Source: an uncultured Lachnospiraceae bacterium (GTDB lineage Bacteria > Bacillota > Clostridia > Lachnospirales > Lachnospiraceae). Taken from it: a stretch of DNA of 64,000 bases. The first letter of the stretch is position 1, and each line of letters starts with the position of its first letter. Made by a program: the position numbers and the translations under genes. Below, piece after piece: positions 1 to 64,000 of the stretch. The notes beneath the pieces were generated by a model. That model worked only from the letters and a program-made list of their open reading frames with translations. It was not told the origin of the DNA and did no database searches. The stretch spans positions 1 through 64,000 of the forward strand of contig CAMEOT010000015.1 in NCBI GenBank assembly GCA_945929965.1. Direction: 5' to 3'.

Positions 1-54
1 TAGCCCCAATGCGGGCTACGGGGATTTGATAGCATTTCTTAATTAACTTTCAAG
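1..54. other. Intergenic edge with short hairpin
   Basis: The first 18 bases can fold as a hairpin (TAGCCC pairs with GGGCTA). It may be the end of a terminator for a gene outside the window. No coding sequence is visible before the PHP gene stop codon. Confidence 0.3.
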
Positions 55-933
55 TTACCGGTCCGGGCGTAGAATTTCTAATACTTCATCCGGTACATAC
101 AGCTTCCCCCATCCGGTGCCGAGGTCAATCTTGGGCTTGTTGGCGCCGTGGAAGTCGGAGCCGCCGCTGATCTTCAGATCATATTTGGCGGCAAGTCCGC
201 GGATCTGGCGTTCCTCGGCGGTATTGTAGGTGCTGTAAATGGCTTCGATGCCCACGAGGCCGATCTTTTTCAATTCCGCTACGAGAGTATCCAGACGATC
301 ATCGCTCATGTGATAAAGGATCGGATGTGCCAGCACCGGTACGCCGCCGGCACCGAGGATCAGTTCCACAGCCTGAGCGGGAGTCACCTTTTCTCTGGGG
401 ACGAAGCAGGGGCAGTGATCGCCCACATAGCGGTCAAATGCTTCCTTCATGCTCTGGATATAGCCGTGGGAGAGGAGATATCTTGCAAAATGAGCTCTGG
501 TGATAATCGCACCGGGGAATTCCGCCAGAAGTGCCTCGTAAGTAATGTCAATGTCATGCTCTCTGAGAAGCACACACATTTTTTTATTGCGGTTCTCGCG
601 GGAACGAATGAAATCTTCTAAATAATGGGCAAACTCCGGCTGGCGGTAATCAATGAAAAGGCCAACCATGTGGATATCCTTGCCCTGATATTCCGTAGAC
701 AGTTCAATACCGGGAATGATCTCAGGCACCTGGGGTAGGGGTGCATCAGACGGGGATGCCGCCTGTACCTGCCGCAGTTCTTCAGCATACCGGATCGCCC
801 GGTCCAGTCCGTTTACGGTATCATGATCCGTGAGGGCGAAGGCACGCAGACCCTTTTCCATCGCGTAATCGACTAATTCCTCCGGGGTGTAAGTACCGTC
901 GGAGCAGGTGGAATGCACATGTAAATCAACCAT
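55..933 (-). CDS. PHP-domain phosphoesterase
   Basis: A 292-residue PHP (polymerase and histidinol phosphatase) protein of the TrpH/YciV type, whose members are metal-dependent phosphoesterases or 5'-3' nucleases. The N-terminus shows the metal motif DLHVHSTCSDGT (residues 3-14), then LTDHDTV near residue 35, an H-x-H-type site around VLAHP (about 200) and GSDFHG near 258, so the trinuclear metal site looks complete. An AAAGGAG ribosome site precedes the ATG. It lies downstream of the ABC-F gene on the same strand, separated by a terminator, so it may have its own promoter. The exact substrate (nucleotide 3',5'-bisphosphate or RNA ends) cannot be read from sequence. Confidence 0.85.
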   Translation of the reverse strand: MVDLHVHSTCSDGTYTPEELVDYAMEKGLRAFALTDHDTVNGLDRAIRYAEELRQVQAASPSDAPLPQVPEIIPGIELSTEYQGKDIHMVGLFIDYRQPEFAHYLEDFIRSRENRNKKMCVLLREHDIDITYEALLAEFPGAIITRAHFARYLLSHGYIQSMKEAFDRYVGDHCPCFVPREKVTPAQAVELILGAGGVPVLAHPILYHMSDDRLDTLVAELKKIGLVGIEAIYSTYNTAEERQIRGLAAKYDLKISGGSDFHGANKPKIDLGTGWGKLYVPDEVLEILRPDR

Positions 934-950
934 ACAAAAGCTCCTTTCAA

Positions 951-984
951 AAAATGGATGTCGGAAATTCCGGCATCCATTTTA
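951..984 (-). terminator. Intrinsic terminator after ABC-F gene
   Basis: Near-perfect hairpin between AAAATGGATG and CATCCATTTT arms with a CGG/CCG core. On the minus strand it follows the ABC-F stop codon and directly precedes the PHP gene ribosome site. Confidence 0.6.
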
Positions 985-990
985 TTCGTC

Positions 991-2628
991 TTAGTTCTCG
1001 TCGTCTTCGGTCTGTGCGGTGAATACGGTACGTTTTCTTGCCATTTCATCGCTTGCCAGATACTCATCGTAGGTAGTGATCTTGTCTACCAGGCTGCCAT
1101 TCGGCAGGATCTCGATGATACGGTTGGCAGTGGTCTGTACGAACTGGTGGTCATGGCAGGAGAACAGTGCCACACCGGGGAACTTGATCAGACCGTTGTT
1201 CAGCGCAGTGATGGACTCCATATCCAGATGGTTGGTGGGCTCATCCAGGATCAGACAGTTGGCGCCGCTGATCATCATCTTGGACAGCAGGCAGCGAACC
1301 TTCTCACCACCGGAGAGGATGCGGACCTTCTTCACACCGTCTTCGCCGGCGAACAACATACGTCCCAGGAAACCACGGACATAAGTAGCATCCTTTACGG
1401 GAGAGTAGCCGGTCAGCCAGTCAGCGATGGTCATATCATTGTCGAACTCTGCGGTATTATCCTTCGGGAAGTAGGACTGGGAAGTGGTAACACCCCACTT
1501 GTAGGTTCCCTCATCCGGCTCGATTTCTCCGGCAAGGATCTGGAACAGTGTGGTCTTCGCCAGCTCACAGCTTCCTACGAAAGCCACCTTGTCTTCACGA
1601 CCCAGAGTAAAGGAGATGTCATCTAACACCTTTTCTCCGTTGATGGTCTTGGACAGATGTTCCACAGCCAGTACTTCGTTACCGATCTCACGCTCGGGGC
1701 GGAAGTCGATATAGGGATATTTTCTGCTGGAGGGCTTAATGTCATCCAACTCAATTTTTTCCAGGGCACGTTTTCTGGAAGTAGCCTGCTTGGATTTGGA
1801 AGCATTTGCGGAGAAACGGGAGATGAACTCCTGTAATTCCTTGATCTTTTCTTCCTTTTTCTTATTGGCTTCCTTCATCTGCTTCACCAGCAGCTGGCTG
1901 GATTCATACCAGAAGTCATAGTTACCGGCATACAGCTGGATCTTGCCGTAGTCGATGTCGGCGATCTGGGTACATACCTTGTTCAGAAAATAACGGTCAT
2001 GGGATACCACGATAACGGTATTCTCAAAATCGATCAGGAAATCCTCCAGCCATGCGATTGCATCCAGATCCAGATGGTTGGTAGGCTCGTCGAGCAGTAG
2101 AATGTCGGGGTTACCGAACAGTGCTTTGGCTAACAGGACCTTCACCTTCAGACTGCCGTCTAAATCTTTCATGAGAGAGTAGTGGAACTCGGTGCCGATG
2201 CCCAGACCGTTTAACAGCATGGCGGCATTGGATTCTGCTTCCCAACCGTCCATCTCAGCGAATTCTGCTTCCAGTTCGCTGGCACGGATGCCGTCCTCAT
2301 CACTGAAATCTTCCTTGGCATAGATGGCATCCTTTTCCTTCATGATCTGGAAGAGACGCGCGTTACCCATGATAACGGTATCCATAACCACATTCTCGTC
2401 GTATTTGAAATGATCCTGCTCCAACACGGAGAGACGCTGACCGGGGGTGATGACGATATCACCTTTGGTGGTGTCCAGCTGACCGGACAGGATCTTCAAA
2501 AAGGTGGATTTACCGGCACCGTTGGCTCCAATGAGTCCGTAACAGTTGCCCTCAGTAAACTTGATGTTGACATCTTCGAATAATGCTTTCTTACCCACAC
2601 GGTAAGTTACGTTGTTTGCACTGATCAT
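991..2628 (-). CDS. ABC-F family ATPase
   Basis: A 545-residue protein with two ABC ATPase domains and no membrane segments, the ABC-F layout of ribosome-associated translation factors (Uup/EttA/YbiT group). Domain 1 has Walker A GANGAGKST (about 34) and the ILLLDEPTNHLDLDAIAWLE block (about 176). A charged linker (KQMKEANKKKEEKIKELQEF) sits between the domains. Domain 2 has a degenerate Walker A, GSCELAKTT, where the usual glycines are changed, followed by the LSGGEKVR signature and LILDEPTNHLDMES. The closest known group is YbiT-like. A resistance role is possible but nothing specific supports it. The ATG and upstream promoter are clear. Confidence 0.88.
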   Translation of the reverse strand: MISANNVTYRVGKKALFEDVNIKFTEGNCYGLIGANGAGKSTFLKILSGQLDTTKGDIVITPGQRLSVLEQDHFKYDENVVMDTVIMGNARLFQIMKEKDAIYAKEDFSDEDGIRASELEAEFAEMDGWEAESNAAMLLNGLGIGTEFHYSLMKDLDGSLKVKVLLAKALFGNPDILLLDEPTNHLDLDAIAWLEDFLIDFENTVIVVSHDRYFLNKVCTQIADIDYGKIQLYAGNYDFWYESSQLLVKQMKEANKKKEEKIKELQEFISRFSANASKSKQATSRKRALEKIELDDIKPSSRKYPYIDFRPEREIGNEVLAVEHLSKTINGEKVLDDISFTLGREDKVAFVGSCELAKTTLFQILAGEIEPDEGTYKWGVTTSQSYFPKDNTAEFDNDMTIADWLTGYSPVKDATYVRGFLGRMLFAGEDGVKKVRILSGGEKVRCLLSKMMISGANCLILDEPTNHLDMESITALNNGLIKFPGVALFSCHDHQFVQTTANRIIEILPNGSLVDKITTYDEYLASDEMARKRTVFTAQTEDDEN

Positions 2629-2649
2629 TCTAAAAACCTCTTCTTATTT

Positions 2650-2703
2650 ATATGCGTTACAAAGTCACTTCTTCCATTATACATAAAGTAACGCATATTT
2701 CAA
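2650..2703 (-). promoter_or_regulatory. ABC-F promoter with inverted-repeat operator
   Basis: On the minus strand TTGAAA (2698-2703) and TATAAT (2676-2681) are 16 bp apart. Perfect 11-bp inverted arms ATATGCGTTAC (2650-2660) and GTAACGCATAT (2688-2698) flank the expected start site: one arm fills the promoter spacer, the other lies just downstream. Because the start site falls between the arms, this looks like a DNA operator rather than an RNA hairpin. Confidence 0.5.
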
Positions 2704-2787
2704 GGAGAAAGTGCGATTTTACTCCCGGAGATTGCGCGTGGCATTCTATTCTGATAAAATAGAATTATTAACTTGGGAGGTTTTCTT

Positions 2788-4176
2788 ATGGAGACAAAAT
2801 TAAATTACAAAAGAACGTTTCTGATCGGACTGGCTTTTCTTAGCATCTGTTCCTTCTGGCAGATGTATGACAACATCATCCCCCTGATCCTGCAGAATAC
2901 CTATCATCTGGGTGAAACCATGACGGGAGCGGTGATGGCACTTGACAATGTGCTGGCGATCTTTCTGTTGCCGGTGTTCGGTATGCTGTCAGATAAGGTA
3001 CATACGAAGCTTGGCAGAAGAATGCCCTTTATCGTGGCAGGTACGATCTTGGCGGTAATTTTCATGATGCTGTTGCCGATGATCGACAATGCGGAAAAAG
3101 CAAGATGGAGCACCGGAGAGTCCTTCAGTAACCAGGTGATCTTCCTGGCAGTGCTGTTTTTCACCCTGGTGTCCATGGGACTGTATCGTTCCCCGGCGGT
3201 AGCACTGATGCCGGATGTAACCCCGAACCATCTGCGCAGCCGTGCCAATGCGGTGATCAACCTCATGGGAGCTGTTGGCGGTGTCTATGCTCTGGTCATG
3301 ATCAAGGTATTAGTGGGAAAAGGTGAGACACCAGACTATCTGCCCCTGTTCGCAAGCATCGCAGCAGTCATGGCGATCGCTGTGGGAATTCTCGTGATCA
3401 CTATCCGGGAAAATAAGCTGCGGGAAGAAGTAGAGAAGGCAGAGGCGGTAAATACAGAAAAAGTAGAAGAAAAAGCGATTGCAGCGGGTGTGGAAGCTGC
3501 CGGAGAGATCGAAGCGGTAGCGGATATGGAGCAGAGTGGTGCGACCGGAAAAGTCAAGGGTATGCCCAAGGAAGTGAAGCGCAGTATGTATTTCATGCTG
3601 GCGTCCATTTTCTTATGGTTTACCGCTTATAATGCCGTGACCACAGCCTTTTCCCGCTATACGAAGGTAGTATGGAAGATGGAGGGCGGAAGCTTCGCCA
3701 ACTGTCTGATGGTAGCGACGGTAGCTGCTATTCTTAGCTATATTCCCATTGGAAACATCTCTGCGAAGATTGGTCGTAAGAAGACTATCATGGGCGGTGT
3801 CCTGCTGATGGCAGCCTGCTATGGATCCGCGATTTTTGCCAGAGAATATCACCCCATTGTCAATGTGGCATTTGCCCTGATCGGTGTGGCATGGGCCGCC
3901 ATCAATGTGAATTCCTATCCGATGATCGTGGCCATGAGCAGTGGCAGTGATGTGGGAAAATTCACCGGAACCTATTATACGTTCTCCATGGCAGCGCAGA
4001 TCCTGACTCCGGTACTCTCCGGATTCCTGTTGGAAAACGTGTCCTATAACACCCTGTTTCCCTATGCCCTGTTCTTCTCCCTGATGGCATTCCTTACTAT
4101 GACACAGGTACGTCACGGCGATGTGAAGCCCAAGAAGAAGGAGAGTATTCTGGAGAACTTTGATGTAGATGATTGA
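2788..4176 (+). CDS. MFS transporter (SLC45/GPH-like)
   Basis: A 462-residue polytopic membrane protein with about 12 predicted helices split by a charged central loop rich in Glu and Ala (roughly residues 215-260). The cytoplasmic motif after helix 2, SDKVHTKLGRRMPFI, matches the D-x-GRR signature of MFS sugar carriers; the FL.GRR.P form resembles the SLC45/glycoside-pentoside-hexuronide type. The start is ATG 2788 because GGGAGG ends 7 bases upstream; an in-frame TTG at 2773 overlaps that ribosome site and is unlikely. It is followed after a gap by a glycerophosphodiesterase. The substrate is not identifiable. Confidence 0.8.
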   Translation: METKLNYKRTFLIGLAFLSICSFWQMYDNIIPLILQNTYHLGETMTGAVMALDNVLAIFLLPVFGMLSDKVHTKLGRRMPFIVAGTILAVIFMMLLPMIDNAEKARWSTGESFSNQVIFLAVLFFTLVSMGLYRSPAVALMPDVTPNHLRSRANAVINLMGAVGGVYALVMIKVLVGKGETPDYLPLFASIAAVMAIAVGILVITIRENKLREEVEKAEAVNTEKVEEKAIAAGVEAAGEIEAVADMEQSGATGKVKGMPKEVKRSMYFMLASIFLWFTAYNAVTTAFSRYTKVVWKMEGGSFANCLMVATVAAILSYIPIGNISAKIGRKKTIMGGVLLMAACYGSAIFAREYHPIVNVAFALIGVAWAAINVNSYPMIVAMSSGSDVGKFTGTYYTFSMAAQILTPVLSGFLLENVSYNTLFPYALFFSLMAFLTMTQVRHGDVKPKKKESILENFDVDD

Positions 4177-4318
4177 TACGGCTGATGAATGTAATAGATA
4201 ATAAATCGTTATAAAATCTTTAGAAATAGCTACTTGAAAATTACAGGGCAGTGGATTAAAGTAAGATGCAGGCAAAAGTATGCATGCCAATCAACACATA
4301 AGATAGAAGGTTAATGTA

Positions 4319-5149
4319 ATGAATATTTTAGGAATTATAGTGCTCTGTATTTTGATCCTGGTGATTCTTTATTTCCTGATGATCATGCCCCGGATGGCAC
4401 ATAAGCCCGATACGGCTTGTTTTAAGGAATGGCTCTATGCTCACAGAGGTCTGCATGACAATGCCACGGAGGCTCCGGAGAACTCCATGGCAGCATTCCG
4501 CAAGGCAGTGGACGCAGGCTTCGGTATCGAACTGGATATTCAGCTGACGAAGGATAGGATTCCCGTGGTGTTCCATGATTTTACCTTAAAAAGAGTCTGC
4601 GGCGGCGAAGGAAAAATCTGTGATTACACTTATGAGGAATTGCAGCAGTTCCATCTGTGTGAGTCCACGGAGAAGATCCCGAAGTTCGAGGATGTGCTTA
4701 AGATGGTGGACGGAAAAGTACCTCTGATCGTGGAGTTCAAGATCGAGCGTACCGACCTGTCCCTGTGCCCTATTGCGGATAAGATGCTTCGGGCCTACAA
4801 GGGAATGTACTGCATGGAGTCCTTTAATCCGCTGGGAGTGCGGTGGTATCGTAAGAATCATCCGGAACTGGTGCGCGGACAGCTGTCCGATGCTTTCCTG
4901 AAGGAAGGAGAGTATGTGGGAGTATTGTATTTTATCCTGCAGAATCTGCTGTTGAACTTCGTGACGAAGCCGGATTTCGTGGCATACAATCACCATTATC
5001 CAAAGATCCTGTCAAGAAAGCTTTGCAGAGGCCTGTATCATAATACCGCAGCGGCCTGGACTATCAAGAGCCAGCAGGAGCTGGATGAAGCAAGGAAACA
5101 CTTTGATGTTTTCATTTTTGACAGCTTTATCCCAAAGGAAATGAAATAA
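4319..5149 (+). CDS. Glycerophosphodiester phosphodiesterase, membrane-anchored
   Basis: A 276-residue GDPD-family protein that would hydrolyse glycerophosphodiesters to glycerol-3-phosphate and an alcohol. An N-terminal hydrophobic helix (residues 4-24) anchors it. The catalytic set is visible: AHRGLHDN (near 41), EN (55), ELDIQLTKD (about 71-79), VFHD (about 85) and VEFKIE (about 138). It fits the TIM-barrel GDPD length. An AGAAGG ribosome site precedes ATG 4319. The preceding 140 bp contain no other gene. It may take part in phospholipid or teichoic acid turnover; that is inference. Confidence 0.88.
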   Translation: MNILGIIVLCILILVILYFLMIMPRMAHKPDTACFKEWLYAHRGLHDNATEAPENSMAAFRKAVDAGFGIELDIQLTKDRIPVVFHDFTLKRVCGGEGKICDYTYEELQQFHLCESTEKIPKFEDVLKMVDGKVPLIVEFKIERTDLSLCPIADKMLRAYKGMYCMESFNPLGVRWYRKNHPELVRGQLSDAFLKEGEYVGVLYFILQNLLLNFVTKPDFVAYNHHYPKILSRKLCRGLYHNTAAAWTIKSQQELDEARKHFDVFIFDSFIPKEMK

Positions 5150-5231
5150 AAATGCGGTGATACTCGGCAACACAAAATCAATCCAGTGATCAAGGGAGGT
5201 TGTCACAGAACGTTATAGAGTGGAGAAAACC

Positions 5232-6020
5232 ATGTATACGAAAGAAGACTTAAAACGACAATTGGAAACCATGGGACTCACCGGAAAAGAGACGATCCTG
5301 ATCCATTCCTCCATGAAAGCCATCGGAGAGGTGGAGGGCGGTGCGGATACTGTGCTGGATGCCTGGATGGAATATTTCGCGGACGGGTTATTGTTACTTC
5401 CGACCCATACCTGGGCGAATGTGAATGCAGAGTGTCCGGTGTATGACTATCTCAGCACACCGTCCTGCGTGGGTCTCTTGACAAATCTCTTCCGACGAAG
5501 AGATGGTGTGGTAAGATCCCTGCATCCCACCCATTCGCTGGCTGGCTTCGGAAAAGGAGCCGCAGAATATCTGGCGGGGGAGGACGAGAACAATACCCCC
5601 TGTACCCCCGGAGGAGCGTACGACCGGCTGAAGGATTGCGGAGGGAAAATTCTGTTAGTAGGTGTGGGGCACGAACGCAATACTTATATCCACAGCGTGG
5701 AAGAAGTGCTGAATGTACCGAACCGGCTGGCGGCGGAGCCTATGGAGCTTGTGACGATCCTGCCGGACGGAACCGAAAAGAAAGTATATATGCGGAAACA
5801 TTACAATGCGATGCAACCTCATATTTCAGAGGATTTTGTGAAATTAAACCAGGCGTTTCTGGATTGCGGAGCAGTGGAAGAAGTGGTATTTGGAGACGCG
5901 GAGTGTCTCCTGTGTGATGCTAAAAAAGTATTCCGGGTGGTACGGCATGTGCTGGCACCGGATCCGGAATGCCTGGTCACGAAAACAGAGATCCCCGCAG
6001 AGCGGTGGAGGAATATGTAA
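5232..6020 (+). CDS. AAC(3)-family N-acetyltransferase
   Basis: A protein of about 262 residues with the fold of aminoglycoside 3-N-acetyltransferases. The N-terminal ILIHSSMKAIG and the LLLPTHTW, RSLHPTHSLAGFG and GKILLVGVGHERNTYIH blocks match the Antibiotic_NAT family, including the His/Glu catalytic neighbourhood. Family members in Clostridia are usually chromosomal and often not proven to confer resistance; related YokD-like proteins have unknown substrates. ATG 5232 has a TGGAG ribosome site 6 bases upstream, so I prefer it to the in-frame GTG at 5220, which overlaps that site. Its stop codon lies inside a small inverted repeat (6017-6055). Confidence 0.8.
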   Translation: MYTKEDLKRQLETMGLTGKETILIHSSMKAIGEVEGGADTVLDAWMEYFADGLLLLPTHTWANVNAECPVYDYLSTPSCVGLLTNLFRRRDGVVRSLHPTHSLAGFGKGAAEYLAGEDENNTPCTPGGAYDRLKDCGGKILLVGVGHERNTYIHSVEEVLNVPNRLAAEPMELVTILPDGTEKKVYMRKHYNAMQPHISEDFVKLNQAFLDCGAVEEVVFGDAECLLCDAKKVFRVVRHVLAPDPECLVTKTEIPAERWRNM

Positions 6021-6055
6021 TTATTCAGAACCGCATTCGTCCTATAAATAGTTAC
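6017..6055. repeat. Short palindromic repeat (TAGTTAC family)
   Basis: Arms GTAATTATT and AATAGTTAC pair with one mismatch. The ends resemble the TTGTAACTATTCAG-type ends at 51528-51585 and 53738-53833, so it may be a small member of the same family. Confidence 0.35.
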
Positions 6056-6090
6056 AAAAAAGGATCAGTCCTAAGGGACTGATCCTTTTG
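6056..6090. terminator. Bidirectional terminator, csp / AAC(3)
   Basis: Perfect hairpin AAGGATCAGTCC - TAAG - GGACTGATCCTT with A-tract on the left and T-tract on the right, between two converging genes. It can serve both. Confidence 0.8.
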
Positions 6091-6103
6091 GTTTGCCTTG
6101 CTA

Positions 6104-6319
6104 TTAAGCTACAACAGTAACGTTGGTAGCACGGATCTTGCTGCTGTTCTGAGGATCGCACTCGGTATCAAAAGTTACCTTCTGGCCCTCTTCCAGAGAC
6201 TTGAAACCATCAGCATTGATTGCGGAAAAGTGTACGAATACTTCCTCTCCGTTAGCATCGTTGGTGATGAAACCATAACCCTTCTGAGCATTGAACCACT
6301 TAACTGTACCGTTATTCAT
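6104..6319 (-). CDS. Cold-shock protein, CspA family
   Basis: A 71-residue single cold-shock domain protein, the usual family length. RNP1 is KGYGFITN (about 13-20) and RNP2 is VFVHFSAI (about 28-35). These bind single-stranded RNA or DNA and melt secondary structure. The ribosome site is GGAGGT just upstream of ATG 6319. A strong minus-strand promoter lies about 160 bp upstream, giving a long leader with a 16-bp stem, as in classical cold-shock mRNAs. Confidence 0.95.
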
Positions 6320-6391
6320 TATTGGTACCTCCTTTAATAATTCAGGCTTTGCCTGATCCTTTTGATGATTCTAAAACGTAGGACAAAAAAA

Positions 6392-6449
6392 TCACATATT
6401 TTTGTAAAGCATCCGTGAAAAAGTAGCAATGTCTTACAAAAATATGTGA
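6392..6449 (-). promoter_or_regulatory. Structured 5' leader of csp (possible RNA thermosensor)
   Basis: Perfect 16-bp inverted repeat: TCACATATTTTTGTAA at 6392-6407 and its complement at 6434-6449, with a 26-nt loop. It lies inside the csp leader, 73-130 nt before the start codon. No T-tract follows on the minus strand, so a terminator is less likely. Confidence 0.5.
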
Positions 6450-6480
6450 GATCAATGACTTTCATTTAGAATACGGTTAG

Positions 6481-6510
6481 AGTATACCATTGCCCTGCTT
6501 GAAATGTCAA
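6481..6510 (-). promoter_or_regulatory. csp promoter
   Basis: Minus-strand TTGACA (6505-6510), 18-bp spacer, TATACT (6481-6486) with an extended TGG. The predicted start near 6474 gives a leader of about 155 nt. Confidence 0.75.
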
Positions 6511-6575
6511 TAATTATCTTTGATTTTTAGACCTATTTTCCTAAGGAAAAAGCATATGATTTTAAGAGAAACAGG

Positions 6576-7430
6576 ATGCGGGGAATGACGATGGATCTAA
6601 GATTTTTGGGAAAAGTATTACAAGGGGCGCTGATCGGTCTGGGAGCGGTACTCCCGGGGATATCCGGCGGCGTTTTAAGTGTGGTGTTCGGAGTCTATCG
6701 ACCGATCATGGAGCTTTTGTCGGATCCGGTACATAAGTGGCGGATCCGTCTGCCGGGATTATTCCCTTATATGATCGGATCGGCAGCAGGATTTTTAGGG
6801 GTGGCGAATCTGTTATCATATGTATTAGAGACTTACCCGGAGCCTTCCGTCTGCGTGTTTGTGGGACTGATCGTGGGAATGCTTCCCTCGTTGTGGAGAG
6901 AAGCGGGAGAACAGGGCAGGAATGTGGGAAATGTGATCTTATCCTGCGTGACATTAGTGGCAATGCTTAGTCTGTTATTCTGGCTGCAGAATTCTCAAAA
7001 TACCGTGGAGCCGGGATTTTTCAGCTTTTTGTTCTGCGGCTTTGCCTTTGCTCTGTCGGTGATCGCTCCGGGCATGAGCTTTTCAACAATATTGATGCCC
7101 TTGGGACTGTATACGCCCTTTGTGGAAGGGATCGGTCATGTGAGACCGGAGGTTCTGCTTCCGGGAGTAGCAGGGTGCGTGGTGACTTTCATCTGTCTGG
7201 CAAAACTGGTAAACCGGCTGTTTGAGAGGCATTATGCGTTGATGTTTCATGGAATTTTCGGAATCGTCGGTGCAGCTACGGTGATGACTGTTCCCTGGGG
7301 CAGCTTTGCAACATCGGCGGATGCGGCATCCCGGAATCTGTTCTGTATGGCGGCGGGGATCGTGACAGCGATACTCTTGGATTTTATGAATGAAAAACTG
7401 GCATGTTTTCCCGAAAATGAGACAGAATAA
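6576..7430 (+). CDS. DUF368 membrane protein (undecaprenyl-phosphate flippase family)
   Basis: A 284-residue polytopic protein of the DUF368 family, whose PopT members recycle undecaprenyl phosphate across the cytoplasmic membrane for wall synthesis (established for other bacteria). The family signature GALIGLGAVLPGISGGVLSVVFG is near residues 14-36 and is echoed by ALSVIAPGMSFSTILMPLGLY in the second half, the internal duplication typical of the family. About eight to nine hydrophobic segments are visible. The start is uncertain: ATG 6576 or ATG 6591, the latter having GCGGGGA close upstream. It is followed at 40 bp by the EIIA-like gene on the same strand. Confidence 0.85.
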   Translation: MRGMTMDLRFLGKVLQGALIGLGAVLPGISGGVLSVVFGVYRPIMELLSDPVHKWRIRLPGLFPYMIGSAAGFLGVANLLSYVLETYPEPSVCVFVGLIVGMLPSLWREAGEQGRNVGNVILSCVTLVAMLSLLFWLQNSQNTVEPGFFSFLFCGFAFALSVIAPGMSFSTILMPLGLYTPFVEGIGHVRPEVLLPGVAGCVVTFICLAKLVNRLFERHYALMFHGIFGIVGAATVMTVPWGSFATSADAASRNLFCMAAGIVTAILLDFMNEKLACFPENETE

Positions 7431-7469
7431 GATGCAAGAGTCTTATTATGGAAAAAGGAAGGTAGAAAC

Positions 7470-8102
7470 ATGCAGATGTATGCTGTGGTGGCAACGGGAG
7501 TGCTGGGACTGTTGATCGGTTTCTGGTTGGGCAGGAGCATCCGGTGGAACATGGAAGAAACAGAAGAAGAGGTGGTAAACAGACAGGAAGAGAGAAGAAT
7601 AACAGGGGACAGACAGCTTGTTATGGAAGGCACCGCCATAGGGAGCCCGGTGAACGGCGAGATCAGGAAAATATCGCAGGATACTTTGCAGGACACAACG
7701 GAAGAAGCGGCGGATGACAATACTAAGTGCATTACCATCCTGCCGGCGGATGGAAGAGTCTATGCTCCCACTTCGGGAAAAGTGCTGAAGCTTTATCCCA
7801 TGGGCAACCGGATCCGTTTCCGCACGGACAGCGGGGTGGAGCTGCTATTGAATATCTGTAAGGATAAAGAAGAACTTCATAGCACATATTACCGCTGTAA
7901 TGTCCTGCCCAATGAGATCGTGAGAAAAGGCAAGCTTCTCGTAGAATTCGATCAGGAAGGGCTGGCGAGAGAAGGAGTGGATACGGCGGTGACAGTGGAG
8001 ATGTGCCAGACACCTGACCGGGGACGGATCGTTCGTACCTGGAAGGATTATATCCGGGCGGGCGAGGAACTGTTGTGGGTAGATTCCGTCTGCCTGCGGT
8101 AG
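7470..8102 (+). CDS. Membrane-anchored degenerate PTS EIIA(Glc)-like protein
   Basis: 210 residues: an N-terminal membrane helix (about 3-22), a charged Glu-rich linker, then a glucose-type EIIA domain (about 88-205). The block TILPADGRVYAPTSGKV aligns with the start of EIIA(Glc), and SGVELLLNICKD with the active-site strand. In working EIIA this strand reads IHxGxDT with the phosphorylated histidine; here the position is Asn128, and the partner histidine is Asn113 in MGNRIRF. Both catalytic histidines are therefore missing, so phosphotransfer is not expected. A sensory or scaffold role is inferred. AAAAAGGAAGG precedes the ATG. The 3' end overlaps the converging AraC gene by 55 bp. Confidence 0.75.
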   Translation: MQMYAVVATGVLGLLIGFWLGRSIRWNMEETEEEVVNRQEERRITGDRQLVMEGTAIGSPVNGEIRKISQDTLQDTTEEAADDNTKCITILPADGRVYAPTSGKVLKLYPMGNRIRFRTDSGVELLLNICKDKEELHSTYYRCNVLPNEIVRKGKLLVEFDQEGLAREGVDTAVTVEMCQTPDRGRIVRTWKDYIRAGEELLWVDSVCLR

Positions 8103-8908
8103 GCTCCCGGAGTGGTATGGAAGGTATCCTGAAAGGCACGGAAAAAGGTACGGGAGCTGCCAAAGCCGGCATCCAGTGCAATCTGTGTTACGGAGAGCTC
8201 TGTGGACAGCAGAAGGTCTCTGGCATAATCAAGCCTTCTGGAATTCATATAATCCGGGAAAGTGGTGTGGAACTTTTCCGTAAATATCCGGGAGAGGACA
8301 AAACGGCTGACACCGAATTCTTTCGAGAGACTGTCCAGGGACAATTCCTTCGTGTAGTTGGCATCCAGATAGAGAAGCAGCCTTTGCTCCAGCTCCAGAT
8401 CCTCCGTGCTTTTTAGGGTCTGCAGGGGGAGGGAAGGCAGAAGATCTGCCAAAAGGAGTGTCAGATACCCTTCCGCATAGATCTGCACATCAGAAGGAGT
8501 GGGACGATCTTTTTCCATGGTGGCAGCTAAGGCTTCGAGCCCTTGTAAGGCAATATGGCTGTGCTCCGAGAGGGGGGAGACGGCAAAGTCATTGCGTGAG
8601 GGCTTTTTATTCTGGAAAAAATGTCGGAAGGAATGACAGAAATCCGGCTCGAAGATACAGAGCAGATTCTGACCGGATTCCACATGTTTTAAGCCGTGCA
8701 TCTGGTTCGGAAAAACGAGGACACCCTGACCGGGAGTCAGCGGAAATCCCTGCTGTTCCACAGTGACCGTGGTGGAACCACTTAAGACATAGATCAGCTC
8801 CAGCTGTCTATGAAGATGGACGGCGTAAGAGTTATTCTTGGACAGATACAGATAGAGTTGTTCTTTACGATTCTGATAAAAGAAACTCAAGGTGTTTTCC
8901 TCCTGCAA
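8048..8908 (-). CDS. AraC-family transcriptional regulator
   Basis: 286 residues: an N-terminal cupin-like sensor domain (HLHRQLELIYVLSGSTTVTVEQQGFPLTPGQGVLVFPNQMHG, about 31-72) and a C-terminal double helix-turn-helix (about 185-280) with LSLDSLSKEFGVSRFVLSRIFTEKFHTTFPDYMNSRRL and ALDAGFGSSRTFFRAFQDTFHTTPGAYR. It is divergent from the GH43 gene across 158 bp, so it probably controls that gene in response to a plant-glycan sugar. The last 18 codons overlap the EIIA-like gene tail on the other strand. Confidence 0.88.
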   Translation of the reverse strand: MQEENTLSFFYQNRKEQLYLYLSKNNSYAVHLHRQLELIYVLSGSTTVTVEQQGFPLTPGQGVLVFPNQMHGLKHVESGQNLLCIFEPDFCHSFRHFFQNKKPSRNDFAVSPLSEHSHIALQGLEALAATMEKDRPTPSDVQIYAEGYLTLLLADLLPSLPLQTLKSTEDLELEQRLLLYLDANYTKELSLDSLSKEFGVSRFVLSRIFTEKFHTTFPDYMNSRRLDYARDLLLSTELSVTQIALDAGFGSSRTFFRAFQDTFHTTPGAYRRQTESTHNSSSPARI

Positions 8909-8936
8909 CGATTGTCACTTTGCTTTTATAATATTA

Positions 8937-9019
8937 TTGCATTGCAGTGTAGATAATGCAAGATTTGTCATAAATAAAATGATAAATGACACGCGATATG
9001 ACGGAATATCTGCTATACT
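8937..9019. promoter_or_regulatory. AraC/GH43 divergent control region
   Basis: Two exact inverted repeats lie here: TTGCATT/AATGCAA (8937-8943, 8955-8961) and TGTCAT/ATGACA (8966-8971, 8986-8991). A TATACT box (9014-9019) without a good -35 serves the GH43 gene, which fits an activator-dependent promoter. Confidence 0.45.
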
Positions 9020-9066
9020 GATTTTATAAAGTAAACAGTAGCAAAAGGCTGCGGAATGGAGAAACT

Positions 9067-10608
9067 ATGGACAAGACGAAGATACATAAAATGTGGATTG
9101 CCGATCAGGGCGACGGCACCTATACCAACCCGATCCTGTATACGGATTACTCGGATCCGGATGCCATTCGTGTGGGAGAAGATTATTTTATGATCGCTTC
9201 CAGCTTCTGCAATACCCCCGCAGTGCCGCTGCTGCATTCGAAGGATCTGGTGAATTGGAAGGTCATCAATTACATCATGGATAAGCTTCCCTTTGATTAT
9301 TATGACAAGCCGGTGCACGGCTGCGGTACCTGGGCTCCCGCCATCCGCTACCATGAGGGAACTTATTATGTATTCATTCCCATGCCGGATGAAGGGATTA
9401 TGATGTGCAAGACCACAGACCCTTTCGGCAAATGGAGTGAGCCTGCCTACGTGCGCAAGGTAGTGGGCTGGATCGATCCCTGTCCTTTCTGGGATGAGGA
9501 CGGCAAGGCTTACATGGTGACGGCTTTCGCCAGAAGCCGTATCGGCTTCAAGAGCATGTTGTATATGTCTCCCATCGAACCGGACTGCTCCGGAGTGCTG
9601 GATGACGGTCAGTTCATCTATGATGGTCATGCGACCCAACCTACCATTGAGGGTCCGAAGTTGTACAAGAGAAACGGCTATTACTATATTTTCGCTCCGG
9701 CAGGGGGCGTGAAGCCCGGCTGGCAGACCGTACTGCGGTCGAAAAATATTTATGGTCCATGGGAAGAAAAAATTGTCCTGCACCAGGGCAATTCCCCCGT
9801 CAACGGACCTCACCAGGGTGCCTGGGTGGATACCCCAGACGGACAGGACTGGTTCTTACATTTTCAGGATGTGGGCAATGCGGGACGTATCGTACATTTA
9901 CAGCCCATGCGCTGGGAAAACGACTGGCCGGTGATTGGAGTAAATGCCGTGGATGGCTGCGGTGAGCCGGTACTGCGTTATAAGAAGCCGGAAGTGGGAG
10001 CTACATACCCCATCGATACCCCGGAGGACAGCGATTTCTTCGAAGGAGATCGTTTAGGACTGCAATGGCAGTGGAATGCCAATTATAAAAAGGAATGGTA
10101 CGAGCTGAAAGACGGTCAGCTCCTTCTCCATGCACAGGCGGCGGATCCGAAGACACAGCTGTGCGACATCAGCAATCTGTTATTACAGAAGTGGCCGGCA
10201 CCGGAATTTGCTATTACCACCTGCCTGCATCTGGAGCAGATGAAGGACGGCGATGTGGCAGGACTGGTATCGCTGGGCGGATGTTATACAGCACTTGCAG
10301 TTCAGAAAATACACGGTAAAATGAGCTTGCAGCAGCGCACCGGCAACTGGACGAAGGACGATGAAGTACGCACTGATCTGGACGAATGGAACAGTGATGT
10401 GATCTATATGCAGATGAAGGTGGAGAAGGAGACTTACCGTACGTTCTACGTGGGAACCACGGAAGAAAATTTACAGCCTGTGGGGCAGATGGTGGAAGCA
10501 ACTCCGGGCCGCTGGGTCGGTGTCAAGGACGGACTGTTTGCCATCAACGAACAGGGTGCGGCTGGCGGTTCGGTGGCTGCGGATTATTTCGCATATCAGG
10601 AACTGTAA
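9067..10608 (+). CDS. Glycoside hydrolase family 43 (beta-xylosidase/arabinofuranosidase)
   Basis: 513 residues, cytoplasmic (no signal peptide). The N-terminal five-bladed propeller carries the GH43 triad: base Asp in YSDPDAIRVG (about 30), pKa modulator Asp in GWIDPCPFWDEDG (about 138) and acid Glu in TIEGPKLYKRNG (about 198). A C-terminal beta-sandwich (about 315-510) is typical of the xylosidase-type subfamilies. It would release xylose or arabinose from imported oligosaccharides. A TGGAG ribosome site precedes ATG 9067. It pairs with the divergent AraC regulator. No sugar transporter is adjacent other than the MATE-type pump downstream. Confidence 0.9.
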   Translation: MDKTKIHKMWIADQGDGTYTNPILYTDYSDPDAIRVGEDYFMIASSFCNTPAVPLLHSKDLVNWKVINYIMDKLPFDYYDKPVHGCGTWAPAIRYHEGTYYVFIPMPDEGIMMCKTTDPFGKWSEPAYVRKVVGWIDPCPFWDEDGKAYMVTAFARSRIGFKSMLYMSPIEPDCSGVLDDGQFIYDGHATQPTIEGPKLYKRNGYYYIFAPAGGVKPGWQTVLRSKNIYGPWEEKIVLHQGNSPVNGPHQGAWVDTPDGQDWFLHFQDVGNAGRIVHLQPMRWENDWPVIGVNAVDGCGEPVLRYKKPEVGATYPIDTPEDSDFFEGDRLGLQWQWNANYKKEWYELKDGQLLLHAQAADPKTQLCDISNLLLQKWPAPEFAITTCLHLEQMKDGDVAGLVSLGGCYTALAVQKIHGKMSLQQRTGNWTKDDEVRTDLDEWNSDVIYMQMKVEKETYRTFYVGTTEENLQPVGQMVEATPGRWVGVKDGLFAINEQGAAGGSVAADYFAYQEL

Positions 10609-10693
10609 AAATACCATTTCCCGTATTTACAATGCAATGACAATATGTTATTTTGGCAGATGTCAATGTAAGGATAAAGGAATGATGTAAATT

Positions 10694-12040
10694 ATGCCGG
10701 AAGAGAAAAAAATGTTATTTTCACAGGATGCATTGAAAAAATTATTGTGGCCGCTGATCATAGAACAGTTTCTGGCAATCGCAATGGGAATGGCGGATAC
10801 AGTGATGGCGGCCAGCTGTGGAGAAGCCGTGGTATCCGGAATCTCCCTGGTGGACAGTATCTGTGTGTTATTGATCGGTCTGTTCACGGCCATGGCCAGC
10901 GGCGGTGCGGTCGTGGCGGCACAATATATGGGACACGGAGATAAGGAAATGGTAGGCCGGGCCTCCAATCAGCTGTTTATAGCGGTTGGGGGTGTGGCCC
11001 TTCTGTTTATGACGATAGCGCTGATCTGGAACAAGGGACTGCTGGCATTGCTTTACGGCAATGTGGAAGCGGATGTCATGAGTGCTGCAAGAATTTATTT
11101 TTATATTGTGGCGGTGTCCTTTCCTTTTCTGGGAATTTATAACGGTGGTGCAGCTCTGTTCCGTGCGGTAGGAGATTCCAAGGTGTCCATGAAGGTATCT
11201 CTGGCGGCAAATCTGGTGAACGTAGTGGGTAACGCAATATTGATCTACGGTGCAGGGATCGGCGTCACCGGTGCTGCCCTGTCTACACTTTTTTCCAGAA
11301 TCCTGTCAGCGGTGCTGATCTTAATGCTTCTTAAGAAAAGTGACAAGATCATCATGAGCAATCATTGGCGTCTGGATACCAAAATCCTTGGGAAAATCCT
11401 GTACATCGGCGTACCGAACGGATTGGAGAACAGTATTTTCCAGATCGGTAAGCTTCTGACCACCAGCCTGATCGCCGGATTTGGAATGGCAGCTACGACG
11501 GCAAATGCCGTAACAGGCAGCATTGCCAGCTTCCAGCAGATCCCTGCCAATGCCATCGGTGTGGCAATGATCACTGTGATCGGACAGTGCATTGGCGCAG
11601 GAGAGTCAGAGCAGGCATTATATTATCTGAAAAAAATGATGAAAGTAGTATATGCCTGTATGATCCTGCTGGGAATCCCCATGATTATTTTTGCTCGACC
11701 GATCTGCGAAATCTATCATCTGAGTCCGGAGACAATGAAAATAACTGTTTTTTTATTATGTTACAGTTGTGTATGTTGTATGCTGGTGCATCCGTTGTCC
11801 TTTGCGCAGTCCAATGCACTTCGCGCTGCGGGAGATGTGAGGTTCACCATGATCGTGGCGATCGCTTCCATGTGGCTCTGCCGTGTGGGCATGGCATATA
11901 TTTTGGGACAGGGTCTGGGACTCGGCGTCATCGGCGTCTGGATCGCTATGACCATGGACTGGGTCGTACGGGCATTTTTGTTTACTAACAGGATACGGAC
12001 GGGAAAATGGCTGAAGTATAAGGATCGGCTGGTGAAGTAA
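10694..12040 (+). CDS. MATE-family efflux transporter
   Basis: A 448-residue integral membrane protein with about 12 helices arranged as two similar halves, typical of MATE (NorM/DinF-like) drug or metabolite antiporters. Visible family features are LLWPLIIEQFLAIAMGMADTVMA at the N-terminus, GGAALFRAVGDSKVSMKVSLAANLVNVVGNAILI (about 155-190) and ALRAAGDVRFTMIVAIASMWLCRV in the second half. It lies 85 bp after the GH43 gene on the same strand with no obvious terminator, so they may be co-transcribed. The substrate cannot be inferred. Confidence 0.9.
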   Translation: MPEEKKMLFSQDALKKLLWPLIIEQFLAIAMGMADTVMAASCGEAVVSGISLVDSICVLLIGLFTAMASGGAVVAAQYMGHGDKEMVGRASNQLFIAVGGVALLFMTIALIWNKGLLALLYGNVEADVMSAARIYFYIVAVSFPFLGIYNGGAALFRAVGDSKVSMKVSLAANLVNVVGNAILIYGAGIGVTGAALSTLFSRILSAVLILMLLKKSDKIIMSNHWRLDTKILGKILYIGVPNGLENSIFQIGKLLTTSLIAGFGMAATTANAVTGSIASFQQIPANAIGVAMITVIGQCIGAGESEQALYYLKKMMKVVYACMILLGIPMIIFARPICEIYHLSPETMKITVFLLCYSCVCCMLVHPLSFAQSNALRAAGDVRFTMIVAIASMWLCRVGMAYILGQGLGLGVIGVWIAMTMDWVVRAFLFTNRIRTGKWLKYKDRLVK

Positions 12041-12102
12041 AAAATATCTGCTGCACTAAAGTTTTACATTGACATATTTTTGAATGTGTTTTAGCATGTT
12101 TT

Positions 12103-12137
12103 TATAGTAGATTCCTAGGAATAGATAAGCTACTATA
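12103..12137. promoter_or_regulatory. Nested palindromes before the sulfhydrylase gene
   Basis: The 12-bp palindrome ATTCCTAGGAAT (12111-12122) sits inside perfect 8-bp arms TATAGTAG (12103-12110) and CTACTATA (12130-12137). TTGACA (12069-12074) lies upstream. It is a candidate operator for a sulfur-metabolism regulator; the protein is unknown. Confidence 0.45.
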
Positions 12138-12182
12138 TGACTAACACACAGCACACAGATAAGTGCAGAAATGAGGCAGAAC

Positions 12183-13487
12183 ATGAGTAAAAAGCCCTAT
12201 GCAGAGCGTAATTTAAAATTTGAGACATTACAGTTACACGTGGGACAGGAGCAGCCCGATCCCGTGACCGGTGCGAGAGCCGTTCCCATTTATCAGACAT
12301 CTTCTTATGTATTCCGCAACTGCGACCATGCAGCAGCACGCTTCGGACTGGAAGATCCCGGTGAGATCTACGGCCGTCTGGGCAACCCTACCCAGGGTGT
12401 CTTTGAGCAGCGTATTGCGGCATTAGAGGGCGGTACCGCAGCTTTGGCAGTAGCCAGCGGAGCGGCAGCTATCTGCTATACGATCCAGAACCTGGCAAAA
12501 CAGGGAGATCACATTGTTTCTGCAAATAATATTTACGGCGGAACCTACAATCTGCTGGCGCATACCCTGGTGGATTACGGTGTGACCACTACTTTCGTGG
12601 CTCCTTCCGATTATGACAGGATCGAAGCAAGTTTTCAGGAGAACACCAAGGCGCTCTACATCGAGACCCTGGGCAATCCCAACTCTGATGTGGTAGATAT
12701 CGAGCGTCTGGCACAGATCGCCCATGCGCATAAGGTTCCTCTGGTAGTGGACAATACTTTTGCTACTCCTTATCTGGTACGTCCTTTTGAGTACGGCGCA
12801 GATATCGTGGTACATTCCGCAACCAAATTCATCGGCGGACACGGCACCAGCTTAGGTGGTGTGATCGTAGAGAATGGTAAATTTGACTGGGAGGGCAGCG
12901 GCAAGTTCCCTCATCTGTGCACTCCGAACCCCAGCTATCATGGTGTGACTTTCACCAAGGCAGCACCGGGCGCGGCTTTTGTGACCGCTATCCGAGCAAT
13001 GCTCCTTCGTGATATGGGCGGCTGCATTTCCCCTGTTCATGCTTTTATTTTCTTACAGGGACTGGAGACACTGTCTTTGCGCGTAGAGCGTCATGTGGAG
13101 AATGCACTGAAGGTAGTACAGTATCTAAACAATCATCCTCAGGTAGAACGTGTGCATCATCCTTCCGTATCCACCGATCCGGAGCAGCAGGCATTGTATA
13201 AGAAATATTTCCCGAACGGAGGCGGTTCCATCTTCACCTTCGAGATCAAGGGCGGCAAGGAGACAGCGAAAAAGTTCTGTGATAATCTGGAGCTGTTCTC
13301 GCTTCTGGCAAACGTAGCAGATGTGAAGTCTCTGGTCATCCATCCGGCTTCCACCACCCATGCACAGCTGTCTGAGGAAGAACTGAATGAGCAGGGAATC
13401 TACAGTAATACGATTCGTCTGTCTATCGGTACGGAGAATATTGATGATATCATCGAGGATCTGGAAGGCGGTTTCCAGTCTGTTTAA
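12183..13487 (+). CDS. metY: O-acetylhomoserine sulfhydrylase / aminocarboxypropyltransferase
   Basis: A 434-residue PLP enzyme of the Cys/Met metabolism family that makes homocysteine from O-acetylhomoserine and sulfide. The start region FETLQLHVGQEQPDPVTGARAVPIYQTSSYVF is diagnostic. The PLP lysine is in VVHSATKFIGGHG (near residue 215). The insertion around FPHLCTPNPSYHG is typical of MetY rather than the shorter MetB/MetC enzymes. ATG 12183 is preferred to ATG 12171 because GAGGC lies just upstream. A palindromic operator candidate precedes it. The next gene (a LuxR-type membrane regulator) starts 10 bp after the stop. Confidence 0.92.
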   Translation: MSKKPYAERNLKFETLQLHVGQEQPDPVTGARAVPIYQTSSYVFRNCDHAAARFGLEDPGEIYGRLGNPTQGVFEQRIAALEGGTAALAVASGAAAICYTIQNLAKQGDHIVSANNIYGGTYNLLAHTLVDYGVTTTFVAPSDYDRIEASFQENTKALYIETLGNPNSDVVDIERLAQIAHAHKVPLVVDNTFATPYLVRPFEYGADIVVHSATKFIGGHGTSLGGVIVENGKFDWEGSGKFPHLCTPNPSYHGVTFTKAAPGAAFVTAIRAMLLRDMGGCISPVHAFIFLQGLETLSLRVERHVENALKVVQYLNNHPQVERVHHPSVSTDPEQQALYKKYFPNGGGSIFTFEIKGGKETAKKFCDNLELFSLLANVADVKSLVIHPASTTHAQLSEEELNEQGIYSNTIRLSIGTENIDDIIEDLEGGFQSV

Positions 13488-13496
13488 GGAGAGACC

Positions 13497-14930
13497 ATGC
13501 TTTCATTAGCTGTTTTCTATTTTGTATTTTTAGGAACAGAGTATCTGTTTGATAACCGGATGGCATTATATACGGATCCCACAGGAGTAGTGCTGGCACA
13601 GAGCTATATTCTGGGAGTCAGTGCACTGGGTTTTCTGGCATATTCTCTGATAGAAAAATGGAAAAGCAAATCCGGGAATCCCACTGCGTTCAAGGCAGCG
13701 GGATTCTTCTTGCCGGTGCCGGTGATCGCAGGATATATACTGCTGTTTGCCGGGGCTGGGTACCGGGTACTATTGGGCAGCGGGTGCTTTCTGTTCCTGA
13801 TACTGGGATATCTGGGCAGCAGGACACATTACCTGGCGGCACAGCTGCTTAGGGGAAGCAGGCATCCGGCGAAGATCGTGAGTGTGGCGTATGCTGTGGG
13901 GCTGCTCCTTCAGTTCCTGAACCACAATCTGTTGTGGGGCGAGACAGTGGAAGGTATCTTCCTGGCGGTAAGTTTTGTGGTGCTGTGGATACTGACTGTC
14001 GGAATGGAACAGAGTGTACTGACTGGATATCACAGGAGACAGAAGGCAGAGGACGGAGAAACGGTGTCGGTGAAAAACGCGCAGGAAGGTGTTACTGCGG
14101 TGCAGATATCATGGAAGAATCTCCGGCTGGCAGGTGTGGCATTACTGGTGACGGTTGTTCTGATGACATGTATCTTCGCTACACTGGACAATGTGGTGAC
14201 CTTGGCGCATGCAGCGGGTACCATGGATATCGGTCAGTGGCCGAGACTGTTCTTAGCGCTCAGTGGATTACTGGCAGGAGTACTGTTTGATCTGAATAAC
14301 GGAAGGTATCGTGGATTGATCATGTATGCGGTGACGATTCTATCCACTATATGTGTGCTGATCATCGAAAGCGGTGGACTGTTTCTGCCGGGACTGTTGA
14401 TCTTCTATGTGTCTGCGGGATTTTTTGTGGTGTTTTTCACGAACGGATTTTTCCAGCTGTCCTATCGCATGCAGGATGGCAGGCTGTGGGCAGGTATGGG
14501 AAGAGCGGCGAACAATCTGGGTGCTGTGATCACAGGAGTAGCTTCCGTAAGCCTGCTGAATGGAGAAAATCATATCCTAACGGCAGTACTGGCACTGGTA
14601 TTGTTTGTACTGATCAGTGTGACACTGTTGTGGTATTATAGTTGTGCGCAGATTGTAAAGGTTCCCGAAGCAATGGAAAGTCGCGAAATGTCCGCCGGTC
14701 AGAGTCGGCTGGAGAGATTTGTAAAATATTTTGATCTGACGGAACGGGAGCAGGAAGTGCTGCAGCTTTTGCTGCTGTCCGATGACGGCATGCAGGAGAT
14801 CGCCGACAGCCTATTTGTATCCCGCGCGATGTTGTATCGGCATATCGCTGCATTAAATGAGAAGACCGGTACCAGGAGCCGCATCGGACTGATCCAGTTC
14901 TACTACAACTGGGAAGAAGATAAGAAATAG
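13497..14930 (+). CDS. Membrane-embedded LuxR-type regulator
   Basis: 477 residues with about twelve hydrophobic segments in the first 390 residues, an MFS-like membrane part, followed by a cytoplasmic LuxR-type helix-turn-helix (about 405-470): FDLTEREQEVLQLLLLSDDGMQEIADSLFVSRAMLYRHIAALNEKTG. Similar 12-TM plus LuxR proteins are known in anaerobic Actinobacteria and Clostridia and are thought to sense a ligand or transported solute in the membrane. GGAGAG sits directly before ATG 13497, and the gap to the sulfhydrylase gene is 9 bp, so the two are likely co-transcribed. A strong terminator follows. Confidence 0.8.
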   Translation: MLSLAVFYFVFLGTEYLFDNRMALYTDPTGVVLAQSYILGVSALGFLAYSLIEKWKSKSGNPTAFKAAGFFLPVPVIAGYILLFAGAGYRVLLGSGCFLFLILGYLGSRTHYLAAQLLRGSRHPAKIVSVAYAVGLLLQFLNHNLLWGETVEGIFLAVSFVVLWILTVGMEQSVLTGYHRRQKAEDGETVSVKNAQEGVTAVQISWKNLRLAGVALLVTVVLMTCIFATLDNVVTLAHAAGTMDIGQWPRLFLALSGLLAGVLFDLNNGRYRGLIMYAVTILSTICVLIIESGGLFLPGLLIFYVSAGFFVVFFTNGFFQLSYRMQDGRLWAGMGRAANNLGAVITGVASVSLLNGENHILTAVLALVLFVLISVTLLWYYSCAQIVKVPEAMESREMSAGQSRLERFVKYFDLTEREQEVLQLLLLSDDGMQEIADSLFVSRAMLYRHIAALNEKTGTRSRIGLIQFYYNWEEDKK

Positions 14931-14942
14931 CGAGAGAACGAG

Positions 14943-14976
14943 AAAGGCACAGCCCTGTGAGGGACTGTGCTTTTTA
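14943..14976 (+). terminator. Terminator of the metY-luxR operon
   Basis: Hairpin GCACAGCCC - TGTGA - GGGaCTGTGC with a one-base bulge, followed by TTTTT. Confidence 0.75.
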
Positions 14977-15167
14977 GCGTGCGTCTTGCAGCGCAGAGAA
15001 AGCGCGGGTATGAGAGGCAGATTGACATTGTGATACCCACGAACGCAGAAAATACATGGATTTGGCGGGTTGAGACAAATGTCAACTTGAAAAAACAGCA
15101 TATAGAGAATAGCATTCATATATAGACTATAAAATTAGGATCATCATATTGATAAGGAGAAGAATAT

Positions 15168-17090
15168 ATGAGTGGAAAAAGCATATTCCGGAGATTTTTA
15201 AAGGCAAGTGCCCTAGCAGTCATTACTTTTTTATTGCTTGGATCCAAGGATATGAAAGCAGAAGCAGCACAGTCAGGAAATGCAGATTTTGGAACAATAG
15301 AAAATTCAATTGAAATTACAGTCAATATAAACGCAGGACGACAATATCTGGATAGGGATTCCCAAGGGAATTATTTGAAAGTGGATAATATTCCGGTGTC
15401 AGCGGACGGAAATGTAACAGTAGAAAAAGCACAGCAGCATACTATAAGCATTCTCCCTCAATTTGGAATCTCTGTCAGTACGAAAATAAACGGAACAGCA
15501 ATGCAGGGAAGCCCAGATGATGGATGGATGAACTATATTGTAACAGAACAAAACGTCTATGATCTTACGATCAGTCAGAGTGGTAATAGTGCGGTGACTG
15601 TTATCTGGGATTATCAGGGAACACAGGGAGCTGATGCAGTTGTATCTAACGGAACGGTTAAAATCCTGTCTGCAGTTTTGCCGGATGGGCAGAACGGAAT
15701 CGGCAGTATCAATATGCAGGATGAGAATGGTGGACATGTGGAGATTAAACCGGGCAGTACAGTGACGGTGGAACTGAAACCTGATTATGGATATCAATTT
15801 GTAAGCGGTTCTTTGAATGGACAGACTGTTACAGCCGGTACAGAGGTCAGCCAATTTACTTTTACAATGCCGGAAACCAATCTGCATCTGAGTGCATTGT
15901 TTACACAGACACCGGACGAGGTAGAAGCTACCAGCACGAAGATATCATCTGCTGGTCTGGAAAATGGGGCAAATGCAGTGGATTCCGGGAATCTGAAACT
16001 TACAGTAAATGACCTGGACACCACAGTGATTCCTTCTGTGGAAGCCGGAGTAAAGAAGCTGGTGGAACCGTCAGATCAGGTACAGATGTACTTAGACATG
16101 AATCTCTATAATGTGGTAAATAAAGGAACGACAACTGATTCCTGGGAAAATAAACTTAGTGAGTTGAGAGGTTCATTGACTATTTCTTTGGAGCTTCCAG
16201 AAGCTTCGAGGGGAACGGAAAGTACATTCTATGTGGTAAGGGAGCATGAAAATATAGATGGGACAAAAAGCTATAAGAAAATTCCGGCTGCCTATGACAG
16301 CATGACAGGGAAAATCAGTTTTGACACCAATAAATTTTCAACTTACGCAATTGTTAAAGAAAATGCGATTACTTATACCATTGATAATGATCCGAAAAAT
16401 TCATGCAATGCAATATTGTCAGATGCCGGGAATCTTGCAGAGCAGATATTTACTCCGGAAGAAATCCAAACGATTAAAAGCAGTGGCGATAGCGTAAAGT
16501 TTTCTTTGATGGTCAAAGATGTTACGACAGATGCAGGATATCCTTTGGAAAAGAATCAGATAGATTCGAACAAGGGAGATAAGAACATAGCCTTCTATTT
16601 CGATATTGAACTTAAGAAAACAATAGGGAGCATGCCGGAACAGTCAATTACAACGACAAATCAGGAAATTAAGATTACGTTAAAGCTTCCAGGCGAACTG
16701 GTGAACACAGATAATAAGGTAACGAGAGACTATTATATTGCACGATATCATAGTGGAGAAGTCACATGGATCCCTTGCGAATATAATGCAGATACCGGAA
16801 CAATATCTTTTAAAACGGACAAATTTTCAGTATATGCATTAGGATACCATGACCATGCAGTGGTATCAGGCAGTACAATAGGCTCCAATAACGGAAACAC
16901 CTCAGGAAGTAGTTCTGCGGCAGATACTACAACACAGAATACAGCGGTTAATTCTGTTACGGCACAGACCTTAGATCAGGTACCGAAGTCAGGGGAAAAC
17001 GAAGATATTTATATTATGGAAATCATGTTACTTTTCGGGGGAATTCTTCTGATTACCATGGGAATCTTACTTCAGAGAAAGCGCGGATAA
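15168..17090 (+). CDS. Sortase-type cell-wall surface protein
   Basis: 640 residues. A signal peptide (about 1-35, basic start then ASALAVITFLLLGS, cleavage near AEA-A) leads, and the tail has VPKSG followed by a 20-residue hydrophobic stretch and RKRG. This is an LPXTG-like sorting signal with Val and Ser variants. An InlB-repeat-like module lies near residues 165-250 (GYQFVSGSLNGQTV, TFTMPETN). Two related modules follow, ending SFDTNKFSTYAIV (about 395) and SFKTDKFSVYALG (about 560), so the region is internally duplicated. A Thr/Ser/Asn-rich stalk precedes the sorting signal. No sortase gene is nearby. Ligand unknown. Confidence 0.8.
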   Translation: MSGKSIFRRFLKASALAVITFLLLGSKDMKAEAAQSGNADFGTIENSIEITVNINAGRQYLDRDSQGNYLKVDNIPVSADGNVTVEKAQQHTISILPQFGISVSTKINGTAMQGSPDDGWMNYIVTEQNVYDLTISQSGNSAVTVIWDYQGTQGADAVVSNGTVKILSAVLPDGQNGIGSINMQDENGGHVEIKPGSTVTVELKPDYGYQFVSGSLNGQTVTAGTEVSQFTFTMPETNLHLSALFTQTPDEVEATSTKISSAGLENGANAVDSGNLKLTVNDLDTTVIPSVEAGVKKLVEPSDQVQMYLDMNLYNVVNKGTTTDSWENKLSELRGSLTISLELPEASRGTESTFYVVREHENIDGTKSYKKIPAAYDSMTGKISFDTNKFSTYAIVKENAITYTIDNDPKNSCNAILSDAGNLAEQIFTPEEIQTIKSSGDSVKFSLMVKDVTTDAGYPLEKNQIDSNKGDKNIAFYFDIELKKTIGSMPEQSITTTNQEIKITLKLPGELVNTDNKVTRDYYIARYHSGEVTWIPCEYNADTGTISFKTDKFSVYALGYHDHAVVSGSTIGSNNGNTSGSSSAADTTTQNTAVNSVTAQTLDQVPKSGENEDIYIMEIMLLFGGILLITMGILLQRKRG

Positions 17091-17169
17091 AAAAGCATTA
17101 GGAAATCTACCTTGCAAAACGGAAAGAAGTTCAGTATAATAAGAATGAAAACCAAAAACAGTCAGCTGA

Positions 17170-17194
17170 AAGGCCGCAGTAATGCGGCTTTTCT
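17170..17194 (+). terminator. Terminator after surface protein
   Basis: Hairpin GCCGCA - GTAA - TGCGGC flanked by AAA and TTTT. Confidence 0.65.
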
Positions 17195-17205
17195 AAGACA
17201 TGTAA

Positions 17206-17256
17206 GTTAGCACAAACTAACCACATAACTCTATACAGTGATTAGATAAAACTAAC
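17206..17256. promoter_or_regulatory. Two GTTAG-N6-CTAAC operators
   Basis: GTTAG-CACAAA-CTAAC at 17206-17221 and ATTAG-ATAAAA-CTAAC at 17241-17256 flank a TATACA box (17232-17237), 36-50 bp before the methyltransferase start. The same architecture occurs before the second methyltransferase gene at 51622-51637. Confidence 0.55.
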
Positions 17257-17291
17257 AAAAAAGAAATGGCAAAAATGCAAGAAAGTGAGAG

Positions 17292-18137
17292 ATGTCCATG
17301 AAATACAAGATTGAGAAGAACACCGTACAGGAGACACTGATCATCCCGCTTTATTCCCGGAAGCTATGCTCGGAGTTGTATCCGAACCTATATCGGGACG
17401 AGATGGCGGTACACCTGATCGACCAGATCGACTATGATTTTTCACAGGTGGAGAAAAAATCCCACGGCCTGATGCAGCGTTTCGGTTCGCTGGAGGTTGC
17501 CATGCGGCAGAATGACCTTGCGTGGGAGGTACAAAATTACCTGGCAGATCATCCTGATGCGGCGGTGGTCAATTTGGGCTGTGGACTTGACGGTACCGGC
17601 AGAGCCTGTGACAATGGCAGCTGTAAAATTTACAATCTGGATTTTCCGGATGTTATCGCCGTACGCAATCAATTACTGCCTGCCGGAGACCGTGAGGAAA
17701 ATATTCCCTGCAATTTGAATGATACGGAATGGTTTACCAAAATCGACGCGTCCGAAGGGGCGATATTTTTTGCCTCCGGAGTATTCTATTATTTTCTGAC
17801 GGAGCAAGTCAGGACGCTGGTACAGGCAATGGCTGACAGTTTTCCCGGTGGTGTGCTGGTATTCGACGCGGCGAACCGGACAGCGGTTAAGATGATAGCA
17901 AAGACATGGCTAAGGAGCGCTAAAATTCAGGATGTGGGCGCGTATTTTGCGGTTTCGGATGCGAAAAGTGAGCTTTCCCCGTGGGACAGCAGATTGCAGG
18001 TTACAAGCCGTGGCTATATGCTGGGCTATAATGATCTTCGAGACCCTTCCGTCAGCGGATTGTTCCGCTTCCTTGCCAAGACCGGCGACGGAATCATGAA
18101 GATGCAGATTGTAAGGATCTGTTTTGGTCAGAAGTGA
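17292..18137 (+). CDS. SAM-dependent methyltransferase, LCMT/TcmP-like
   Basis: 281 residues of the leucine-carboxyl-methyltransferase-like class (PPM1/PPM2/TcmP), which methylate carboxyl or hydroxyl groups. Visible blocks are the N-terminal VQETLIIPLYSRKLCSELYP, AVVNLGCGLDGTGRAC (SAM motif I, about 91-106), IYNLDFPDVIAVRNQLLP (acidic ribose-binding region) and a mid-protein FFASGVFYYFLTEQV. ATG 17298 is an equally possible start. Two palindromic GTTAG-N6-CTAAC sites precede it, suggesting metal-type repression; such methyltransferases are sometimes found with iron-uptake genes. The substrate is unknown. Confidence 0.8.
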   Translation: MSMKYKIEKNTVQETLIIPLYSRKLCSELYPNLYRDEMAVHLIDQIDYDFSQVEKKSHGLMQRFGSLEVAMRQNDLAWEVQNYLADHPDAAVVNLGCGLDGTGRACDNGSCKIYNLDFPDVIAVRNQLLPAGDREENIPCNLNDTEWFTKIDASEGAIFFASGVFYYFLTEQVRTLVQAMADSFPGGVLVFDAANRTAVKMIAKTWLRSAKIQDVGAYFAVSDAKSELSPWDSRLQVTSRGYMLGYNDLRDPSVSGLFRFLAKTGDGIMKMQIVRICFGQK

Positions 18138-18162
18138 AATGGCAGGAATTAGAAAATACTTC

Positions 18163-18222
18163 TTGACAAATACCCCACAGGGGTATATCTTGTAGAAAAA
18201 GACAAGATACCCCTATGGGGTA
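18163..18222 (+). promoter_or_regulatory. csoR-copA promoter with two CsoR-type operators
   Basis: TTGACA (18163-18168) and TATCTT (18186-18191) are 17 bp apart, and the spacer contains the palindrome TACCCCACAGGGGTA (18171-18185). A second palindrome, TACCCCTATGGGGTA (18208-18222), lies just downstream of the start site. G/C-rich palindromes of this kind are typical CsoR sites, so the repressor likely controls its own operon. Confidence 0.85.
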
Positions 18223-18349
18223 TTTTGCATGGCTGCAACAATTAGTCCTTCTACATACATTGAACGCTGTTATGTGATCGGAGGACAATAAAGAATATGT
18301 GGGCATTTAGAAAAAAATAGCAGGAACCGGCTTCAGAATGGGAGAAAGT

Positions 18350-18685
18350 ATGGCAGAACAATTAAAAGAAAAATTAGAAGAGAAGGGCATGAAATGTTGC
18401 CATTGTCATCAGAAAGCAACACCTCGCTCTGAAACAGAAAGAAAACAATTACAGAACCGTTTAAGCCGCATGACGGGACAACTGAACGGTATCAGCCGGA
18501 TGTTGGAAGAAAACCGATACTGCGGAGATATCCTGACGCAGGTAGCTGCGGTGGAGAGCGCCCTTCAGGCTTTTGGCTATGCGATTCTGAAGGAGCATAT
18601 GGAGACCTGCGTGGTGGAAGAGATCCGGAAGGGGAATACGGATATCGTAGAGGAAGCAGTGGATCTGGTGAAAAAATTGAAATAA
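18350..18685 (+). CDS. csoR: CsoR-family copper-sensing repressor
   Basis: About 111 residues, a four-helix CsoR/RcnR/FrmR protein. The copper ligand set Cys-His-Cys is present: RYCGDIL, then KEHMETCV, i.e. Cys with a later H-x3-C. The N-terminus adds an unusual CCHCH cluster (residues about 15-19) that could bind metal as well. The core RLSRMTGQLNGISRMLEENRYC is the family signature. ATG 18350 is chosen for GGGAG five bases upstream; ATG 18338 has no ribosome site. Copper binding should release the two palindromic operators upstream and induce copA. Confidence 0.88.
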   Translation: MAEQLKEKLEEKGMKCCHCHQKATPRSETERKQLQNRLSRMTGQLNGISRMLEENRYCGDILTQVAAVESALQAFGYAILKEHMETCVVEEIRKGNTDIVEEAVDLVKKLK

Positions 18686-18781
18686 GTAGAGGCATGACTG
18701 CAGATAATACTGTAAATTCGTGCGGTAAGGCACTGAAAATAACGGAAACTTTGCAGGTTATGGAAAGGCAAGGCTATTTTT

Positions 18782-21664
18782 ATGAAGGAAAGATATCATG
18801 TAACGGGAATGTCCTGCTCCGCTTGCTCTTCGCATGTGGAAAAGGCAATCAATAAACTGGAAAATGTGGAAAAAGCATCCGTGAATCTGTTGACAGAGAC
18901 CATGGATGTGACCTATGACGAGACGAAGATCACTTCGGCGGAAATTATCGATGCTGTGGTGAAAGCAGGCTACGGCGCTTCGGTAATGACCGAAGGCAGT
19001 GCGGCAGGTGCAGGCGGACAGAGCACTTCCGGGAATGCGGGAAGTACAGGAAGGTCCGCAGCCGATGGCAAGCAGGAGCTGCAGCAGAAGCTGGATGCGG
19101 ATGCAAGAGCCATGAAATGGCGGCTTGGAATCTCCATCGGGTTCCTGATCCCGTTAATGTATGTGTCCATGCACCATATGCTCAAAGAATGGTTTGGGAT
19201 TCCGGTCCCCGCATTTATCGTGAATACCATGCACGGTAATGCCAACGCTATGAATTTTGCACTGACACAGTTTTTACTGTTGTTGCCGATTCTGTATGTG
19301 AACCGGAAGTTTTTCTCCGTAGGATTTAAAACCCTGGCGCACCGCAGCCCGAACATGGACAGCCTGATCGCCTTAGGATCCGGCGCGGCGCTTGTGTACG
19401 GCATTTTCGCCATGTACCGGATCAGCTATGGCTTAGGCTACGGTGACATGGCAGTAGTAGAGCAGTATTCCCACGATCTGTATTTTGAATCCTCCGGTAT
19501 GATCCTGACCCTGATCACGGTCGGAAAATATCTGGAGAGCCGTTCCAAGGGCAAGACCAGTGAGGCTATTACCAAACTGATGAATCTGGCCCCCAAGGTG
19601 GCAGTCCTCGTGACCGGGGACGGGCAGGAGAAGGAGGTGCCTACGGAAAGTCTGCAAAAGGGTGATATATTTCTGGTAAAGCCCGGAAGTCTGGTACCGG
19701 TGGATGGTATCGTGCTGGAGGGTAACTCCAGCGTGGACGAAGCAGCCATCACCGGTGAGAGTGTCCCTGTGGAGAAGCAGGCAGGCGACCATGTGGTCTC
19801 TGCAACCGTGAACAAGGCGGGCTTCTTAAAATGTCGTGCGGATCGTGTCGGTGATGACACCACGCTGGCACAGATCATCCGCCTGGTGGAGGAAGCCAGC
19901 GCCAGCAAGGCTCCGATCGCACAACTGGCAGATAAAGTGGCAGGGGTCTTCGTGCCTACGGTCATTACCATTTCCCTGATCACACTGGTCGTATGGCTGC
20001 TAAACGGCGCCACTGCGGAATTCGCTATTTCCACAGCCATTGCCGTACTGGTGATTTCCTGTCCCTGCGCGCTGGGACTGGCAACTCCGGTGGCTATCAT
20101 GGTGGGAACCGGCGTAGGAGCAGGTAACGGCATCCTGATCAAGACTGGGGAAGCCTTACAGCAGGCTAAGGAGATCGACACCGTGGTACTGGACAAGACC
20201 GGAACCATCACAAGCGGCAAGTTAAAGGTAGAAGAAATAGGCGGTTATCAGAGTGATTTCCCTGCGGATGCCATGATGCAGATCGCGGCGGCACTGGAGA
20301 AAAAAAGTGAGCATCCCCTGGCGGAGGCGGTAGTGGAATATGCGGAAAGCTTCCGGCTGACAATTCCGGAGATCGTGGATTTCAAGGCAACCTTCGGGTG
20401 TGGTGTGGAAGGTGCGCTGGCAGCAGATTTCCTGGCAGTGGAAGCAACAAAAAATGACGGCCCTACGGCGGTGTTTTATGCCGGAAAACTGAGCAATGGT
20501 TCAAACACCTCTGGGAATGGGACACGTAAGGCTCCGCCAACCGGGAATACAGTGCCGGATACCGGTAGTGTATTCCCGGCAGGCACAAAGTTCTATGTAG
20601 GCAATCTTGCATTTTTACAAGAGAAAAATATCACACTGCCGCAGGGAGCCGCAGAAGGTCTGAACCGAATGGCAGACGAAGGCATGACACCGCTTCTGGT
20701 GGCGCAGGAAGGAAGATTCTTAGGCATCATCGGTGTATCAGATACTGTCAAAGCCACCTCCTATGAAGCAATCAACGCATGGGAGAAAATGGGTGTCAGA
20801 GTCATTATGCTGACCGGAGACAACCGCCGCACCGCGGAAGCCGTACGGCAGAAGCTGGGGATCTCCGAAGTCGTGGCAGAGGTACTGCCGCAGGATAAGG
20901 AGAAAAAGGTCAGTGAGTTAAAGCGTCAGGGACACAAGGTGGCAATGATCGGTGACGGTATCAACGATGCTCCCGCACTGGCGGCAGCAGATGTGGGTAT
21001 GGCCATCGGCGCAGGTACCGATGTCGCCATGGAGAGTGCCGACATTATCCTGATGAAAAACGATCTTCGGGATGCGGTGACTGCCATGAAGCTGAGCCGT
21101 GCCGTGATCCGCAATATTAAGGAAAACCTGTTCTGGGCATTTTTCTACAACTGCATCGGCATCCCTCTGGCAGCCGGTGTGTTGTATCCGGCATTCCAGA
21201 TCCGGCTGAATCCCATGTTCGGCGCGGCAGCCATGAGCTTAAGCAGTATCTTCGTCGTGGGAAATGCCCTGCGGCTGAGAGGTTTTAAGAGCGGATTCAC
21301 CCCGCTGAAAAAGGGAACACCGAAAGCATCCCATAAGGAAACAGAGATAGCGCATGCAGCTGCGGAGGAAGAACAGTGCATATTGAAAGCCCCCGCAGAG
21401 CAAAATAACAGACAAGATGTAAAGCAGGAGAAAGAGAGGACAAACACAATGACAAAAGTAATCAGCATCGAAGGAATGATGTGCAACCACTGCACCGGAA
21501 CCGTACAGAAGGCACTGGAGGCAGTAGAAGGTGTGAAAGTCGTAACCATGAGTCTGGAGCAGAAAAACGCTGCCGTGGAACTGGCTTCCGATGTGGCAGA
21601 TGAGGTACTGACCAAGGCTGTGGTGGACGCAGGATATGAAGTGAAGGGAATTACCACAAAATAA
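18782..21664 (+). CDS. copA: Copper-exporting P-type ATPase with C-terminal CopZ-like domain
   Basis: 960 residues. An N-terminal heavy-metal domain with GMSCSAC (Cys12, Cys15) and a low-complexity linker are followed by the P1B ATPase core: TGES (A-domain), CPC in ISCPCALGLATPV, DKTGTITSG (phosphorylation Asp), SEHPLAEA and GDGINDAPAL. The nucleotide domain holds an extra Gly/Ser/Thr-rich insert (about residues 575-600). A second heavy-metal domain with GMMCNHC (Cys901, Cys904) is fused at the C-terminus, which is unusual. Its own ribosome site and ATG are embedded in frame, so a separate chaperone may also be made. It exports Cu(I) and is controlled by CsoR. Confidence 0.93.
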   Translation: MKERYHVTGMSCSACSSHVEKAINKLENVEKASVNLLTETMDVTYDETKITSAEIIDAVVKAGYGASVMTEGSAAGAGGQSTSGNAGSTGRSAADGKQELQQKLDADARAMKWRLGISIGFLIPLMYVSMHHMLKEWFGIPVPAFIVNTMHGNANAMNFALTQFLLLLPILYVNRKFFSVGFKTLAHRSPNMDSLIALGSGAALVYGIFAMYRISYGLGYGDMAVVEQYSHDLYFESSGMILTLITVGKYLESRSKGKTSEAITKLMNLAPKVAVLVTGDGQEKEVPTESLQKGDIFLVKPGSLVPVDGIVLEGNSSVDEAAITGESVPVEKQAGDHVVSATVNKAGFLKCRADRVGDDTTLAQIIRLVEEASASKAPIAQLADKVAGVFVPTVITISLITLVVWLLNGATAEFAISTAIAVLVISCPCALGLATPVAIMVGTGVGAGNGILIKTGEALQQAKEIDTVVLDKTGTITSGKLKVEEIGGYQSDFPADAMMQIAAALEKKSEHPLAEAVVEYAESFRLTIPEIVDFKATFGCGVEGALAADFLAVEATKNDGPTAVFYAGKLSNGSNTSGNGTRKAPPTGNTVPDTGSVFPAGTKFYVGNLAFLQEKNITLPQGAAEGLNRMADEGMTPLLVAQEGRFLGIIGVSDTVKATSYEAINAWEKMGVRVIMLTGDNRRTAEAVRQKLGISEVVAEVLPQDKEKKVSELKRQGHKVAMIGDGINDAPALAAADVGMAIGAGTDVAMESADIILMKNDLRDAVTAMKLSRAVIRNIKENLFWAFFYNCIGIPLAAGVLYPAFQIRLNPMFGAAAMSLSSIFVVGNALRLRGFKSGFTPLKKGTPKASHKETEIAHAAAEEEQCILKAPAEQNNRQDVKQEKERTNTMTKVISIEGMMCNHCTGTVQKALEAVEGVKVVTMSLEQKNAAVELASDVADEVLTKAVVDAGYEVKGITTK
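21449..21664 (+). CDS. Possible internal CopZ-like copper chaperone start
   Basis: An ATG at 21449, in frame with copA (codon 890), has AGGAG at 21426-21430 and GAGAGG at 21434-21439, the latter 9 bases upstream. From it a 71-residue heavy-metal-associated domain would be made, starting MTKVISIEGMMCNHC, which is the size and sequence type of free CopZ. The gene therefore looks like a copZ cistron that lost the copA stop codon, and may still be translated alone. Only the layout is seen; the separate product is inferred. Confidence 0.45.
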   Translation: MTKVISIEGMMCNHCTGTVQKALEAVEGVKVVTMSLEQKNAAVELASDVADEVLTKAVVDAGYEVKGITTK

Positions 21665-21755
21665 GGTTTTACCGTCAGCTTTTGCCAACGTAAAAGGAGA
21701 AATGGCGCTGACCAGATGTTATGTTTACAGACATGACACTGGGCAGCGCCGTTTT

Positions 21756-21980
21756 GGGTCTATAGAGGAAAAAGTGATCCACAGGTACTTTTCACTATTG
21801 TATTTCAGGAATTTTTGCGGCATATGGGTCTATACAGAAAAAAACGTCGTCTGGATACTTAAATCATGGAAAATGAGTATCTGGAAAGTAAATTTTTCTC
21901 TATAGACCCAAAGGGAAACATTTTGTATGATTTTATGACAGAAAAAGTATCTGAGCGTCATTTTTTTTCTGTATAGACCC
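21756..21980. repeat. Four-arm GGGTCTATA inverted repeat cluster
   Basis: Copies: GGGTCTATAGAGGAAAAA (21756-21773), GGGTCTATACAGAAAAAAA (21826-21844), inverted with GAG (21893-21909), and inverted with CAG (21961-21980). They are spaced about 70 bp apart. Copies 1 and 3 match each other best, and copies 2 and 4 match over 19 bp, so the pairs interlock. No gene is visible between 21665 and 22260. Confidence 0.6.
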
Positions 21981-22070
21981 ATGCAGAATAGAATGGTGTC
22001 AGCTGTTTCCAGTGGAAAAAGAAAAAAGATAATTTTCCAAATATTCTATATAAAGTTTATAATTTATTAA

Positions 22071-22186
22071 TTGATTTTCTTAGAATAAGTGTTATAGTAA
22101 CAATAGAACAGATGAGACAGAAAGCCTGTGAGTCTGTTCTATGCCAAATAAATATTGTCAAAGCTTTTTATGAATGTTGACATTCA
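22071..22186 (+). promoter_or_regulatory. clpB promoter and leader hairpins
   Basis: TTGATT (22071-22076), 16-bp spacer, TATAGT (22093-22098). Two inverted repeats follow: ATAGAACAGA/TCTGTTCTAT arms (22103-22112, 22133-22142) and TGAATGTTGACATTCA (22171-22186). No CIRCE element or clear CtsR site was seen. Confidence 0.5.
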
Positions 22187-22260
22187 ACAAAGCTCAGGCA
22201 ATGTTTAATGGTTCTGAACAGTTGCAAATTGTATAACCTTATGTGAGGAGGCGAACGATT

Positions 22261-24861
22261 ATGAATATTGATAAATTTACACAGAAATCCATAGAAGCCG
22301 TCAACGGCTGTGAAAAGCTCGCCATGGAATATGGCAACCAGGAGATCGAGCAGGAGCATCTGCTGTACAGTCTGCTGACCCTGGATGACAGTCTGATCTT
22401 AAAGCTTGTGGAGAAGATGGAGATCCAGAAGGATCATTTTGTAAACCGCGCAAAACAGGCTTTGGAGAAGAGAGTAAAGGTACAGGGCGGTCAGCCCCAT
22501 GTCGGTCAGTATCTGAACAAGGTGCTGGTCAGCGCATCGGATGAAGCAAAACAGATGGGTGACGAATATGTCTCCGTAGAGCATCTGTTCCTTGCCATGA
22601 TCAAGAATCCCAACAAGGAGATCGCCGAGATCTGGAAGGAATACGGCATCACCAGAGAACGTTTCTTACAGGCTCTGTCTACCGTAAGAGGTAACCAAAG
22701 AGTCACCAGTGACAATCCGGAGGCTACTTATGATACCCTGGAGAAATACGGTCAGGATCTGGTGGAGAAGGCAAGAAATCAGAAATTGGATCCCGTCATT
22801 GGACGTGACAGCGAGATCCGTAACGTGGTGCGTATCCTGTCCCGTAAGACGAAGAATAACCCTGTTCTGATCGGTGAACCCGGTGTCGGTAAGACCGCCG
22901 TGGTGGAAGGTCTGGCACAGCGTATCGTCAAGGGCGATGTCCCTCAGGGATTGAAGGACAAGAAGATCTTCGCACTGGATATGGGCGCACTGGTAGCCGG
23001 TGCAAAATACAGAGGCGAATTCGAGGAACGTCTGAAAGCCGTACTGGATGATGTGAAGAACAGTGACGGACAGATCATTCTGTTCATCGATGAACTGCAT
23101 ACCATTGTCGGTGCCGGTAAGACCGACGGTGCTCTGGATGCTGGCAATATGTTAAAGCCCATGCTGGCGCGTGGCGAACTGCACTGTATCGGTGCCACCA
23201 CCCTGGATGAGTACAGACAATATATTGAAAAAGATGCCGCTCTGGAACGTCGTTTCCAGCCGGTTATGGTAGAAGAGCCCACCGTGGAGGACACGATCTC
23301 CATCCTGCGTGGACTGAAGGACCGTTACGAAGTATATCACGGTGTCAAGATCATGGATAATGCGCTGGTAAGTGCAGCGGTACTTTCCAACCGTTATATC
23401 ACCGACAGATTCCTGCCGGATAAGGCAATTGACCTGGTGGATGAAGCCTGCGCCCTGATCAAGACTGAGATGGACAGTATGCCTACGGAGCTGGATGAAT
23501 TACAGCGTAAGGTGACACAGCTGGAGATCGAGGAAACTGCTCTGAAAAAAGAGGATGACCGGATCAGTAAGGAACGTCTGGCTGATCTGCAGAAGGAACT
23601 GGCAGAGTTAAAGGATCAGTTCAATACGAGAAAAGCACAGTGGGATAACGAGAAGGCATCCGTAGATAAGCTTTCCAAGCTGCGTGAGGACAGAGACCGT
23701 ATCAACAATGAGATCCAGATCGCAGAGCGGGAAGGAGACTATGAGAAAGCGGGCAGATTAAAATACAGCGAACTTCCTGCACTGGAGAAACAGCTGGAGC
23801 AGGAGGAAAATAAGGTCGGCGAATCGGATATGTCACTGGTGCATGAAAAGGTATCGGAGGAAGAGATCGCAAGGATCATTTCCCGCTGGACCGGCATCCC
23901 AGTAGCTAAACTGACTGAGAGTGAGCGTAACAAGACCCTTCATCTGGACGAAGAACTGCACAAACGTGTGGTTGGACAGGATGAAGGTGTGACCAAGGTT
24001 ACCGAAGCCATCATCCGTTCCAAAGCCGGTATCAAGGATCCCAGCAAGCCCATAGGTTCCTTCCTGTTCTTAGGACCTACCGGTGTAGGTAAGACGGAGC
24101 TGGCGAAGAGCCTGGCAGCAGCACTGTTTGACGACGAGAACAACATGGTTCGTATCGATATGAGTGAATACATGGAGAAATATTCTGTCTCCCGTCTGAT
24201 CGGTGCGCCTCCCGGATACGTAGGATACGAAGAGGGCGGTCAGCTGACCGAGGCTGTTCGGAGAAAACCTTACAGCGTGGTATTGTTCGATGAGATCGAA
24301 AAAGCCCATCCTGATGTATTCAATGTACTGTTACAGGTACTGGATGACGGGCGTATCACCGATTCTCAGGGGCGTACCGTAGATTTCAAGAATACCATCC
24401 TGATCATGACCTCCAACATCGGCGCAAGCTATCTGCTGGACGGCATCAACGAAGACGGCACCATCAAGCCGGAGGCAGAGGCAGCAGTCATGAACGATCT
24501 GCGTGCTCATTTCCGTCCGGAATTTCTGAACCGTCTGGATGAGACGATCCTGTTCAAGCCTCTGACCAAAGATAATATCGGCGGTATCATTCATCTGATC
24601 ATTGCCGATCTGAACAAGCGTCTGGAGGATAAGCAGTTGACGATCCGTTTGTCGGACGAGGCTATGCAGTACATCGTGGATAACGCGTATGATCCGGTCT
24701 ATGGTGCACGACCTCTGAAACGTTATATTCAGAAGTATGTGGAGACCCTGGCTGCCAAGATGATCCTGGCAGATCAGGTGGAGGAGGGTGATACCATCGT
24801 CATTACCGTAGAGGACGATAAGCTTTCCGCCAAATGTGAGAAAGGCTCTAAAAATAAATAA
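22261..24861 (+). CDS. clpB: ClpB disaggregase (HSP100)
   Basis: 866 residues, the standard ClpB length. The N-domain ([16 protein letters not shown]), NBD1 with Walker [10 protein letters not shown] and [16 protein letters not shown], the coiled-coil M-domain (about 400-520, heptad-rich, [20 protein letters not shown]), and NBD2 with Walker [16 protein letters not shown] and [26 protein letters not shown] are all present. It rescues aggregated proteins with DnaK. ATG 22261 is set by AGGAGG at 22246-22251; the in-frame GTG at 22243 lies upstream of that site. A terminator follows. Confidence 0.96.
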
Positions 24862-24870
24862 ACAGTAATA

Positions 24871-24913
24871 CGAAAAGCGAAAGTGGCAGACTTGTCATTT
24901 TCGCTTTTTTCGT
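24871..24913 (+). terminator. clpB terminator
   Basis: Arms CGAAAAGCGAAA and TTTCGCTTTTTTCG form a long stem with internal pairing and a T-run. Confidence 0.75.
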
Positions 24914-24955
24914 TTAAGATAATGGTAATAAAATTTTTAAAGTGAGGTTTTATTT

Positions 24956-25129
24956 ATGATACCACAGGATCCGGTCATGTTATTAAGCTTTATCAATCTG
25001 AAACTCCGTGACTACTACGGAAGCCTGGAGCAGCTCTGCGATGATCTGGAAGTGAATGAACAGGAGATCAGGGATAAGCTGGCATCCATCGATTATCATT
25101 ACAATGAAGAGAGGAATCAGTTTGTATAA
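24956..25129 (+). CDS. DUF4250 small protein
   Basis: A 57-residue protein that matches the DUF4250 pattern: start with PxDPVMLLSxxNxKLRDxY, centre with SLEQLCDDLEVNEQEIRDKLASIDYHYN, end with ERNQFV. The family is conserved in Clostridia and has no known function. The fold looks like a small helix-turn-helix. GTGAGG lies 8 bases before ATG 24956. The stop overlaps the start of the ASKHA gene, so the two are translationally coupled, which ties this orphan family to that protein here. Confidence 0.8.
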   Translation: MIPQDPVMLLSFINLKLRDYYGSLEQLCDDLEVNEQEIRDKLASIDYHYNEERNQFV

Positions 25130-26351
25130 TACAACCAGCAGTCTTACAGGGAAAAAGGGAACCAGATGTCTGATCTGCACCGGCTGCGGCAGATGTCCCG
25201 GAGTGATCCGGGAGATGCAGGTGGTGACGGAAAAGCTGGAGCTTCCTCCGTTATCTTTGCAGAATACGGAAGGTATCCGGCTGATGACAGTGGATATCGG
25301 AACTACTACCATTGCTATGCAGCTCTATGATGCAGACGGTAAAATAGTGGACAGTTGTCCGAGTGTGAATCCCCAGGTCAGCTACGGTGCCGATGTACTC
25401 TCCCGGATAGAGGCGGCAAGGGATCCGGGGAAAGCAGCGGATATGCAGAAAAAAGTCCTGGGCCTCATTGAAAAGGGAGTGCAGCGGTTTTCCAAAAAAA
25501 TACAGGAGAAGGAGTCTATACAGATGGTCATTGCGGCGAATACCACTATGACCTATCTGCTGATGGGCTGGGATCCGGCAGAGCTGGGCAGGGCACCTTT
25601 TCAGGTAAGTCATTGCGGAGCTGTGGACACGCAGATCGCAGGCATTTCCTGTCATATTATTCCCGGATTGTCTGCCTTTGTCGGCGGGGACATCACAGCG
25701 GGAATACTGGCCTGTCAAATGCTGGAGCAGGAGGAACCTATGCTGCTCATCGATCTGGGTACCAATGGTGAGATGGCGCTGGGAAATAGACAGAAGCTGT
25801 ATGCCTGTGCCACGGCGGCGGGACCTGCCTTCGAGGGCGGGGCAAACCGTGGTATCTGGGGTGCGGATATGGTGAATTTGTTACAAGAGCTTCTGGAAGA
25901 AGGACTGATGGATCGGCAGGGACTGTTAAAGGAACCCTATTTCACGAGGGGGATCCGTATCGGAGATGTACTTGTGACGAAAGAAGCCGTGCGTGCGGTA
26001 CAACTGGCGAAGGGAGCCATTGCCGCAGGCATAGAGATCCTGACGGAAAGCTATGGAATAAGACTTTCGGATATTTCCAAGGTAGTGCTGGCAGGAGGTT
26101 TTGGCTATTATCTGGACCCGAAGGCAGCTGCCGCCATCGGACTGCTTCCGAAGGAACTGACAGATCGTACTGTGACCGGCGGAAACACGGCACTTAGTGG
26201 TGCTGCACTGGTGGGAAACAGGATACTGACCGGACAGCTGCGATCATGGGATGATTTGCACCGGCGGCAGGAATTACAGATTCAGATATTGAATCTGGCG
26301 GAGCAGGTAAAATTCACAGAAACATTCTTGAAAAAGATGGATTTTTGTTAA
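25122..26351 (+). CDS. ASKHA-domain corrinoid-activation-type ATPase (RACo/RamA-like)
   Basis: About 409 residues. A short N-terminal cysteine motif CxxCxxCxxC (CLICTGCGRC, residues about 16-25) is followed by an ASKHA ATPase: VDIGTTTIAMQLYD, VNPQVSYGADVLSRIEAA, MLLIDLGTNGEMAL, TAAGPAFEGG and KVVLAGGFGYYLDP. These blocks match DUF4445/RACo proteins, which reductively activate corrinoid proteins. Known RACo proteins carry a larger 2Fe-2S domain. The start is taken as TTG 25122, with GAGAGGA 7-8 bases upstream, overlapping the DUF4250 stop; ATG 25056 and 25104 have no good ribosome site. No corrinoid protein or methyltransferase is adjacent, so the partner is unknown. Confidence 0.78.
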   Translation: MYNTTSSLTGKKGTRCLICTGCGRCPGVIREMQVVTEKLELPPLSLQNTEGIRLMTVDIGTTTIAMQLYDADGKIVDSCPSVNPQVSYGADVLSRIEAARDPGKAADMQKKVLGLIEKGVQRFSKKIQEKESIQMVIAANTTMTYLLMGWDPAELGRAPFQVSHCGAVDTQIAGISCHIIPGLSAFVGGDITAGILACQMLEQEEPMLLIDLGTNGEMALGNRQKLYACATAAGPAFEGGANRGIWGADMVNLLQELLEEGLMDRQGLLKEPYFTRGIRIGDVLVTKEAVRAVQLAKGAIAAGIEILTESYGIRLSDISKVVLAGGFGYYLDPKAAAAIGLLPKELTDRTVTGGNTALSGAALVGNRILTGQLRSWDDLHRRQELQIQILNLAEQVKFTETFLKKMDFC

Positions 26352-26453
26352 AATTGCGCAAAAAAATATAACAAAACACATAAAATGTTGTTTCATTATA
26401 GCAATAATTATGGTATACTTCTTAATATGATTACATGTATCGGAGGATATTGT

Positions 26454-28670
26454 ATGAGTACGAATGTTGAGAAAACAAAAAAATCTCTTTTTGCGGGGAA
26501 AAAAGAGAAAGCTTCCAAAAAGAAGCCAAAACCTGAGAAAAAGGTAACAAAAGTACCGAAGGAGAAGGCTGTAAAGACAAAGACACCGAAGAAGACATCC
26601 GGCAGGAGCGGGAAAAGCTCCAAACTGTTCAGTATACGCAATAAGATCGTAGTATGTTTCCTGGTGCCGATCGTGTTCATGATCATTATCGGCATTTCGG
26701 CATACCAGAAGTCTGCGGAAGGCTTAAGTGAGAAATATACAGATTCCACGTTACAGACTGTGCGCATGGCAACGGAATATCTGGAGATGACTTGTGATTT
26801 TATCCGTTCCGAGGGCTTAAAGTATGCGTATGACGATGATCTTCGGAAATATTTCCTGGGAATGTTCGAGGAAAATCCGGTAGATAAGCTGAACTTCCTG
26901 ACAGCTACGAAGTCGAATCTTTTATCGGTGCAGACGTCGAATCCGTTCATAAGTCATATGCACATTATTCCCAAGAAAGGTGTGGGACTTTTGTCTACCA
27001 AGCTTTCTTCCGGTGTGGATGGATTCCTGGATGAATATAAGGAGTCGGTAGCTTCCGGCGAAGGCAGAAGAAGCATCCCGCAGTGGATCGACAGTCATCC
27101 GGTGCTGGATGAAAAGGTAAAAGAGACACAGCAGGACTACATAATGTCTTTCCAAATTATGAGCCAGTCTAACAATGCCTGCGTTGTTATTGACATGAAG
27201 CCTTTGGCTATTACGAACTTTTTGAAGGAGATCGATATCGGTGATGACAGTATCATTGGATTTATCACTCCGGGTGGAAGAGAACTGGTAGTGGAGCAGC
27301 TGGAAGACGGTGAAGAGAGTACTCTGGCTGAGGATGGGACTGTGTTCGTTGATCAGGAATTTTATAATGGGGTAATGGAGCAGGCAGTATCGGATTCCGG
27401 CACTGCGGAAGTGGAGTTCCGTGGAGAAAAATACCTCTTTATCTATAGCCGCAGTGCGGAAGTGGACTTTACCACCTGTGCACTGGTGCCTATGCGTGTG
27501 GTGACCAGCCAGGCTATGGAGATCCGTAATATGACCATTGGACTGGTGCTCCTGGCATGTGTGATCGTTGTGATCGTGGGTATCTTTATTACTGCCGGTA
27601 TTGAGAATAACATGAAACGCATCTCCAGAAAGTTCGGTGATGTTGCACAGGGCGATCTGACCGTGACGGTATCTGCCAAGGGACATGATGAGTTCCAGGA
27701 TCTGGCAGGATCTGCGACCAATATGATCACGAATACCAAGAAGCTGGTAAATCAGGTAAGCAATGCCACTGGAGAATTAGAAGTCTCTGCGCAGAATGTT
27801 GGACAGGCTTCCGAATTGATCCATGAATATTCCCAGGATATTACCAGAGCCATCGGAGAGATCAACGAAGGCATGGAAGAACAGTCCAGACACGCACAGG
27901 AATGTGTGAAGAAGACAGATGTCCTCTCCAATGAAATGCAGGAAGTAAGCCGCGTGGTAGAACGTGTTGAGAAACTGGTGGATGAGACCGAGGGTATGAT
28001 CAACAAAGGAATGGAGATCGTACAGGTACTGGGTGACAGAGCCGGTGAGACGACTAAGATGACTGCAAAGGTAAGTGACAGTATCGAATCTCTTCGTAAG
28101 GAATCCGCGATCATCAACAGCTTTGTCGGTACGATCACGGAGATCACGGAGCAGACCAATCTGCTGTCCCTGAATGCTTCCATTGAGGCCGCCAGAGCGG
28201 GAGAGGCCGGAAGAGGTTTCGCTGTGGTAGCGGAAGAGATCCGCAAGCTGGCAGATGATTCCGCCAAGGCAGCCGGTGAGATCAGCAATAATGTTGCGAA
28301 CATTACTGCACAGACGCAGAACAGTGTAGACAGCGCAAGCCAGGCACAGGCGATGGTAGAGCTTCAGACCAAGGCAGTGGACGAGGTAATTGCAGTATTC
28401 CGTGAGATGCAGGCTCGCATGGGGCAACTGATCGAGGGATTGAAGGATATTGCAGCAAGTACAGAAAAGGCTGATGGCGAACGTAGTGCAGCGGTAGCAG
28501 CAGTGAAGAATATTTCGGATATCATCGAAGAGACTGCAGGAAGTGCCGAGACTGTTAATGATGTGGCTAATAAGTTGCTTGAGCATGTAGAGAAGCTGAG
28601 CGATACGGCAAGTGTACTGGATGAGAATATGGAAGGCCTCAAGAAAGAGATTTCTGTATTCAAGATTTGA
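26454..28670 (+). CDS. Methyl-accepting chemotaxis protein with lysine-rich N-tail
   Basis: 738 residues. The cytosolic N-tail of about 60 residues is extremely rich in Lys and Pro (for example [19 protein letters not shown]), then TM1 (about 66-85), an extracellular sensor of about 270 residues, TM2 ([19 protein letters not shown], about 363-382), HAMP, and the signalling domain with the highly conserved tip [36 protein letters not shown]. The ATG is set by GGAGG 7 bases upstream. An extended -10 box TGGTATACT lies at 26411-26419. No che genes are nearby. The lysine tail is not a usual MCP feature. Confidence 0.9.
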
Positions 28671-28687
28671 TGACAGACATAGAACAG

Positions 28688-28727
28688 AAAGGAACTTTGG
28701 AGTTTTGTGCTCCGAAGTTCCTTTTTT
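28688..28727 (+). terminator. Terminator of chemotaxis receptor gene
   Basis: AAGGAACTTTGGAG pairs with CTCCGAAGTTCC, then TTTTTT. It falls inside a long upstream extension of the deacetylase reading frame, which argues for a later start of that gene. Confidence 0.75.
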
Positions 28728-28789
28728 GCTGCCAGGAATTGCCGGTTGTCCGGATGCATATATTTTCTGTGAAAGCAGTAAGCGGATGG

Positions 28790-29494
28790 ATGAAAATGAA
28801 AAAAACGCTGGTGGGAATTCTGGTCTTTGATATGATCATGGGAATGTTATGCCTGTGGGCCGGAGGAAAACGTCAGGATACTACAGCATCTGCTTCGCAG
28901 GAAGTATCGACCGGGAAGATCACCGGAGAGGAAGATGTGGCGAAAAAGATTGCGCTGACGTTTGATGACGGACCGCATCCGAAGTACACGGAGCAGCTTT
29001 TGGATGGACTGAAAGAACGGAATGTGGTAGCTACTTTTTTCGTGACCGGGGAGAATGCGGAGAATTATCCGGAGATCATCCGAAGAGAACAGGAAGAAGG
29101 GCACCTGATCGGCAACCATACTTACAGCCATATACAGTTGTCTTCCCGTAACCGGGAGGCTTTCCGGGAGGAACTGGTGAGGACCAATGCGGTCTTAGAA
29201 GAGATCACCGGAGAGAAAACCAGTTTCGTACGGCCGCCCTACGGCAGCTGGGATAAAAGTTTTGAGAAGGAACTGAACATGTTTCCGGTATTGTGGAATA
29301 TTGACCCCTTAGACTGGTGCTCCCACAATGCGGAATGCATTGCAGCCAGGGTAGTGGAGAAAGCAGGAGATGGGGATATCATCCTGATGCATGACTATTA
29401 TGATACTTCTGTTATTGCGGCGCTGGAAGTGATAGATGCTTTGCAGGGAGAGGGATTTCAGTTTGTGACGGTGGAAGAGCTTCTGTTTGACTGA
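28790..29494 (+). CDS. Polysaccharide deacetylase (CE4/NodB domain)
   Basis: About 234 residues. An N-terminal hydrophobic helix (KTLVGILVFDMIMGMLCLWAGG) acts as a signal anchor. The NodB domain has LTFDDGPHPKYTEQLL (Asp-Asp metal and base pair), the HTYSH motif (H-x3-H metal ligands, in GNHTYSHIQL), RPPYGSWD, and LWNIDPLDW. It probably removes acetyl groups from peptidoglycan or other N-acetylated polymer outside the membrane. The start is ATG 28790 or 28796; earlier in-frame ATGs precede the terminator at 28688-28727. Confidence 0.85.
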   Translation: MKMKKTLVGILVFDMIMGMLCLWAGGKRQDTTASASQEVSTGKITGEEDVAKKIALTFDDGPHPKYTEQLLDGLKERNVVATFFVTGENAENYPEIIRREQEEGHLIGNHTYSHIQLSSRNREAFREELVRTNAVLEEITGEKTSFVRPPYGSWDKSFEKELNMFPVLWNIDPLDWCSHNAECIAARVVEKAGDGDIILMHDYYDTSVIAALEVIDALQGEGFQFVTVEELLFD

Positions 29495-29607
29495 TAAATT
29501 ATCCTTGCATCCTACCGTAATGTACGCATATAATATGAAGAGCAAGAGTGGAAAAATATGTCGGATGGGTGCGATGAAATGTTCGCATCGTACTTAAAGG
29601 AAAACGA

Positions 29608-30345
29608 ATGATAAAAATAGCTTTTTGTGATGATGATCTGTCAGTGCTTAAGGAATTAAGCATATTAATGGACAGATATCGTGTGGAAAGAAATCAGGAT
29701 ATAACTTATGCGGCGTTTCACAGTCCGCTGGAGCTGCTCACAGAGGTAGAGCGGGGAACTGAGCTTGATATTATTTTCCTGGATGTACTGATGCCGGGAC
29801 AGAATGGGATCAGCACCGCAAAGGAGATCAGAAAATATGATACTTTGGTGAAGATCATATATTTGACATCCTCGGCGGAATATGCGGTGGACTCCTATTC
29901 GGTAGGTGCCTATTTTTACCAGCTGAAGCCGATCTGGCAGGAAAGCTTCTATCGTCTGATGGATTCGGTGCTCTCGGAGTGCCGCCGGAATGAGGAAAAG
30001 AGCCTGATCCTGCGCAGCAAGTCAGGAATCACCAGAATGGATCTGGACAAGCTGCAGTATTGTGAAGTGATGGGACGTACCTTATTGTTTCACAGGCAGG
30101 ACGGAGTTGTCCTGGACAGCTCCGGAAGACTGGATGATCTGTGCGAACAGCTCAAGGATTATGATTGCTTTATCCGCTGCCACAGGTCTTATCTTGTTAA
30201 TCTGGCATAAGTGCAGAATATTTCCAGTAAGGTCGTCACAATGTGCAATGGTACTGAGATCCCAATCCCACATGGAAAATATTCGGAACTGAAAGACAGA
30301 TTCTTTGATTATTTCTTTCAAAAAAATCAGACAATTCTTGGATAA
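29608..30345 (+). pseudogene. LytTR response regulator broken by an in-frame TAA
   Basis: The first 200 codons encode a receiver domain (FCDDD near 6-10, phospho-Asp in IIFLDVLMPGQNG, about 57) and most of a LytTR DNA-binding domain up to RCHRSYLVNLA. A TAA at 30208-30210 follows, but the same frame continues for 44 more codons with typical LytTR C-terminal sequence (VQNISSKVVTMCNGTEIPIP, then HGKYSELKDRFFDYF) to a TAA at 30343-30345. The stop replaces the residue that is usually Tyr in this strand, so a TAT/TAC to TAA change is likely. The short product would lack part of the DNA-binding fold. Sequencing error or readthrough are alternatives. Confidence 0.75.
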
Positions 30346-30379
30346 TTTTAAGCGGCCACGACCGGAGAACACCCTCTCC

Positions 30380-30449
30380 GGTCGATTCATGTCATTTTCG
30401 GGTCGATTCATGTCAAAAATGGTTTTCCAATGGAAAAATAAGGTACAAT
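30380..30449 (+). promoter_or_regulatory. LytTR-type direct repeats and promoter of lipoprotein gene
   Basis: GGTCGATTCATGTCA occurs twice (30380-30394 and 30401-30415), exactly 21 bp apart. A TACAAT box follows at 30444-30449 with no good -35. Paired direct repeats about two helical turns apart, ending just before -35, are the usual site type for LytTR activators such as AgrA and VirR. TTTTCCA-A-TGGAAAA (30423-30437) is an additional palindrome. Confidence 0.6.
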
Positions 30450-30493
30450 TCTTTCAGACAACAGAAAACTGTTGCTGGAAGGAGAAAAATATT

Positions 30494-31042
30494 ATGAAGA
30501 GAAAAGTGATCACATGCGTTATGGGCCTGGTGCTGGCAATGTCATTAGCAGCCTGCGGTGAGGAAGAAGTGGTTGTGGAGAACACCAATGCAGAAGTAAC
30601 AGTAGAGGTACAGACCACAGAGGCGGCAGAAACTCCGGCGGAGACTGTTACAGAGACAGATACAGAAGCAGAGGGTGGCCCCCTGTTACAGGTGGAGGTT
30701 ATGGAGATTCCGGATCTGAGCGGCACGGAATGGACTTTTGCAGGCGGTATGATTGACGGTGTTGAAATGGAGGAAGAGGATCTGAATGCAACACTGGAGA
30801 CTTACGGCGGTACTTTACAGCTGGTATTCGGTGAAGACGGTGCAGTTACCATGGTACAGGGTGGCGGAAATGCAGAAGGTACATATGAGTATTCCGATGA
30901 TAACACTGCTATTAAGATGACCCTGGATTTCGGAGGAACAGAGATTTCTTACGCAGGCTTTTTGTCTCAGGTAGGTGATAACGTGACACTGATCGCCATG
31001 TCTGATATGAATGGTTATGACGGACTTTATTTTGTACAGTAA
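30494..31042 (+). CDS. Putative lipoprotein
   Basis: 182 residues. A signal peptide with lipobox LAAC (MKRKVITCVMGLVLAMSLAAC) predicts lipid attachment at Cys21. A Glu/Thr/Val-rich linker (about 22-65) precedes a compact domain starting IPDLSGTEWTFAGGMIDGVEM, a layout seen in many clostridial lipoproteins with a small beta domain (LQLVFGEDGAVTMVQ, GTYEYSDDNTAIKMTL). No enzymatic motif. GGAAGGAG precedes ATG 30494. LytTR-type repeats upstream suggest it is or was the target of the adjacent regulator. Confidence 0.75.
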   Translation: MKRKVITCVMGLVLAMSLAACGEEEVVVENTNAEVTVEVQTTEAAETPAETVTETDTEAEGGPLLQVEVMEIPDLSGTEWTFAGGMIDGVEMEEEDLNATLETYGGTLQLVFGEDGAVTMVQGGGNAEGTYEYSDDNTAIKMTLDFGGTEISYAGFLSQVGDNVTLIAMSDMNGYDGLYFVQ

Positions 31043-31095
31043 AACACAGCAGGAAATATTGGAAAAGTAGAAAGAATGAAAAGGGGAGGGAAGAA

Positions 31096-31623
31096 ATGAC
31101 GATAGAAATTGTAATTATCGTAATGTTGCTTGCCTCCCTTTTTGGAGCCTGGGTATTGTCGGTGTAGCGTAAACTGGAGATGCAGGAAGAAAATATCCGC
31201 AATGCCTTACATCAGACACTGGTACAGCTTTCCGCCGAACGGGAAGCACTGGAAGGCTTGACGGAGCTTTTGAAAGATGTCATTGATGCAGAACTCTTAC
31301 AGGAGATGAGATGTTCTCTGGAGAATGCACAGGATGGCGGAGAAGCACGACAGCCGGAGTGGATATCAGAACGACAGAGAGAATTATTAAAAGTACAGAA
31401 TAAAATTGCAGAGATCTCGGAAAGTATGCAGCTTTTGCAGACACAGGAGACCTATCAGAAGTACTGGAAAGCAGCGAAAAGCTATGAACATATGGTGGAG
31501 ACCAGCGGACTGATCTATAACGATTCAGTGGAAAGCTATAATGGGATGCTTCGTAAGATGCCGGATCGTATAGCAGCAGGAATCTTTGGGTTCCATCGGA
31601 AAAAATTGATCGAGATCATGTAA
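31096..31623 (+). pseudogene. Membrane-anchored coiled-coil protein interrupted by TAG
   Basis: A strong ribosome site (GGGGAGGG) precedes ATG 31096, which opens a reading frame coding a single membrane helix (MTIEIVIIVMLLASLFGAWVLSV). TAG at 31165-31167 interrupts it. The same frame then continues 152 codons with RKLEMQEENIRNALHQTLVQ and a Glu/Gln-rich helical, probably coiled-coil region, ending in FHRKKLIEIM. The downstream ATG 31180 has no properly spaced ribosome site, so the unit reads best as one gene broken by a nonsense change (perhaps CAG to TAG). If real it would be the second disrupted gene within 1 kb. Function unknown. Confidence 0.6.
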
Positions 31624-31652
31624 GCTATATACATTTTAAGGAGGGTAAAGTT

Positions 31653-32609
31653 ATGGGATTATTTACAAATAACAAAAAACTATGTCTGATCTGTGGAAGC
31701 CCAACACCGAGACTTTTGGCATCGGCAGTGGATGGACAGAATCTGTGTAAGGAGTGCGCAGGCAAAATCAATCTGCCGGATGGTGTACAGGATGGCATGA
31801 CGGTGGACGATTTTCGGGAATATATCAACCTCCATGATGCGAACAAGCCGTTACGCGACAGATTTACAGAGACTTATCGCTATAATTTCGGCTTTTTTAA
31901 GGGAGCGTTATTGTTAGATCTGGATCATCAGCTGCTACGTCTCGGAGACGGCGAAGCGGTATTTGCCATGGAACCTGCAAATATCAGATCTTTCCGCATT
32001 TTAGAGGATGGCGAAGTATTATTTGAGGGAGAAAAAGGGAACTTCCGGAGCTACAAGAGTGATATCAGGGAACGGTTAAAAGAATTGAAGCCCAGGATTG
32101 AAGAATACAAGATGCTGCGTCATGAGTATGAGATCATGGCAGAGATGGAGCGCAACAGAGAGCAGAACGGCAGGGATAATGACAGAGATTTCAGGGACCG
32201 GGTAACAGAACCGGACTTCAATGTACCTAATCCGGTAGACAAATTTGCAGTGGAGATCATCCTGGAGCATCCTTACTGGAAGAACTTCTATAAGGAGACG
32301 GGTGCGCCGAAATTCAACAGCGATCATCCCAGTACCATTGATTATCTGGATGATTATACGCAGAAGACAGAGGAACTGCACGCACTGGCACAGAATCTGA
32401 TGCAGCTGATCGATCCGCAGGCGCAGGAACAGGTAATAGATCCTCATGCCTCCGCACAGAGCCAGGGCACTCAGAGTGCACCGCAGGCGGCACCTGTACA
32501 GACAGAGGATCCGACTGTGGCATTGCCCAAGTATAAGGCATTGATGGATGCCGGCGTTATCACAGCAGAGGAGTTTGAAGCGAAGAAGAAACAGCTGCTG
32601 GGACTGTAA
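31653..32609 (+). CDS. DUF4428/SHOCT-domain protein
   Basis: 318 residues. The N-terminus has a zinc-ribbon pair CLICG and CKECAG (CxxC twice, residues about 11-38), as in DUF4428. A central region (about 70-200) of unknown fold includes LLLDLDHQLLRLGDGEAVF. A Gln/Ala/Pro-rich linker leads to a C-terminal SHOCT motif (ALPKYKALMDAGVITAEEFEAKKKQLLGL), a short two-helix module common in stress or membrane-associated bacterial proteins. AAGGAGGG precedes the ATG. Likely follows the interrupted gene in one transcript. Confidence 0.75.
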   Translation: MGLFTNNKKLCLICGSPTPRLLASAVDGQNLCKECAGKINLPDGVQDGMTVDDFREYINLHDANKPLRDRFTETYRYNFGFFKGALLLDLDHQLLRLGDGEAVFAMEPANIRSFRILEDGEVLFEGEKGNFRSYKSDIRERLKELKPRIEEYKMLRHEYEIMAEMERNREQNGRDNDRDFRDRVTEPDFNVPNPVDKFAVEIILEHPYWKNFYKETGAPKFNSDHPSTIDYLDDYTQKTEELHALAQNLMQLIDPQAQEQVIDPHASAQSQGTQSAPQAAPVQTEDPTVALPKYKALMDAGVITAEEFEAKKKQLLGL

Positions 32610-32626
32610 AAAGTGAATATTTCAAA

Positions 32627-32712
32627 TTGACGGGCGCATGGCTGTCGGATATACTACAAGAGTATGATATCTTACATGGGTATGATACGGAAAGCAGGAT
32701 CTGACAGCCATG
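32627..32712 (+). promoter_or_regulatory. Promoter and 10-bp inverted repeat of the GGDEF gene
   Basis: TTGACG (32627-32632), 17-bp spacer, TATACT (32650-32655). CATGGCTGTC (32637-32646, in the spacer) and GACAGCCATG (32703-32712, covering the start codon) are perfect complements, separated by 56 bp. Confidence 0.55.
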
Positions 32713-34032
32713 AGTAGTTTACAAAAGAAAGAAACATTATTGATTGTTGATGATTCCAAATTTCAAAGAGTAGTGATCAGACAGTCTCTCGGGGAGTATT
32801 TTAACTTCGCAGAGGCTGTTTCCGGTGAAGAATGTATTCAGATCATGGAGAAGGAAAGTGATGCCATTGATCTGGTTCTGCTGGATCTGGTCATGCCGGG
32901 CATTGACGGCTTCGAAGTACTGCGCCGCAGACAGAGTATGGAAGGCTTCAAGGATACGCCGGTCATTGTTCTGACCAATACAGAGTCCGTAGCTTCCCAG
33001 TCGGATGCTTTTGCCCTGGGAGCAGATGAATTTATCATTAAGCCGGTGGATGCCCGTATCGCACTTTCCCGTATCAACAATGCGCTGGGGGTAAAGCGCA
33101 GATTACAGAGCAGCCGGGATGAACAGAAGGCATGGGAGACCAAATCTCAGATCGATGAAATGACCAGTCTGTTCAACAAGATGACAGTAGAAAAGCTGAT
33201 CACAAAGGCGTTGACAGAGAATGATAACAGATCACATGCTTTGATGTTAATAGATATTGATAATTTCAAGTCTGTCAATGACGTCTACGGACATACCATG
33301 GGTGACCATGTCATCAGCGTGATCGCAGGGGTGATTTCTTCACAGTTCCGCAGCACCGATTATGTGGGTCGTGTCGGGGGAGATGAATTCTGCGTATTGA
33401 TGGCGGATATTCCGTCGAGAGAGATCGCACTGATCAAGGCAGAGAATCTGGTTAGTCTTGTAAAATATAAGGAGAACTTATCCATACCGGAAAATATATC
33501 TATCAGTGTGGGAGTAGCTTTTTCCGAAGCGGATGATCAGTGCTATGATGAGCTGGCAGCAAAAGCCGATCAGGCTCTGTACGTCTCTAAAAAATCCGGT
33601 AAAGGGAGATACAGCGTCTACGGCGAGGAACAGCAGGCTCCCGAGAAAGTCATACAGGCCCTTGTATGGTCCGGCTCCCGTAATGTTACCAGCATGATGG
33701 AATTTGCCCTGCCGGATTATGTACAGCTGAAGACAGTGGCTTCGGTGGAAGAGATCAGATCTTTTATGGAAGAAAAGACCGATGAAGATGTTCCGGCATT
33801 GGTCGTGGATGTATCGGAGGAAGAGGACCAGGGACAGAGGCGTTGGCAGGAGCTTCGTAAGCTGAAGGAAGAGCATACTTTTTCCATGATCGCTATCTGT
33901 AAGGAGGGCAATCTGGCACAAATGAAATGTGCTTTGGAGACGAAAGAACTTTCGGATCTCTTGCTGGCACCGCTGGAAGCGAATACGTTGAAACGACGTG
34001 TGAAGATCTGGATGCAAAATTGCAAGTTATGA
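32710..34032 (+). CDS. Diguanylate cyclase response regulator (REC-GGDEF-REC-like)
   Basis: 440 residues. A receiver domain (LLIVDDSKFQR, phospho-Asp in LVLLDLVMPGIDG, Lys in FIIKPVD) is followed by GGDEF (about 140-300) with the intact active site GGDEF and the inhibitory I-site RSTD exactly five residues upstream, so a feedback-regulated cyclic-di-GMP synthase is expected. The C-terminal 120 residues (about 315-440) resemble a degenerate receiver: ALVVDVSEEE lies where the phospho-Asp would be, and LLAPLEANTLKRRVKIW looks like a receiver end. The start codon lies in an inverted repeat. Confidence 0.88.
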   Translation: MSSLQKKETLLIVDDSKFQRVVIRQSLGEYFNFAEAVSGEECIQIMEKESDAIDLVLLDLVMPGIDGFEVLRRRQSMEGFKDTPVIVLTNTESVASQSDAFALGADEFIIKPVDARIALSRINNALGVKRRLQSSRDEQKAWETKSQIDEMTSLFNKMTVEKLITKALTENDNRSHALMLIDIDNFKSVNDVYGHTMGDHVISVIAGVISSQFRSTDYVGRVGGDEFCVLMADIPSREIALIKAENLVSLVKYKENLSIPENISISVGVAFSEADDQCYDELAAKADQALYVSKKSGKGRYSVYGEEQQAPEKVIQALVWSGSRNVTSMMEFALPDYVQLKTVASVEEIRSFMEEKTDEDVPALVVDVSEEEDQGQRRWQELRKLKEEHTFSMIAICKEGNLAQMKCALETKELSDLLLAPLEANTLKRRVKIWMQNCKL

Positions 34033-34114
34033 TAAAGTCTGTTATAATTGGCTGGAGCATATCAAAGGATGTGCTTCGGCCTTTTTGGATGATAGAAGCA
34101 GGGGATGTAACAGT

Positions 34115-35449
34115 ATGGATTTATTTGAATATATGCGAAGCACCAATATGGAAAAAGAAGCACCGTTAGCTGCCAGAATGCGTCCCAGGACTTTGGATGA
34201 AGTCGTAGGGCAGGAGCATATCATTGGCAAGGATAAGCTTTTGTACCGTGCTATCAAGGCGGACAAGATCAGTTCCATTATATTCTATGGACCGCCCGGC
34301 ACCGGTAAGACGACATTAGCAAAGGTGATCGCCAATACTACCAGCGCCGAGTTTTGTCAGATCAATGCCACCGTAGCCGGCAAAAAGGACATGGAGGAAG
34401 TGGTGGCGAAAGCCAAAGAACTGCAGGGAATGTACGGGAAACGTACGATCCTGTTTATCGATGAGATCCATCGTTTTAACAAAGGACAGCAGGATTATCT
34501 GCTTCCTTATGTGGAGGACGGTACGATCATTCTCATCGGAGCTACCACGGAGAATCCTTATTTTGAGGTGAACGGAGCGTTGATCTCCCGTTCCGTGATC
34601 TTTGAACTAAAACCGATCCCCAGGGAAGCTATTAAAGAGCTTCTGAAGAAGGCGGTTTACGATACGGATCGCGGTATGGGAGCTTACAACGGTACGATCG
34701 ATGATGATGCATTGGAGTTTCTGGCGGATATCTCCGGCGGAGATGCCAGACATGCCCTCAATGCCATCGAACTGGGTATCATGACCACAGAGCCCGGCCC
34801 GGATGGTAAGATCCACATTACGCTCGATGTGGCACAGCAGTGTATTCAGAAGAGAGCGGCAAAATATGATAAAAACGGTGACAACCATTACGACACGATC
34901 TCTGCTTTTATCAAAAGCATGCGTGGCTCTGACCCGGATGCCGCAGTATATTATCTGGCAAGAATGTTAAATGCGGGAGAGAGCGTGACTTTTATCGCAA
35001 GACGTATCATGATCTGTGCATCGGAGGATGTGGGCAATGCGGATCCTCAGGCACTGGTAGTGGCAGTAAATGCTTCCCTGGCAGTGGAACGGGTCGGTAT
35101 GCCGGAGGCGCAGATCATATTAGCGCAGGCAGTCACTTACGTGGCTACGGCACCCAAGAGTAACCGCAGTTGTGAAGCGGTATTTCAGGCGATGCAGGAA
35201 GTGCAGGCCAGCGGAGATCTGCCGATTCCCGCACATCTGCAGGATGCACATTATAAAGGAGCAGCAAAATTGGGACATGGTATAGGATATAAATATGCCC
35301 ATGATTACCCGAATGACTATGTGGAACAACAGTATCTGCCTTATGAGTTAAGCGGCAGGGAGTTCTATCAGCCTTCGGGCAACGGTTATGAAGTGAAGAT
35401 CCGTGAACATATGGCGAGAATCAAAAAAGAAGCGGCAAAATCAGAATAA
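34115..35449 (+). CDS. rarA: Replication-associated recombination protein RarA (MgsA)
   Basis: 444 residues, AAA+ ATPase of the RarA/WRNIP1 family acting at stalled forks. N-terminal PLAARMRPRTLDEVVGQEHIIG, Walker A GPPGTGKTT, Walker B ILFIDEIHRFNKGQQD, sensor IGATTENPYFEVNGALISRS, and the C-terminal tetramerisation region YLARMLNAGESVTFIARRIMICASEDVGNADPQAL are all typical. ATG 34115 has AGGGG 10 bases upstream and gives the family-standard N-terminus; ATG 34085 is an extension. It ends just before the converging DUF4364 gene. Confidence 0.93.
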   Translation: MDLFEYMRSTNMEKEAPLAARMRPRTLDEVVGQEHIIGKDKLLYRAIKADKISSIIFYGPPGTGKTTLAKVIANTTSAEFCQINATVAGKKDMEEVVAKAKELQGMYGKRTILFIDEIHRFNKGQQDYLLPYVEDGTIILIGATTENPYFEVNGALISRSVIFELKPIPREAIKELLKKAVYDTDRGMGAYNGTIDDDALEFLADISGGDARHALNAIELGIMTTEPGPDGKIHITLDVAQQCIQKRAAKYDKNGDNHYDTISAFIKSMRGSDPDAAVYYLARMLNAGESVTFIARRIMICASEDVGNADPQALVVAVNASLAVERVGMPEAQIILAQAVTYVATAPKSNRSCEAVFQAMQEVQASGDLPIPAHLQDAHYKGAAKLGHGIGYKYAHDYPNDYVEQQYLPYELSGREFYQPSGNGYEVKIREHMARIKKEAAKSE

Positions 35450-35458
35450 TTCACGGAA

Positions 35459-35974
35459 TTAGAATAATTCCGTGATCAGATATTTGTATATTTCCTGGTT
35501 TTTCCGCTGCCAGTTATCGCAGATGGCAGCGGCAGTCTCTTCCACGGGGACAGACAGAGTGATATCTACCAGGCTGATGCCTCTGTCCTTTGCCACCAGG
35601 TGAGCTTCGTACTCACCGGAAGTGGATTTGTAGTAATCTCCGAGGACGGATACTTCGTTGCGCAGTGTGAATTCATTTTCCTGAAAATAGGTATTGATCT
35701 CCTGCTTGATGGTATCACCGATGCGGTTCTCGAAGAAATTCAGGGTTTCTTTTCCCTCGTCAGTGATGGACAGATGTGTCCGGTTGCGGATTGACTGGGT
35801 GGCGATCATGCCGGCATCCGTCAGCTCATTGATGACCTGCTGTAAGGTCAGAAAATTCGTGTATTCTTTTCCGAGGATAAAGTCGCTTACCTGTGCGGTA
35901 GTGAGGGGGAAGGTAACGCGGTTCAGCATATAGAGAACGATGAGTTTGTATAGAGTAAGCGGATCTTGTAACAT
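35459..35974 (-). CDS. DUF4364 family protein
   Basis: About 171 residues. The N-terminal half is a winged-helix-like domain (LYKLIVLYMLNRVTFPLTTAQVSDFIL, LQQVINELTDAGMIATQ, HLSITDEGKETLNFFENRI), as in PadR-like regulators. The C-terminal half has a beta-rich segment (EYEAHLVAKDRGISLVDITLSVPV). This matches DUF4364, a Clostridia family of uncharacterised possible transcription regulators. ATG 35974 is preferred to 36031, which would overlap the radical SAM gene. It follows the radical SAM gene by 25 bp in the same operon. Confidence 0.75.
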   Translation of the reverse strand: MLQDPLTLYKLIVLYMLNRVTFPLTTAQVSDFILGKEYTNFLTLQQVINELTDAGMIATQSIRNRTHLSITDEGKETLNFFENRIGDTIKQEINTYFQENEFTLRNEVSVLGDYYKSTSGEYEAHLVAKDRGISLVDITLSVPVEETAAAICDNWQRKNQEIYKYLITELF

Positions 35975-35999
35975 AATGTGAGTACAGCCTTTCTTATAG

Positions 36000-36968
36000 T
36001 TATGAATAGTTGTCTTTTGGAAACAGGTCACCCTGACGGATGCCCTGTTTTTTCATTCGATGGTGCAATTCGTTGAGAACACCGCGCTTGTTCATACTCC
36101 AGGTGGGAGCGATCAACAGATTTTTCGGTCCGTCACCGGTGACCCGGTGGATCACGATGTCGGGGGACAGATGGGCGAGACAGGAGATGACCAAATCGAT
36201 ATAGGCATCGAAAGTCAGAGCCTCGAACTTCCCTGCTAGGTAATCGTCCGCCAGATCGGTGTCTTTCAGCACATGCAAGAGCTGCAATTTGATGCCGAAA
36301 GGCTGGATCCGGTTTAGATAATCCATTGTCTGAAGCAGCTGAATATTCGTTTCCCCTGGGAGTCCCAGGATCGTGTGGACGATAAATGGAATCTGCAAAG
36401 CCTTAAGATCTGCACATGCTTGTTCAAAACAGGACAGCGGATAACCTCTGCGGATATAGCGGGCGGTATCTTCGTGGATGGTCTGAAGCCCCAATTCGAT
36501 CCAGAGAAACTTGTCCGGATATTCGTCACGTAGCTTCGCCAGCAGGTCCAGTACTTCTATGCCCAGACAGTCCGGTCTCGTGGCAATGGAGATCCCACAC
36601 ACATCCGGATGGTCCAGGGCAGAACGATACACCTCTTCCAGATAAGGGAGAGGGGCATAGGTGTTGGTATATGCCTGAAAATAGGCAATCAGATCCTGCC
36701 CGGTTGCTTTGCTGCCGAAATTAGCCATACCTTCCGTGAGCTGTTCCTGCATTGACTTGCCTGCCATGTCCACAGCAAAATCGCCGCTACCGCCTCTGCT
36801 ACAAAAGATACAACCCCGAGTGCCAAGGGTGCCGTCCCGATTGGGACAGGACATCCGGGCATTCAGGGCTATTTTATAGCATTTATGGTGAAATGTATTT
36901 TTACAATAGGAATCCAGAGAGTAGTAGGGCTTGCCGTGCCATTCTCTTTTTATGTTATCCGGATACAT
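36000..36968 (-). CDS. Radical SAM protein, TIGR01212/YhcC family
   Basis: 322 residues. The radical SAM cluster motif is CPNRDGTLGTRGCIFCSRGG, a spaced Cys set typical of the YhcC family rather than the short CxxxCxxC of most radical SAM enzymes. Other family blocks are KPYYSLDSYCKNTFHHKCYKI, LWIELGLQTIHEDTARYIRRGY and VHTILGLPGE. The biochemical role in bacteria is not established. Its ATG overlaps the malic enzyme stop (TAATG), so translation is coupled. Confidence 0.88.
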   Translation of the reverse strand: MYPDNIKREWHGKPYYSLDSYCKNTFHHKCYKIALNARMSCPNRDGTLGTRGCIFCSRGGSGDFAVDMAGKSMQEQLTEGMANFGSKATGQDLIAYFQAYTNTYAPLPYLEEVYRSALDHPDVCGISIATRPDCLGIEVLDLLAKLRDEYPDKFLWIELGLQTIHEDTARYIRRGYPLSCFEQACADLKALQIPFIVHTILGLPGETNIQLLQTMDYLNRIQPFGIKLQLLHVLKDTDLADDYLAGKFEALTFDAYIDLVISCLAHLSPDIVIHRVTGDGPKNLLIAPTWSMNKRGVLNELHHRMKKQGIRQGDLFPKDNYS

Positions 36969-38119
36969 TAGCGGATATGACTCTTCACGGCATTGGCTAC
37001 GACTTCTGCTACCTGGGGATCGAAGGCTTCCGGCATGATATTATCATCGGAGAGCTTGTCTGCAGGTACCAGCCCGGCGATGGCTTCGGCAGCGGCTAAC
37101 TTCATCTCTTCAGTGATCTGGGTAGCGCGTCCTTCCAGGGCACCCTTGAAGATACCGGGGAATGCTACCACGTTGTTCACCTGATTGGGAAAATCACTGC
37201 GGCCGGTTCCAACGACACGGGCACCGGCTGCCTTTGCCACATCCGGCATGATCTCGGGAACGGGATTTGCCATGGCGAACAGGATGGAATCATGGTTCAT
37301 GGAAGCTACCATTTCGGGAGTAACGATGTTAGGAGCGGAGACACCGATGAAGACATCAGCACCCTTCAGAGCATCGGCAAGAGAACCAGTTTCGTTATTT
37401 AAGTTGGTAACCTCGGTCATTTTTTTCTGCATCCAGTTCAAGCCCTCGGTATCTTTAGAAACGATACCTACTTTATCACACATGATGATATTGGGGAAAC
37501 CATAGGTCAGAAGCAGCCTGGTAATCGCCACACCGGCGCTTCCGGCACCGTTTACCACTACGCGGCAGTCTTCCTTTTTCTTACCGACTACCTTCAGGGC
37601 ATTAATGACACCGGCGAGTACGACGATGGCGGTACCGTGCTGGTCATCATGGAATACAGGAATGTCCAAAATCTCCTTCAGACGTTCCTCAATTTCGAAG
37701 CAGCGGGGGGCGCTGATGTCTTCCAGATTGATGCCGCCAAATCCGGGAGCCAGATAGGTCACTGCCTTGATGATCTCTTCAGTATCCTGCGTATCTAAGC
37801 AGATGGGAACGGCGTTCACATTGCCGAATTCCTTGAAGAGGACTGCCTTGCCTTCCATAACGGGCATTGCTGCATAGGGTCCGATGTTACCGAGTCCCAA
37901 AACGGCACTTCCGTCGGAGACAACGGCCACGGTATTGGCTTTCATGGTGTATTTATAAGCAGCTTCCTTATCCTGGGCAATTACCTTGCAGGGCTCCGCA
38001 ACACCGGGAGTATATGCAATCGCCAGATCCTCACGGGTCTTTACCGGAGTCTTGGATACGGTTTCAAGTTTACCGTTCCATTTTTCGTGCATCAGTAACG
38101 CTTTTTCGTTGGTTGTCAT
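36968..38119 (-). CDS. NAD(P)-dependent malic enzyme
   Basis: 383 residues, the short bacterial malic enzyme that oxidatively decarboxylates malate to pyruvate. Visible: IAYTPGVAEPCKVI at the substrate site, VLGLGNIGPYAAMPVMEGKAVLF, DDQHGTAIVVLAG (metal site) and the Rossmann motif VVNGAGSAGVAITRLLL. ATG 38119 has AAAGAGG upstream and gives the family start TNEKALLMHEKW; the longer frame to 38266 has none. It opens the operon malic enzyme - radical SAM - DUF4364. Confidence 0.93.
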   Translation of the reverse strand: MTTNEKALLMHEKWNGKLETVSKTPVKTREDLAIAYTPGVAEPCKVIAQDKEAAYKYTMKANTVAVVSDGSAVLGLGNIGPYAAMPVMEGKAVLFKEFGNVNAVPICLDTQDTEEIIKAVTYLAPGFGGINLEDISAPRCFEIEERLKEILDIPVFHDDQHGTAIVVLAGVINALKVVGKKKEDCRVVVNGAGSAGVAITRLLLTYGFPNIIMCDKVGIVSKDTEGLNWMQKKMTEVTNLNNETGSLADALKGADVFIGVSAPNIVTPEMVASMNHDSILFAMANPVPEIMPDVAKAAGARVVGTGRSDFPNQVNNVVAFPGIFKGALEGRATQITEEMKLAAAEAIAGLVPADKLSDDNIMPEAFDPQVAEVVANAVKSHIR

Positions 38120-38531
38120 GACAATACCTCTTTCTTTGATTATTTGATGTCTACGGATTGTTCCGTGCTGCGCACTCTCACAATCCGCCCCAATATTCGC
38201 ATATCGTGGGATTATCATCCCGCTTTTATGCTCATATCGGGGCGGGACATAAGGTCTTTCACCCACTTATGAGCAAGCTCATGTGGGCTTAGACCTTTTG
38301 ACCCTGGCATCAGATGTATTACGTTATGAACTATGATATAATAGAATCCAGTACTTCGCAAGGATTTGTAAAAAAATAATTTTGGGACTTCCTATTTTAA
38401 AAAATATATATTATAATAAACGCAGATGTAGTTTTAATATCTATTTTATTTCATTGACACATCAGGATAGATCAGGAGTATTCCCCTAAGTGAACAGTTT
38501 GCAGAGTATATAATGAATACAGGAGGAGCAT
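38120..38531. other. 412-bp divergent intergenic with strong hairpins
   Basis: Between the malic enzyme and rho starts. Holds GTGGGAT-TATC-ATCCCGC (about 38206-38224) and a long hairpin at 38251-38297 (AAGGTCT, CCCAC and ATGAG arms pairing with CTCAT, GTGGG and AGACCTT around a CAAG loop). CATATCG-type sequence occurs twice. No ORF is convincing. AGGAGG at 38520-38525 serves rho. Confidence 0.5.
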
Positions 38532-40019
38532 ATGAGGGAAAAATATGAATCACTTGCATTAGTGCAGTTGAAGGAACTGGCAAAAGTGCGTGGCCTGAAG
38601 GGTACTTCCACAATGAAAAAGGCGGAGCTGGTAGAAGCCATGCTGGCAGAAGATGAGCGCTTGAAAAAAGAGGAAGAAGCGAAGGTAGCGGCAGCCAGAC
38701 AGACAGCAGCAACAAGCGGAGAGCCGGAGAGAATAGAGCGTCCTGTAAGACAGGATCGTCCTTACAGACAAAAGCCGCAGGAGAACGGTGCAGCAGAGAA
38801 TGTTGGAGCGAGAAGCGAAGCTTATACCAAGGAACGGTCCTTTAACCCGAACAATGTGGCTTATGACGAGAGTCAGTATCCCAAGGAATTAGACAGTGGT
38901 ATTGAAGCCAGCGGTATCCTGGAGGTAATGCCGGATGGTTACGGATTTATCCGCTGCGAGAATTACATGCCCGGTGAGAATGATGTCTATGTGGCACCCA
39001 GTCAGATCCGCCGTTTTGGACTGAAGACCGGCGATATTCTGAAGGGTAACAAGCGGATCAAGACGCAGCAGGAGAAGTTCAGTGCGCTGCTGTTTGTTAA
39101 GAGCATTAACGGCTATACCGTAGAAGAGTCTGCCAAGAGAATGGCATTTGAAGATATGACTCCGATCTTCCCCGATGAGCGGATCAAAATGGAGACTCCC
39201 GGCTGCAGTGTAGCCATGAGAGTTATGGATCTGGTGAGTCCTGTCGGTAAGGGACAGCGTGGTATGATCGTATCCCCGCCCAAGGCAGGCAAGACCACCC
39301 TGTTAAAAGAGGTGGCAAAGTCCATTTTAAGTGGCAATCCCAAGATGCATATGCTGATCCTGCTGATCGATGAACGACCTGAGGAAGTTACCGATATTAA
39401 GGAAGCAATCCACGGAGATAATGTAGAAGTCATTTACTCTACTTTCGACGAACTTCCCGAGCATCATAAGAGAGTATCCGAGATGGTGATCGAGCGCGCA
39501 AAGCGTCTTGTAGAACATAAAAAGGATGTCGTGATCCTGCTTGACAGTATCACCCGTCTGACCAGAGCGTATAACCTGGTGGTTCCCCCCAGTGGACGTA
39601 CTCTGTCCGGTGGTCTGGATCCTGCCGCACTCCATATGCCCAAGAGATTCTTCGGTGCAGCCCGTAATATGCGTGAGGGCGGAAGCCTGACGATTCTGGC
39701 GACCGCACTGGTAGAGACCGGAAGTAAGATGGATGATGTGGTATACGAGGAATTCAAGGGAACCGGTAACATGGAAATGGTTCTGGACAGAAAACTGTCC
39801 GAGAAGCGCATTTTCCCGGCTATCGACCTTGCAAAGTCCGGCACCAGAAGAGAAGACCTGCTGTTAACTCCGGAAGAACTGGAAGCCATCAATATCATGC
39901 GTAAGGCGCTGAATGGACTGAAGCCCGATGAGGCAACCGACCGAATTCTGGATATGTTTGCTCATACACGCAACAATGGGGAATTTGTGAACATGGTGAA
40001 GAAGAATCACTTCATTTAA
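38532..40019 (+). CDS. rho: Transcription termination factor Rho
   Basis: 495 residues. The N-terminal Rho_N helix domain (LALVQLKELAKVRGLKGTSTMKKAELVEAML) is followed by an Arg/Glu/Gln-rich insert (about 55-115), the RNA-binding cold-shock fold (EVMPDGYGFIRCENYMPGENDVYV), and the ATPase core with Walker A PKAGKTTLLKE, LIDERPEEVTD and the Q-loop region around VVPPSGRTLSGGLDPAAL. It is a hexameric RNA helicase that ends transcription. AGGAGGAG precedes the ATG. It heads a translation-related block (rpmE, DUF1385, prmC, prfA). Confidence 0.97.
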   Translation: MREKYESLALVQLKELAKVRGLKGTSTMKKAELVEAMLAEDERLKKEEEAKVAAARQTAATSGEPERIERPVRQDRPYRQKPQENGAAENVGARSEAYTKERSFNPNNVAYDESQYPKELDSGIEASGILEVMPDGYGFIRCENYMPGENDVYVAPSQIRRFGLKTGDILKGNKRIKTQQEKFSALLFVKSINGYTVEESAKRMAFEDMTPIFPDERIKMETPGCSVAMRVMDLVSPVGKGQRGMIVSPPKAGKTTLLKEVAKSILSGNPKMHMLILLIDERPEEVTDIKEAIHGDNVEVIYSTFDELPEHHKRVSEMVIERAKRLVEHKKDVVILLDSITRLTRAYNLVVPPSGRTLSGGLDPAALHMPKRFFGAARNMREGGSLTILATALVETGSKMDDVVYEEFKGTGNMEMVLDRKLSEKRIFPAIDLAKSGTRREDLLLTPEELEAINIMRKALNGLKPDEATDRILDMFAHTRNNGEFVNMVKKNHFI

Positions 40020-40054
40020 TTATCTGATTATCGCAAAAAATGTTAAAATAAGTC

Positions 40055-40083
40055 TTGCACCGCATCTTTTCTTATGGTACAAT
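40055..40083 (+). promoter_or_regulatory. rpmE promoter
   Basis: TTGCAC (40055-40060), 17-bp spacer, TACAAT (40078-40083) with an extended TGG, 83 bp before the rpmE start. Confidence 0.75.
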
Positions 40084-40165
40084 AATACCGCTGTTTGTGG
40101 TTCCATAAGCAGTGAGGATGAGAACAAGAACTTATACACGACATTTTTATAGAGAGGTGAAAGAA

Positions 40166-40366
40166 ATGAAAGAAGGAATCCATCCCGCTTACTACCAGGC
40201 AACTGTAACCTGCAACTGTGGTAACACATTTGTAACCGGCTCCACCAAGCCCGAGCTTCACGTAGAAGTTTGCTCCAAGTGTCATTCATTCTACACTGGC
40301 CAGCAGAAGTCTGCAAGAACCGATGGCCGTATTGATAAGTTCAATAAGAAATACGGTGTTAAATAA
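40166..40366 (+). CDS. rpmE: 50S ribosomal protein L31
   Basis: 66 residues. Start [19 protein letters not shown] and the later [13 protein letters not shown] give the Cys pairs of the zinc-binding L31 type (CxC and CxxC), so this is the zinc form rather than the zinc-free paralogue. AGAGGTGA lies 5 bases before ATG 40166; the longer frame from 40112 includes promoter-proximal sequence and is rejected. It has its own promoter and terminator. Confidence 0.96.
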
Positions 40367-40379
40367 GATTGCAAGCGAA

Positions 40380-40413
40380 CGGTTGAGGTATTCTTATCTC
40401 AACCGTTTCTTGT
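40380..40413 (+). terminator. rpmE terminator
   Basis: AACGGTTGAG pairs perfectly with CTCAACCGTT around a 10-nt loop, followed by TCTTG. Confidence 0.75.
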
Positions 40414-40482
40414 CGTACAGAAAGTGCGTTCCTATACGACAAAAAGGATTCTGTTTTATACTGCATTACGAGGACAATGTTT

Positions 40483-41478
40483 ATGGCTAGAAGAAAGAGT
40501 CGTTATTCCGGTATCGGCGGACAGGCCGTGCTGGAAGGCGTTATGATGAAAAATAAAGAAAAATACGCGGTAGCGGTCCGCAAGCCGGACGGTGAGATCG
40601 ATGTGGAAGTGGAGACCTATCAGGGACTGGCTCATGGCAGCAGGATCAAGGAGCTTCCCTTTATCCGCGGTATTTTTAATTTCCTGGATTCTCTGATCCT
40701 GGGAACCAGAGCGTTAAATTATTCTGCTTCCTTTTATGAAGAGGAGGACAGTAAGGAGACGAAGTTCGATAAAGCAATGAATAAAATGAGCGGCGGTAAC
40801 GGAGAAAAACTGCTGTCCGGTATCGTGACGGTGATCTCAGTCGTACTGGCAGTGGGAATCTTCATTGTACTTCCTTATTTTATTTCATCGCTGTTTGAGA
40901 GCTTTATCCGCAATCGATCCCTGATGGCGATCATTGAGGGCGTGATCCGTATTGCCCTGTTTTTATTGTATGTATGGGGCATCAGTGCCATGAAGGATAT
41001 CCGCAGACTGTACCAGTATCACGGCGCGGAGCACAAATGCATCAACTGTATCGAGAAGGGCAGACCGCTGACAGTGCACAACGTGATGCGCAGCTCCAGA
41101 CTGCATAAGCGCTGCGGTACCAGCTTTATTTTCTTTGTTATGTTGGTAAGTATCGTGCTGTTTTTCTTTATTCAGGTGGACAATGTAGCGGAGAAGGTGA
41201 TCCTTCGTATTCTGCTGATGCCTGTTGTGGCAGGAATCTCTTATGAGATCATTCGTCTGGCAGGACGCACGGACAATATCTTTATTAAGATTCTGTCGAC
41301 CCCCGGTATGTGGATTCAGCGTATGACCACCAAGGAGCCGGATGAGAGTATGGCAGAGGTTGCTATCGCTTCCGTAGAAGCAGTATTCGACTGGAAGAAA
41401 TATTTACAGGATACTTTCGGTTATGAGGTCGATGAGAGCTGGGCGCAGGATGCCAAACCGGCAGAACCTGAGGATTAA
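40483..41478 (+). CDS. DUF1385 membrane protein (YqhQ-like)
   Basis: 331 residues. Start ARRKSRYSGIGGQAVLEGVMMKNKEKYAVAVR is the DUF1385 signature, with RGIFNFLDSLILGTRAL following. At least three or four hydrophobic helices (about 108-135, 150-172, 215-235). YQYHGAEHKCINCIEKG and RSSRLHKRCGTSF contribute conserved His and Cys that could bind metal. Family function is not established; in Firmicutes it commonly lies next to rpmE, prmC and prfA as here. ATG 40483 gives better ribosome-site spacing than 40477. Confidence 0.88.
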   Translation: MARRKSRYSGIGGQAVLEGVMMKNKEKYAVAVRKPDGEIDVEVETYQGLAHGSRIKELPFIRGIFNFLDSLILGTRALNYSASFYEEEDSKETKFDKAMNKMSGGNGEKLLSGIVTVISVVLAVGIFIVLPYFISSLFESFIRNRSLMAIIEGVIRIALFLLYVWGISAMKDIRRLYQYHGAEHKCINCIEKGRPLTVHNVMRSSRLHKRCGTSFIFFVMLVSIVLFFFIQVDNVAEKVILRILLMPVVAGISYEIIRLAGRTDNIFIKILSTPGMWIQRMTTKEPDESMAEVAIASVEAVFDWKKYLQDTFGYEVDESWAQDAKPAEPED

Positions 41479-41479
41479 G

Positions 41480-42334
41480 ATGACTTACCGGGAATGTTAT
41501 GAACAGGGCTGCCGCACCTTACAGGCAGCGGGAATCGAAGAAGCGATACTGGATGCGAGACTTCTGTTAGAAGCTGTGTGCGGTACGGACCGCAATGATC
41601 TGCTGGTGCACGGCGAACAGCCGGTGATGCCACAAGCGGAAGAAAAGTATCTGAACTGGATCCGTCAGCGCGCGGAGCATATTCCTCTGCAGCAGCTGAC
41701 CGGTGAGCAGGATTTTATGGGGCTGACCTTTAGCGTCAATGAGCATGTGCTGATCCCGAGGCAGGATACCGAGATCCTGGTGGAGGAGGTATTGAAGGAA
41801 CTCCATGACAGGATGCGGATACTGGATATGTGTACGGGCTCCGGATGTATTCTGTTAAGCCTGCTGCATTACAGCAATGACTGTGAAGGACTGGGTGTGG
41901 ATCTGTCAGCTGAGGCCCTGGAAGTGGCAGGACGAAATGCCTTGAAGGTGCTTACCCCGGAAAAAGCGGAGCATGCGCATTTTTTACAGAGTGATCTGTT
42001 TGAAAAGGTGGAGGGAAAATTTGAGATCATCGTGTCGAATCCGCCTTACATCGCCAGTGCGAAAGTAGACAAGCTGATGCCGGAGGTGAGGGATCATGAA
42101 CCCAGGATGGCATTAGACGGTACGGAGGATGGTTTACATTTTTACCGCCGTATCATTAAAGAAGCAGGAAAACATCTGGTGAACAGCGGAATGCTCTTTT
42201 TTGAGATCGGATATGACCAGGGACAGGCTGTGTCGGAACTGATGCGCGCCGGTGGGTACCGCGAGGTACAGGTGGTGCAGGATTATGCCGGTCTGGACCG
42301 GGTAGTACTAGGGACTTATTGTGAGAGGAATTAG
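41480..42334 (+). CDS. prmC: Release factor glutamine methyltransferase
   Basis: 284 residues. PrmC (HemK) N5-methylates the GGQ glutamine of release factors. The N-terminal helical domain ([12 protein letters not shown]-type segment, [16 protein letters not shown]) is followed by the SAM site [16 protein letters not shown] and the catalytic NPPY in [11 protein letters not shown]. The start ATG is one base after the DUF1385 stop with GAGG six bases upstream. prfA, its substrate gene, begins 3 bp downstream, so enzyme and substrate are co-expressed. Confidence 0.95.
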
Positions 42335-42336
42335 TT

Positions 42337-43413
42337 ATGTTTGACAAGTTAGAAGATTTATTAATTCGTTTTGAAGAGATCATGGGTGAACTGCATGAGC
42401 CCACGGTCACGAATAACCAGGAACGTTTCCGTAAGCTGATGAAGGAACAGAGTGATCTGACTCCCATCGTGGACGCATATACAGAGTACAAAAAGTGCAA
42501 GCAGGATATCGAAGATTCTCTTTCCATGCTGGAAGAAGAAAAAGACGATGAAATGCGCGAGATGATCAAGGAGACGTTAAATGACAGCAAGAAACGTGTG
42601 GAAGAGCTGGAGCAGGAGCTGAAGATCCTGTTACTGCCCAAGGATCCTAACGATGACAAGAACGTAATCGTGGAGATCCGTGCCGGTGCCGGTGGCGATG
42701 AGGCTGCGCTGTTCGCAGCGGAGATCTATCGTATGTATGTGCATTATGCCGAGAAGCAGCGTTGGAAGGTAGAGCTGATCAATGTGGATGAGATCGGTAT
42801 CGGTGGTATGAAGGAAGTACAGTTTACCATCAGCGGACAGGGTGCTTACTCCAAGATGAAGTATGAGAGTGGCGTACATCGTGTACAGCGTGTACCTGAG
42901 ACCGAAAGCGGCGGACGTATCCATACCTCCACCATCAGTGTGGCGGTTATGCCGGAGGTGGATGATGATATTGATATCGTCATCGAGGACAAGGATATCC
43001 GTATCGATGTCATGAGAGCATCCGGTAACGGCGGTCAGTGTGTCAACACCACCGACTCTGCGGTACGTCTGACCCACTATCCTTCCGGAATCGTGGTATA
43101 CAGCCAGACAGAGAAGTCTCAGATCCAGAACAAGGCGAAGGCATTCGCACTGTTGAAATCCAAGCTGTATGACATCGAGCAGCAGCAGAGACACGATGCG
43201 GAAGCAGAGATGCGCCGCAGCCAGATCGGTACCGGAGACCGCTCTGAGAAGATCCGTACCTACAACTTCCCGCAGGGCCGTGTCACCGACCATCGTATCG
43301 GCCTGACCCTGTATAAGTTAGACAAGATCATGAACGGAGATATCGAAGAGATCATCGACGCCTGCATCGCAGCCGACCAGGCAGCCAAGCTGGCTAAGAT
43401 GAATGAAGAATAA
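42337..43413 (+). CDS. prfA: Peptide chain release factor 1
   Basis: 358 residues. RF1 ends translation at UAA and UAG. The GGQ loop is in [22 protein letters not shown], the tripeptide-recognition region lies in the preceding domain ([27 protein letters not shown]), and the N-terminal coiled coil is intact. It has no frameshift of the RF2 type. It closes the prmC-prfA pair and is followed by a strong terminator. Confidence 0.97.
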
Positions 43414-43420
43414 AATGGTA

Positions 43421-43462
43421 AAAGAAACGGTCTTTGGCATAAGTCAAAAGACCGTTTCTTTA
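43421..43462 (+). terminator. prfA terminator
   Basis: AAAGAAACGGTCTTT pairs with AAAGACCGTTTCTTT around GGCATAAGTC-type loop; clear intrinsic terminator. Confidence 0.85.
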
Positions 43463-43546
43463 TGTATACTTTTAATGAATAGTTACAAAATAATTTGAAA
43501 AAGGACATAGTTATGGCATAATTATACTATAAAGGAGGGGGAAACG

Positions 43547-44299
43547 ATGGGAAAGTATACAGCATGGAAAATGAAAGCTGCAATATGTGATGATACGGTA
43601 GAAGATGCGGAGTTCATAGAAAAACATATAAAAGATTATTTCATGACAAAAAGCATTCCTCATGAATGTAATGTATATCAGAGCAGTAAGGCATTGTGGT
43701 ATGAAATTGAGGATGGTCAAGCGTTTGATCTGTTGTTTTTGGATATCGAAATGCAGGAATTAAATGGCTTTGAACTGGCAACTAAAATTCAGGAAACAGC
43801 ACCGGATATTCTGATCATTTTTGTGTCAGCTTACGAGAGTTATGTGTATAAATCATTTGAATTCCGACCATTTCGTTTTATTCCGAAGCAACAAATGGAG
43901 AGCATGATCACACAGGCACTGGAGGCAGCATTCAGGGAAATTGTATCACGTACCTCAGAGGTTTATATTGCAGAAAATCAACAGGGCATAGAAAAAATCC
44001 CATTTAGAAAAATTGTATATATTTGGAGAGAAGGCAAGTATTTATATATTGAAAAGACAGATGCTACCAGGTGTAAGGTAAGGAGTTCCTTAAAAAAGAT
44101 ATCGGAGAAATTACCGGAAGATGAATTCGTATGGGTGGATCGGGGATATTTGTGTAATTTATATCATGTGAAACAGATCAAAGATAACCAGATGGTTTTA
44201 TCTACGGGGCAGCAATTATACATCGGAGAACGACGGCTGGCACGATTAAAACATCGAATAATGGAATATTGGCAGGCAGGTACGATGAATGGAGAGTAG
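43547..44299 (+). CDS. LytTR-family response regulator (AgrA-like)
   Basis: 250 residues. Receiver domain with AICDDT acidic pair, phospho-Asp in LLFLDIEMQELNGFELA, and conserved Lys region RFIPKQQ, then a LytTR DNA-binding domain (about 145-240: RKIVYIWREGKYLYIEK, WVDRGYLCNLYHVKQIKDNQMVLSTGQQLYIGERR). It would bind paired direct repeats. AAGGAGGGG precedes ATG 43547. It forms a two-component pair with the overlapping GHKL kinase gene, the Agr quorum-sensing layout without agrB/agrD. Confidence 0.9.
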   Translation: MGKYTAWKMKAAICDDTVEDAEFIEKHIKDYFMTKSIPHECNVYQSSKALWYEIEDGQAFDLLFLDIEMQELNGFELATKIQETAPDILIIFVSAYESYVYKSFEFRPFRFIPKQQMESMITQALEAAFREIVSRTSEVYIAENQQGIEKIPFRKIVYIWREGKYLYIEKTDATRCKVRSSLKKISEKLPEDEFVWVDRGYLCNLYHVKQIKDNQMVLSTGQQLYIGERRLARLKHRIMEYWQAGTMNGE

Positions 44300-44306
44300 A
44301 ATACAG

Positions 44307-45497
44307 ATGATCAAAATTCTGTGGAGCATACACAATTCGGCATGGCTTCTGATATGGATGGATATGCTTTTTGATCGGAGAAAATACATAGATTCAGATA
44401 AAAAATTTATTGTAACAATTTTTTTATCGGGAATGCTATGGTATGGTCTGCAAAAGTATTTGTCGTGGATTCCGTTACTGCTACTTCTTACTATTTTGGG
44501 ATACCTGTTATGGAATGGCCCTGTGGAAAAAGTGGCATCCCTTGTAGTCAGTTATGTTTTTATCTGGACTGTTTTACTGGGACTCGTGGAACATTTCTGG
44601 ACAAATGCGGAATTTTGCGCACAGGCAGGATGGCTGATCTTAAATGGGATATTGATATCTGCTATAAGACATAAAGTAATAGGAAAAACTTTTACAGCGT
44701 TGAATCTGTTGAAAACATTTGGCATTGCTTTCTTTAGTACAGCATTTCTGTGTGATTTTTTCATGGATATGATTTATGGAAATGCAATTCAGAATTATGT
44801 TTTCCTGTCCTGCCTGGTGAGTCTGCTTCTTATGGTATGTTTTTACTTCCGCCAATCGCAACTGAAGATGCAAATCTCTGTATTAGATACACAATATGAG
44901 CTGATTGAGAGCCAGTATGTCAGAGCACAGAATTTCTATACAGAAAATGCGAAACTGTATCATGATATCAAACATCATCTGCGAGCGCTGGAGAGACTTC
45001 TGCAAAATGGTGATCGGAGAGAAGCTTTAGCATATATAGAAAGTGTGCAGGAACCGCTGCAGTGTAAAATGATTCCGGTACATACAGGCGTAGATATTGT
45101 AGATACCGTAATTTATGAAGCAAAAGAGAAAGCAGAACAGCGCAATATTCTTTTGGTGGTCGAAACACCGATTCTTCCGTCAGGGCTAAAACTGGGGGAT
45201 AGAGAATTTTGTGTATTATTTGCTAATTTATTGAACAATGCATTGGAAGCAGCAAAAGAACAAATCAGATTGAATATTGCAATAACAGCAGGATTTCTTG
45301 TGATTGAAATGCAGAATGACTATAAGGAAAAACCAGTGGTTAAAAATAATCATTTTGTATCTGAGAGAGAGCAGGATTCGTTAGCGCATGGCTGGGGAAT
45401 GAAGATTATTGAACAAATCGTGGAAAAATATCAAGGAGAATTGTCAATCAGGGTTGATATGCAGGTAAGCATTAAAATATTGATGGACGTGCTATAA
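44307..45497 (+). CDS. GHKL sensor histidine kinase (AgrC-like)
   Basis: About 396 residues. Six or so membrane helices fill the first 190 residues, then a dimerisation helix with the phospho-acceptor His in YHDIKHHLRALERLL (near 225) and a GHKL ATPase with FCVLFANLLNNALEAAKE (N-box) and HGWGMKIIEQIVEKYQG (G-box). This is the peptide-sensor type that partners LytTR regulators. ATG 44307 sits 10 bases after GGAGAG; ATG 44289 is possible and would overlap the regulator by 11 bp. No cognate peptide gene is visible nearby. Confidence 0.87.
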   Translation: MIKILWSIHNSAWLLIWMDMLFDRRKYIDSDKKFIVTIFLSGMLWYGLQKYLSWIPLLLLLTILGYLLWNGPVEKVASLVVSYVFIWTVLLGLVEHFWTNAEFCAQAGWLILNGILISAIRHKVIGKTFTALNLLKTFGIAFFSTAFLCDFFMDMIYGNAIQNYVFLSCLVSLLLMVCFYFRQSQLKMQISVLDTQYELIESQYVRAQNFYTENAKLYHDIKHHLRALERLLQNGDRREALAYIESVQEPLQCKMIPVHTGVDIVDTVIYEAKEKAEQRNILLVVETPILPSGLKLGDREFCVLFANLLNNALEAAKEQIRLNIAITAGFLVIEMQNDYKEKPVVKNNHFVSEREQDSLAHGWGMKIIEQIVEKYQGELSIRVDMQVSIKILMDVL

Positions 45498-45612
45498 TTG
45501 GTGGTCAGATTTCTGCTTTTTGTGGACAAATTATGATAACAATAAAAAAATAAGTTATTATAAAAAAGAACGAAAGAGCAACAAAAGTCTACGAAATTAG
45601 AAGGAGAATTCT

Positions 45613-46194
45613 ATGATGAAAATCAGGGAAGCTGTTAATTGTGTGCCTGTGATTTTAGGATATTTTTTGTTAACTGAGTTTGGCAAAATGATAGAGTTTT
45701 GGATTTTCATGGCACATCAAACGGAAAGTGATTTATATGAGCAACAATGGAGTTGGATTACCATGCCGGAAAGCAGGTTCTTCCAGATCCCGGGAAGAAC
45801 AGGACTGTTGTTTGCTGCATTGATAGCGGTCTTGTTATGTATGTTAGCTCACGGGAAAGACTTTCGTGCCGGACAGTTGAAAAAAATTAAGGAAACACTA
45901 CAAATAAATTGGAGAAAAATATTGTTTCAGGCAATACTGATCGTTGGTGTAGTATTGGGAGTGGCTTATACCAGGTTCCTGGATCGCATAGCCTCTGCTA
46001 TATCCATGAAAGATATTTATTTCTATATCAGCGGAACTGGTGCACTTGCCGGAACACAGATAATTGAAAATATAGCTGAAAGGTTTTCTACTCTCGTCGC
46101 ATTTCATGAACCCGATTTGTGGACAATTCCATTTTCCTTTTTAGTATTTGAACTATTAAGAGTTTGCTTTGACTCTAAAATGACACTTACTTAA
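45613..46194 (+). CDS. Hypothetical membrane protein next to Agr-like pair
   Basis: 193 residues, not recognised. At least three hydrophobic segments: VPVILGYFLLTEFGKMIEFWIFM (about 10-33), GLLFAALIAVLLCMLA (about 60-76), ILFQAILIVGVVLGVA (about 101-116), and a C-terminal amphipathic FSFLVFELLRVCF. No AgrB cysteine/histidine signature was found. AAGGAG precedes the ATG. It lies 115 bp after the kinase gene and ends before a terminator, so it may belong to the same operon, possibly as an output or accessory sensor. Confidence 0.6.
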   Translation: MMKIREAVNCVPVILGYFLLTEFGKMIEFWIFMAHQTESDLYEQQWSWITMPESRFFQIPGRTGLLFAALIAVLLCMLAHGKDFRAGQLKKIKETLQINWRKILFQAILIVGVVLGVAYTRFLDRIASAISMKDIYFYISGTGALAGTQIIENIAERFSTLVAFHEPDLWTIPFSFLVFELLRVCFDSKMTLT

Positions 46195-46303
46195 GAGATA
46201 AATTTTTTACTCTTCCAGAAAGTGCGAAAGGTAGAAACGGGAATTATCATAAGTTATATAGCTAAGTTGGTTAAGTTGAATGAGGAATAAGAGAAGAAAA
46301 TGA

Positions 46304-46340
46304 TGAAGGGCGGACTTTGGCGGTGCCAGGGTTCGCCTTT
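46304..46340 (+). terminator. Terminator after membrane protein
   Basis: GGCGGAC and GTTCGCC arms enclose TGGC-GGT-GCCA, followed by TTTTA. Two-tier hairpin. Confidence 0.6.
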
Positions 46341-46400
46341 TATGATATAATGAGCGCAAGTGAGCCAATATGCTTGCATAATTGACGAACGGCGAATTTG

Positions 46401-46450
46401 ATCATGATCGTTGCGAAGCAACGGTAAGCACCGTAGGTGCGAATCATGAT
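46401..46450. repeat. Compact three-stem palindromic element
   Basis: Outer ATCATGAT arms (46401-46408, 46443-46450) enclose GTTGC-GAA-GCAAC and GCACC-GTA-GGTGC hairpins. It is followed by TGATATAAT, a likely extended -10 box for the next gene. Fills the 313-bp gap between 46194 and 46508. Confidence 0.5.
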
Positions 46451-46507
46451 ATAATAAAGAGAAGCAGCAAATATGAACAAAGGAACAGCAGAAGGAGAGA
46501 AAAACAA

Positions 46508-46708
46508 ATGACCGTAGTAGAAGCAATACGTGAATATGTCGATGAAACCGAAGGGCTGGAGCTCTATGAGCAGGATCCGGAAAAGGGCCTGGGAATTCTG
46601 GTAAAAGGTGACAATTCCTATATGGAAACGATCATGGATCTGACCAGATATTTCGACGATCACGATGTGGATGATGTTATTGTATTTTTCCCTAATATTG
46701 AAGCCTGA
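46508..46708 (+). CDS. Conserved-looking 66-residue acidic protein
   Basis: 66 residues, not recognised. Strongly acidic (VDETEGLELYEQDPEKGLGILVKGDNSYMETIMDLTRYFDDHDVDDVIVFFP), probably a small alpha-beta protein. GAAGGAGAG precedes ATG 46508, and the frame upstream of it runs through the palindromic element, so the short start is preferred. It lies 52 bp before the SGNH-GNAT fusion and may share its transcript. Confidence 0.6.
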   Translation: MTVVEAIREYVDETEGLELYEQDPEKGLGILVKGDNSYMETIMDLTRYFDDHDVDDVIVFFPNIEA

Positions 46709-46760
46709 CGTATTGATCCTGGATGTTTACAGACTGAAATAGAAAACGGAGAGTTAAACA

Positions 46761-47927
46761 GTGAAAAAACATATTTTGTGCATCGGAGATTCCAATACCC
46801 ACGGGCTCTGCACCGATCCGTCGGAGAGTGCCGACCACGGCAGCAGATATAATGAAGAGGAACGTTGGACCTGTCTGTTACAGAAAGCACTGGGAGAGGA
46901 ATATCTGGTCATTGAGGAAGGTTTAAGCGGCAGAACCTGTGTGTATGATGATCCGGACATGGATTCGGTAAATCTGCTACCGGTATTGCATGCCCTGTTG
47001 AACAGCCACGAGCCGTTAGACCTGCTGATCCTGATGTTAGGTACCAATGATTCCAAAGTGAAATTCAATACGGATGCGAAGAAGATCACGAAAGGCATGC
47101 AGATCCTTGTGGAAGAGGCAAAATCTGTTCCCTGCTGGGGGAAGAACGGACCGAAGATCCTGATCGTGGCGCCGGCTCCCATCAAAGAGGGTGTGATTTA
47201 TCCTGATTTTAATGAAAAAAGCGTGGAGACAACGAGGGCACTGGCAAGAGAATATGCTTTGCTGGCAGTGGCTGAGAGGGCGGATTTCTTAGATGCGGGA
47301 GGCTGTGAACTGACGAAGGCGGATCATGTGCACCTGACAGCGAAGGGCCACAGACAGATGGCAGAGCGGATGGAGACCGCCGTGCGGTACATTCTTGGGA
47401 AAACAGCACCGAAGGCAGTGGAAGAGAGGAGAGAGAGTGACGGGATGGAGGAGATCGTAACGGCAAAAGAGGCAGACCTGCCCCGGATCCTGGAGATCTA
47501 TGACATCGCCAAAGCTTACATGCGGGCAAACGGCAATCCGAACCAGTGGAACGGCGCCTATCCGGATCCGGAGACACTGCGGACAGACATTGAGAAACAG
47601 CGGCTGTACGTGTATAAAAAGGCCGGAAACATCCACGGAGTATTCATGCTTTTGCTGGAGGAGGAACCAACCTATGCCTATATTGAGGATGGCAGCTGGC
47701 GGGAGGAGACCCCTTACGGCACGATCCATCGCCTGGCAGGAGACGGGGAAGTAAGTGGCCTGTTTGCAAAATGTGTTGCTTTTTGTGAGAGCAAAGTGAA
47801 ATATCTGCGGGCCGACACCCATTTCGATAATCACACCATGCAGCACTTATTGGAGAAGAACGGCTTTGAACGCAGAGGCATTATTTACCTGAAAAACGGA
47901 GATCCACGCATCGCCTATCAGAAATAA
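46761..47927 (+). CDS. SGNH hydrolase - GNAT acetyltransferase fusion
   Basis: 388 residues with two enzymes in one chain. Residues 1-215 are an SGNH/GDSL hydrolase (arylesterase-like): ILCIGDSNTHG (nucleophile Ser), GLSGRT, LMLGTNDSK, and a C-terminal DHVHLTAKGH (Asp-x-x-His). Residues about 232-388 are a GNAT acetyltransferase: EIVTAKEADLPRILEIYDIAK, GVFMLLL, LFAKCVAFCESKVKYLRADTHFDNHTMQHLLEKNGFERRGIIY. No stop or frameshift lies between. The fusion suggests linked deacylation and acylation of one substrate, which is inference. Confidence 0.85.
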   Translation: MKKHILCIGDSNTHGLCTDPSESADHGSRYNEEERWTCLLQKALGEEYLVIEEGLSGRTCVYDDPDMDSVNLLPVLHALLNSHEPLDLLILMLGTNDSKVKFNTDAKKITKGMQILVEEAKSVPCWGKNGPKILIVAPAPIKEGVIYPDFNEKSVETTRALAREYALLAVAERADFLDAGGCELTKADHVHLTAKGHRQMAERMETAVRYILGKTAPKAVEERRESDGMEEIVTAKEADLPRILEIYDIAKAYMRANGNPNQWNGAYPDPETLRTDIEKQRLYVYKKAGNIHGVFMLLLEEEPTYAYIEDGSWREETPYGTIHRLAGDGEVSGLFAKCVAFCESKVKYLRADTHFDNHTMQHLLEKNGFERRGIIYLKNGDPRIAYQK

Positions 47928-47978
47928 TGCACAACACCTGACCGATTTCCTATGAGCAATATTCACGAAAATAATCAG

Positions 47979-48015
47979 AAACGCCGAAAGATACTGACAC
48001 TTCGGCGTTTCTTTT
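47979..48015 (+). terminator. Terminator after SGNH-GNAT gene
   Basis: AAACGCCGAA pairs with TTCGGCGTTT, then CTTTT. It lies inside the upstream extension of the CarD frame, which supports the GTG start of that gene. Confidence 0.75.
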
Positions 48016-48098
48016 GGTACAATAAGGGTATACTATTGGTAGTAAACGGAAATTGTGTTTTTAATTTTCTGTATCGGGCAGAGGAAAGGAAGGTTAAG

Positions 48099-48602
48099 GT
48101 GTTTCAGAAGGGCGAACGTGTAGTATGTGGCAGTAAGGGAGTCTGTGTGGTGGAAGAGATCACGACATTAGACATTGCGGGAGTGGATAGGAAGAGAGAG
48201 TATTATATTTTAAAACCTCTGTATCTGTCCTCCAGCACGGTATATATTCCGGTGGATACGGCGGAAGGTTCCATGCGTAAGGTGCTTGCGCACGAGGAAG
48301 CGGAGAATCTGATCCACAGGATCCCGGAGATCCCTCTGATCACCATTGCCAATGATAAACTGTTAGAGCAGGAATACAAGAATTGTTTAAAGACCAGCAG
48401 CTGCCAGGATCTGATCCGGATCATCAAGACGATCTACCTGCGGAAACGTGCCAGAGAGGAAGCGGGACGCAAGGAGACAGCAGTGGATGCCAGATATTTC
48501 CGTATTGCAGAGGATCATCTGTATGGGGAATTGGCCGTAGCTTTAGATATGTCCAGAGAAAATGTGGAAAGCTATATAAATACCTCTTTACAATCCGTGT
48601 GA
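48099..48602 (+). CDS. CarD/CdnL-family transcription regulator
   Basis: About 167 residues, the family length. The N-terminal RNA-polymerase-interacting domain (VFQKGERVVCGSKGVCVVEEITTLDIAGVDRKREYYILKPLYLSSSTVYIPVD) is followed by a helical C-terminal DNA-binding domain with LRKRAREEAGRKETAVDARYFRIAEDHLYGELAVALDM. CarD proteins stabilise the open promoter complex, mainly for rRNA and growth genes. GTG 48099 has AAGGAAGG just upstream; the longer ATG frame at 47952 is split by a terminator. Confidence 0.85.
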   Translation: MFQKGERVVCGSKGVCVVEEITTLDIAGVDRKREYYILKPLYLSSSTVYIPVDTAEGSMRKVLAHEEAENLIHRIPEIPLITIANDKLLEQEYKNCLKTSSCQDLIRIIKTIYLRKRAREEAGRKETAVDARYFRIAEDHLYGELAVALDMSRENVESYINTSLQSV

Positions 48603-48624
48603 AAAGGTCTATGATATCAACATA

Positions 48625-48897
48625 AGTCCTAAAGCAACAGATTTTAAGATCAGAAAACGTTGAAGAGAAGAGTAGGAAGCATAGAAAGGCACCAGAGAGA
48701 ACCGCCCTGTTATTAGGAATAGGAGCTGTGAGCGGTTTTGCCGGATGCGGACGAAGACCATCTCCGAGTGGCTTTAATACAGCCCGGCAGCTCCCGTTAT
48801 GAGTAAATGAGTGGCAGTTATTTTTAATAAAATAATTGCAATCAGGGTGGAACCGCGTGTGATACGTCCCTTGCAGATTGTTGCAAGGGACTTTTTT
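48625..48897 (+). ncRNA. T-box leader of thrS
   Basis: Contains the AGTAGGAAGC and AGAGAGAACC conserved blocks, a likely specifier ACC (Thr) at 48757-48759, the T-box AGGGTGGAACCGCG (48844-48857), and a terminator GTCCCTTGCA/TGCAAGGGAC with T-run (48866-48897). Uncharged tRNA-Thr is expected to switch off termination and raise thrS expression. Confidence 0.9.
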
Positions 48898-48918
48898 GTG
48901 ACTTTTCAGCAAAACTCC

Positions 48919-48958
48919 GAAAGAGCGATTTCGCGAATGGAGGTTCTGAATAGTTTAG
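48919..48958. repeat. Half of the GAAAGAGCGATTT...CTGAATAGTT repeat
   Basis: GAAAGAGCGATTTCGCGAA followed by CTGAATAGTT closely matches 51549-51580. It lies between the T-box terminator and thrS. Confidence 0.4.
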
Positions 48959-48982
48959 AAAACAACAAAAAGGAGAACGAAA

Positions 48983-50746
48983 ATGGTAAATTTTAAGGAA
49001 GACGAAAGACTGTCAACTCTCAATCATTCCTGCGCCCATGTCATGGCACAGGCAGTAAAGCATCTGTACCCTCATGCAAAATTCTGGGTAGGACCTGTGG
49101 TAAAGGAAGGATTCTATTATGATATCGATCTCGGCAACGATGTGGTCAACGATGAAGTGATCGCTGCCATCGAAAAAGAGATGAAGAAGATCTGCAAGGA
49201 AGGCAAGAAGATCTACAGAAGAGAAGTCTCCAAGGCAGAAGCGATGGAAATGTTCAAGGACGATATGTACAAGCTGGACCTGATCAGCAATCTGGAAGAC
49301 GGCAACATCACAGTATACGATCAGGGAGATTTCACCGATCTGTGCCGTGGACCTCACGTAGACAACACCAAGCTGTGCAAGAACTTCAAGCTGGTAAAAC
49401 ACTCCGGCGTATACTGGAAGGGCGATGCCAGCAACCACGTAATGCAGCGTATCTACGGTGTCTGCTTCCCTACCGCGGAGGAGCTGGAAGCACATTTGAA
49501 GGAGTTAGAAGAGGCCAAAGAGCGTGACCACAGAAAGATCGGCAAGGAGATGGAGCTGTTCATGTCCGATGATCTGGTAGGCCGTGGACTTCCTATGTTC
49601 CTTCCTAAGGGTTACACCGTATGGCAGGAGCTGGAGAATTATATTAAGGATAAAGAGAGAAGACTGGGATATCTGCACGTTATGACTCCCTGTGTCGGTA
49701 CTGTAAATCTGTACAAGACCTCCGGTCACTGGGATCACTACAAGGAGAACATGTTCCCTCCCATGGAAGTAGAAGGCGAGTCCTTTGTACTGCGTCCCAT
49801 GAACTGCCCTCACCATATGATGATCTACGCTAACACACAGCACTCCTACAAGGATCTGCCCATCCGTATCGGTGAGATCGCGCATGACTTCCGTTTTGAA
49901 GCCAGTGGTACCCTGAAGGGTATCGAGAGAGGCAGACATTTCTGCCAGAACGACGCCCATCTGTTCGTAACACCGGAGCAGATCGAGTCCGAGTTCTCCA
50001 AGGTAGTAGATCTGATCTTCAATACCTACAAGGATTTCGGTATTACCGATTACAGATGTGTCCTGTCCCTGAGAGATCCGGAGGACAAGGTAAAATATCA
50101 CGATGACGACGAAATGTGGAACAATGCAGAGGACGCTCTGCGCAAAGTTCTGAACGACCTGGGCATTGAGTACACCGAGGAGATCGGTGAGGCTGCATTC
50201 TACGGACCGAAGCTGGATGTTAATGTAAAGCCTGCGGTAGGTAACGAGTACACCTTGTCCACCTGCCAGCTGGATTTCTGCCTGCCCGCTAAGTTTAATC
50301 TGACCTATGTGGACAAGGATGGACAGAAGAAGACTCCCGTGGTCCTTCACAGAGCAATCTTAGGATCTCTGGACAGATTCATGGCTTATATTCTGGAGGA
50401 GACCAAGGGTAACCTGCCTCTGTGGCTTGCTCCCGTACAGGCAATGATCCTGCCGGTCAAGAACGACGATGAAGAGCTGAACACTTATGCCCATGATCTG
50501 TACGGTTATCTGCTGGACAATAACATCAGAGCAGATATCGATGAGAGAGCAGAGAAGCTGGGCTACCGTGTAAGAGAAGCACAGGTGAAGAAGATCCCTT
50601 ACCTGATCATCTTAGGAAAGCAGGAAGCACAGGACGGCACCGTAAGCTATCGTCTGCATGGACAGCAGAATACCACTACGGTATCCAAGGATGAATTCCT
50701 GGCTATGTTAAAGGATGAGATCGCAACCAAGAAGCTGAGCAAGTAA
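48983..50746 (+). CDS. thrS: Threonyl-tRNA synthetase lacking the TGS domain
   Basis: 587 residues, about 55 shorter than the typical enzyme because the N-terminal TGS domain is absent; the protein starts at the editing domain (LNHSCAHVMAQAVKHLYPHAKFWVGP). The class II core is complete: VLRPMNCPHHMMIY, GRHFCQNDAHLF and the motif 3 block HRAILGSLDRFM, followed by the anticodon-binding domain (ALAPVQ-type PVQAMILPVKNDD). AAAAAGGAG precedes the ATG. TGS-less ThrRS is known in some Clostridia. Expression is T-box-controlled. Confidence 0.95.
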   Translation: MVNFKEDERLSTLNHSCAHVMAQAVKHLYPHAKFWVGPVVKEGFYYDIDLGNDVVNDEVIAAIEKEMKKICKEGKKIYRREVSKAEAMEMFKDDMYKLDLISNLEDGNITVYDQGDFTDLCRGPHVDNTKLCKNFKLVKHSGVYWKGDASNHVMQRIYGVCFPTAEELEAHLKELEEAKERDHRKIGKEMELFMSDDLVGRGLPMFLPKGYTVWQELENYIKDKERRLGYLHVMTPCVGTVNLYKTSGHWDHYKENMFPPMEVEGESFVLRPMNCPHHMMIYANTQHSYKDLPIRIGEIAHDFRFEASGTLKGIERGRHFCQNDAHLFVTPEQIESEFSKVVDLIFNTYKDFGITDYRCVLSLRDPEDKVKYHDDDEMWNNAEDALRKVLNDLGIEYTEEIGEAAFYGPKLDVNVKPAVGNEYTLSTCQLDFCLPAKFNLTYVDKDGQKKTPVVLHRAILGSLDRFMAYILEETKGNLPLWLAPVQAMILPVKNDDEELNTYAHDLYGYLLDNNIRADIDERAEKLGYRVREAQVKKIPYLIILGKQEAQDGTVSYRLHGQQNTTTVSKDEFLAMLKDEIATKKLSK

Positions 50747-50781
50747 GCTGATTGCCGGATAAAATCAAGTAGGAAAATATG

Positions 50782-50829
50782 AAAATCGCCGTTTCCTTAT
50801 AAAAATAGAAAGGGAGACGGCGATTTTTT
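50782..50829. terminator. Bidirectional terminator, thrS / methyltransferase
   Basis: AAAATCGCCGT pairs with ACGGCGATTTT with further internal pairing, and has T/A tracts on both sides between convergent genes. Confidence 0.8.
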
Positions 50830-50860
50830 GAATGGTATGACAAGAAACAGTATTTCGATA

Positions 50861-51502
50861 TTAGTTTTTACGAGCAACGAGATGGGCACGCATTTTTGCC
50901 TGTGCCTTGAAAGAAACCACTTCAAAACCGGCAGTTTCCGCAAACTTTTTAAATTCGGCACCGGAATACAGTCTGACATCTCCGTGACCGCACAGATGGG
51001 CTAAAGGCATCTCGATATGATTGCACAGCCACAGAAGCACTTTGGATTTCGTGGTGTAGTCCCGCAGGATCAGACGGCCGTTCTTTTTCAGAACCCTGTA
51101 GGCGTTATTGAAAAAGTCCTGAGGATTCGGATAGTGATGGAAGCTGTTGGAAGAGATGATTGCATCGAAGGTGTCCTCAGGGAATGGAATGTTCTCGCAG
51201 TCTCCCACGACGAAGTTGGTATTCGACAGGTTCTTGGCCTGGGCTACGCGGATCATTTCCGGGGTCAGATCCAGTCCGGTGTAATGTTTGTCGGGATATT
51301 TTTCATGTAACAGTTCGATCACGGGACCGGTGCCGCAGCCACAGTCCAGAACAGAGTCAAAGGGCTCTTTTTCCAGTTCTTCCAAAAGATAAGGATAATC
51401 ATCTTTACACATTTCATAAATGCCGGAGTGACCGCTGTCGTAGACTTTGGCGGCCTCGGTGAATTCTTTGACGGAGAGTGCTTTATATTCTTCGGATGTC
51501 AT
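50861..51502 (-). CDS. Class I SAM-dependent methyltransferase
   Basis: 213 residues of the UbiE/Methyltransf_11 type. VLDCGCGTGPVIELL is SAM motif I (about 57-71), HYTGLDLTPEMI is the ribose-binding loop, and FDAIISSNSFHHYPNPQDFFNNAYRVLKKNGRLILRDY are motifs IV-VI. The N-terminus (EFTEAAKVYDSGHSGIYEMCKDDYPYLLEEL) is typical of small-molecule methyltransferases found in gut Clostridia. A GGAGGA ribosome site precedes the ATG. A GTTAG-N6-CTAAC operator sits 120-135 bp upstream. Confidence 0.87.
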   Translation of the reverse strand: MTSEEYKALSVKEFTEAAKVYDSGHSGIYEMCKDDYPYLLEELEKEPFDSVLDCGCGTGPVIELLHEKYPDKHYTGLDLTPEMIRVAQAKNLSNTNFVVGDCENIPFPEDTFDAIISSNSFHHYPNPQDFFNNAYRVLKKNGRLILRDYTTKSKVLLWLCNHIEMPLAHLCGHGDVRLYSGAEFKKFAETAGFEVVSFKAQAKMRAHLVARKN

Positions 51503-51527
51503 TGGAAATCCTCCTGTTAAAAATATT

Positions 51528-51585
51528 TTGTAACGATTCAGAAACTATGAAAGAGCGATTTTGTGAAGGGGCTGAATAGTTACAA
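51528..51585. repeat. Palindromic element with TTGTAACGATTCAG / CTGAATAGTTACAA ends
   Basis: 14-bp terminal inverted arms with one mismatch around a core GAAAGAGCGATTTTGTGAA. A related element of 96 bp lies at 53738-53833. Confidence 0.55.
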
Positions 51586-51621
51586 TTTTTTAATTATTAA
51601 GTGTATGAATAAAAACAAATA

Positions 51622-51637
51622 GTTAGTCAAAACTAAC
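51622..51637 (-). promoter_or_regulatory. GTTAG-N6-CTAAC operator of methyltransferase
   Basis: GTTAG-TCAAAA-CTAAC overlaps a minus-strand TTGACT (51625-51630), a candidate -35 box. Same layout as 17206-17221. The rest of the 51503-51822 gap contains the palindromic repeat and AT-rich DNA with no gene. Confidence 0.55.
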
Positions 51638-51822
51638 AATGAAAATATAGCACACATTCCATAAAAAATCCAGGAGAAGGCATAAGTTTTTCAAATCTGC
51701 ACAGACTATCCATGACGCGTGGCGGGACTGCATCGGCTCTTTTGCCGCGTGTCCTCTTTTAAAATTTTAAAATCAAAAAAGAAGACGAGAAGCCGCAGAA
51801 AGCGGCAGAAGGTGAGGGAGAC

Positions 51823-52143
51823 ATGGCAGATTTGAAATGTGTTGTGGAAAATTGTACCTATAATAAGGATTGTATGTGCAGCAAGGGTGATATCATGGTG
51901 GGAGGCAAGCATGCCTGCGACTGTGACGGAACCTGCTGTGAAAGCTTTGCGCAGAAGAGAGAGGGGCGGGATTCTTTCAGCAGCTCTCTGTCTCATCCAA
52001 GCCATACGATCAGCATCGATTGTGAGGCGGTAAAGTGCATCTATAACAGTAATTATAAGTGTGTGGCGGATCATGTAGATATCAAGGGCTGCGGAGCCAG
52101 CGACTGCAGAGAGACCGCCTGCGCTACTTTTTCGGAAAAGTAA
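51823..52143 (+). CDS. DUF1540 double-domain cysteine-rich protein
   Basis: 106 residues made of two DUF1540 modules: CVVENCTYNKDCMCSKGDIMVGGKHACDCDGTCCESF and CEAVKCIYNSNYKCVADHVDIKGCGASDCRETACATF. The Cys spacing implies metal or disulfide stabilisation. The family is common in clostridia and of unknown function. The start ATG is preceded by GGTGAGGGAG. It lies between two non-operonic genes and has no clear partner. Confidence 0.85.
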   Translation: MADLKCVVENCTYNKDCMCSKGDIMVGGKHACDCDGTCCESFAQKREGRDSFSSSLSHPSHTISIDCEAVKCIYNSNYKCVADHVDIKGCGASDCRETACATFSEK

Positions 52144-52285
52144 ATCAGTATTCCGGCTTGACAAATGTCCCGAAACTGCGGATAATAAAGCAGGTAACCG
52201 GATTCGGCGGGAGACCGCCGGTACATAGATTCCAGGATAAAACTAGAAAATAAAAAATGGGAAATAAAAAATATCAGAAACGGGG

Positions 52286-52522
52286 TTGACATCAGGAAAA
52301 CTTCGTGGTATTCTATTTAAGCGTGTGAAGAACACAACACAACAAGCAGAGTATCCACTCTCACCTTACGGCGCAGGCTGGTAAGCGTTCAGATTTTTTC
52401 ATAGACAGAGAACTTGTTTGAAATTTGTTTGAATGAGTGCAGTCCGTGAAGGGAACAGGTGGATAGTTATGCTATCTGCTTTTTTTATTGTTTTACACAT
52501 TTTCTTATGGAGGTACACAACC
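52286..52522 (+). promoter_or_regulatory. infC promoter and attenuating leader (L20-leader type)
   Basis: TTGACA (52286-52291), 17-bp spacer, TATTCT (52309-52314). A ~200-nt leader follows with an intrinsic terminator (GGTGGATAG/CTATCTGC then TTTTTTT, 52458-52489) well before infC. This matches ribosomal-protein-L20 leaders that repress infC-rpmI-rplT; the specific family is inferred from position. Confidence 0.7.
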
Positions 52523-53029
52523 ATTAGCGATTTAATGATTAATGAACAGATCAGAGACAAAGAAGTACGACTGATTGGAGAAGATGGAGAACAGCTCGGA
52601 ATCGTTTCTTCCAGAGATGCCCTGAAGATGGCAGAGGAAGCCGGACTCGACCTGGTGAAGATTGCTCCTACGGCAAAGCCTCCTGTTTGTAAGATCGTGG
52701 ATTACGGTAAGTACAAATACGAGCAGGTGAGAAAAGAGAAGGAAGCAAAGAAGAAGCAGAAGGTCATCGATATCAAGGAGATCAGACTTTCCCCCAACAT
52801 CGATACCAACGATCTGAACACTAAGATCGGTGCAGCCAGAAAGTTCCTGACCAAGGGAGACAGAGTGAAGATCACTTTGAGATTCCGCGGCAGAGAGATG
52901 GCACACATGAACAACAGCAAGCATATCTTAGATGATATCGCACAGAGTCTGTCCGATATTGCGGTAGTGGAAAAAGCTCCCAAGGTAGAAGGCAGAAGCA
53001 TGACAATGTTTTTAACTGAGAAGCGTTAA
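52523..53029 (+). CDS. infC: Translation initiation factor IF-3 (AUU start)
   Basis: 168 residues from ATT 52523. GGAGGT (52509-52514) is 8 bases upstream of that ATT, whereas the first in-frame ATG (52535) is 20 bases away, so the rare AUU start is clear. AUU starts make IF-3 autoregulated in other bacteria, because IF-3 rejects non-AUG starts. The protein begins SDLMINEQIRDKEVRLIGEDGEQLGI and has the linker KYEQVRKEKEAKKKQK and C-domain IRLSPNIDTNDLNTKI, all standard. First gene of infC-rpmI-rplT. Confidence 0.93.
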   Translation: MSDLMINEQIRDKEVRLIGEDGEQLGIVSSRDALKMAEEAGLDLVKIAPTAKPPVCKIVDYGKYKYEQVRKEKEAKKKQKVIDIKEIRLSPNIDTNDLNTKIGAARKFLTKGDRVKITLRFRGREMAHMNNSKHILDDIAQSLSDIAVVEKAPKVEGRSMTMFLTEKR

Positions 53030-53095
53030 TTCGTACAGTTAAAAAGTGTCGGATTCCGACACGATAGATTAAGTAAAGTTTAGGAGGAACTCGTT

Positions 53096-53293
53096 ATGCC
53101 CAAAATGAAGACAAGCAGAGCAGCAGCTAAGCGCTTTAAAACAACAGGAACCGGTAAGTTAAAGAGATCTAAAGCTTACAAGAGCCATATCTTAACCAAG
53201 AAGTCTACTAAGAGAAAACGTAATCTGAGAAAGCCTGCAATTACGGATGCAACTAATGTTAAGAATATGAAGAAGATTTTACCTTATTTATAA
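53096..53293 (+). CDS. rpmI: 50S ribosomal protein L35
   Basis: 65 residues, rich in Lys and Arg: [45 protein letters not shown] is the full L35 signature. AGGAGG precedes the ATG. It is 66 bp after infC and 23 bp before rplT. Confidence 0.97.
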
Positions 53294-53316
53294 TTCAGGC
53301 GAGGAGGAAATAAGAC

Positions 53317-53673
53317 ATGGCAAGAATTAAAGGTGGCTTAAATGCCAAAAAGAAGCACAATAGAGTATTAAAGCTTGCAAAGGGCTACAGAGGCGCAAGA
53401 AGCAAGCAGTATAGAGTAGCAAAGCAGTCTGTTATGAGCGCTCTGACCAGCTCTTATGCAGGTAGAAAAGAGAGAAAGCGTCAGTTCAGACAGCTGTGGA
53501 TCGCTCGTATCAATGCAGCAGCCAGAATGAACGGTTTATCTTACAGCAAGTTCATGTACGGTCTGAAGCTTGCAGGCGTTGATATGAACAGAAAGATGCT
53601 GGCAGACCTGGCAGTTAACGATGCAGAAGGTTTCAAGACCCTTGCTGAGCTGGCTAAGTCCAAGATCGCGTAA
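53317..53673 (+). CDS. rplT: 50S ribosomal protein L20
   Basis: 118 residues, family length: [36 protein letters not shown], then [26 protein letters not shown]20 binds 23S rRNA early in assembly and represses its own operon by binding the leader. AGGAGG precedes the ATG. A strong terminator follows. Confidence 0.97.
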
Positions 53674-53688
53674 ATAATAGCAACTGTT

Positions 53689-53736
53689 AAGGCTGGACAC
53701 ATTATCTTCGGATGGTGCGGACAGCCTTTCTTTTTT
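53689..53736 (+). terminator. infC-rpmI-rplT terminator
   Basis: AAGGCTG and CAGCCTT arms with inner CAC/GTG pairing, followed by TTTTTT. Confidence 0.75.
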
Positions 53737-53737
53737 G

Positions 53738-53833
53738 TAACTATTCAGAGCCATGGAGCTATCACGGAATATTCGTCGAATGCTTGCATTCGTAAGGATA
53801 TTATGTGATAGTTATAGGGCGACAGAATAGTTA
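53738..53833. repeat. 96-bp palindromic element
   Basis: Outer TAACTATTC/GAATAGTTA arms, middle CTATCAC/GTGATAG (53759-53765, 53805-53811), inner CGAATGC-TT-GCATTCG (53777-53792). Three nested stems make a near-continuous hairpin between rplT and the next gene. Confidence 0.6.
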
Positions 53834-53854
53834 ATAGTTTGGAAGGAGACCATT

Positions 53855-54085
53855 ATGATAAATCCCGGAATGATGATGAAACTGATGAATGCGAAGAATA
53901 CCTTCGAGAGCAATCATCCCAAATTTGCAGCGTTTGTAAGCAGATTTTTTATGGGTGGAGCGATCACGGAAGGAACCATTATCGAGATCACGATCACAAG
54001 ACCCGGTGAAGAGCCCGTGTCCACGAATCTGAAGGTACAGAAATCCGATCTGGATCTGGTAGAGGAGCTTAAGAATCTGAGATGA
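53855..54085 (+). CDS. Conserved-looking small protein before HAD gene
   Basis: 76 residues, not recognised. INPGMMMKLMNAKNTFESNHPKFAAFVSRFFMGGAITEGTIIEITITRPGEEPVSTNLKVQKSDLDLVEELKNL: a helical start with a beta strand pair at the end. GGAAGGAGA precedes the ATG. Its stop overlaps the start of the HAD gene (ATGA), so the two are translationally coupled. Confidence 0.65.
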   Translation: MINPGMMMKLMNAKNTFESNHPKFAAFVSRFFMGGAITEGTIIEITITRPGEEPVSTNLKVQKSDLDLVEELKNLR

Positions 54086-54870
54086 AGATAATATTTTTTG
54101 ATATTGACGGAACCTTAATATGCGGAGGAAGTGAACTGATGTCAGAGAGCACGAAGGAAGCCATCCGCATCGCCAGAGCCAACGGTCATATCTGCATGAT
54201 CAACACCGGGCGTACGAAACGGCTGGTTGGGGAAAAGCTTACCGGACAGGTGGAATTCGACGGATTGTTATTGGGCTGCGGAACGGAGATTGAATATCAT
54301 GGAAAACAGCTGATGCACAAGACATTTTCCATGGAGGAGTCTAAGGCAATTCTGGCAGCCATGAAAAAATATCATGTGGATGCCGTCCTGGAAGGCAGCA
54401 GGGAAGACTATGCTCCCAGAGGAGAAGAAGTATTTACCGAGACTTTCCGTCATATGGCACGTGAGATTGAGAATCGGAAATACGATCGTTATGCCAATGC
54501 ACCGGGCAACTATGATAAATTATATGCTTATGCAGAGACTCCGGCGGGAATGGTCGGAATGAAGCATGATCTGTCGGAAATACTGGATTTTATCGACAGA
54601 GAACAAGGGTTTTACGAGATTGTTCCCAAAGGCTATTCCAAGGCAACTGCGATCCGTTATATTACAGAATATCTGAATATTCCGATGGAAGATACAGTGG
54701 CGATCGGGGATAGCAATAACGATCTGCCGATGTTAAAGTATGCCCATATCAGCATTGCCATGGGTAATTCCAGTAAACAGGTGTTGGAAGCGGCAGATTA
54801 TATCACCACGGACGTGGATAAAGACGGCATCTGGAACGCTCTGAAGTGGTTGGGAGTGCTGGATAAGTAA
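54082..54870 (+). CDS. HAD-superfamily phosphatase, Cof type
   Basis: 262 residues. Motif I FFDIDGTLIC (nucleophile Asp8 region), motif II INTGRTKRLV, motif III Lys around SKATAIRY, motif IV GDSNNDLPMLKYA match the Cof/YbjI/YidA sugar-phosphate phosphatases. The C2 cap domain fits residues 80-190. It begins by ATGA overlap with the previous small gene and is followed by a tRNA-Gly gene 72 bp later. Confidence 0.9.
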   Translation: MKIIFFDIDGTLICGGSELMSESTKEAIRIARANGHICMINTGRTKRLVGEKLTGQVEFDGLLLGCGTEIEYHGKQLMHKTFSMEESKAILAAMKKYHVDAVLEGSREDYAPRGEEVFTETFRHMAREIENRKYDRYANAPGNYDKLYAYAETPAGMVGMKHDLSEILDFIDREQGFYEIVPKGYSKATAIRYITEYLNIPMEDTVAIGDSNNDLPMLKYAHISIAMGNSSKQVLEAADYITTDVDKDGIWNALKWLGVLDK

Positions 54871-54942
54871 AATGATAAAAATAGTAAAAATTAGGACTGG
54901 CAAAATAAAGGAACATGGAGTATAATATTTTATGTTCCTTTT

Positions 54943-55014
54943 GCAGATATGGTTCATCGGTAGAACGCTAGCTTCCCAAGCTGGAAAGGCGGGTTCGATT
55001 CCCGTTATCTGCTC
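54943..55014 (+). tRNA. tRNA-Gly (CCC), likely attachment site
   Basis: Cloverleaf: acceptor GCAGATA/TATCTGC, D-arm with GTTC/GAAC, anticodon loop TTCCCAA (CCC), T-arm with TTCGATT loop. TATAAT lies at 54920-54925. The prophage-like element starts just 3' of it, as is common for tRNA integration sites; the second att copy would lie outside the window. Confidence 0.9.
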
Positions 55015-55485
55015 TTGAAAATGCCTATAAATAGGGCGTTTCGGAAGTTCGGTAATCAGAAGGTAATCAAAAAGGTAATCAACGCAAGGAAAGGAGATTC
55101 CTGCAAAAGTGCTACTAAAGATAAATCGACCACAGATCGGTTTATTTTTTTGCGCAAAAATAGGAGAAGTTTTCAAAAAAATCTTGGTAAATGATTTTGA
55201 TACCCCCCTACCCCTCATTTTCAGTTGAAAAATCGAAATGGAATTTTTTCAAAATTTTGTGTAGATTTCACACAGATTTGTTCTGAAAAATGTGATCTGA
55301 TTTTGGATATAGTATTCTTGATTATTCTTCCCCAGTTCTGGGGGACACACTTCACAAACTTATAATATGCCCTGCCTGCGGCTCTGGCTGGCTCAAATTT
55401 TGACGATAGGAGAGCAGACGCAGAAACTCACGTATAGACCGCATAATTGCCTTAAAATGGATTTTACGCGGTCGCTCCCATTGTG
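55014..55485. other. Element left end: phased GGTAATCA repeats and hairpins
   Basis: Three GGTAATCA copies (55051-55058, 55062-55069, 55074-55081) repeat every 11-12 bp and look like recombinase arm sites. CCCCAG-TT-CTGGGG (55330-55343) and GACCGC/GCGGTC (55437-55473) are inverted repeats near the recombinase stop. AT-rich elsewhere, no gene seen. Confidence 0.5.
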
Positions 55486-56079
55486 TCAATCTGTTTCAAC
55501 TGGTAAGTGAACGCTTTTATTTATAGCCTGCGCCAGTTTCTCCGAGGACTGGGCGAGGTATTCTTGTGTTGTCGTAACGCTGGCGTGCTGGTAAAATTCT
55601 TTAACCGCTACAATATCATGTCCGGAATTCTTATAGATCTGCTGCCCGGCGAACTTCCGAAAGCTATGTGTTGAGGTCTGAGGAAGTCCTAAATATTCAG
55701 TGGCAGCCTTAAGCGCTTTCTGTATAGCCCTTTCTGTAAATTGAAATATGCGCCGCTCCTGGTTGATTCTATTTTCTTCGCAGTAGTCCCGAATATAGTT
55801 ATAAACCGGTTCCGGGACCTGGTGCCGCCGTGCCTTGCTTGTTTTCTCTTCGATAATGTCCATGCGGTAATGATCACCATCACGCACCAGAGAGGAAAGG
55901 GACAAGTGCAAAATATCACCGATCCTGCAGCCTAAATTAGCCTGTATAACTAAGCAGCAGGCCATATGTGGCGCAGGGCGGTGTATTACGTTGTCTTTTC
56001 CGGTGTAGCCGGTGCGGATCAGTGAAACAATACGGTTATAGCTTTCTTCATTAACTGCCAGTGTGGTATAAGCTCCCAT
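55486..56079 (-). CDS. Minimal tyrosine recombinase (integrase)
   Basis: 197 residues, only the catalytic domain of the tyrosine-recombinase family: Arg52 (NLGCRIGDIL), Lys79 or Lys82 (EEKTSKAR), His138 and Arg141 (STHSFRKFAGQQI), His165 (FYQHASVTT) and Tyr174 (TTQEYL). Full-size integrases have 300-400 residues with arm and core-binding domains; here none precede Met1. AAAGGGG lies upstream of the ATG, so the short form is a real gene, not a truncation artefact. It ends the minus-strand operon next to tRNA-Gly, and probably integrates the element there. Confidence 0.85.
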   Translation of the reverse strand: MGAYTTLAVNEESYNRIVSLIRTGYTGKDNVIHRPAPHMACCLVIQANLGCRIGDILHLSLSSLVRDGDHYRMDIIEEKTSKARRHQVPEPVYNYIRDYCEENRINQERRIFQFTERAIQKALKAATEYLGLPQTSTHSFRKFAGQQIYKNSGHDIVAVKEFYQHASVTTTQEYLAQSSEKLAQAINKSVHLPVETD

Positions 56080-56085
56080 GTGATT

Positions 56086-56202
56086 CTATCCCCTTTCTAA
56101 CTCGTAAATAGCCCACCGCAGGGCGGCGGCTGTCTCCGTGTCGTGTTCGCGCTCTGCGCGTTCCAGTAGCTTATAAAGCCGTTCGAGGTTCTTTTCCTTC
56201 AT
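56086..56202 (-). CDS. 38-residue acidic/basic small protein
   Basis: Not recognised. MKEKNLERLYKLLERAEREH, then DTETAAALRWAIYELERG: a single charged amphipathic helix. AAAGGAG lies before the ATG. It ends 6 bases before the integrase start, so the two are co-transcribed and could act together, for example as a small recombination directionality factor; that is inference only. Confidence 0.6.
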   Translation of the reverse strand: MKEKNLERLYKLLERAEREHDTETAAALRWAIYELERG

Positions 56203-56274
56203 GTGCTTTTTTCTCCTTTCGTTTGAATATAAAACCGCCGCCGGTAGTGATCCGGCGGGCATCCTCTGCGGCGG

Positions 56275-56412
56275 CTATTGTTCGCAGTTTATATCTGCAA
56301 GCTCTTTGCGTATTTTCTTGATCTCTGCAAGGTATACCGGGTTATCTTTGCAGGCTTCGAGGTTGTCCAGTCGTCTTATTAGTTCTTCTTTTCTGCGTTC
56401 GTTTTCGCTCAT
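56275..56412 (-). CDS. 45-residue helical small protein
   Basis: Not recognised. MSENERRKEELIRRLDNLEA, then CKDNPVYLAEIKKIRKELADINCEQ: mostly helical, with two cysteines. GGAGGT precedes the ATG. A strong GC hairpin (CCGCCGG-ATCACTA-CCGGCGG, then TTTT) follows its stop on the minus strand. Confidence 0.6.
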   Translation of the reverse strand: MSENERRKEELIRRLDNLEACKDNPVYLAEIKKIRKELADINCEQ

Positions 56413-56458
56413 GGCGTAATACCTCCATATTTTCAATTTTTCCCGTTTCCGGGTAAAA

Positions 56459-56499
56459 GCAAGCCGGGGAATCGAACCCCGGGAACCGCCGCCGCTTGC
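56459..56499 (-). other. tRNA acceptor/T-arm-like minihelix
   Basis: On the minus strand GCAAG pairs with CTTGC around a T-arm CCGGGG-TTCGATT-CCCCGG; a 12-nt GC-rich run replaces the D and anticodon arms. It lies immediately after the stop of the gene at 56500-56676. Could be a processing signal, a tRNA relic or a tRNA mimic. Confidence 0.5.
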
Positions 56500-56676
56500 C
56501 TAAATAAGTACACCCAAGCGCATACAATCACGCTTTCTATCACAAACAATTTTCCATTTTTCAAAGTCGCCCTTGATATTTTCTGCAGTTCTGGTGTCTG
56601 CCCATTCGTCCCGGGCTTTAATATAAGCGGCTTTCGCATCGTCTTTCTGTTTCTGCAATTTCTCCATAAATTCCAT
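56500..56676 (-). CDS. 58-residue small helical protein
   Basis: Not recognised. EFMEKLQKQKDDAKAAYIKARDEWADTRTAENIKGDFEKWKIVCDRKRDCMRLGVLI: probably two helices, coiled-coil-like N-half. GAAAGGACGG precedes ATG 56676. Its stop abuts the tRNA-like minihelix. Longer frame to 56763 overlaps the next gene and is rejected. Confidence 0.6.
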   Translation of the reverse strand: MEFMEKLQKQKDDAKAAYIKARDEWADTRTAENIKGDFEKWKIVCDRKRDCMRLGVLI

Positions 56677-56693
56677 AATATTAACCGTCCTTT

Positions 56694-56864
56694 CTATGCG
56701 TTTACTTCTTTTCTCAAAATCTCGATAGCTTCTTTCGTGGTGTGTTCTCTGTACCACTTCCAAGGCTTTTTATAAGCTCTTGCGAGTGAAAAATCTTCTT
56801 GATTTTTCAATAAATAATCCCTAACTTTCAAAAATGCTTTTTGAGCTTCTTCTAATTTTACCAT
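56694..56864 (-). CDS. 56-residue small protein
   Basis: Not recognised. MVKLEEAQKAFLKVRDYLLK, then NQEDFSLARAYKKPWKWYREHTTKEAIEILRKEVNA: helical with a Trp-rich centre (KPWKWYRE). AGGATGG lies before ATG 56864; ATG 56876 is an alternative. It is 17 bp before the 56500-56676 gene and shares its operon. Confidence 0.55.
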   Translation of the reverse strand: MVKLEEAQKAFLKVRDYLLKNQEDFSLARAYKKPWKWYREHTTKEAIEILRKEVNA

Positions 56865-56948
56865 AAAATCAACCATCCTTTCATTTATGCCCTGTCTCAT
56901 CGGTGCAGGTGGGGCAGTTCCTGCAGACCGCCGGAAGGCGGTTTCGAC

Positions 56949-57110
56949 TTAGTTGTAAAGCATTTCTTGCATGATCTGGTGGCGTTCTGCTTCGGATTTC
57001 TTCCGGTGCATTTCTTTAAAATCCTTTTCAGCTTTCGCCTGTGCTTCCTTCTTGGTATATCCTCGACCTCTCCAAAGGTCATGTAATTGTTCTATTGTCC
57101 AGTCCTTCAT
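56949..57110 (-). CDS. 53-residue small protein
   Basis: Not recognised. MKDWTIEQLHDLWRGRGYTK, then KEAQAKAEKDFKEMHRKKSEAERHQIMQEMLYN: two helices, strongly charged. AAAGGA precedes ATG 57110. The stop is followed by GTCGAAACC and a GACCGCC-GGAA-GGCGGT hairpin (about 56923-56944), like the stop of the 57189-57446 gene. Confidence 0.6.
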   Translation of the reverse strand: MKDWTIEQLHDLWRGRGYTKKEAQAKAEKDFKEMHRKKSEAERHQIMQEMLYN

Positions 57111-57188
57111 ATTTTTCCTTTCTGGTCTGCCATCATCAGAGCCGGGAGACCATCCCACGGCTGACGCCCCAGGGCGGAGCGTTTCGGC

Positions 57189-57446
57189 TTAAATAATTTT
57201 TGCATAGAATTCAGAAACTTTCTGGATTCTGTCGGCATCCTCGCAGTTTTCAAGATCTGCCAGCCGGATTATAAAAAATCTATCCTTTGTGTTCTTTGGT
57301 AAGCAGTTATTTATAAAATCTTCTGCGTTGTCTGGATGGGAGAAAGTAGCGGTAATAATTACCTTTGTTTTTCTGTCGTCCTGTGTGCTCTTGTCGATCT
57401 TGTAAGCTACCGCCCAAGGGCAAGTATTAAATGTTATATTCTGCAT
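57189..57446 (-). CDS. 85-residue phage-type hypothetical protein
   Basis: Not recognised. ITFNTCPWAVAYKIDKSTQDDRKTKVIITATFSHPDNAEDFINNCLPKNTKDRFFIIRLADLENCEDADRIQKVSEFYAKII: a probable alpha-beta fold. The stop is followed by GCCGAAACG and GC-rich hairpins (57130-57185), the same layout as the downstream gene. Second gene of the minus-strand operon. Confidence 0.6.
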   Translation of the reverse strand: MQNITFNTCPWAVAYKIDKSTQDDRKTKVIITATFSHPDNAEDFINNCLPKNTKDRFFIIRLADLENCEDADRIQKVSEFYAKII

Positions 57447-57464
57447 GCTAGATACCCCACTTTC

Positions 57465-57605
57465 TTACTTGTATACGATTTCATATATCTGCGACAATTT
57501 GCAATATTCTTCGCATTCCGCTTGTTTCGTGCACTTGGAGCAATCATTTTCGTAAGTGCCGCAAACCTTTGTTAATTCCTTTTCCAGCTCTTCAATTCTT
57601 TCCAT
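57465..57605 (-). CDS. 46-residue cysteine-rich protein
   Basis: Not recognised. MERIEELEKELTKVCGTYEN, then DCSKCTKQAECEEYCKLSQIYEIVYK: five cysteines including CSKC and CEEYC, so it may bind zinc. First gene of the operon starting at the 57711-57739 promoter. AAAAGG precedes ATG 57605. Confidence 0.6.
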   Translation of the reverse strand: MERIEELEKELTKVCGTYENDCSKCTKQAECEEYCKLSQIYEIVYK

Positions 57606-57710
57606 TTGCTTTTACCTTTTCACCCATGTTATAATTTGGGTGCCTTTCTTTTTGGGTGCCGCTCGGGTGATCTGTCCAGGATGCCGGGCGGCTTTTTATT
57701 TGTTGAGATT

Positions 57711-57739
57711 ATTATATAACTTAAATAAGTTATAGTCAA
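57711..57739 (-). promoter_or_regulatory. Operon promoter with operator palindrome in its spacer
   Basis: Minus-strand TTGACT (57734-57739), 17-bp spacer, TATAAT (57711-57716). The spacer is nearly all the palindrome ATAACTTAAATAAGTTAT (57716-57733, 8-bp arms around AA). A bound regulator would block both boxes. Transcribes 57605 down to the integrase. Confidence 0.75.
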
Positions 57740-57772
57740 TAGAAATTACAACTTTTTTTAGTTATTTTTTGA

Positions 57773-57801
57773 TTGACTTTTATATATGTGTGTTGTATTC
57801 T
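57773..57801 (+). promoter_or_regulatory. HTH regulator promoter
   Basis: TTGACT (57773-57778), 17-bp spacer, TATTCT (57796-57801). It is divergent from the operon promoter, 34 bp away, with the palindromic operator between them. Confidence 0.65.
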
Positions 57802-57824
57802 CTCTATATAAGGAGGCTTGTAAA

Positions 57825-58070
57825 ATGATACGTTTTAAGTTTGACGTTGCCGGAGCACTAAAAACGGCAGGAATGACAGCATACAAAGCACAAAAAACGG
57901 GGATTATATCGCAGGACACATGGAGGAAAATAAAAGAAAATAATGCAAATATAAGTATGAAATCTCTTAATAATATATGTGCCGTTTTGAACATGCAGCC
58001 GGAACATTTAATATATTATGAAAAGGATGAAACAGAGGAAAAAGAAATAAAAGGAAAATTAGAATTATAA
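57825..58070 (+). CDS. Cro/C1-type HTH regulator
   Basis: 81 residues. IRFKFDVAGALKTAGMTAYKAQKTGIISQDTWRKIKENNANISMKSLNNICAVLNMQPEHLIYYEKD is a single XRE-type helix-turn-helix of the YozG-like short form. AGGAGG lies 8 bases before ATG 57825. It is divergently placed from the small-gene operon with a shared palindromic operator, like a phage lysogeny switch. It likely represses the integrase operon. Confidence 0.85.
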   Translation: MIRFKFDVAGALKTAGMTAYKAQKTGIISQDTWRKIKENNANISMKSLNNICAVLNMQPEHLIYYEKDETEEKEIKGKLEL

Positions 58071-58149
58071 TATTAAAAACATAACGAATATAAGTTACTA
58101 CAATATTGCTAAAAGGTAACAGGCGGAAACCAGAAAGGAAGGTGAAATA

Positions 58150-58410
58150 ATGCAAATAGAATACAGTAAAACGGCTGTCAAATTTATAAACAAAATGGAT
58201 AGACCGACAAAACAACGAATAAAGGCAGCTATTGAGGGGTTAACAGAGCAGCCACCAAGAGGAGACATAAAAATATTACAAGGCTACACAGACGGGCGGA
58301 AGAGGTTAAGAGTTGGGAAATATAGAATAATATATAATTATCTTCCGAATGGAGAAATAGAAATATTATATATTATTGATATTGATTCGAGAGGGGATAT
58401 ATACAAATAG
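58150..58410 (+). CDS. RelE/ParE-type toxin
   Basis: 86 residues. MQIEYSKTAVKFINKMDRPTKQRIKAAIEGLTEQPPRGDIKILQGYTDGRKRLRVGKYRIIYNYLPNGEIEILYIIDIDSRGDIY fits the RelE superfamily: GxxRLRVGxYRIxY is the usual core, with Arg and Tyr positions expected for an mRNA interferase. AAGGAAGGTG precedes the ATG. Toxin comes first and antitoxin second, as in HigBA-type operons. Stabilises the element, presumably. Confidence 0.87.
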   Translation: MQIEYSKTAVKFINKMDRPTKQRIKAAIEGLTEQPPRGDIKILQGYTDGRKRLRVGKYRIIYNYLPNGEIEILYIIDIDSRGDIYK

Positions 58411-58437
58411 GACACCCAAGAAAGGAGAGCAAAAAGC

Positions 58438-58650
58438 ATGAGTACAACAACAAAACAGGCGATAGACCTAATGGAGTTATTGCCGGAAAAAGATCAGAAT
58501 TTTGCATTAGAATTTATTAAAAAGCTTGTGATAGCATGGGACCCGGATTATACAAAAGTAACGCCGGCAGAACGTGCAGAACTGGAAAGAGCACAAAGAG
58601 AAATTGAAAACGGGGAAACGGTTTCACATGATGCAATTAATTGGGATTAA
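58438..58650 (+). CDS. RelB-like antitoxin
   Basis: 70 residues. STTTKQAIDLMELLPEKDQNFALEFIKKLVIAWDPDYTKVTPAERAELERAQREIENGETVSHDAINWD: N-terminal DNA-binding-type helices and the C-terminal toxin-wrapping segment GETVSHDAINW, typical of antitoxins paired with RelE-type toxins. AAAGGAGAG precedes the ATG, 27 bases after the toxin stop. A terminator follows at 58658-58687. Confidence 0.85.
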   Translation: MSTTTKQAIDLMELLPEKDQNFALEFIKKLVIAWDPDYTKVTPAERAELERAQREIENGETVSHDAINWD

Positions 58651-58657
58651 GCATAGG

Positions 58658-58687
58658 AAAGGCGGTCTTTCAAAGGCTGCCTTTTTT
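58658..58687 (+). terminator. Terminator of the toxin-antitoxin operon
   Basis: AAAGGC..CTTT / AAAG..GCCTTT hairpin followed by TTTTTT. Confidence 0.75.
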
Positions 58688-58715
58688 GCTGTTATACTTC
58701 ACATATAACAAAAAC

Positions 58716-58850
58716 CTCCCAATCAACTTCCCGAACAAATCCCAAGCAACGGGCAGCCAACAAAGCCAGTATTTATGCGACTTTCAAGACTTTGCATTTT
58801 TCAACTTCCCAAGCAAATCCCACGCACTTTCCCAAACAATTCCCGAGCAA
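58716..58850. repeat. Seven phased 11-bp iterons
   Basis: Unit about TTCCCAAGCAA at 58716, 58728, 58739 and 58806, 58817, 58829, 58840, spaced 11 or 12 bp so that all face one side of the helix. The two clusters (three and four copies) flank a 56-bp gap. AT-rich DNA follows at 58861-58960. This is the layout of an iteron-type replication origin or a regulator-binding array. Confidence 0.65.
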
Positions 58851-58860
58851 ACCTCGCGCG

Positions 58861-58960
58861 CGGATATAAACTATATATAATAATATATTATAAGGGCTTA
58901 AAAAGGATATAAATAAAAGCGCGTGCGCGCGTATGCGCATACATAAATATTTTTATAAAA
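58861..58960. other. AT-rich stretch with alternating GC tract
   Basis: Contains long TATATAATAATATATTATAA-type sequence (58865-58890) followed by an alternating purine-pyrimidine GCGCGTGCGCGCGTATGCGCATAC tract (58919-58942). Could serve as a DNA unwinding element next to the iterons. No gene. Confidence 0.45.
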
Positions 58961-58966
58961 TGGTGG

Positions 58967-58994
58967 TTGACATAATAATTCTGTGGTTTATAAT
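58967..58994 (+). promoter_or_regulatory. Strong promoter of the small RNA
   Basis: TTGACA (58967-58972), 16-bp spacer, TATAAT (58989-58994), immediately before a hairpin-rich segment. Confidence 0.7.
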
Positions 58995-59000
58995 ATATCC

Positions 59001-59160
59001 ATAGGGCGGCATGTTCCGCCGGAATAATTAAAGCGTGTATGTGCTAGCTCGCAGGCCTTGACCACATACAACGACCACGCAGCAGGCGTGCAGAGATCAG
59101 AGCAGACGGCTCCAGTCTATACGGTATCCACTCCGTAGGGCTGGGGCTTTATTTTTTTTA
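59001..59160 (+). ncRNA. Candidate ~160-nt structured RNA
   Basis: Starts at the promoter and ends with a terminator hairpin (GCTCCAG/CTGGGGC, inner TACGG/CCGTA, 59109-59160) and T-run. It also has GGCGG-CATGTT-CCGCC and a long stem GCGTG-TATGTG / CACATA-...-CACGC. It may be a free small RNA or an attenuator for the downstream gene. Confidence 0.55.
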
Positions 59161-59217
59161 TTCGATCACTTCCAGGGATCCGGAAGACGTGGAGCAGATC
59201 AGAAAGGACAGGGAGCC

Positions 59218-59889
59218 ATGAAAGACAATACAGAGATTGCATATAACGGATCAAAGGTATATACGAATCGCATCCAGGAACTAGCAGACGAATTTATAAA
59301 TAATCAACTGGACGATAAACAGCGTGAAGAGATGCCAAATAACTCTAATACTTTTATGGCTATGATATTATATATCTCTGATAATATCCCAAAGGTAGAT
59401 AACAATGATATACAGCAGTTAGATAATATTTTTAATATATATACTAGATTATGTGTTAAATATAATATGCTGCCTACTTTAGAATCGTTTAGCATGTTAA
59501 TTAATATTAATCCTGGTACATTATCAGATTGGAGTAGTGGAGCATTAAGAAGTACAGTATATTATGACTCTGAAGGTAAGTATATAAAAGACTTTGCAGC
59601 ATGGCAGCTGAACCACAGGGGCGATCAGTACAGGGCGGAACCCAGTACGGCGCACGCCGAAGCGGTCAAAAAATGGAAAAATATTTGTAAAAATTTCCTG
59701 GTAAATTCTCTGCAGAATTCCCGCGGAACTGATGCAAATAAAATATTTATTGCAAAGGCTGCTTATGGCATGGTTGAAACCGCACCGGTCCTGGTAGCTA
59801 ATCCAGAGCAACACCGGACAGCGGAGCAGATCGCAGCCGATTACAGCACTGCCGGAGCTCTTCCCGGGGATGTCCAGCCGGATTTTTAA
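59218..59889 (+). CDS. Phage-type protein, possible terminase small subunit-like
   Basis: 223 residues. The centre has a HTH-like segment (LPTLESFSMLININPGTLSDWSSG, about 90-115) and the end SRGTDANKIFIAKAAYGMVETAPV resembles the tail of small-terminase or phage DNA-binding proteins; this is weak. The first half (about codons 40-110) is much more AT-rich (many ATA, TTA, AAT) than the last third, suggesting a mosaic gene. GACAGGGAG precedes the ATG. It follows the iterons and the small RNA. Confidence 0.5.
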   Translation: MKDNTEIAYNGSKVYTNRIQELADEFINNQLDDKQREEMPNNSNTFMAMILYISDNIPKVDNNDIQQLDNIFNIYTRLCVKYNMLPTLESFSMLININPGTLSDWSSGALRSTVYYDSEGKYIKDFAAWQLNHRGDQYRAEPSTAHAEAVKKWKNICKNFLVNSLQNSRGTDANKIFIAKAAYGMVETAPVLVANPEQHRTAEQIAADYSTAGALPGDVQPDF

Positions 59890-59904
59890 AGCTCTTTCAG
59901 CAAT

Positions 59905-60075
59905 ATGCACAAAGGTTTTAGAGTGGCAAAAAAGGAAAAGCCCAGAAATATGGGAAAGTTCGCAAAATGGTATAAATGCGAACTTTTGAAAAGGGCACAG
60001 GATCAGACCGGGGGCGGGGTCTACTGGGAACTGTCCCCGGGGCATAACTTAGCCCCTCAACCACTCAAAAATTAA
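59905..60075 (+). CDS. Possible 56-residue small protein
   Basis: HKGFRVAKKEKPRNMGKFAKWYKCELLKRAQDQTGGGVYWELSPGHNLAPQPLKN: basic start, no known match. No good ribosome site at ATG 59905; the weaker option is ATG 59950. The rest of the 59890-60211 gap holds no other signal. Confidence 0.3.
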   Translation: MHKGFRVAKKEKPRNMGKFAKWYKCELLKRAQDQTGGGVYWELSPGHNLAPQPLKN

Positions 60076-60211
60076 AAAGGCCATCCTCCTACATACAGCC
60101 CACCAATTTACTACAGACAACATCATTCAATCTACATCTGATAAAATTCAAAGTTACGTTCGATAACAGGATTCCAAAATTTAAAAAATATAAAAAAGGG
60201 GTAGCACATAT

Positions 60212-60625
60212 ATGACCGGAAATGAGTATCAAAAATCCGCTATGCGGACAAATGATTGCAAGGCAACAGACAGATTAAGAAATGCGATGGAAATTTTTCA
60301 TCTCGATAAACACTGTTCTGAACCGAATGCCGAGATACGCAATGCAGATTTCGGAGGAATATTCAATGCCTGCCTTGGATTATCCGGCGAGGTTGGAGAG
60401 TTCAACGACATGATTAAAAAGTGGATTTTCCATGAGAAGCCGCTCGATATTGACCATGCAAAGAAAGAAGCAGGAGATATTTGCTGGTATCTTGCAATGC
60501 TTTGTGAATCTTTCGGATGGAACCTTGATGAGATCATGCAAATGAACGTAGACAAGCTTAAGGCACGTTATCCTGAAGGCTTTGACGTTGAAAAATCGAA
60601 CCACAGAGCAGAAGAGGATGTTTAA
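60212..60625 (+). CDS. MazG-like NTP pyrophosphohydrolase, phage type
   Basis: 137 residues. LSGEVGEFNDMIKKWIFH gives the ExxE metal motif and HAKKEAGDICWYLAMLCE the ExxD partner of the all-alpha NTP pyrophosphohydrolase fold. Phage MazG-like proteins change host nucleotide pools or (p)ppGpp. AGGGG precedes ATG 60212. Lies in the element downstream of the mosaic protein. Confidence 0.82.
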   Translation: MTGNEYQKSAMRTNDCKATDRLRNAMEIFHLDKHCSEPNAEIRNADFGGIFNACLGLSGEVGEFNDMIKKWIFHEKPLDIDHAKKEAGDICWYLAMLCESFGWNLDEIMQMNVDKLKARYPEGFDVEKSNHRAEEDV

Positions 60626-60638
60626 GGGAGGAAAACGT

Positions 60639-60746
60639 ATGATCTTATTGATTGTTATGTTATTTTGGATTTTATATACATTGCAGGCTCCGTGGTGGAT
60701 GTATTTGCTATTGATCCTCCTGGGGATATGTGGAACTAAGGATTGA
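60639..60746 (+). CDS. 35-residue membrane peptide
   Basis: MILLIVMLFWILYTLQAPWW, then MYLLLILLGICGTKD: two hydrophobic stretches, probably membrane-spanning. GGGAGGA lies 6-7 bases before the ATG. Too short to classify; phage elements often encode such peptides. Confidence 0.5.
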   Translation: MILLIVMLFWILYTLQAPWWMYLLLILLGICGTKD

Positions 60747-60757
60747 GGTTATAGCTT

Positions 60758-61153
60758 ATGAAAATCTACGGTAAAGAGATCACGGATGAATGTCAGTACT
60801 GCGGTGATGTCCTTCAGTGTGAATTATTCCTTCAGGGGCACGGGATCAAACAGGAGAGATCCAACATTACAGAGATGTTTGCCTGCCAGATGGATCATAA
60901 CAATAAGCGCGATGGAAGCACTTCAAACATGACGGGGAAAAAGAAGAAAGAGCTTCCGGAGGATGTAAAAGCAATTTATACTGCAGTCTGGAAAATCCAT
61001 AAAGGCAATCCGTATCCTAAATCTGATGAAGACTGGGAGCAGATCAACCGGGAATGTAAGGTGCTGCTGAAAATGTATGATTGTCCGTTTGCACATAGTC
61101 TGATTCAAACGATGATTGCAGAAATAGAACGGCGTGTTAAAAAGGAGTCTTAG
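60758..61153 (+). CDS. Phage-type hypothetical protein ending in a tRNA
   Basis: 131 residues, not recognised. N-terminus ITDECQYCGDVLQCELFLQGHG carries a CxxC pair; then a Lys-rich linker (MTGKKKKELPEDVK) and a helical part (AVWKIHKGNPYPKSDEDWEQINRECKVLLKMYDCPFAHSLIQTMIAEIERRVKKE). The last ten bases and stop TAG lie inside the tRNA-Met gene, an unusual overlap. Same strand. Confidence 0.6.
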   Translation: MKIYGKEITDECQYCGDVLQCELFLQGHGIKQERSNITEMFACQMDHNNKRDGSTSNMTGKKKKELPEDVKAIYTAVWKIHKGNPYPKSDEDWEQINRECKVLLKMYDCPFAHSLIQTMIAEIERRVKKES

Positions 61154-61217
61154 CTCAGCTGGTTAGAGCACCCGGCTCATAACCGGGCGGTCCTGGGTTC
61201 AAGTCCCAGAGACTCCA
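61144..61217 (+). tRNA. tRNA-Met (CAT), prophage-encoded
   Basis: Acceptor GGAGTCT/AGACTCC, anticodon loop CTCATAA with CAT, T-loop TTCAAGT, discriminator A. Complete cloverleaf. Elongator Met or Ile2 (lysidine-modified) cannot be separated by sequence alone. It overlaps the preceding CDS by 10 bp. Confidence 0.92.
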
Positions 61218-61482
61218 CTGTATTGCTTAGTCCATGAGCAATACCCCCTATACCTCATAGCGGAATGCTGTTAAGAGCCGTCAATGGCTCGTGAGGGTTT
61301 TCCGGCTCCCATCCCACGGAGTCGGAGAGAGCAGTGTTAGTCCTGCTTTAACAACGATACGGCAAGCTCGGCATACGCGAGTAAATAGAGCATCAATCTT
61401 CAAAGCCGGCGGGTGGAACTACAGGCAGTCAAATGACAGAGATTGATTACCCTGCACGGCCCTTGCAGTCATAAGATGGGCG
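61218..61482. other. Hairpin-dense non-coding segment A
   Basis: Strong stems in series: GTATTGCT/AGCAATAC (61219-61244), GAGCC-GTCAAT-GGCTC, CCGGCTCC/GGAGTCGG, AGCAG/CTGCT and CTCG/CGAG. No ORF of significance. The order and density look like a folded RNA rather than a spacer. Confidence 0.5.
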
Positions 61483-61624
61483 TAGGTGGTGGCAGAATGG
61501 TATTGCAGGCAAAGAAGCCGATCAGTAAGAGTATTGCCGAGTGACAGGCGGACGATCACCCGTAGCCAGCAACAACACCTTTTCAGAAACTGACTTTGTG
61601 AGGTTCAAATCCTCACCCACCTAT
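61483..61624 (+). tRNA. tRNA-like gene with enlarged anticodon loop and long variable region
   Basis: Acceptor TAGGTGG/CCACCTA, canonical D-arm GCAG-AATGGTA-TTGC, anticodon stem GGCAA/TTGCC (61508-61512, 61534-61538) enclosing a 21-nt loop, then about 60 nt before a normal T-arm (TTCAAAT loop). No recognisable anticodon position. May be a tRNA with an insertion or a tRNA-like RNA. Confidence 0.55.
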
Positions 61625-61697
61625 TTTCCATGAAAGCGCATGGATAGTGCAACGCATGGCACGATAAATATGATTGCTAACCGTCTGATGGCGGTTT

Positions 61698-61784
61698 CGG
61701 AACGTAGCTTAATTGGTAAAAGTGGCGTGTACACGGAAAACAACAACGAGAGCCGGATTGAAGGTTCGAATCCTTCCGTTCCGA
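61698..61784 (+). tRNA. tRNA-like gene with enlarged anticodon loop
   Basis: Acceptor CGGAACG/CGTTCCG, D-arm GCTT/AAGT with GG in the loop, T-arm GAAGG-TTCGAAT-CCTTC, five-nt variable region. The anticodon stem GGCGT/GAGCC (one mismatch) closes a 21-nt loop instead of 7, so no normal anticodon can be read. Loop contains ACAACAAC, also seen in the 61483 gene. Confidence 0.6.
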
Positions 61785-61861
61785 TGGTGCCGAGCTGATC
61801 TGATACTGTATGCGTAGCGCAGTCGCATACAGAGATATGGAGTGAGGTGTCTGCGCATTTC

Positions 61862-61951
61862 GGGGAAGCGGCAACGATTGGCGGTGTTGCAGCTGACTGT
61901 AAATCAGTTCCCAAGCGGTAAACATTGGAGGTTCAAATCCTCTCTTCCCCA
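61862..61951 (+). tRNA. tRNA-Tyr (GTA), prophage-encoded
   Basis: Acceptor GGGGAAG/CTTCCCC, D-arm GCAAC/GTTGC, anticodon loop CTGTAAA with GTA, long variable arm as in bacterial tRNA-Tyr, T-loop TTCAAAT, discriminator A. Confidence 0.92.
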
Positions 61952-62262
61952 TTTTGCAGAAATAAAATAGAGCGTGAGATACGGTGGCGGCCACAAGGTG
62001 TTTCGTAAATGTACAAGTCAGGTAAACAGCCGGGAGACATCCTACCGATAAACAGCAGAAAATCATAACGCTTGTCCCTGTTCGCAGGTGCTGACTAACT
62101 GCTGCATAATATCTGTTTCTGCAATTATTCGGTCAAATTACGCTGTCTGCCAGCAGATGGTCTATGTTTTGGCTGAAATGTATTGGCGAAAGCCGTGGTA
62201 AGCAATCGTTAAATAGGGAGATTGCAACGCTCACTGAGAGGCTTATGTGAGCATATAAAATT
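61952..62262. other. Hairpin-dense non-coding segment B
   Basis: Long-range TTGCAGAAA (61954-61962) pairs with TTTCTGCAA (62116-62124); further stems are AGCGT/ACGCT, GGC-GAAA-GCC (GNRA tetraloop), GCAATC/GATTGC and GCTCAC/GTGAGC. No ORF. It fills the gap between tRNA-Tyr and tRNA-Ser. Confidence 0.5.
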
Positions 62263-62346
62263 GCCAACGTGCCCGAGCGGTAAAGGGAACGGTCTTGAAA
62301 ATCGTCTGTCAGAAATGGCTTGTGGGTTCAAATCCTACCGTTGGCG
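62263..62346 (+). tRNA. tRNA-Ser (TGA), prophage-encoded
   Basis: Acceptor GCCAACG/CGTTGGC, D-arm CCC/GGG, anticodon loop CTTGAAA with TGA, long variable arm, T-loop TTCAAAT, discriminator G. Confidence 0.9.
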
Positions 62347-62362
62347 TTTCGATCTTTGATAA

Positions 62363-62391
62363 TTGAATATTGACGGTTGAAGTGGTATAAT
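62363..62391 (+). promoter_or_regulatory. Promoter of the 62421 gene
   Basis: TTGAAT (62363-62368), 17-bp spacer, TATAAT (62386-62391) with TGG, 17 bp after the tRNA-Ser end. Confidence 0.6.
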
Positions 62392-62420
62392 TTTATTATT
62401 ACAGAAGAGGGGGATAAAAT

Positions 62421-63053
62421 ATGGACGAAAGAATAACTTTTCTTTGTGAAATTGTAAATCGAATTTCAGAAATTATATCTGACAAAGAAAATAAAAAGAA
62501 ACAGGAATTGGTTAAAGCGGTATATGAAAAAACAGAAGAAGTTTATAATGATTTTTATAGAATTTTGCAACATGCGTATTTAGAAATAGATAGTGGAAAC
62601 ATGACAGTAGATGAAGCGGTGCGATATTTCGACCATGAGAGATTTCCATTTAGATCTTCAAGAAAGAAAATACGCGGATATATGCAGCATCCGTATTATA
62701 GTAGAAATCAAGAACTGGAATGGTTTAATATTGGTGTTATGGGGGTTTTATGTGGTGGAATACATGATTCTATTGAAAGATTTCTGAACTGTAGTATTAA
62801 AGAAAATGATATATTTGCCGAAACAAAAGTTGAATTTAAAGGTTATCATACGATTGTAGATATTATGAATTTATATGATAGAAAAAATATGAATTCCTTA
62901 TTCTATTCAGATTTTTATAAGCATTATCTAGGTGGAGAAGAACTCGAAGAAGCAATTAGAAAAAGACTCTTAGTGGACATAAAAAGACAAATGGGAAAGA
63001 TAGATAAAGCGTGGCAAATGGTCTGTGATTATTACCCCAGAATAATGTTTTAA
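62421..63053 (+). CDS. Unknown 210-residue accessory protein
   Basis: Not recognised. Acidic/basic helical protein: DERITFLCEIVNRISEIISDKENKKKQELVKAVYEKTEEVYNDFYRILQHAYLEIDSG, later HERFPFRSSRKKIRGYMQHPYYSRNQELEWFNIGVMGVLCGG. It has its own promoter upstream and terminator downstream (63061-63096), is AT-rich relative to the surrounding phage genes, and sits behind the tRNA island, the pattern of an accessory cargo gene (moron). AGGGGG precedes the ATG. Function cannot be read. Confidence 0.65.
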   Translation: MDERITFLCEIVNRISEIISDKENKKKQELVKAVYEKTEEVYNDFYRILQHAYLEIDSGNMTVDEAVRYFDHERFPFRSSRKKIRGYMQHPYYSRNQELEWFNIGVMGVLCGGIHDSIERFLNCSIKENDIFAETKVEFKGYHTIVDIMNLYDRKNMNSLFYSDFYKHYLGGEELEEAIRKRLLVDIKRQMGKIDKAWQMVCDYYPRIMF

Positions 63054-63060
63054 ACGTTAC

Positions 63061-63096
63061 TACCAACCGTCAATATTTGATGGTTGGTATTTTTTT
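63061..63096 (+). terminator. Terminator of the 62421 gene
   Basis: TACCAACC..TCAA / TTGA..GGTTGGTA hairpin followed by TTTTTTT. Confidence 0.8.
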
Positions 63097-63116
63097 ACGC
63101 AAAATGAGGTGTGAGT

Positions 63117-63335
63117 ATGTGTAATTTTTGCAAGGATTACAGTGAAAACAGAATATTTGGCGCTGATATTCCTATCAAAAAGTGCGCAAGCGAAACTGAT
63201 CTGAAAGATGCACAGATTATGAAGCATACCGGAGATAAAGTGTCAGGTATCGTGATTTATAAAGGATGTAAGGCAGCAGGATATTTTAATATTGCATTTT
63301 GCCCGATGTGCGGCAGAAAGTTGGTGGAAGGATGA
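63117..63335 (+). CDS. Small zinc-ribbon phage protein
   Basis: 72 residues. CNFCKDY near the N-terminus and FCPMCGRK near the C-terminus give two CxxC pairs of a small zinc ribbon; the middle has CAS and GCKAAGY. GAGGTG precedes ATG 63117. Overlaps the next gene start by a few bases. Family resembles small phage zinc-ribbon proteins; no definite role. Confidence 0.6.
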   Translation: MCNFCKDYSENRIFGADIPIKKCASETDLKDAQIMKHTGDKVSGIVIYKGCKAAGYFNIAFCPMCGRKLVEG

Positions 63336-63337
63336 GC

Positions 63338-63700
63338 ATGAAAGCAGTAATTGAGAGTATAGAACGTGATGCGCTCCGGCAGGCAATGAAGCCAGAGATT
63401 GAAATGTCTTTGGTTGAATTTGCAGAGAAGATTGCACCATTTCCGTTATCTGAATTTCAGAAACAGTTAATTCGGGAATACGAGGAATGTGAGAAAAGAA
63501 ATTTACCCTTGTGTTACATTCCACCAAGAAAAGCTGGAAGAGATTTTATATATCGATTGATTAAAGAGTGGGAACGTCAGTATCACTTGATAGATGCACG
63601 TTGTAGTAAATGCAACCGTCTTTTAGGAAAATTCAACGGACAGGCTGAAATCAAATGCCCGAAATGTGGGAAAATCAATAGAATCGGAGTAGAACGATGA
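63338..63700 (+). CDS. Phage protein with terminase-like segment and zinc finger
   Basis: 120 residues. N-half contains LVEFAEKIAPFPLSEFQKQLIREYEECEKRNLPLCYIPPRKAGRDFIYRLIKEW, which resembles the start of a large-terminase ATPase but with an altered Walker A (PPRKAGRDF, no GKT). C-half is a Com-like zinc finger CSKCNRLLGKFNGQAEIKCPKCGKINRI. GGAAGG lies 6 bases before ATG 63338. Ends with ATGA overlap to the next gene. Confidence 0.55.
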   Translation: MKAVIESIERDALRQAMKPEIEMSLVEFAEKIAPFPLSEFQKQLIREYEECEKRNLPLCYIPPRKAGRDFIYRLIKEWERQYHLIDARCSKCNRLLGKFNGQAEIKCPKCGKINRIGVER

Positions 63701-63930
63701 AATTTTGTTTCGGAGATATTGTTGTTGTCGAGGAAAATCAGATAGGTGTTGTGGTTAAAAGCTGGTGTAAATCACTCTTAGGAGCAGAAGCAAGTCATGA
63801 TGTGTATGTGAGAACGACAGGACAGATTGTAAATTACCCGGAATCGCAGATACAGAGGTATATGGTACGCCATAAATATCTTGATGAACAGGAAGTCGAG
63901 TGGAACAATAATGCCGTATATGGCAGATAA
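63697..63930 (+). CDS. Phage-type hypothetical protein
   Basis: 77 residues. MKFCFGDIVVVEENQIGVVV, then KSWCKSLLGAEASHDVYVRTTGQIVNYPESQIQRYMVRHKYLDEQEVEWNNNAVYGR: a beta-rich N-half, resembling small phage SH3-like proteins that follow zinc-finger genes in prophages. Coupled to the previous gene by ATGA. Followed by short non-coding sequence to the window end. Confidence 0.55.
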   Translation: MKFCFGDIVVVEENQIGVVVKSWCKSLLGAEASHDVYVRTTGQIVNYPESQIQRYMVRHKYLDEQEVEWNNNAVYGR

Positions 63931-64000
63931 ATATAGCATTTCAGAGCACCAGTCGTAGAGTGCCTACGCAGAGAGCCAAATTTCCAAAATGTAAGGAAAG

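What the first reader, a model, noticed from the sequence alone, without database searches (positions are those of the whole stretch)
61144..62346. 1.2-kb island of tRNAs and dense RNA structure inside the prophage
Three normal tRNAs (Met, Tyr, Ser) and two tRNA-like genes are separated by segments A (61218-61482) and B (61952-62262) that hold many strong stems, including a 9-bp long-range helix (61954-61962 with 62116-62124) and a GNRA tetraloop. Spacers between phage tRNAs are usually short and unstructured. Large phage RNAs such as GOLLD and ROOL are known to lie near prophage tRNAs, so a member of such a class or a new class is possible. The folding is seen; the identity is inference.
Basis: partly seen in the sequence, partly recalled or inferred. 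Interest (0 to 1): 0.75.

Follow-up and report, generated by a model that had tools for sequence, protein, structure and literature searches.

The report
Phage RNA array with non-decoding tRNA mimics
A virus sleeping in a bacterium's genome carries a packed row of RNA genes: ordinary transfer RNAs, tRNA look-alikes that have lost the part that reads the genetic code (a kind also seen in viruses of distant bacteria), and folded RNA pieces of unlisted families.

Summary
The island (61144-62347) has three ordinary tRNAs (Met, Tyr, Ser), two tRNA-shaped genes and structured segments. It matches no GOLLD, ROOL, group I intron or other non-tRNA Rfam family beyond chance. Relatives show covariation: segment A holds a junction (M1), a stem element (M2) and a pseudoknot (M4); segment B begins with pseudoknotted beta; delta abuts the second tRNA-shaped gene. 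Modules change order between phages, against one giant RNA. New: neither tRNA-shaped gene has a normal anticodon arm. In 23 such islands 28 of 44 tRNA-shaped RNAs lack one; among 7+5 tRNAs of control loci 0 of 9 and 0 of 28 do. Gene tl1 fits, as a divergent member, a class of tRNA-Leu-like RNAs with a 7+6-bp acceptor/T stack and no anticodon arm, found unannotated in Geobacillus, Bacillus and lactobacillus phages; one subtype keeps 28 of 28 chosen pairs, 14 doubly changed, between phage contig L069 and a Geobacillus phage. Best reading: a late-region array of non-coding RNAs cut apart at tRNA-shaped marks. Processing and function are inferred.

The parts
61144..61218 (+). tRNA-Met (CAT), canonical
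   Evidence: ARAGORN and Rfam RF00005 72.4 bits; canonical anticodon arm
61220..61244 (+). 10-bp hairpin directly after tRNA-Met
   Evidence: 10 of 10 pairs checked; folds; not tested in homologues
61253..61296 (+). Element M1: three-way junction P1/P2/P3, 5' block of segment A
   Evidence: 9-row alignment A4: 99.1% of cells paired, 6 of 13 pairs changed on both sides, 0/500 shuffles reach the covariation score; a second type in 7 rows, 4 of 14 pairs
61394..61445 (+). Element M2: covarying stem with inner helices
   Evidence: 8-row alignment A6: 97.8% paired, 7 of 12 pairs / 18 cells changed on both sides
61452..61481 (+). Element M4: H-type pseudoknot (stem 61452-61456/61464-61468; loop 61459-61462 with 61478-61481), ends 1 nt before the next gene
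   Evidence: 19-row alignment A2: 98.2% of 171 cells paired, 3 cells broken; 3 of 9 pairs changed on both sides; distances
61483..61623 (+). tRNA-like gene 1 (tl1): 7-bp acceptor, 6-bp T stem (13-bp stack), D arm GGCAGAATGGTATTGC, no canonical anticodon arm, 91 nt between D arm and T stem
   Evidence: but model R1 scores it only 27.6 bits, in the range of ordinary tRNA-Leu
61644..61697 (+). Element delta: GTG..CACGATAA stem-loop plus covarying 7-bp hairpin, ending at tRNA-like gene 2
   Evidence: 6-row alignment A7: 100% of cells paired, 5 of 10 pairs changed on both sides; CACGATAA ends 29-30 nt before a tRNA in 5 of 5 copies found by the motif
61698..61783 (+). tRNA-like gene 2 (tl2): normal acceptor, D and T arms, irregular anticodon region
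   Evidence: genes with the same or nearly the same acceptor stem in L021, L064, L075, L167
61806..61832 (+). 9-bp perfect hairpin in the spacer before tRNA-Tyr
   Evidence: no homologue in the other 22 islands
61862..61951 (+). tRNA-Tyr (GTA) with long variable arm
   Evidence: just below Rfam's cut-off (28.0 of 29 bits); homologues in L073, L062, L022
61954..62124 (+). Element beta: closing helix, hairpin and pseudoknot helices (62013-62017/62071-62075, 62018-62021/62091-62094, 62053-62058/62099-62104)
   Evidence: 4-row alignment A3: 92.4% paired, 9 of 27 pairs changed on both sides, 0/500 shuffles; also inside a tRNA-like gene in L169
62125..62261 (+). Rest of segment B (GNRA hairpin and other stems)
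   Evidence: sequence; no homologue in the other 22 islands
62262..62347 (+). tRNA-Ser (TGA), canonical
   Evidence: 92% identical over 85 nt to Dulem virus 39

Best explanation
The island is an array of non-coding RNA genes in the late region of a temperate phage, read on the strand of the late genes. Shown by comparison: it holds three ordinary tRNAs, two tRNA-shaped RNAs without a normal anticodon arm, and five conserved, covarying RNA elements (M1, M2, M4 pseudoknot, delta, pseudoknotted beta). Shown: these elements recur in other prophages and phages in different order and company, and beta can sit inside a tRNA-like scaffold. Inferred: one transcript is cut at the 5' side of each tRNA-shaped unit by host RNase P and at the 3' side by RNase Z or exonucleases, which frees the tRNAs, the tRNA-like RNAs and the modules between them. 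The tRNA-like RNAs keep the acceptor/T-arm domain that these nucleases read and have given up decoding; they serve as cutting marks and as stable scaffolds for an inserted RNA domain. Inferred more weakly: the freed RNAs act during late infection as RNA-level effectors, most likely decoys or inhibitors of host RNA-binding or tRNA-cutting proteins.
For: Covariation of all five elements: M4, beta (72), M2 (73), M1 in two types (74, 75), delta (101). 44 tRNA-shaped RNAs in 23 islands: 16 of 34 with a 7+5 stack and 0 of 10 with a 7+6 stack have a canonical anticodon arm, against 9 of 9 distinct 7+5 units in 80 other phage loci and 28 of 28 in cellular loci. Among 21 RNAs with a Leu-type D arm, 17 have a 6-bp T stem and none of these a canonical anticodon arm; 4 have a 5-bp T stem and all are ordinary tRNA-Leu (four D arms, tl1's among them, were put into the search expression by hand). 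The subtype of L069 and of phages D6E and PK3.5 keeps acceptor, T stem and insert helices with 14 double changes in 28 pairs. Delta ends at a tRNA in 5 of 5 motif copies and M4 lies 1-3 nt before a tRNA-shaped unit in 7 of 19, and in an eighth (L070) by the parse. 0 of 44 units encode CCA. Late-region place: terminase, a regulator with activator- and sigma-like matches, portal and major head protein follow the island.
Against: No transcript or processing data. In 11 of 19 copies M4 is followed at 1-3 nt by no unit that was parsed as tRNA-shaped. Some of the 18 noncanonical 7+5 units are still called tRNAs by ARAGORN, so 'non-decoding' is a structural judgement. The 7+6 class is not confined to these islands: the 80 other phage loci gave 8 hits, 5 of them distinct, so it need not belong to the array as such. 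Inserts of 7+6 RNAs are not more stable than shuffles on average (mean z -0.4, 14 sequences). tl1 has no closing helix of 5 bp or more, no homologous insert, and a tRNA-Leu-like score with model R1. The last 137 nt of segment B have no homologue.
Confidence: 0.55

Rival explanations
1. The island is a single giant ornate RNA like GOLLD or ROOL, with tRNAs embedded in it.
For: Same niche: GOLLD and ROOL often lie near phage tRNA islands, and GOLLD can contain tRNAs (PMC12286853 passages; PMC6582537 passages). Dense pseudoknotted structure.
Against: No GOLLD or ROOL match at E<=5, nor at gathering scores in 22 related loci and the rest of the contig. Modules change order and partners: beta lies between M1 and M2 in L021 but apart here, and inside a tRNA-like gene in L169. 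7+6 RNAs lie outside tRNA arrays in several phages.
Confidence: 0.12
2. The tRNA-like genes are tRNAs interrupted by small introns, removed by an endonuclease or ribozyme and sealed by RtcB.
For: Inserts lie between D arm and T arm; beta sits inside one. Dulem virus 39 carries rtcB about 1.5 kb after its M4 and the host genome has an rtcB on another contig.
Against: 10 of the 18 noncanonical 7+5 units have 46 nt or less between acceptor and T stem, the length of ordinary tRNAs or less, so there is no room for an intron. Scaffolds with the same acceptor and T stems (L068, L069, L071) show no common anticodon. No group I intron match at E<=5. The 6-bp T stem is unlike a normal tRNA. RtcB was not found on the window's contig, which ends at 70821.
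Confidence: 0.1
3. Decaying tRNA genes and random spacer sequence, without function.
For: Many tRNA-shaped genes here have lost their anticodon arm; inserts differ between related phages; insert folding is not above chance on average; parts of the island have no homologue.
Against: Acceptor, T and insert helices are kept by compensatory changes between unlike phages; module covariation; constant distance of delta to tRNAs.
Confidence: 0.06
4. The tRNA-like RNAs are not cutting marks but direct decoys for host tRNA-cutting or tRNA-binding defence proteins, built so that they cannot be cut at an anticodon.
For: Phage tRNAs that counter an anticodon nuclease and a tRNA-degrading retron effector are known (PMC11555353, abstract and passages). 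A 13-bp stack is known from tRNA-Sec (PMC7609411 passages) and might keep the RNAs out of ordinary translation (inference). Scaffold constant, insert variable.
Against: No target known; does not explain the modules between the tRNAs; a ToxN search of the host genome was empty but its control was silent too.
Confidence: 0.17

Closest known systems
GOLLD and ROOL RNAs (Rfam)
   Same: Structured phage RNAs beside tRNA islands, with pseudoknots
   Different: Single large RNAs (ROOL env-120 659 nt, many GOLLD over 800 nt); no match here; this locus is a set of short elements that recur in other combinations
RAGATH-21, RAGATH-27 and skipping-rope RNAs (Rfam)
   Same: Short structured RNAs; RAGATH-21 and RAGATH-27 lie 100-250 nt upstream of tRNAs in related islands L062 and L063, skipping-rope in the same locus as L078's island
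   Different: Not matched in the window; none of the elements here matches them
tRNA-Sec (RF01852)
   Same: 13-bp acceptor/T-arm stack
   Different: Bacterial tRNA-Sec is 8+5 (PMC7609411 passages); here 7+6 and no canonical anticodon arm; no match above cut-off
tmRNA
   Same: tRNA-like domain in which a larger, sometimes pseudoknotted domain stands in place of the anticodon arm (recalled)
   Different: ARAGORN finds no tmRNA; the RNAs are far shorter (tl1 141 nt); a tag frame was not looked for
Phage tRNAs that evade tRNA-cutting defences (T5 tRNA-Tyr and others)
   Same: tRNA-rich region of a phage, possible counter-defence
   Different: Those are tRNAs whose anticodon and stem-loop matter for the effect (passages); the RNAs here have no canonical anticodon arm

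Membership tests
GOLLD / ROOL | Match to the Rfam covariance models | tested here: not met
   no match at E<=5 in 61050-62450; none at gathering in 22 related loci and L179
GOLLD / ROOL | Place beside tRNA genes in a prophage | tested here: met
Group I intron in tRNA | Group I core recognised by Rfam | tested here: not met
   no intron match at E<=5
Interrupted tRNA | Canonical anticodon arm after removal of an insert | tested here: inconclusive
   excluded by length in 10 of 18 noncanonical 7+5 units; not excluded for tl1 and tl2 themselves
tmRNA | ARAGORN tmRNA model | tested here: not met
   none in the window or in L188-L193
tRNA-Sec | Rfam RF01852 above gathering score; 8+5 stack | tested here: not met
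   no match in the island or in nine 7+6 loci; four subthreshold hits in related islands
Anticodon-less 7+6 tRNA-Leu-like RNA (class described here) | 7-bp acceptor plus 6-bp T stem, U8, no canonical anticodon arm | tested here: met
   tl1
Anticodon-less 7+6 tRNA-Leu-like RNA (class described here) | Covariance score (model R1) above ordinary tRNA-Leu | tested here: not met
   tl1 27.6 bits; four ordinary tRNA-Leu 22.6-28.6; 18 other members 38-226 bits, two of them in the model; two more members (L070 4329, L064 500) not found at E<=1
Type III antitoxin-like pseudoknot (ToxI) | Partner ToxN toxin in the genome | tested here: inconclusive
   no PF13958 match in the host genome, but none in the 14 control genomes either
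RNase P / RNase Z processed array | Cut ends at tRNA-shaped units | not testable with these tools
   needs RNA-seq or in vitro cleavage

The most novel reading that the evidence does not exclude
Phages of Firmicutes carry a previously unlisted RNA class: tRNA-Leu-like scaffolds with a 13-bp (7+6) acceptor/T stack whose anticodon arm is replaced by an exchangeable structured domain, sometimes standing alone near late regulator genes, sometimes built into RNA arrays with pseudoknot modules. The scaffold would be a natural display and processing system for phage effector RNAs, with the domain exchanged as hosts change.
Probability: 0.35. Interest if true: 0.88.

Novelty: new variant of a known kind. 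Interest (0 to 1): 0.72.

Why it matters
Phage tRNAs are usually read as translation helpers or as shields against tRNA-cutting defences. Here more than half of the tRNA-shaped genes of related islands have no canonical anticodon arm (28 of 44), yet in the subtypes that could be compared their acceptor and T arms are kept by compensatory change. If they are cutting marks or carriers, phages use the tRNA fold as packaging for other RNAs, and tRNA gene finders miss or misread a whole class. Because relatives of the scaffold occur in SPbeta-like phages of Bacillus subtilis, the question can be tested in a laboratory strain.

Tried and rejected
GOLLD/ROOL or another Rfam family: no match. Group I intron reading of beta: its helix order recalled a P3/P7 pseudoknot, but the spacing does not fit (my judgement) and Rfam finds none. 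Delta as a pseudoknot: candidate pairs overlap its stem and were not counted. Energy-based proof of structure: fails for segment B and for the tRNA-like inserts. ToxN partner: nothing, control silent too. RtcB in the same prophage: not on the window's contig. Neighbour genes: the MazG-like gene gave 80 kept loci of 432 relatives; apart from L109 (the contig of L070) none held M1 or M4, but they gave further 7+6 hits, five distinct, one of which (L122) lacks the Leu-type D arm; the small upstream protein of L021 gave nothing. Wider searches: M4 exact pattern, 6 stretches in genome contigs; M4 pattern with 3 mismatches, 6 of 397 family genomes, of which the window and one more (L083, 25.8 bits) look real; a type-II M1 pattern, 5 of 121 genus genomes, the four besides the window at 2 mismatches and no more than the reversed control gives (blind to the type-I M1 of G016, G022, G002). 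Exact patterns in viral contigs also caught chance matches, which were dropped: L072 of 4, L165, L166, L168, L170, L171 of 8, L173 and L178 of 11, judged. Model R1 in 398 genomes of the phylum matched 28; of the 12 fetched the 6 lowest parse as 7+5 tRNAs with an anticodon arm; of the 6 best 3 are 7+6 (one with a borderline anticodon-like stem), 1 is 7+5 without an anticodon arm, 2 were not parsed; so most of the 28 are probably ordinary tRNA-Leu. Papers: the listings of 10 searches of the open library showed no description of such RNAs; the original RAGATH and 224-RNA papers were not listed and are recalled only.
Full report
Context. The window is contig C15 (70,821 bases) of a 3.04-Mb genome. 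The island lies in a prophage: integrase at 55486-56079 minus, a repressor-like gene at 57786, a MazG-like gene (60212-60625) upstream, and after the island small genes, terminase large subunit, a transcription regulator with activator- and sigma-like matches, portal and major head protein. It thus lies ahead of the packaging genes, on their strand.

Observation. Segment A folds better than all of 200 dinucleotide shuffles (z -3.3). Segment B does not clearly do so (z -1.7), and a 9-bp helix is found in 27 of 200 shuffles of B. The case for structure therefore rests on homologues.

Known families. Above Rfam's cut-offs the island has three tRNA matches, at 61144, 61698 and 62263; tRNA-Tyr falls just below. 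At E<=5 there are otherwise only antisense plastid-UTR matches to the tRNA-shaped genes and one chance-level sRNA match over tRNA-Tyr. GOLLD, ROOL and group I introns do not appear. Twenty-two related loci and the rest of the contig gave tRNAs, hammerhead II, RAGATH-21, RAGATH-27, skipping-rope and int-alpA, none covering the elements below.

Relatives. DNA search of 146 related genomes found segments A and B clearly in one (G022). There the order differs: tRNA-Met, M1, beta, M2, M4, tRNA-like. Patterns drawn from the shared blocks found further copies in IMG/VR contigs and, for M4, six stretches in genome contigs titled Lachnospiraceae (three), Acetatifactor (two) and Oscillospiraceae (one); Dulem virus 39 holds one. 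Twenty-three islands of 0.7-2.8 kb were compared. The elements are rare: M4 looks real in 2 of 397 family genomes, the window included.

Covarying elements. M4 is an H-type pseudoknot: a CTGCA/TGCAG hairpin whose loop pairs with a GGRY just downstream; GUCC/GGAC changes to GCCC/GGGC and ACCC/GGGU. Of 171 cells 3 are broken (in L021, L073 and the second copy of L172, 19 rows). M2 keeps a 6-bp stem with 5 of 6 pairs changed on both sides somewhere (8 rows). M1 is a three-way junction in two types (its P2 never varies). Delta has a 7-bp hairpin with 5 pairs changed on both sides in six sequences; its first stem never varies. In each case 0 of 500 shuffles reached the observed covariation score, and the score fell with every slide of the partners. 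Not every measure was as clear: the number of pair types is matched by 264 of 500 shuffles for M2 and 280 of 500 for type-I M1. The structures were drawn from the same sequences, so these are strong but not independent tests.

Position. Delta ends at a tRNA 5' end in 5 of 5 motif copies (a sixth, L175, has a changed motif; CACGATAA in another context in L064 and L075 was not counted). M4 ends 1-3 nt before a tRNA-shaped gene in 7 of 19 copies, and in an eighth, L070, by the parse; in the others the next parsed unit is 164 nt or more away or absent, in some cases with other recurring blocks between.

tRNA-shaped genes. A scan for a 7-bp acceptor, U8 and a T arm found 44 such RNAs in the 23 islands and none on their reverse strand. 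Of 34 with the normal 5-bp T stem, 16 have a canonical anticodon arm (5-bp stem with at most one mismatch, 7-nt loop, U33, purine 37); of 10 with a 6-bp T stem none has. Controls, 7+5 units only: 9 of 9 distinct ones in 80 other phage loci and 28 of 28 in cellular loci are canonical, and no 6-bp T stem occurs in the cellular loci. The 80 phage loci do hold 7+6 hits (8, five distinct), so that class is not special to islands with modules. Some of the 18 noncanonical 7+5 units are still called tRNAs by ARAGORN. None of the 44 encodes CCA. Ten of the 18 are of normal or short length, so an intron cannot explain them.

The 7+6 class. With a Leu-type D arm as the anchor (an expression to which four observed D arms, tl1's included, were added by hand), 21 RNAs were found in the loci held then: 4 with a 5-bp T stem, all ordinary tRNA-Leu; 17 with a 6-bp T stem, none with an anticodon arm, with 24-147 nt between D arm and T stem. 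In 11 of 17 a helix of at least 5 bp closes the insert just before the T stem, against 19% of shuffles (two of the 17, L188 and L189, are near copies). Beta is the insert of one (L169). L068, L069 and L071 share acceptor and T stems and carry different inserts. The class reaches beyond these islands: phages PK3.5 (Geobacillus), D6E (thermophilic, host not given), BUCT082 and KLEB27-1 (Bacillus; the latter with 6 of 7 acceptor pairs), H1-Guo (Lactiplantibacillus), TMW 1.1365 P3 (Latilactobacillus) and zrk29-2 (host a Tenericutes bacterium), none with an RNA annotation there. SPbeta-like relatives of BUCT082 align with it, and phi3T has the same frame with one extra C. ARAGORN finds no tRNA or tmRNA in L188-L193. 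In D6E, PK3.5 and H1-Guo the gene lies downstream of a RinA or DUF1492 gene; in BUCT083 and phi3T it follows yonN, near yonO (YonO as late RNA polymerase from passages of PMC8270828). In L145 it stands without other tRNAs behind TTGACA-17-TATACT, spacing counted by eye. L069, an IMG/VR phage contig with M1 and delta, and D6E/PK3.5 keep 28 of 28 chosen pairs with 14 double changes (in effect a comparison of two sequences). L070 and L175 keep 21 of 21 pairs checked, 8 of them changed. In nine loci of this class Rfam has no match to the RNAs at E<=0.5, not even as tRNA.

The window's tl1. It has the 13-bp stack, U8, a D arm and no anticodon arm. Against: its insert has no homologue and no long closing helix, and model R1 scores it 27.6 bits, like ordinary tRNA-Leu (22.6-28.6), where 18 other members score 38 or more, two of them in the model; two further members were missed. 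It is best called a divergent member.

How it may work. Punctuation by tRNAs fits the facts that the arms read by RNase P and RNase Z are kept, decoding is lost, and unrelated RNAs lie between. It is an inference; no transcript was seen. Decoy action is a guess supported only by the general habit of phages (PMC11555353 abstract and passages).

Novelty. Structured RNAs near phage tRNAs are a known kind (PMC12286853 and PMC6582537 passages). The elements and the anticodon-less 7+6 scaffold matched nothing in Rfam 15 and were not seen in the listings of ten open-library searches; the subscription literature was not searched.

Noticed in passing
window 57121-57189 minus: Type II hammerhead ribozyme (64.7 bits) in the same prophage, opposite strand; also in L068, L069 and L074
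   Followed up: no
window 38145-38312 minus: Clostridiales-1 RNA (140 bits), far from the island
   Followed up: no
window 58150-58410 plus: RelE-like toxin gene (phrog_1213) followed by a small gene, perhaps a toxin-antitoxin pair near the repressor
   Followed up: no
window 62348-62399: Block after the last tRNA, similar in L025, L022, L065 and L075, with an extended -10 promoter-like site TTGAAT-17-TATAAT, probably the promoter of the next gene
   Followed up: partly
L063 4963-6087: Dulem virus 39 carries an rtcB RNA ligase gene about 1.5 kb after its M4
   Followed up: partly
L062 2798-2882; L063 2536-2619; L078 2020-2108: RAGATH-21, RAGATH-27 and skipping-rope RNAs in loci with related islands, the first two upstream of tRNAs
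   Followed up: partly
L075, L172, L174; L067, L083, L169, L175; L065, L068, L073, L174: Further recurring unlisted blocks between tRNAs (CTGGGAAGATA.., GGAAGCAGACCATA....CCTCACAGA..), not analysed for covariation
   Followed up: no
L065 569, L066 222, L075 807 (island coordinates): The same irregular tRNA-Val-like gene (..CACCGGCGGACGGTCGGAGG..) in three phages right after M4, so the irregular arm is conserved
   Followed up: partly
L190 2842-2907: DUF3800-VIII RNA in phage BUCT082
   Followed up: no
window 54943-55014 plus: tRNA-Gly(CCC) next to the integrase, a candidate attachment site
   Followed up: no
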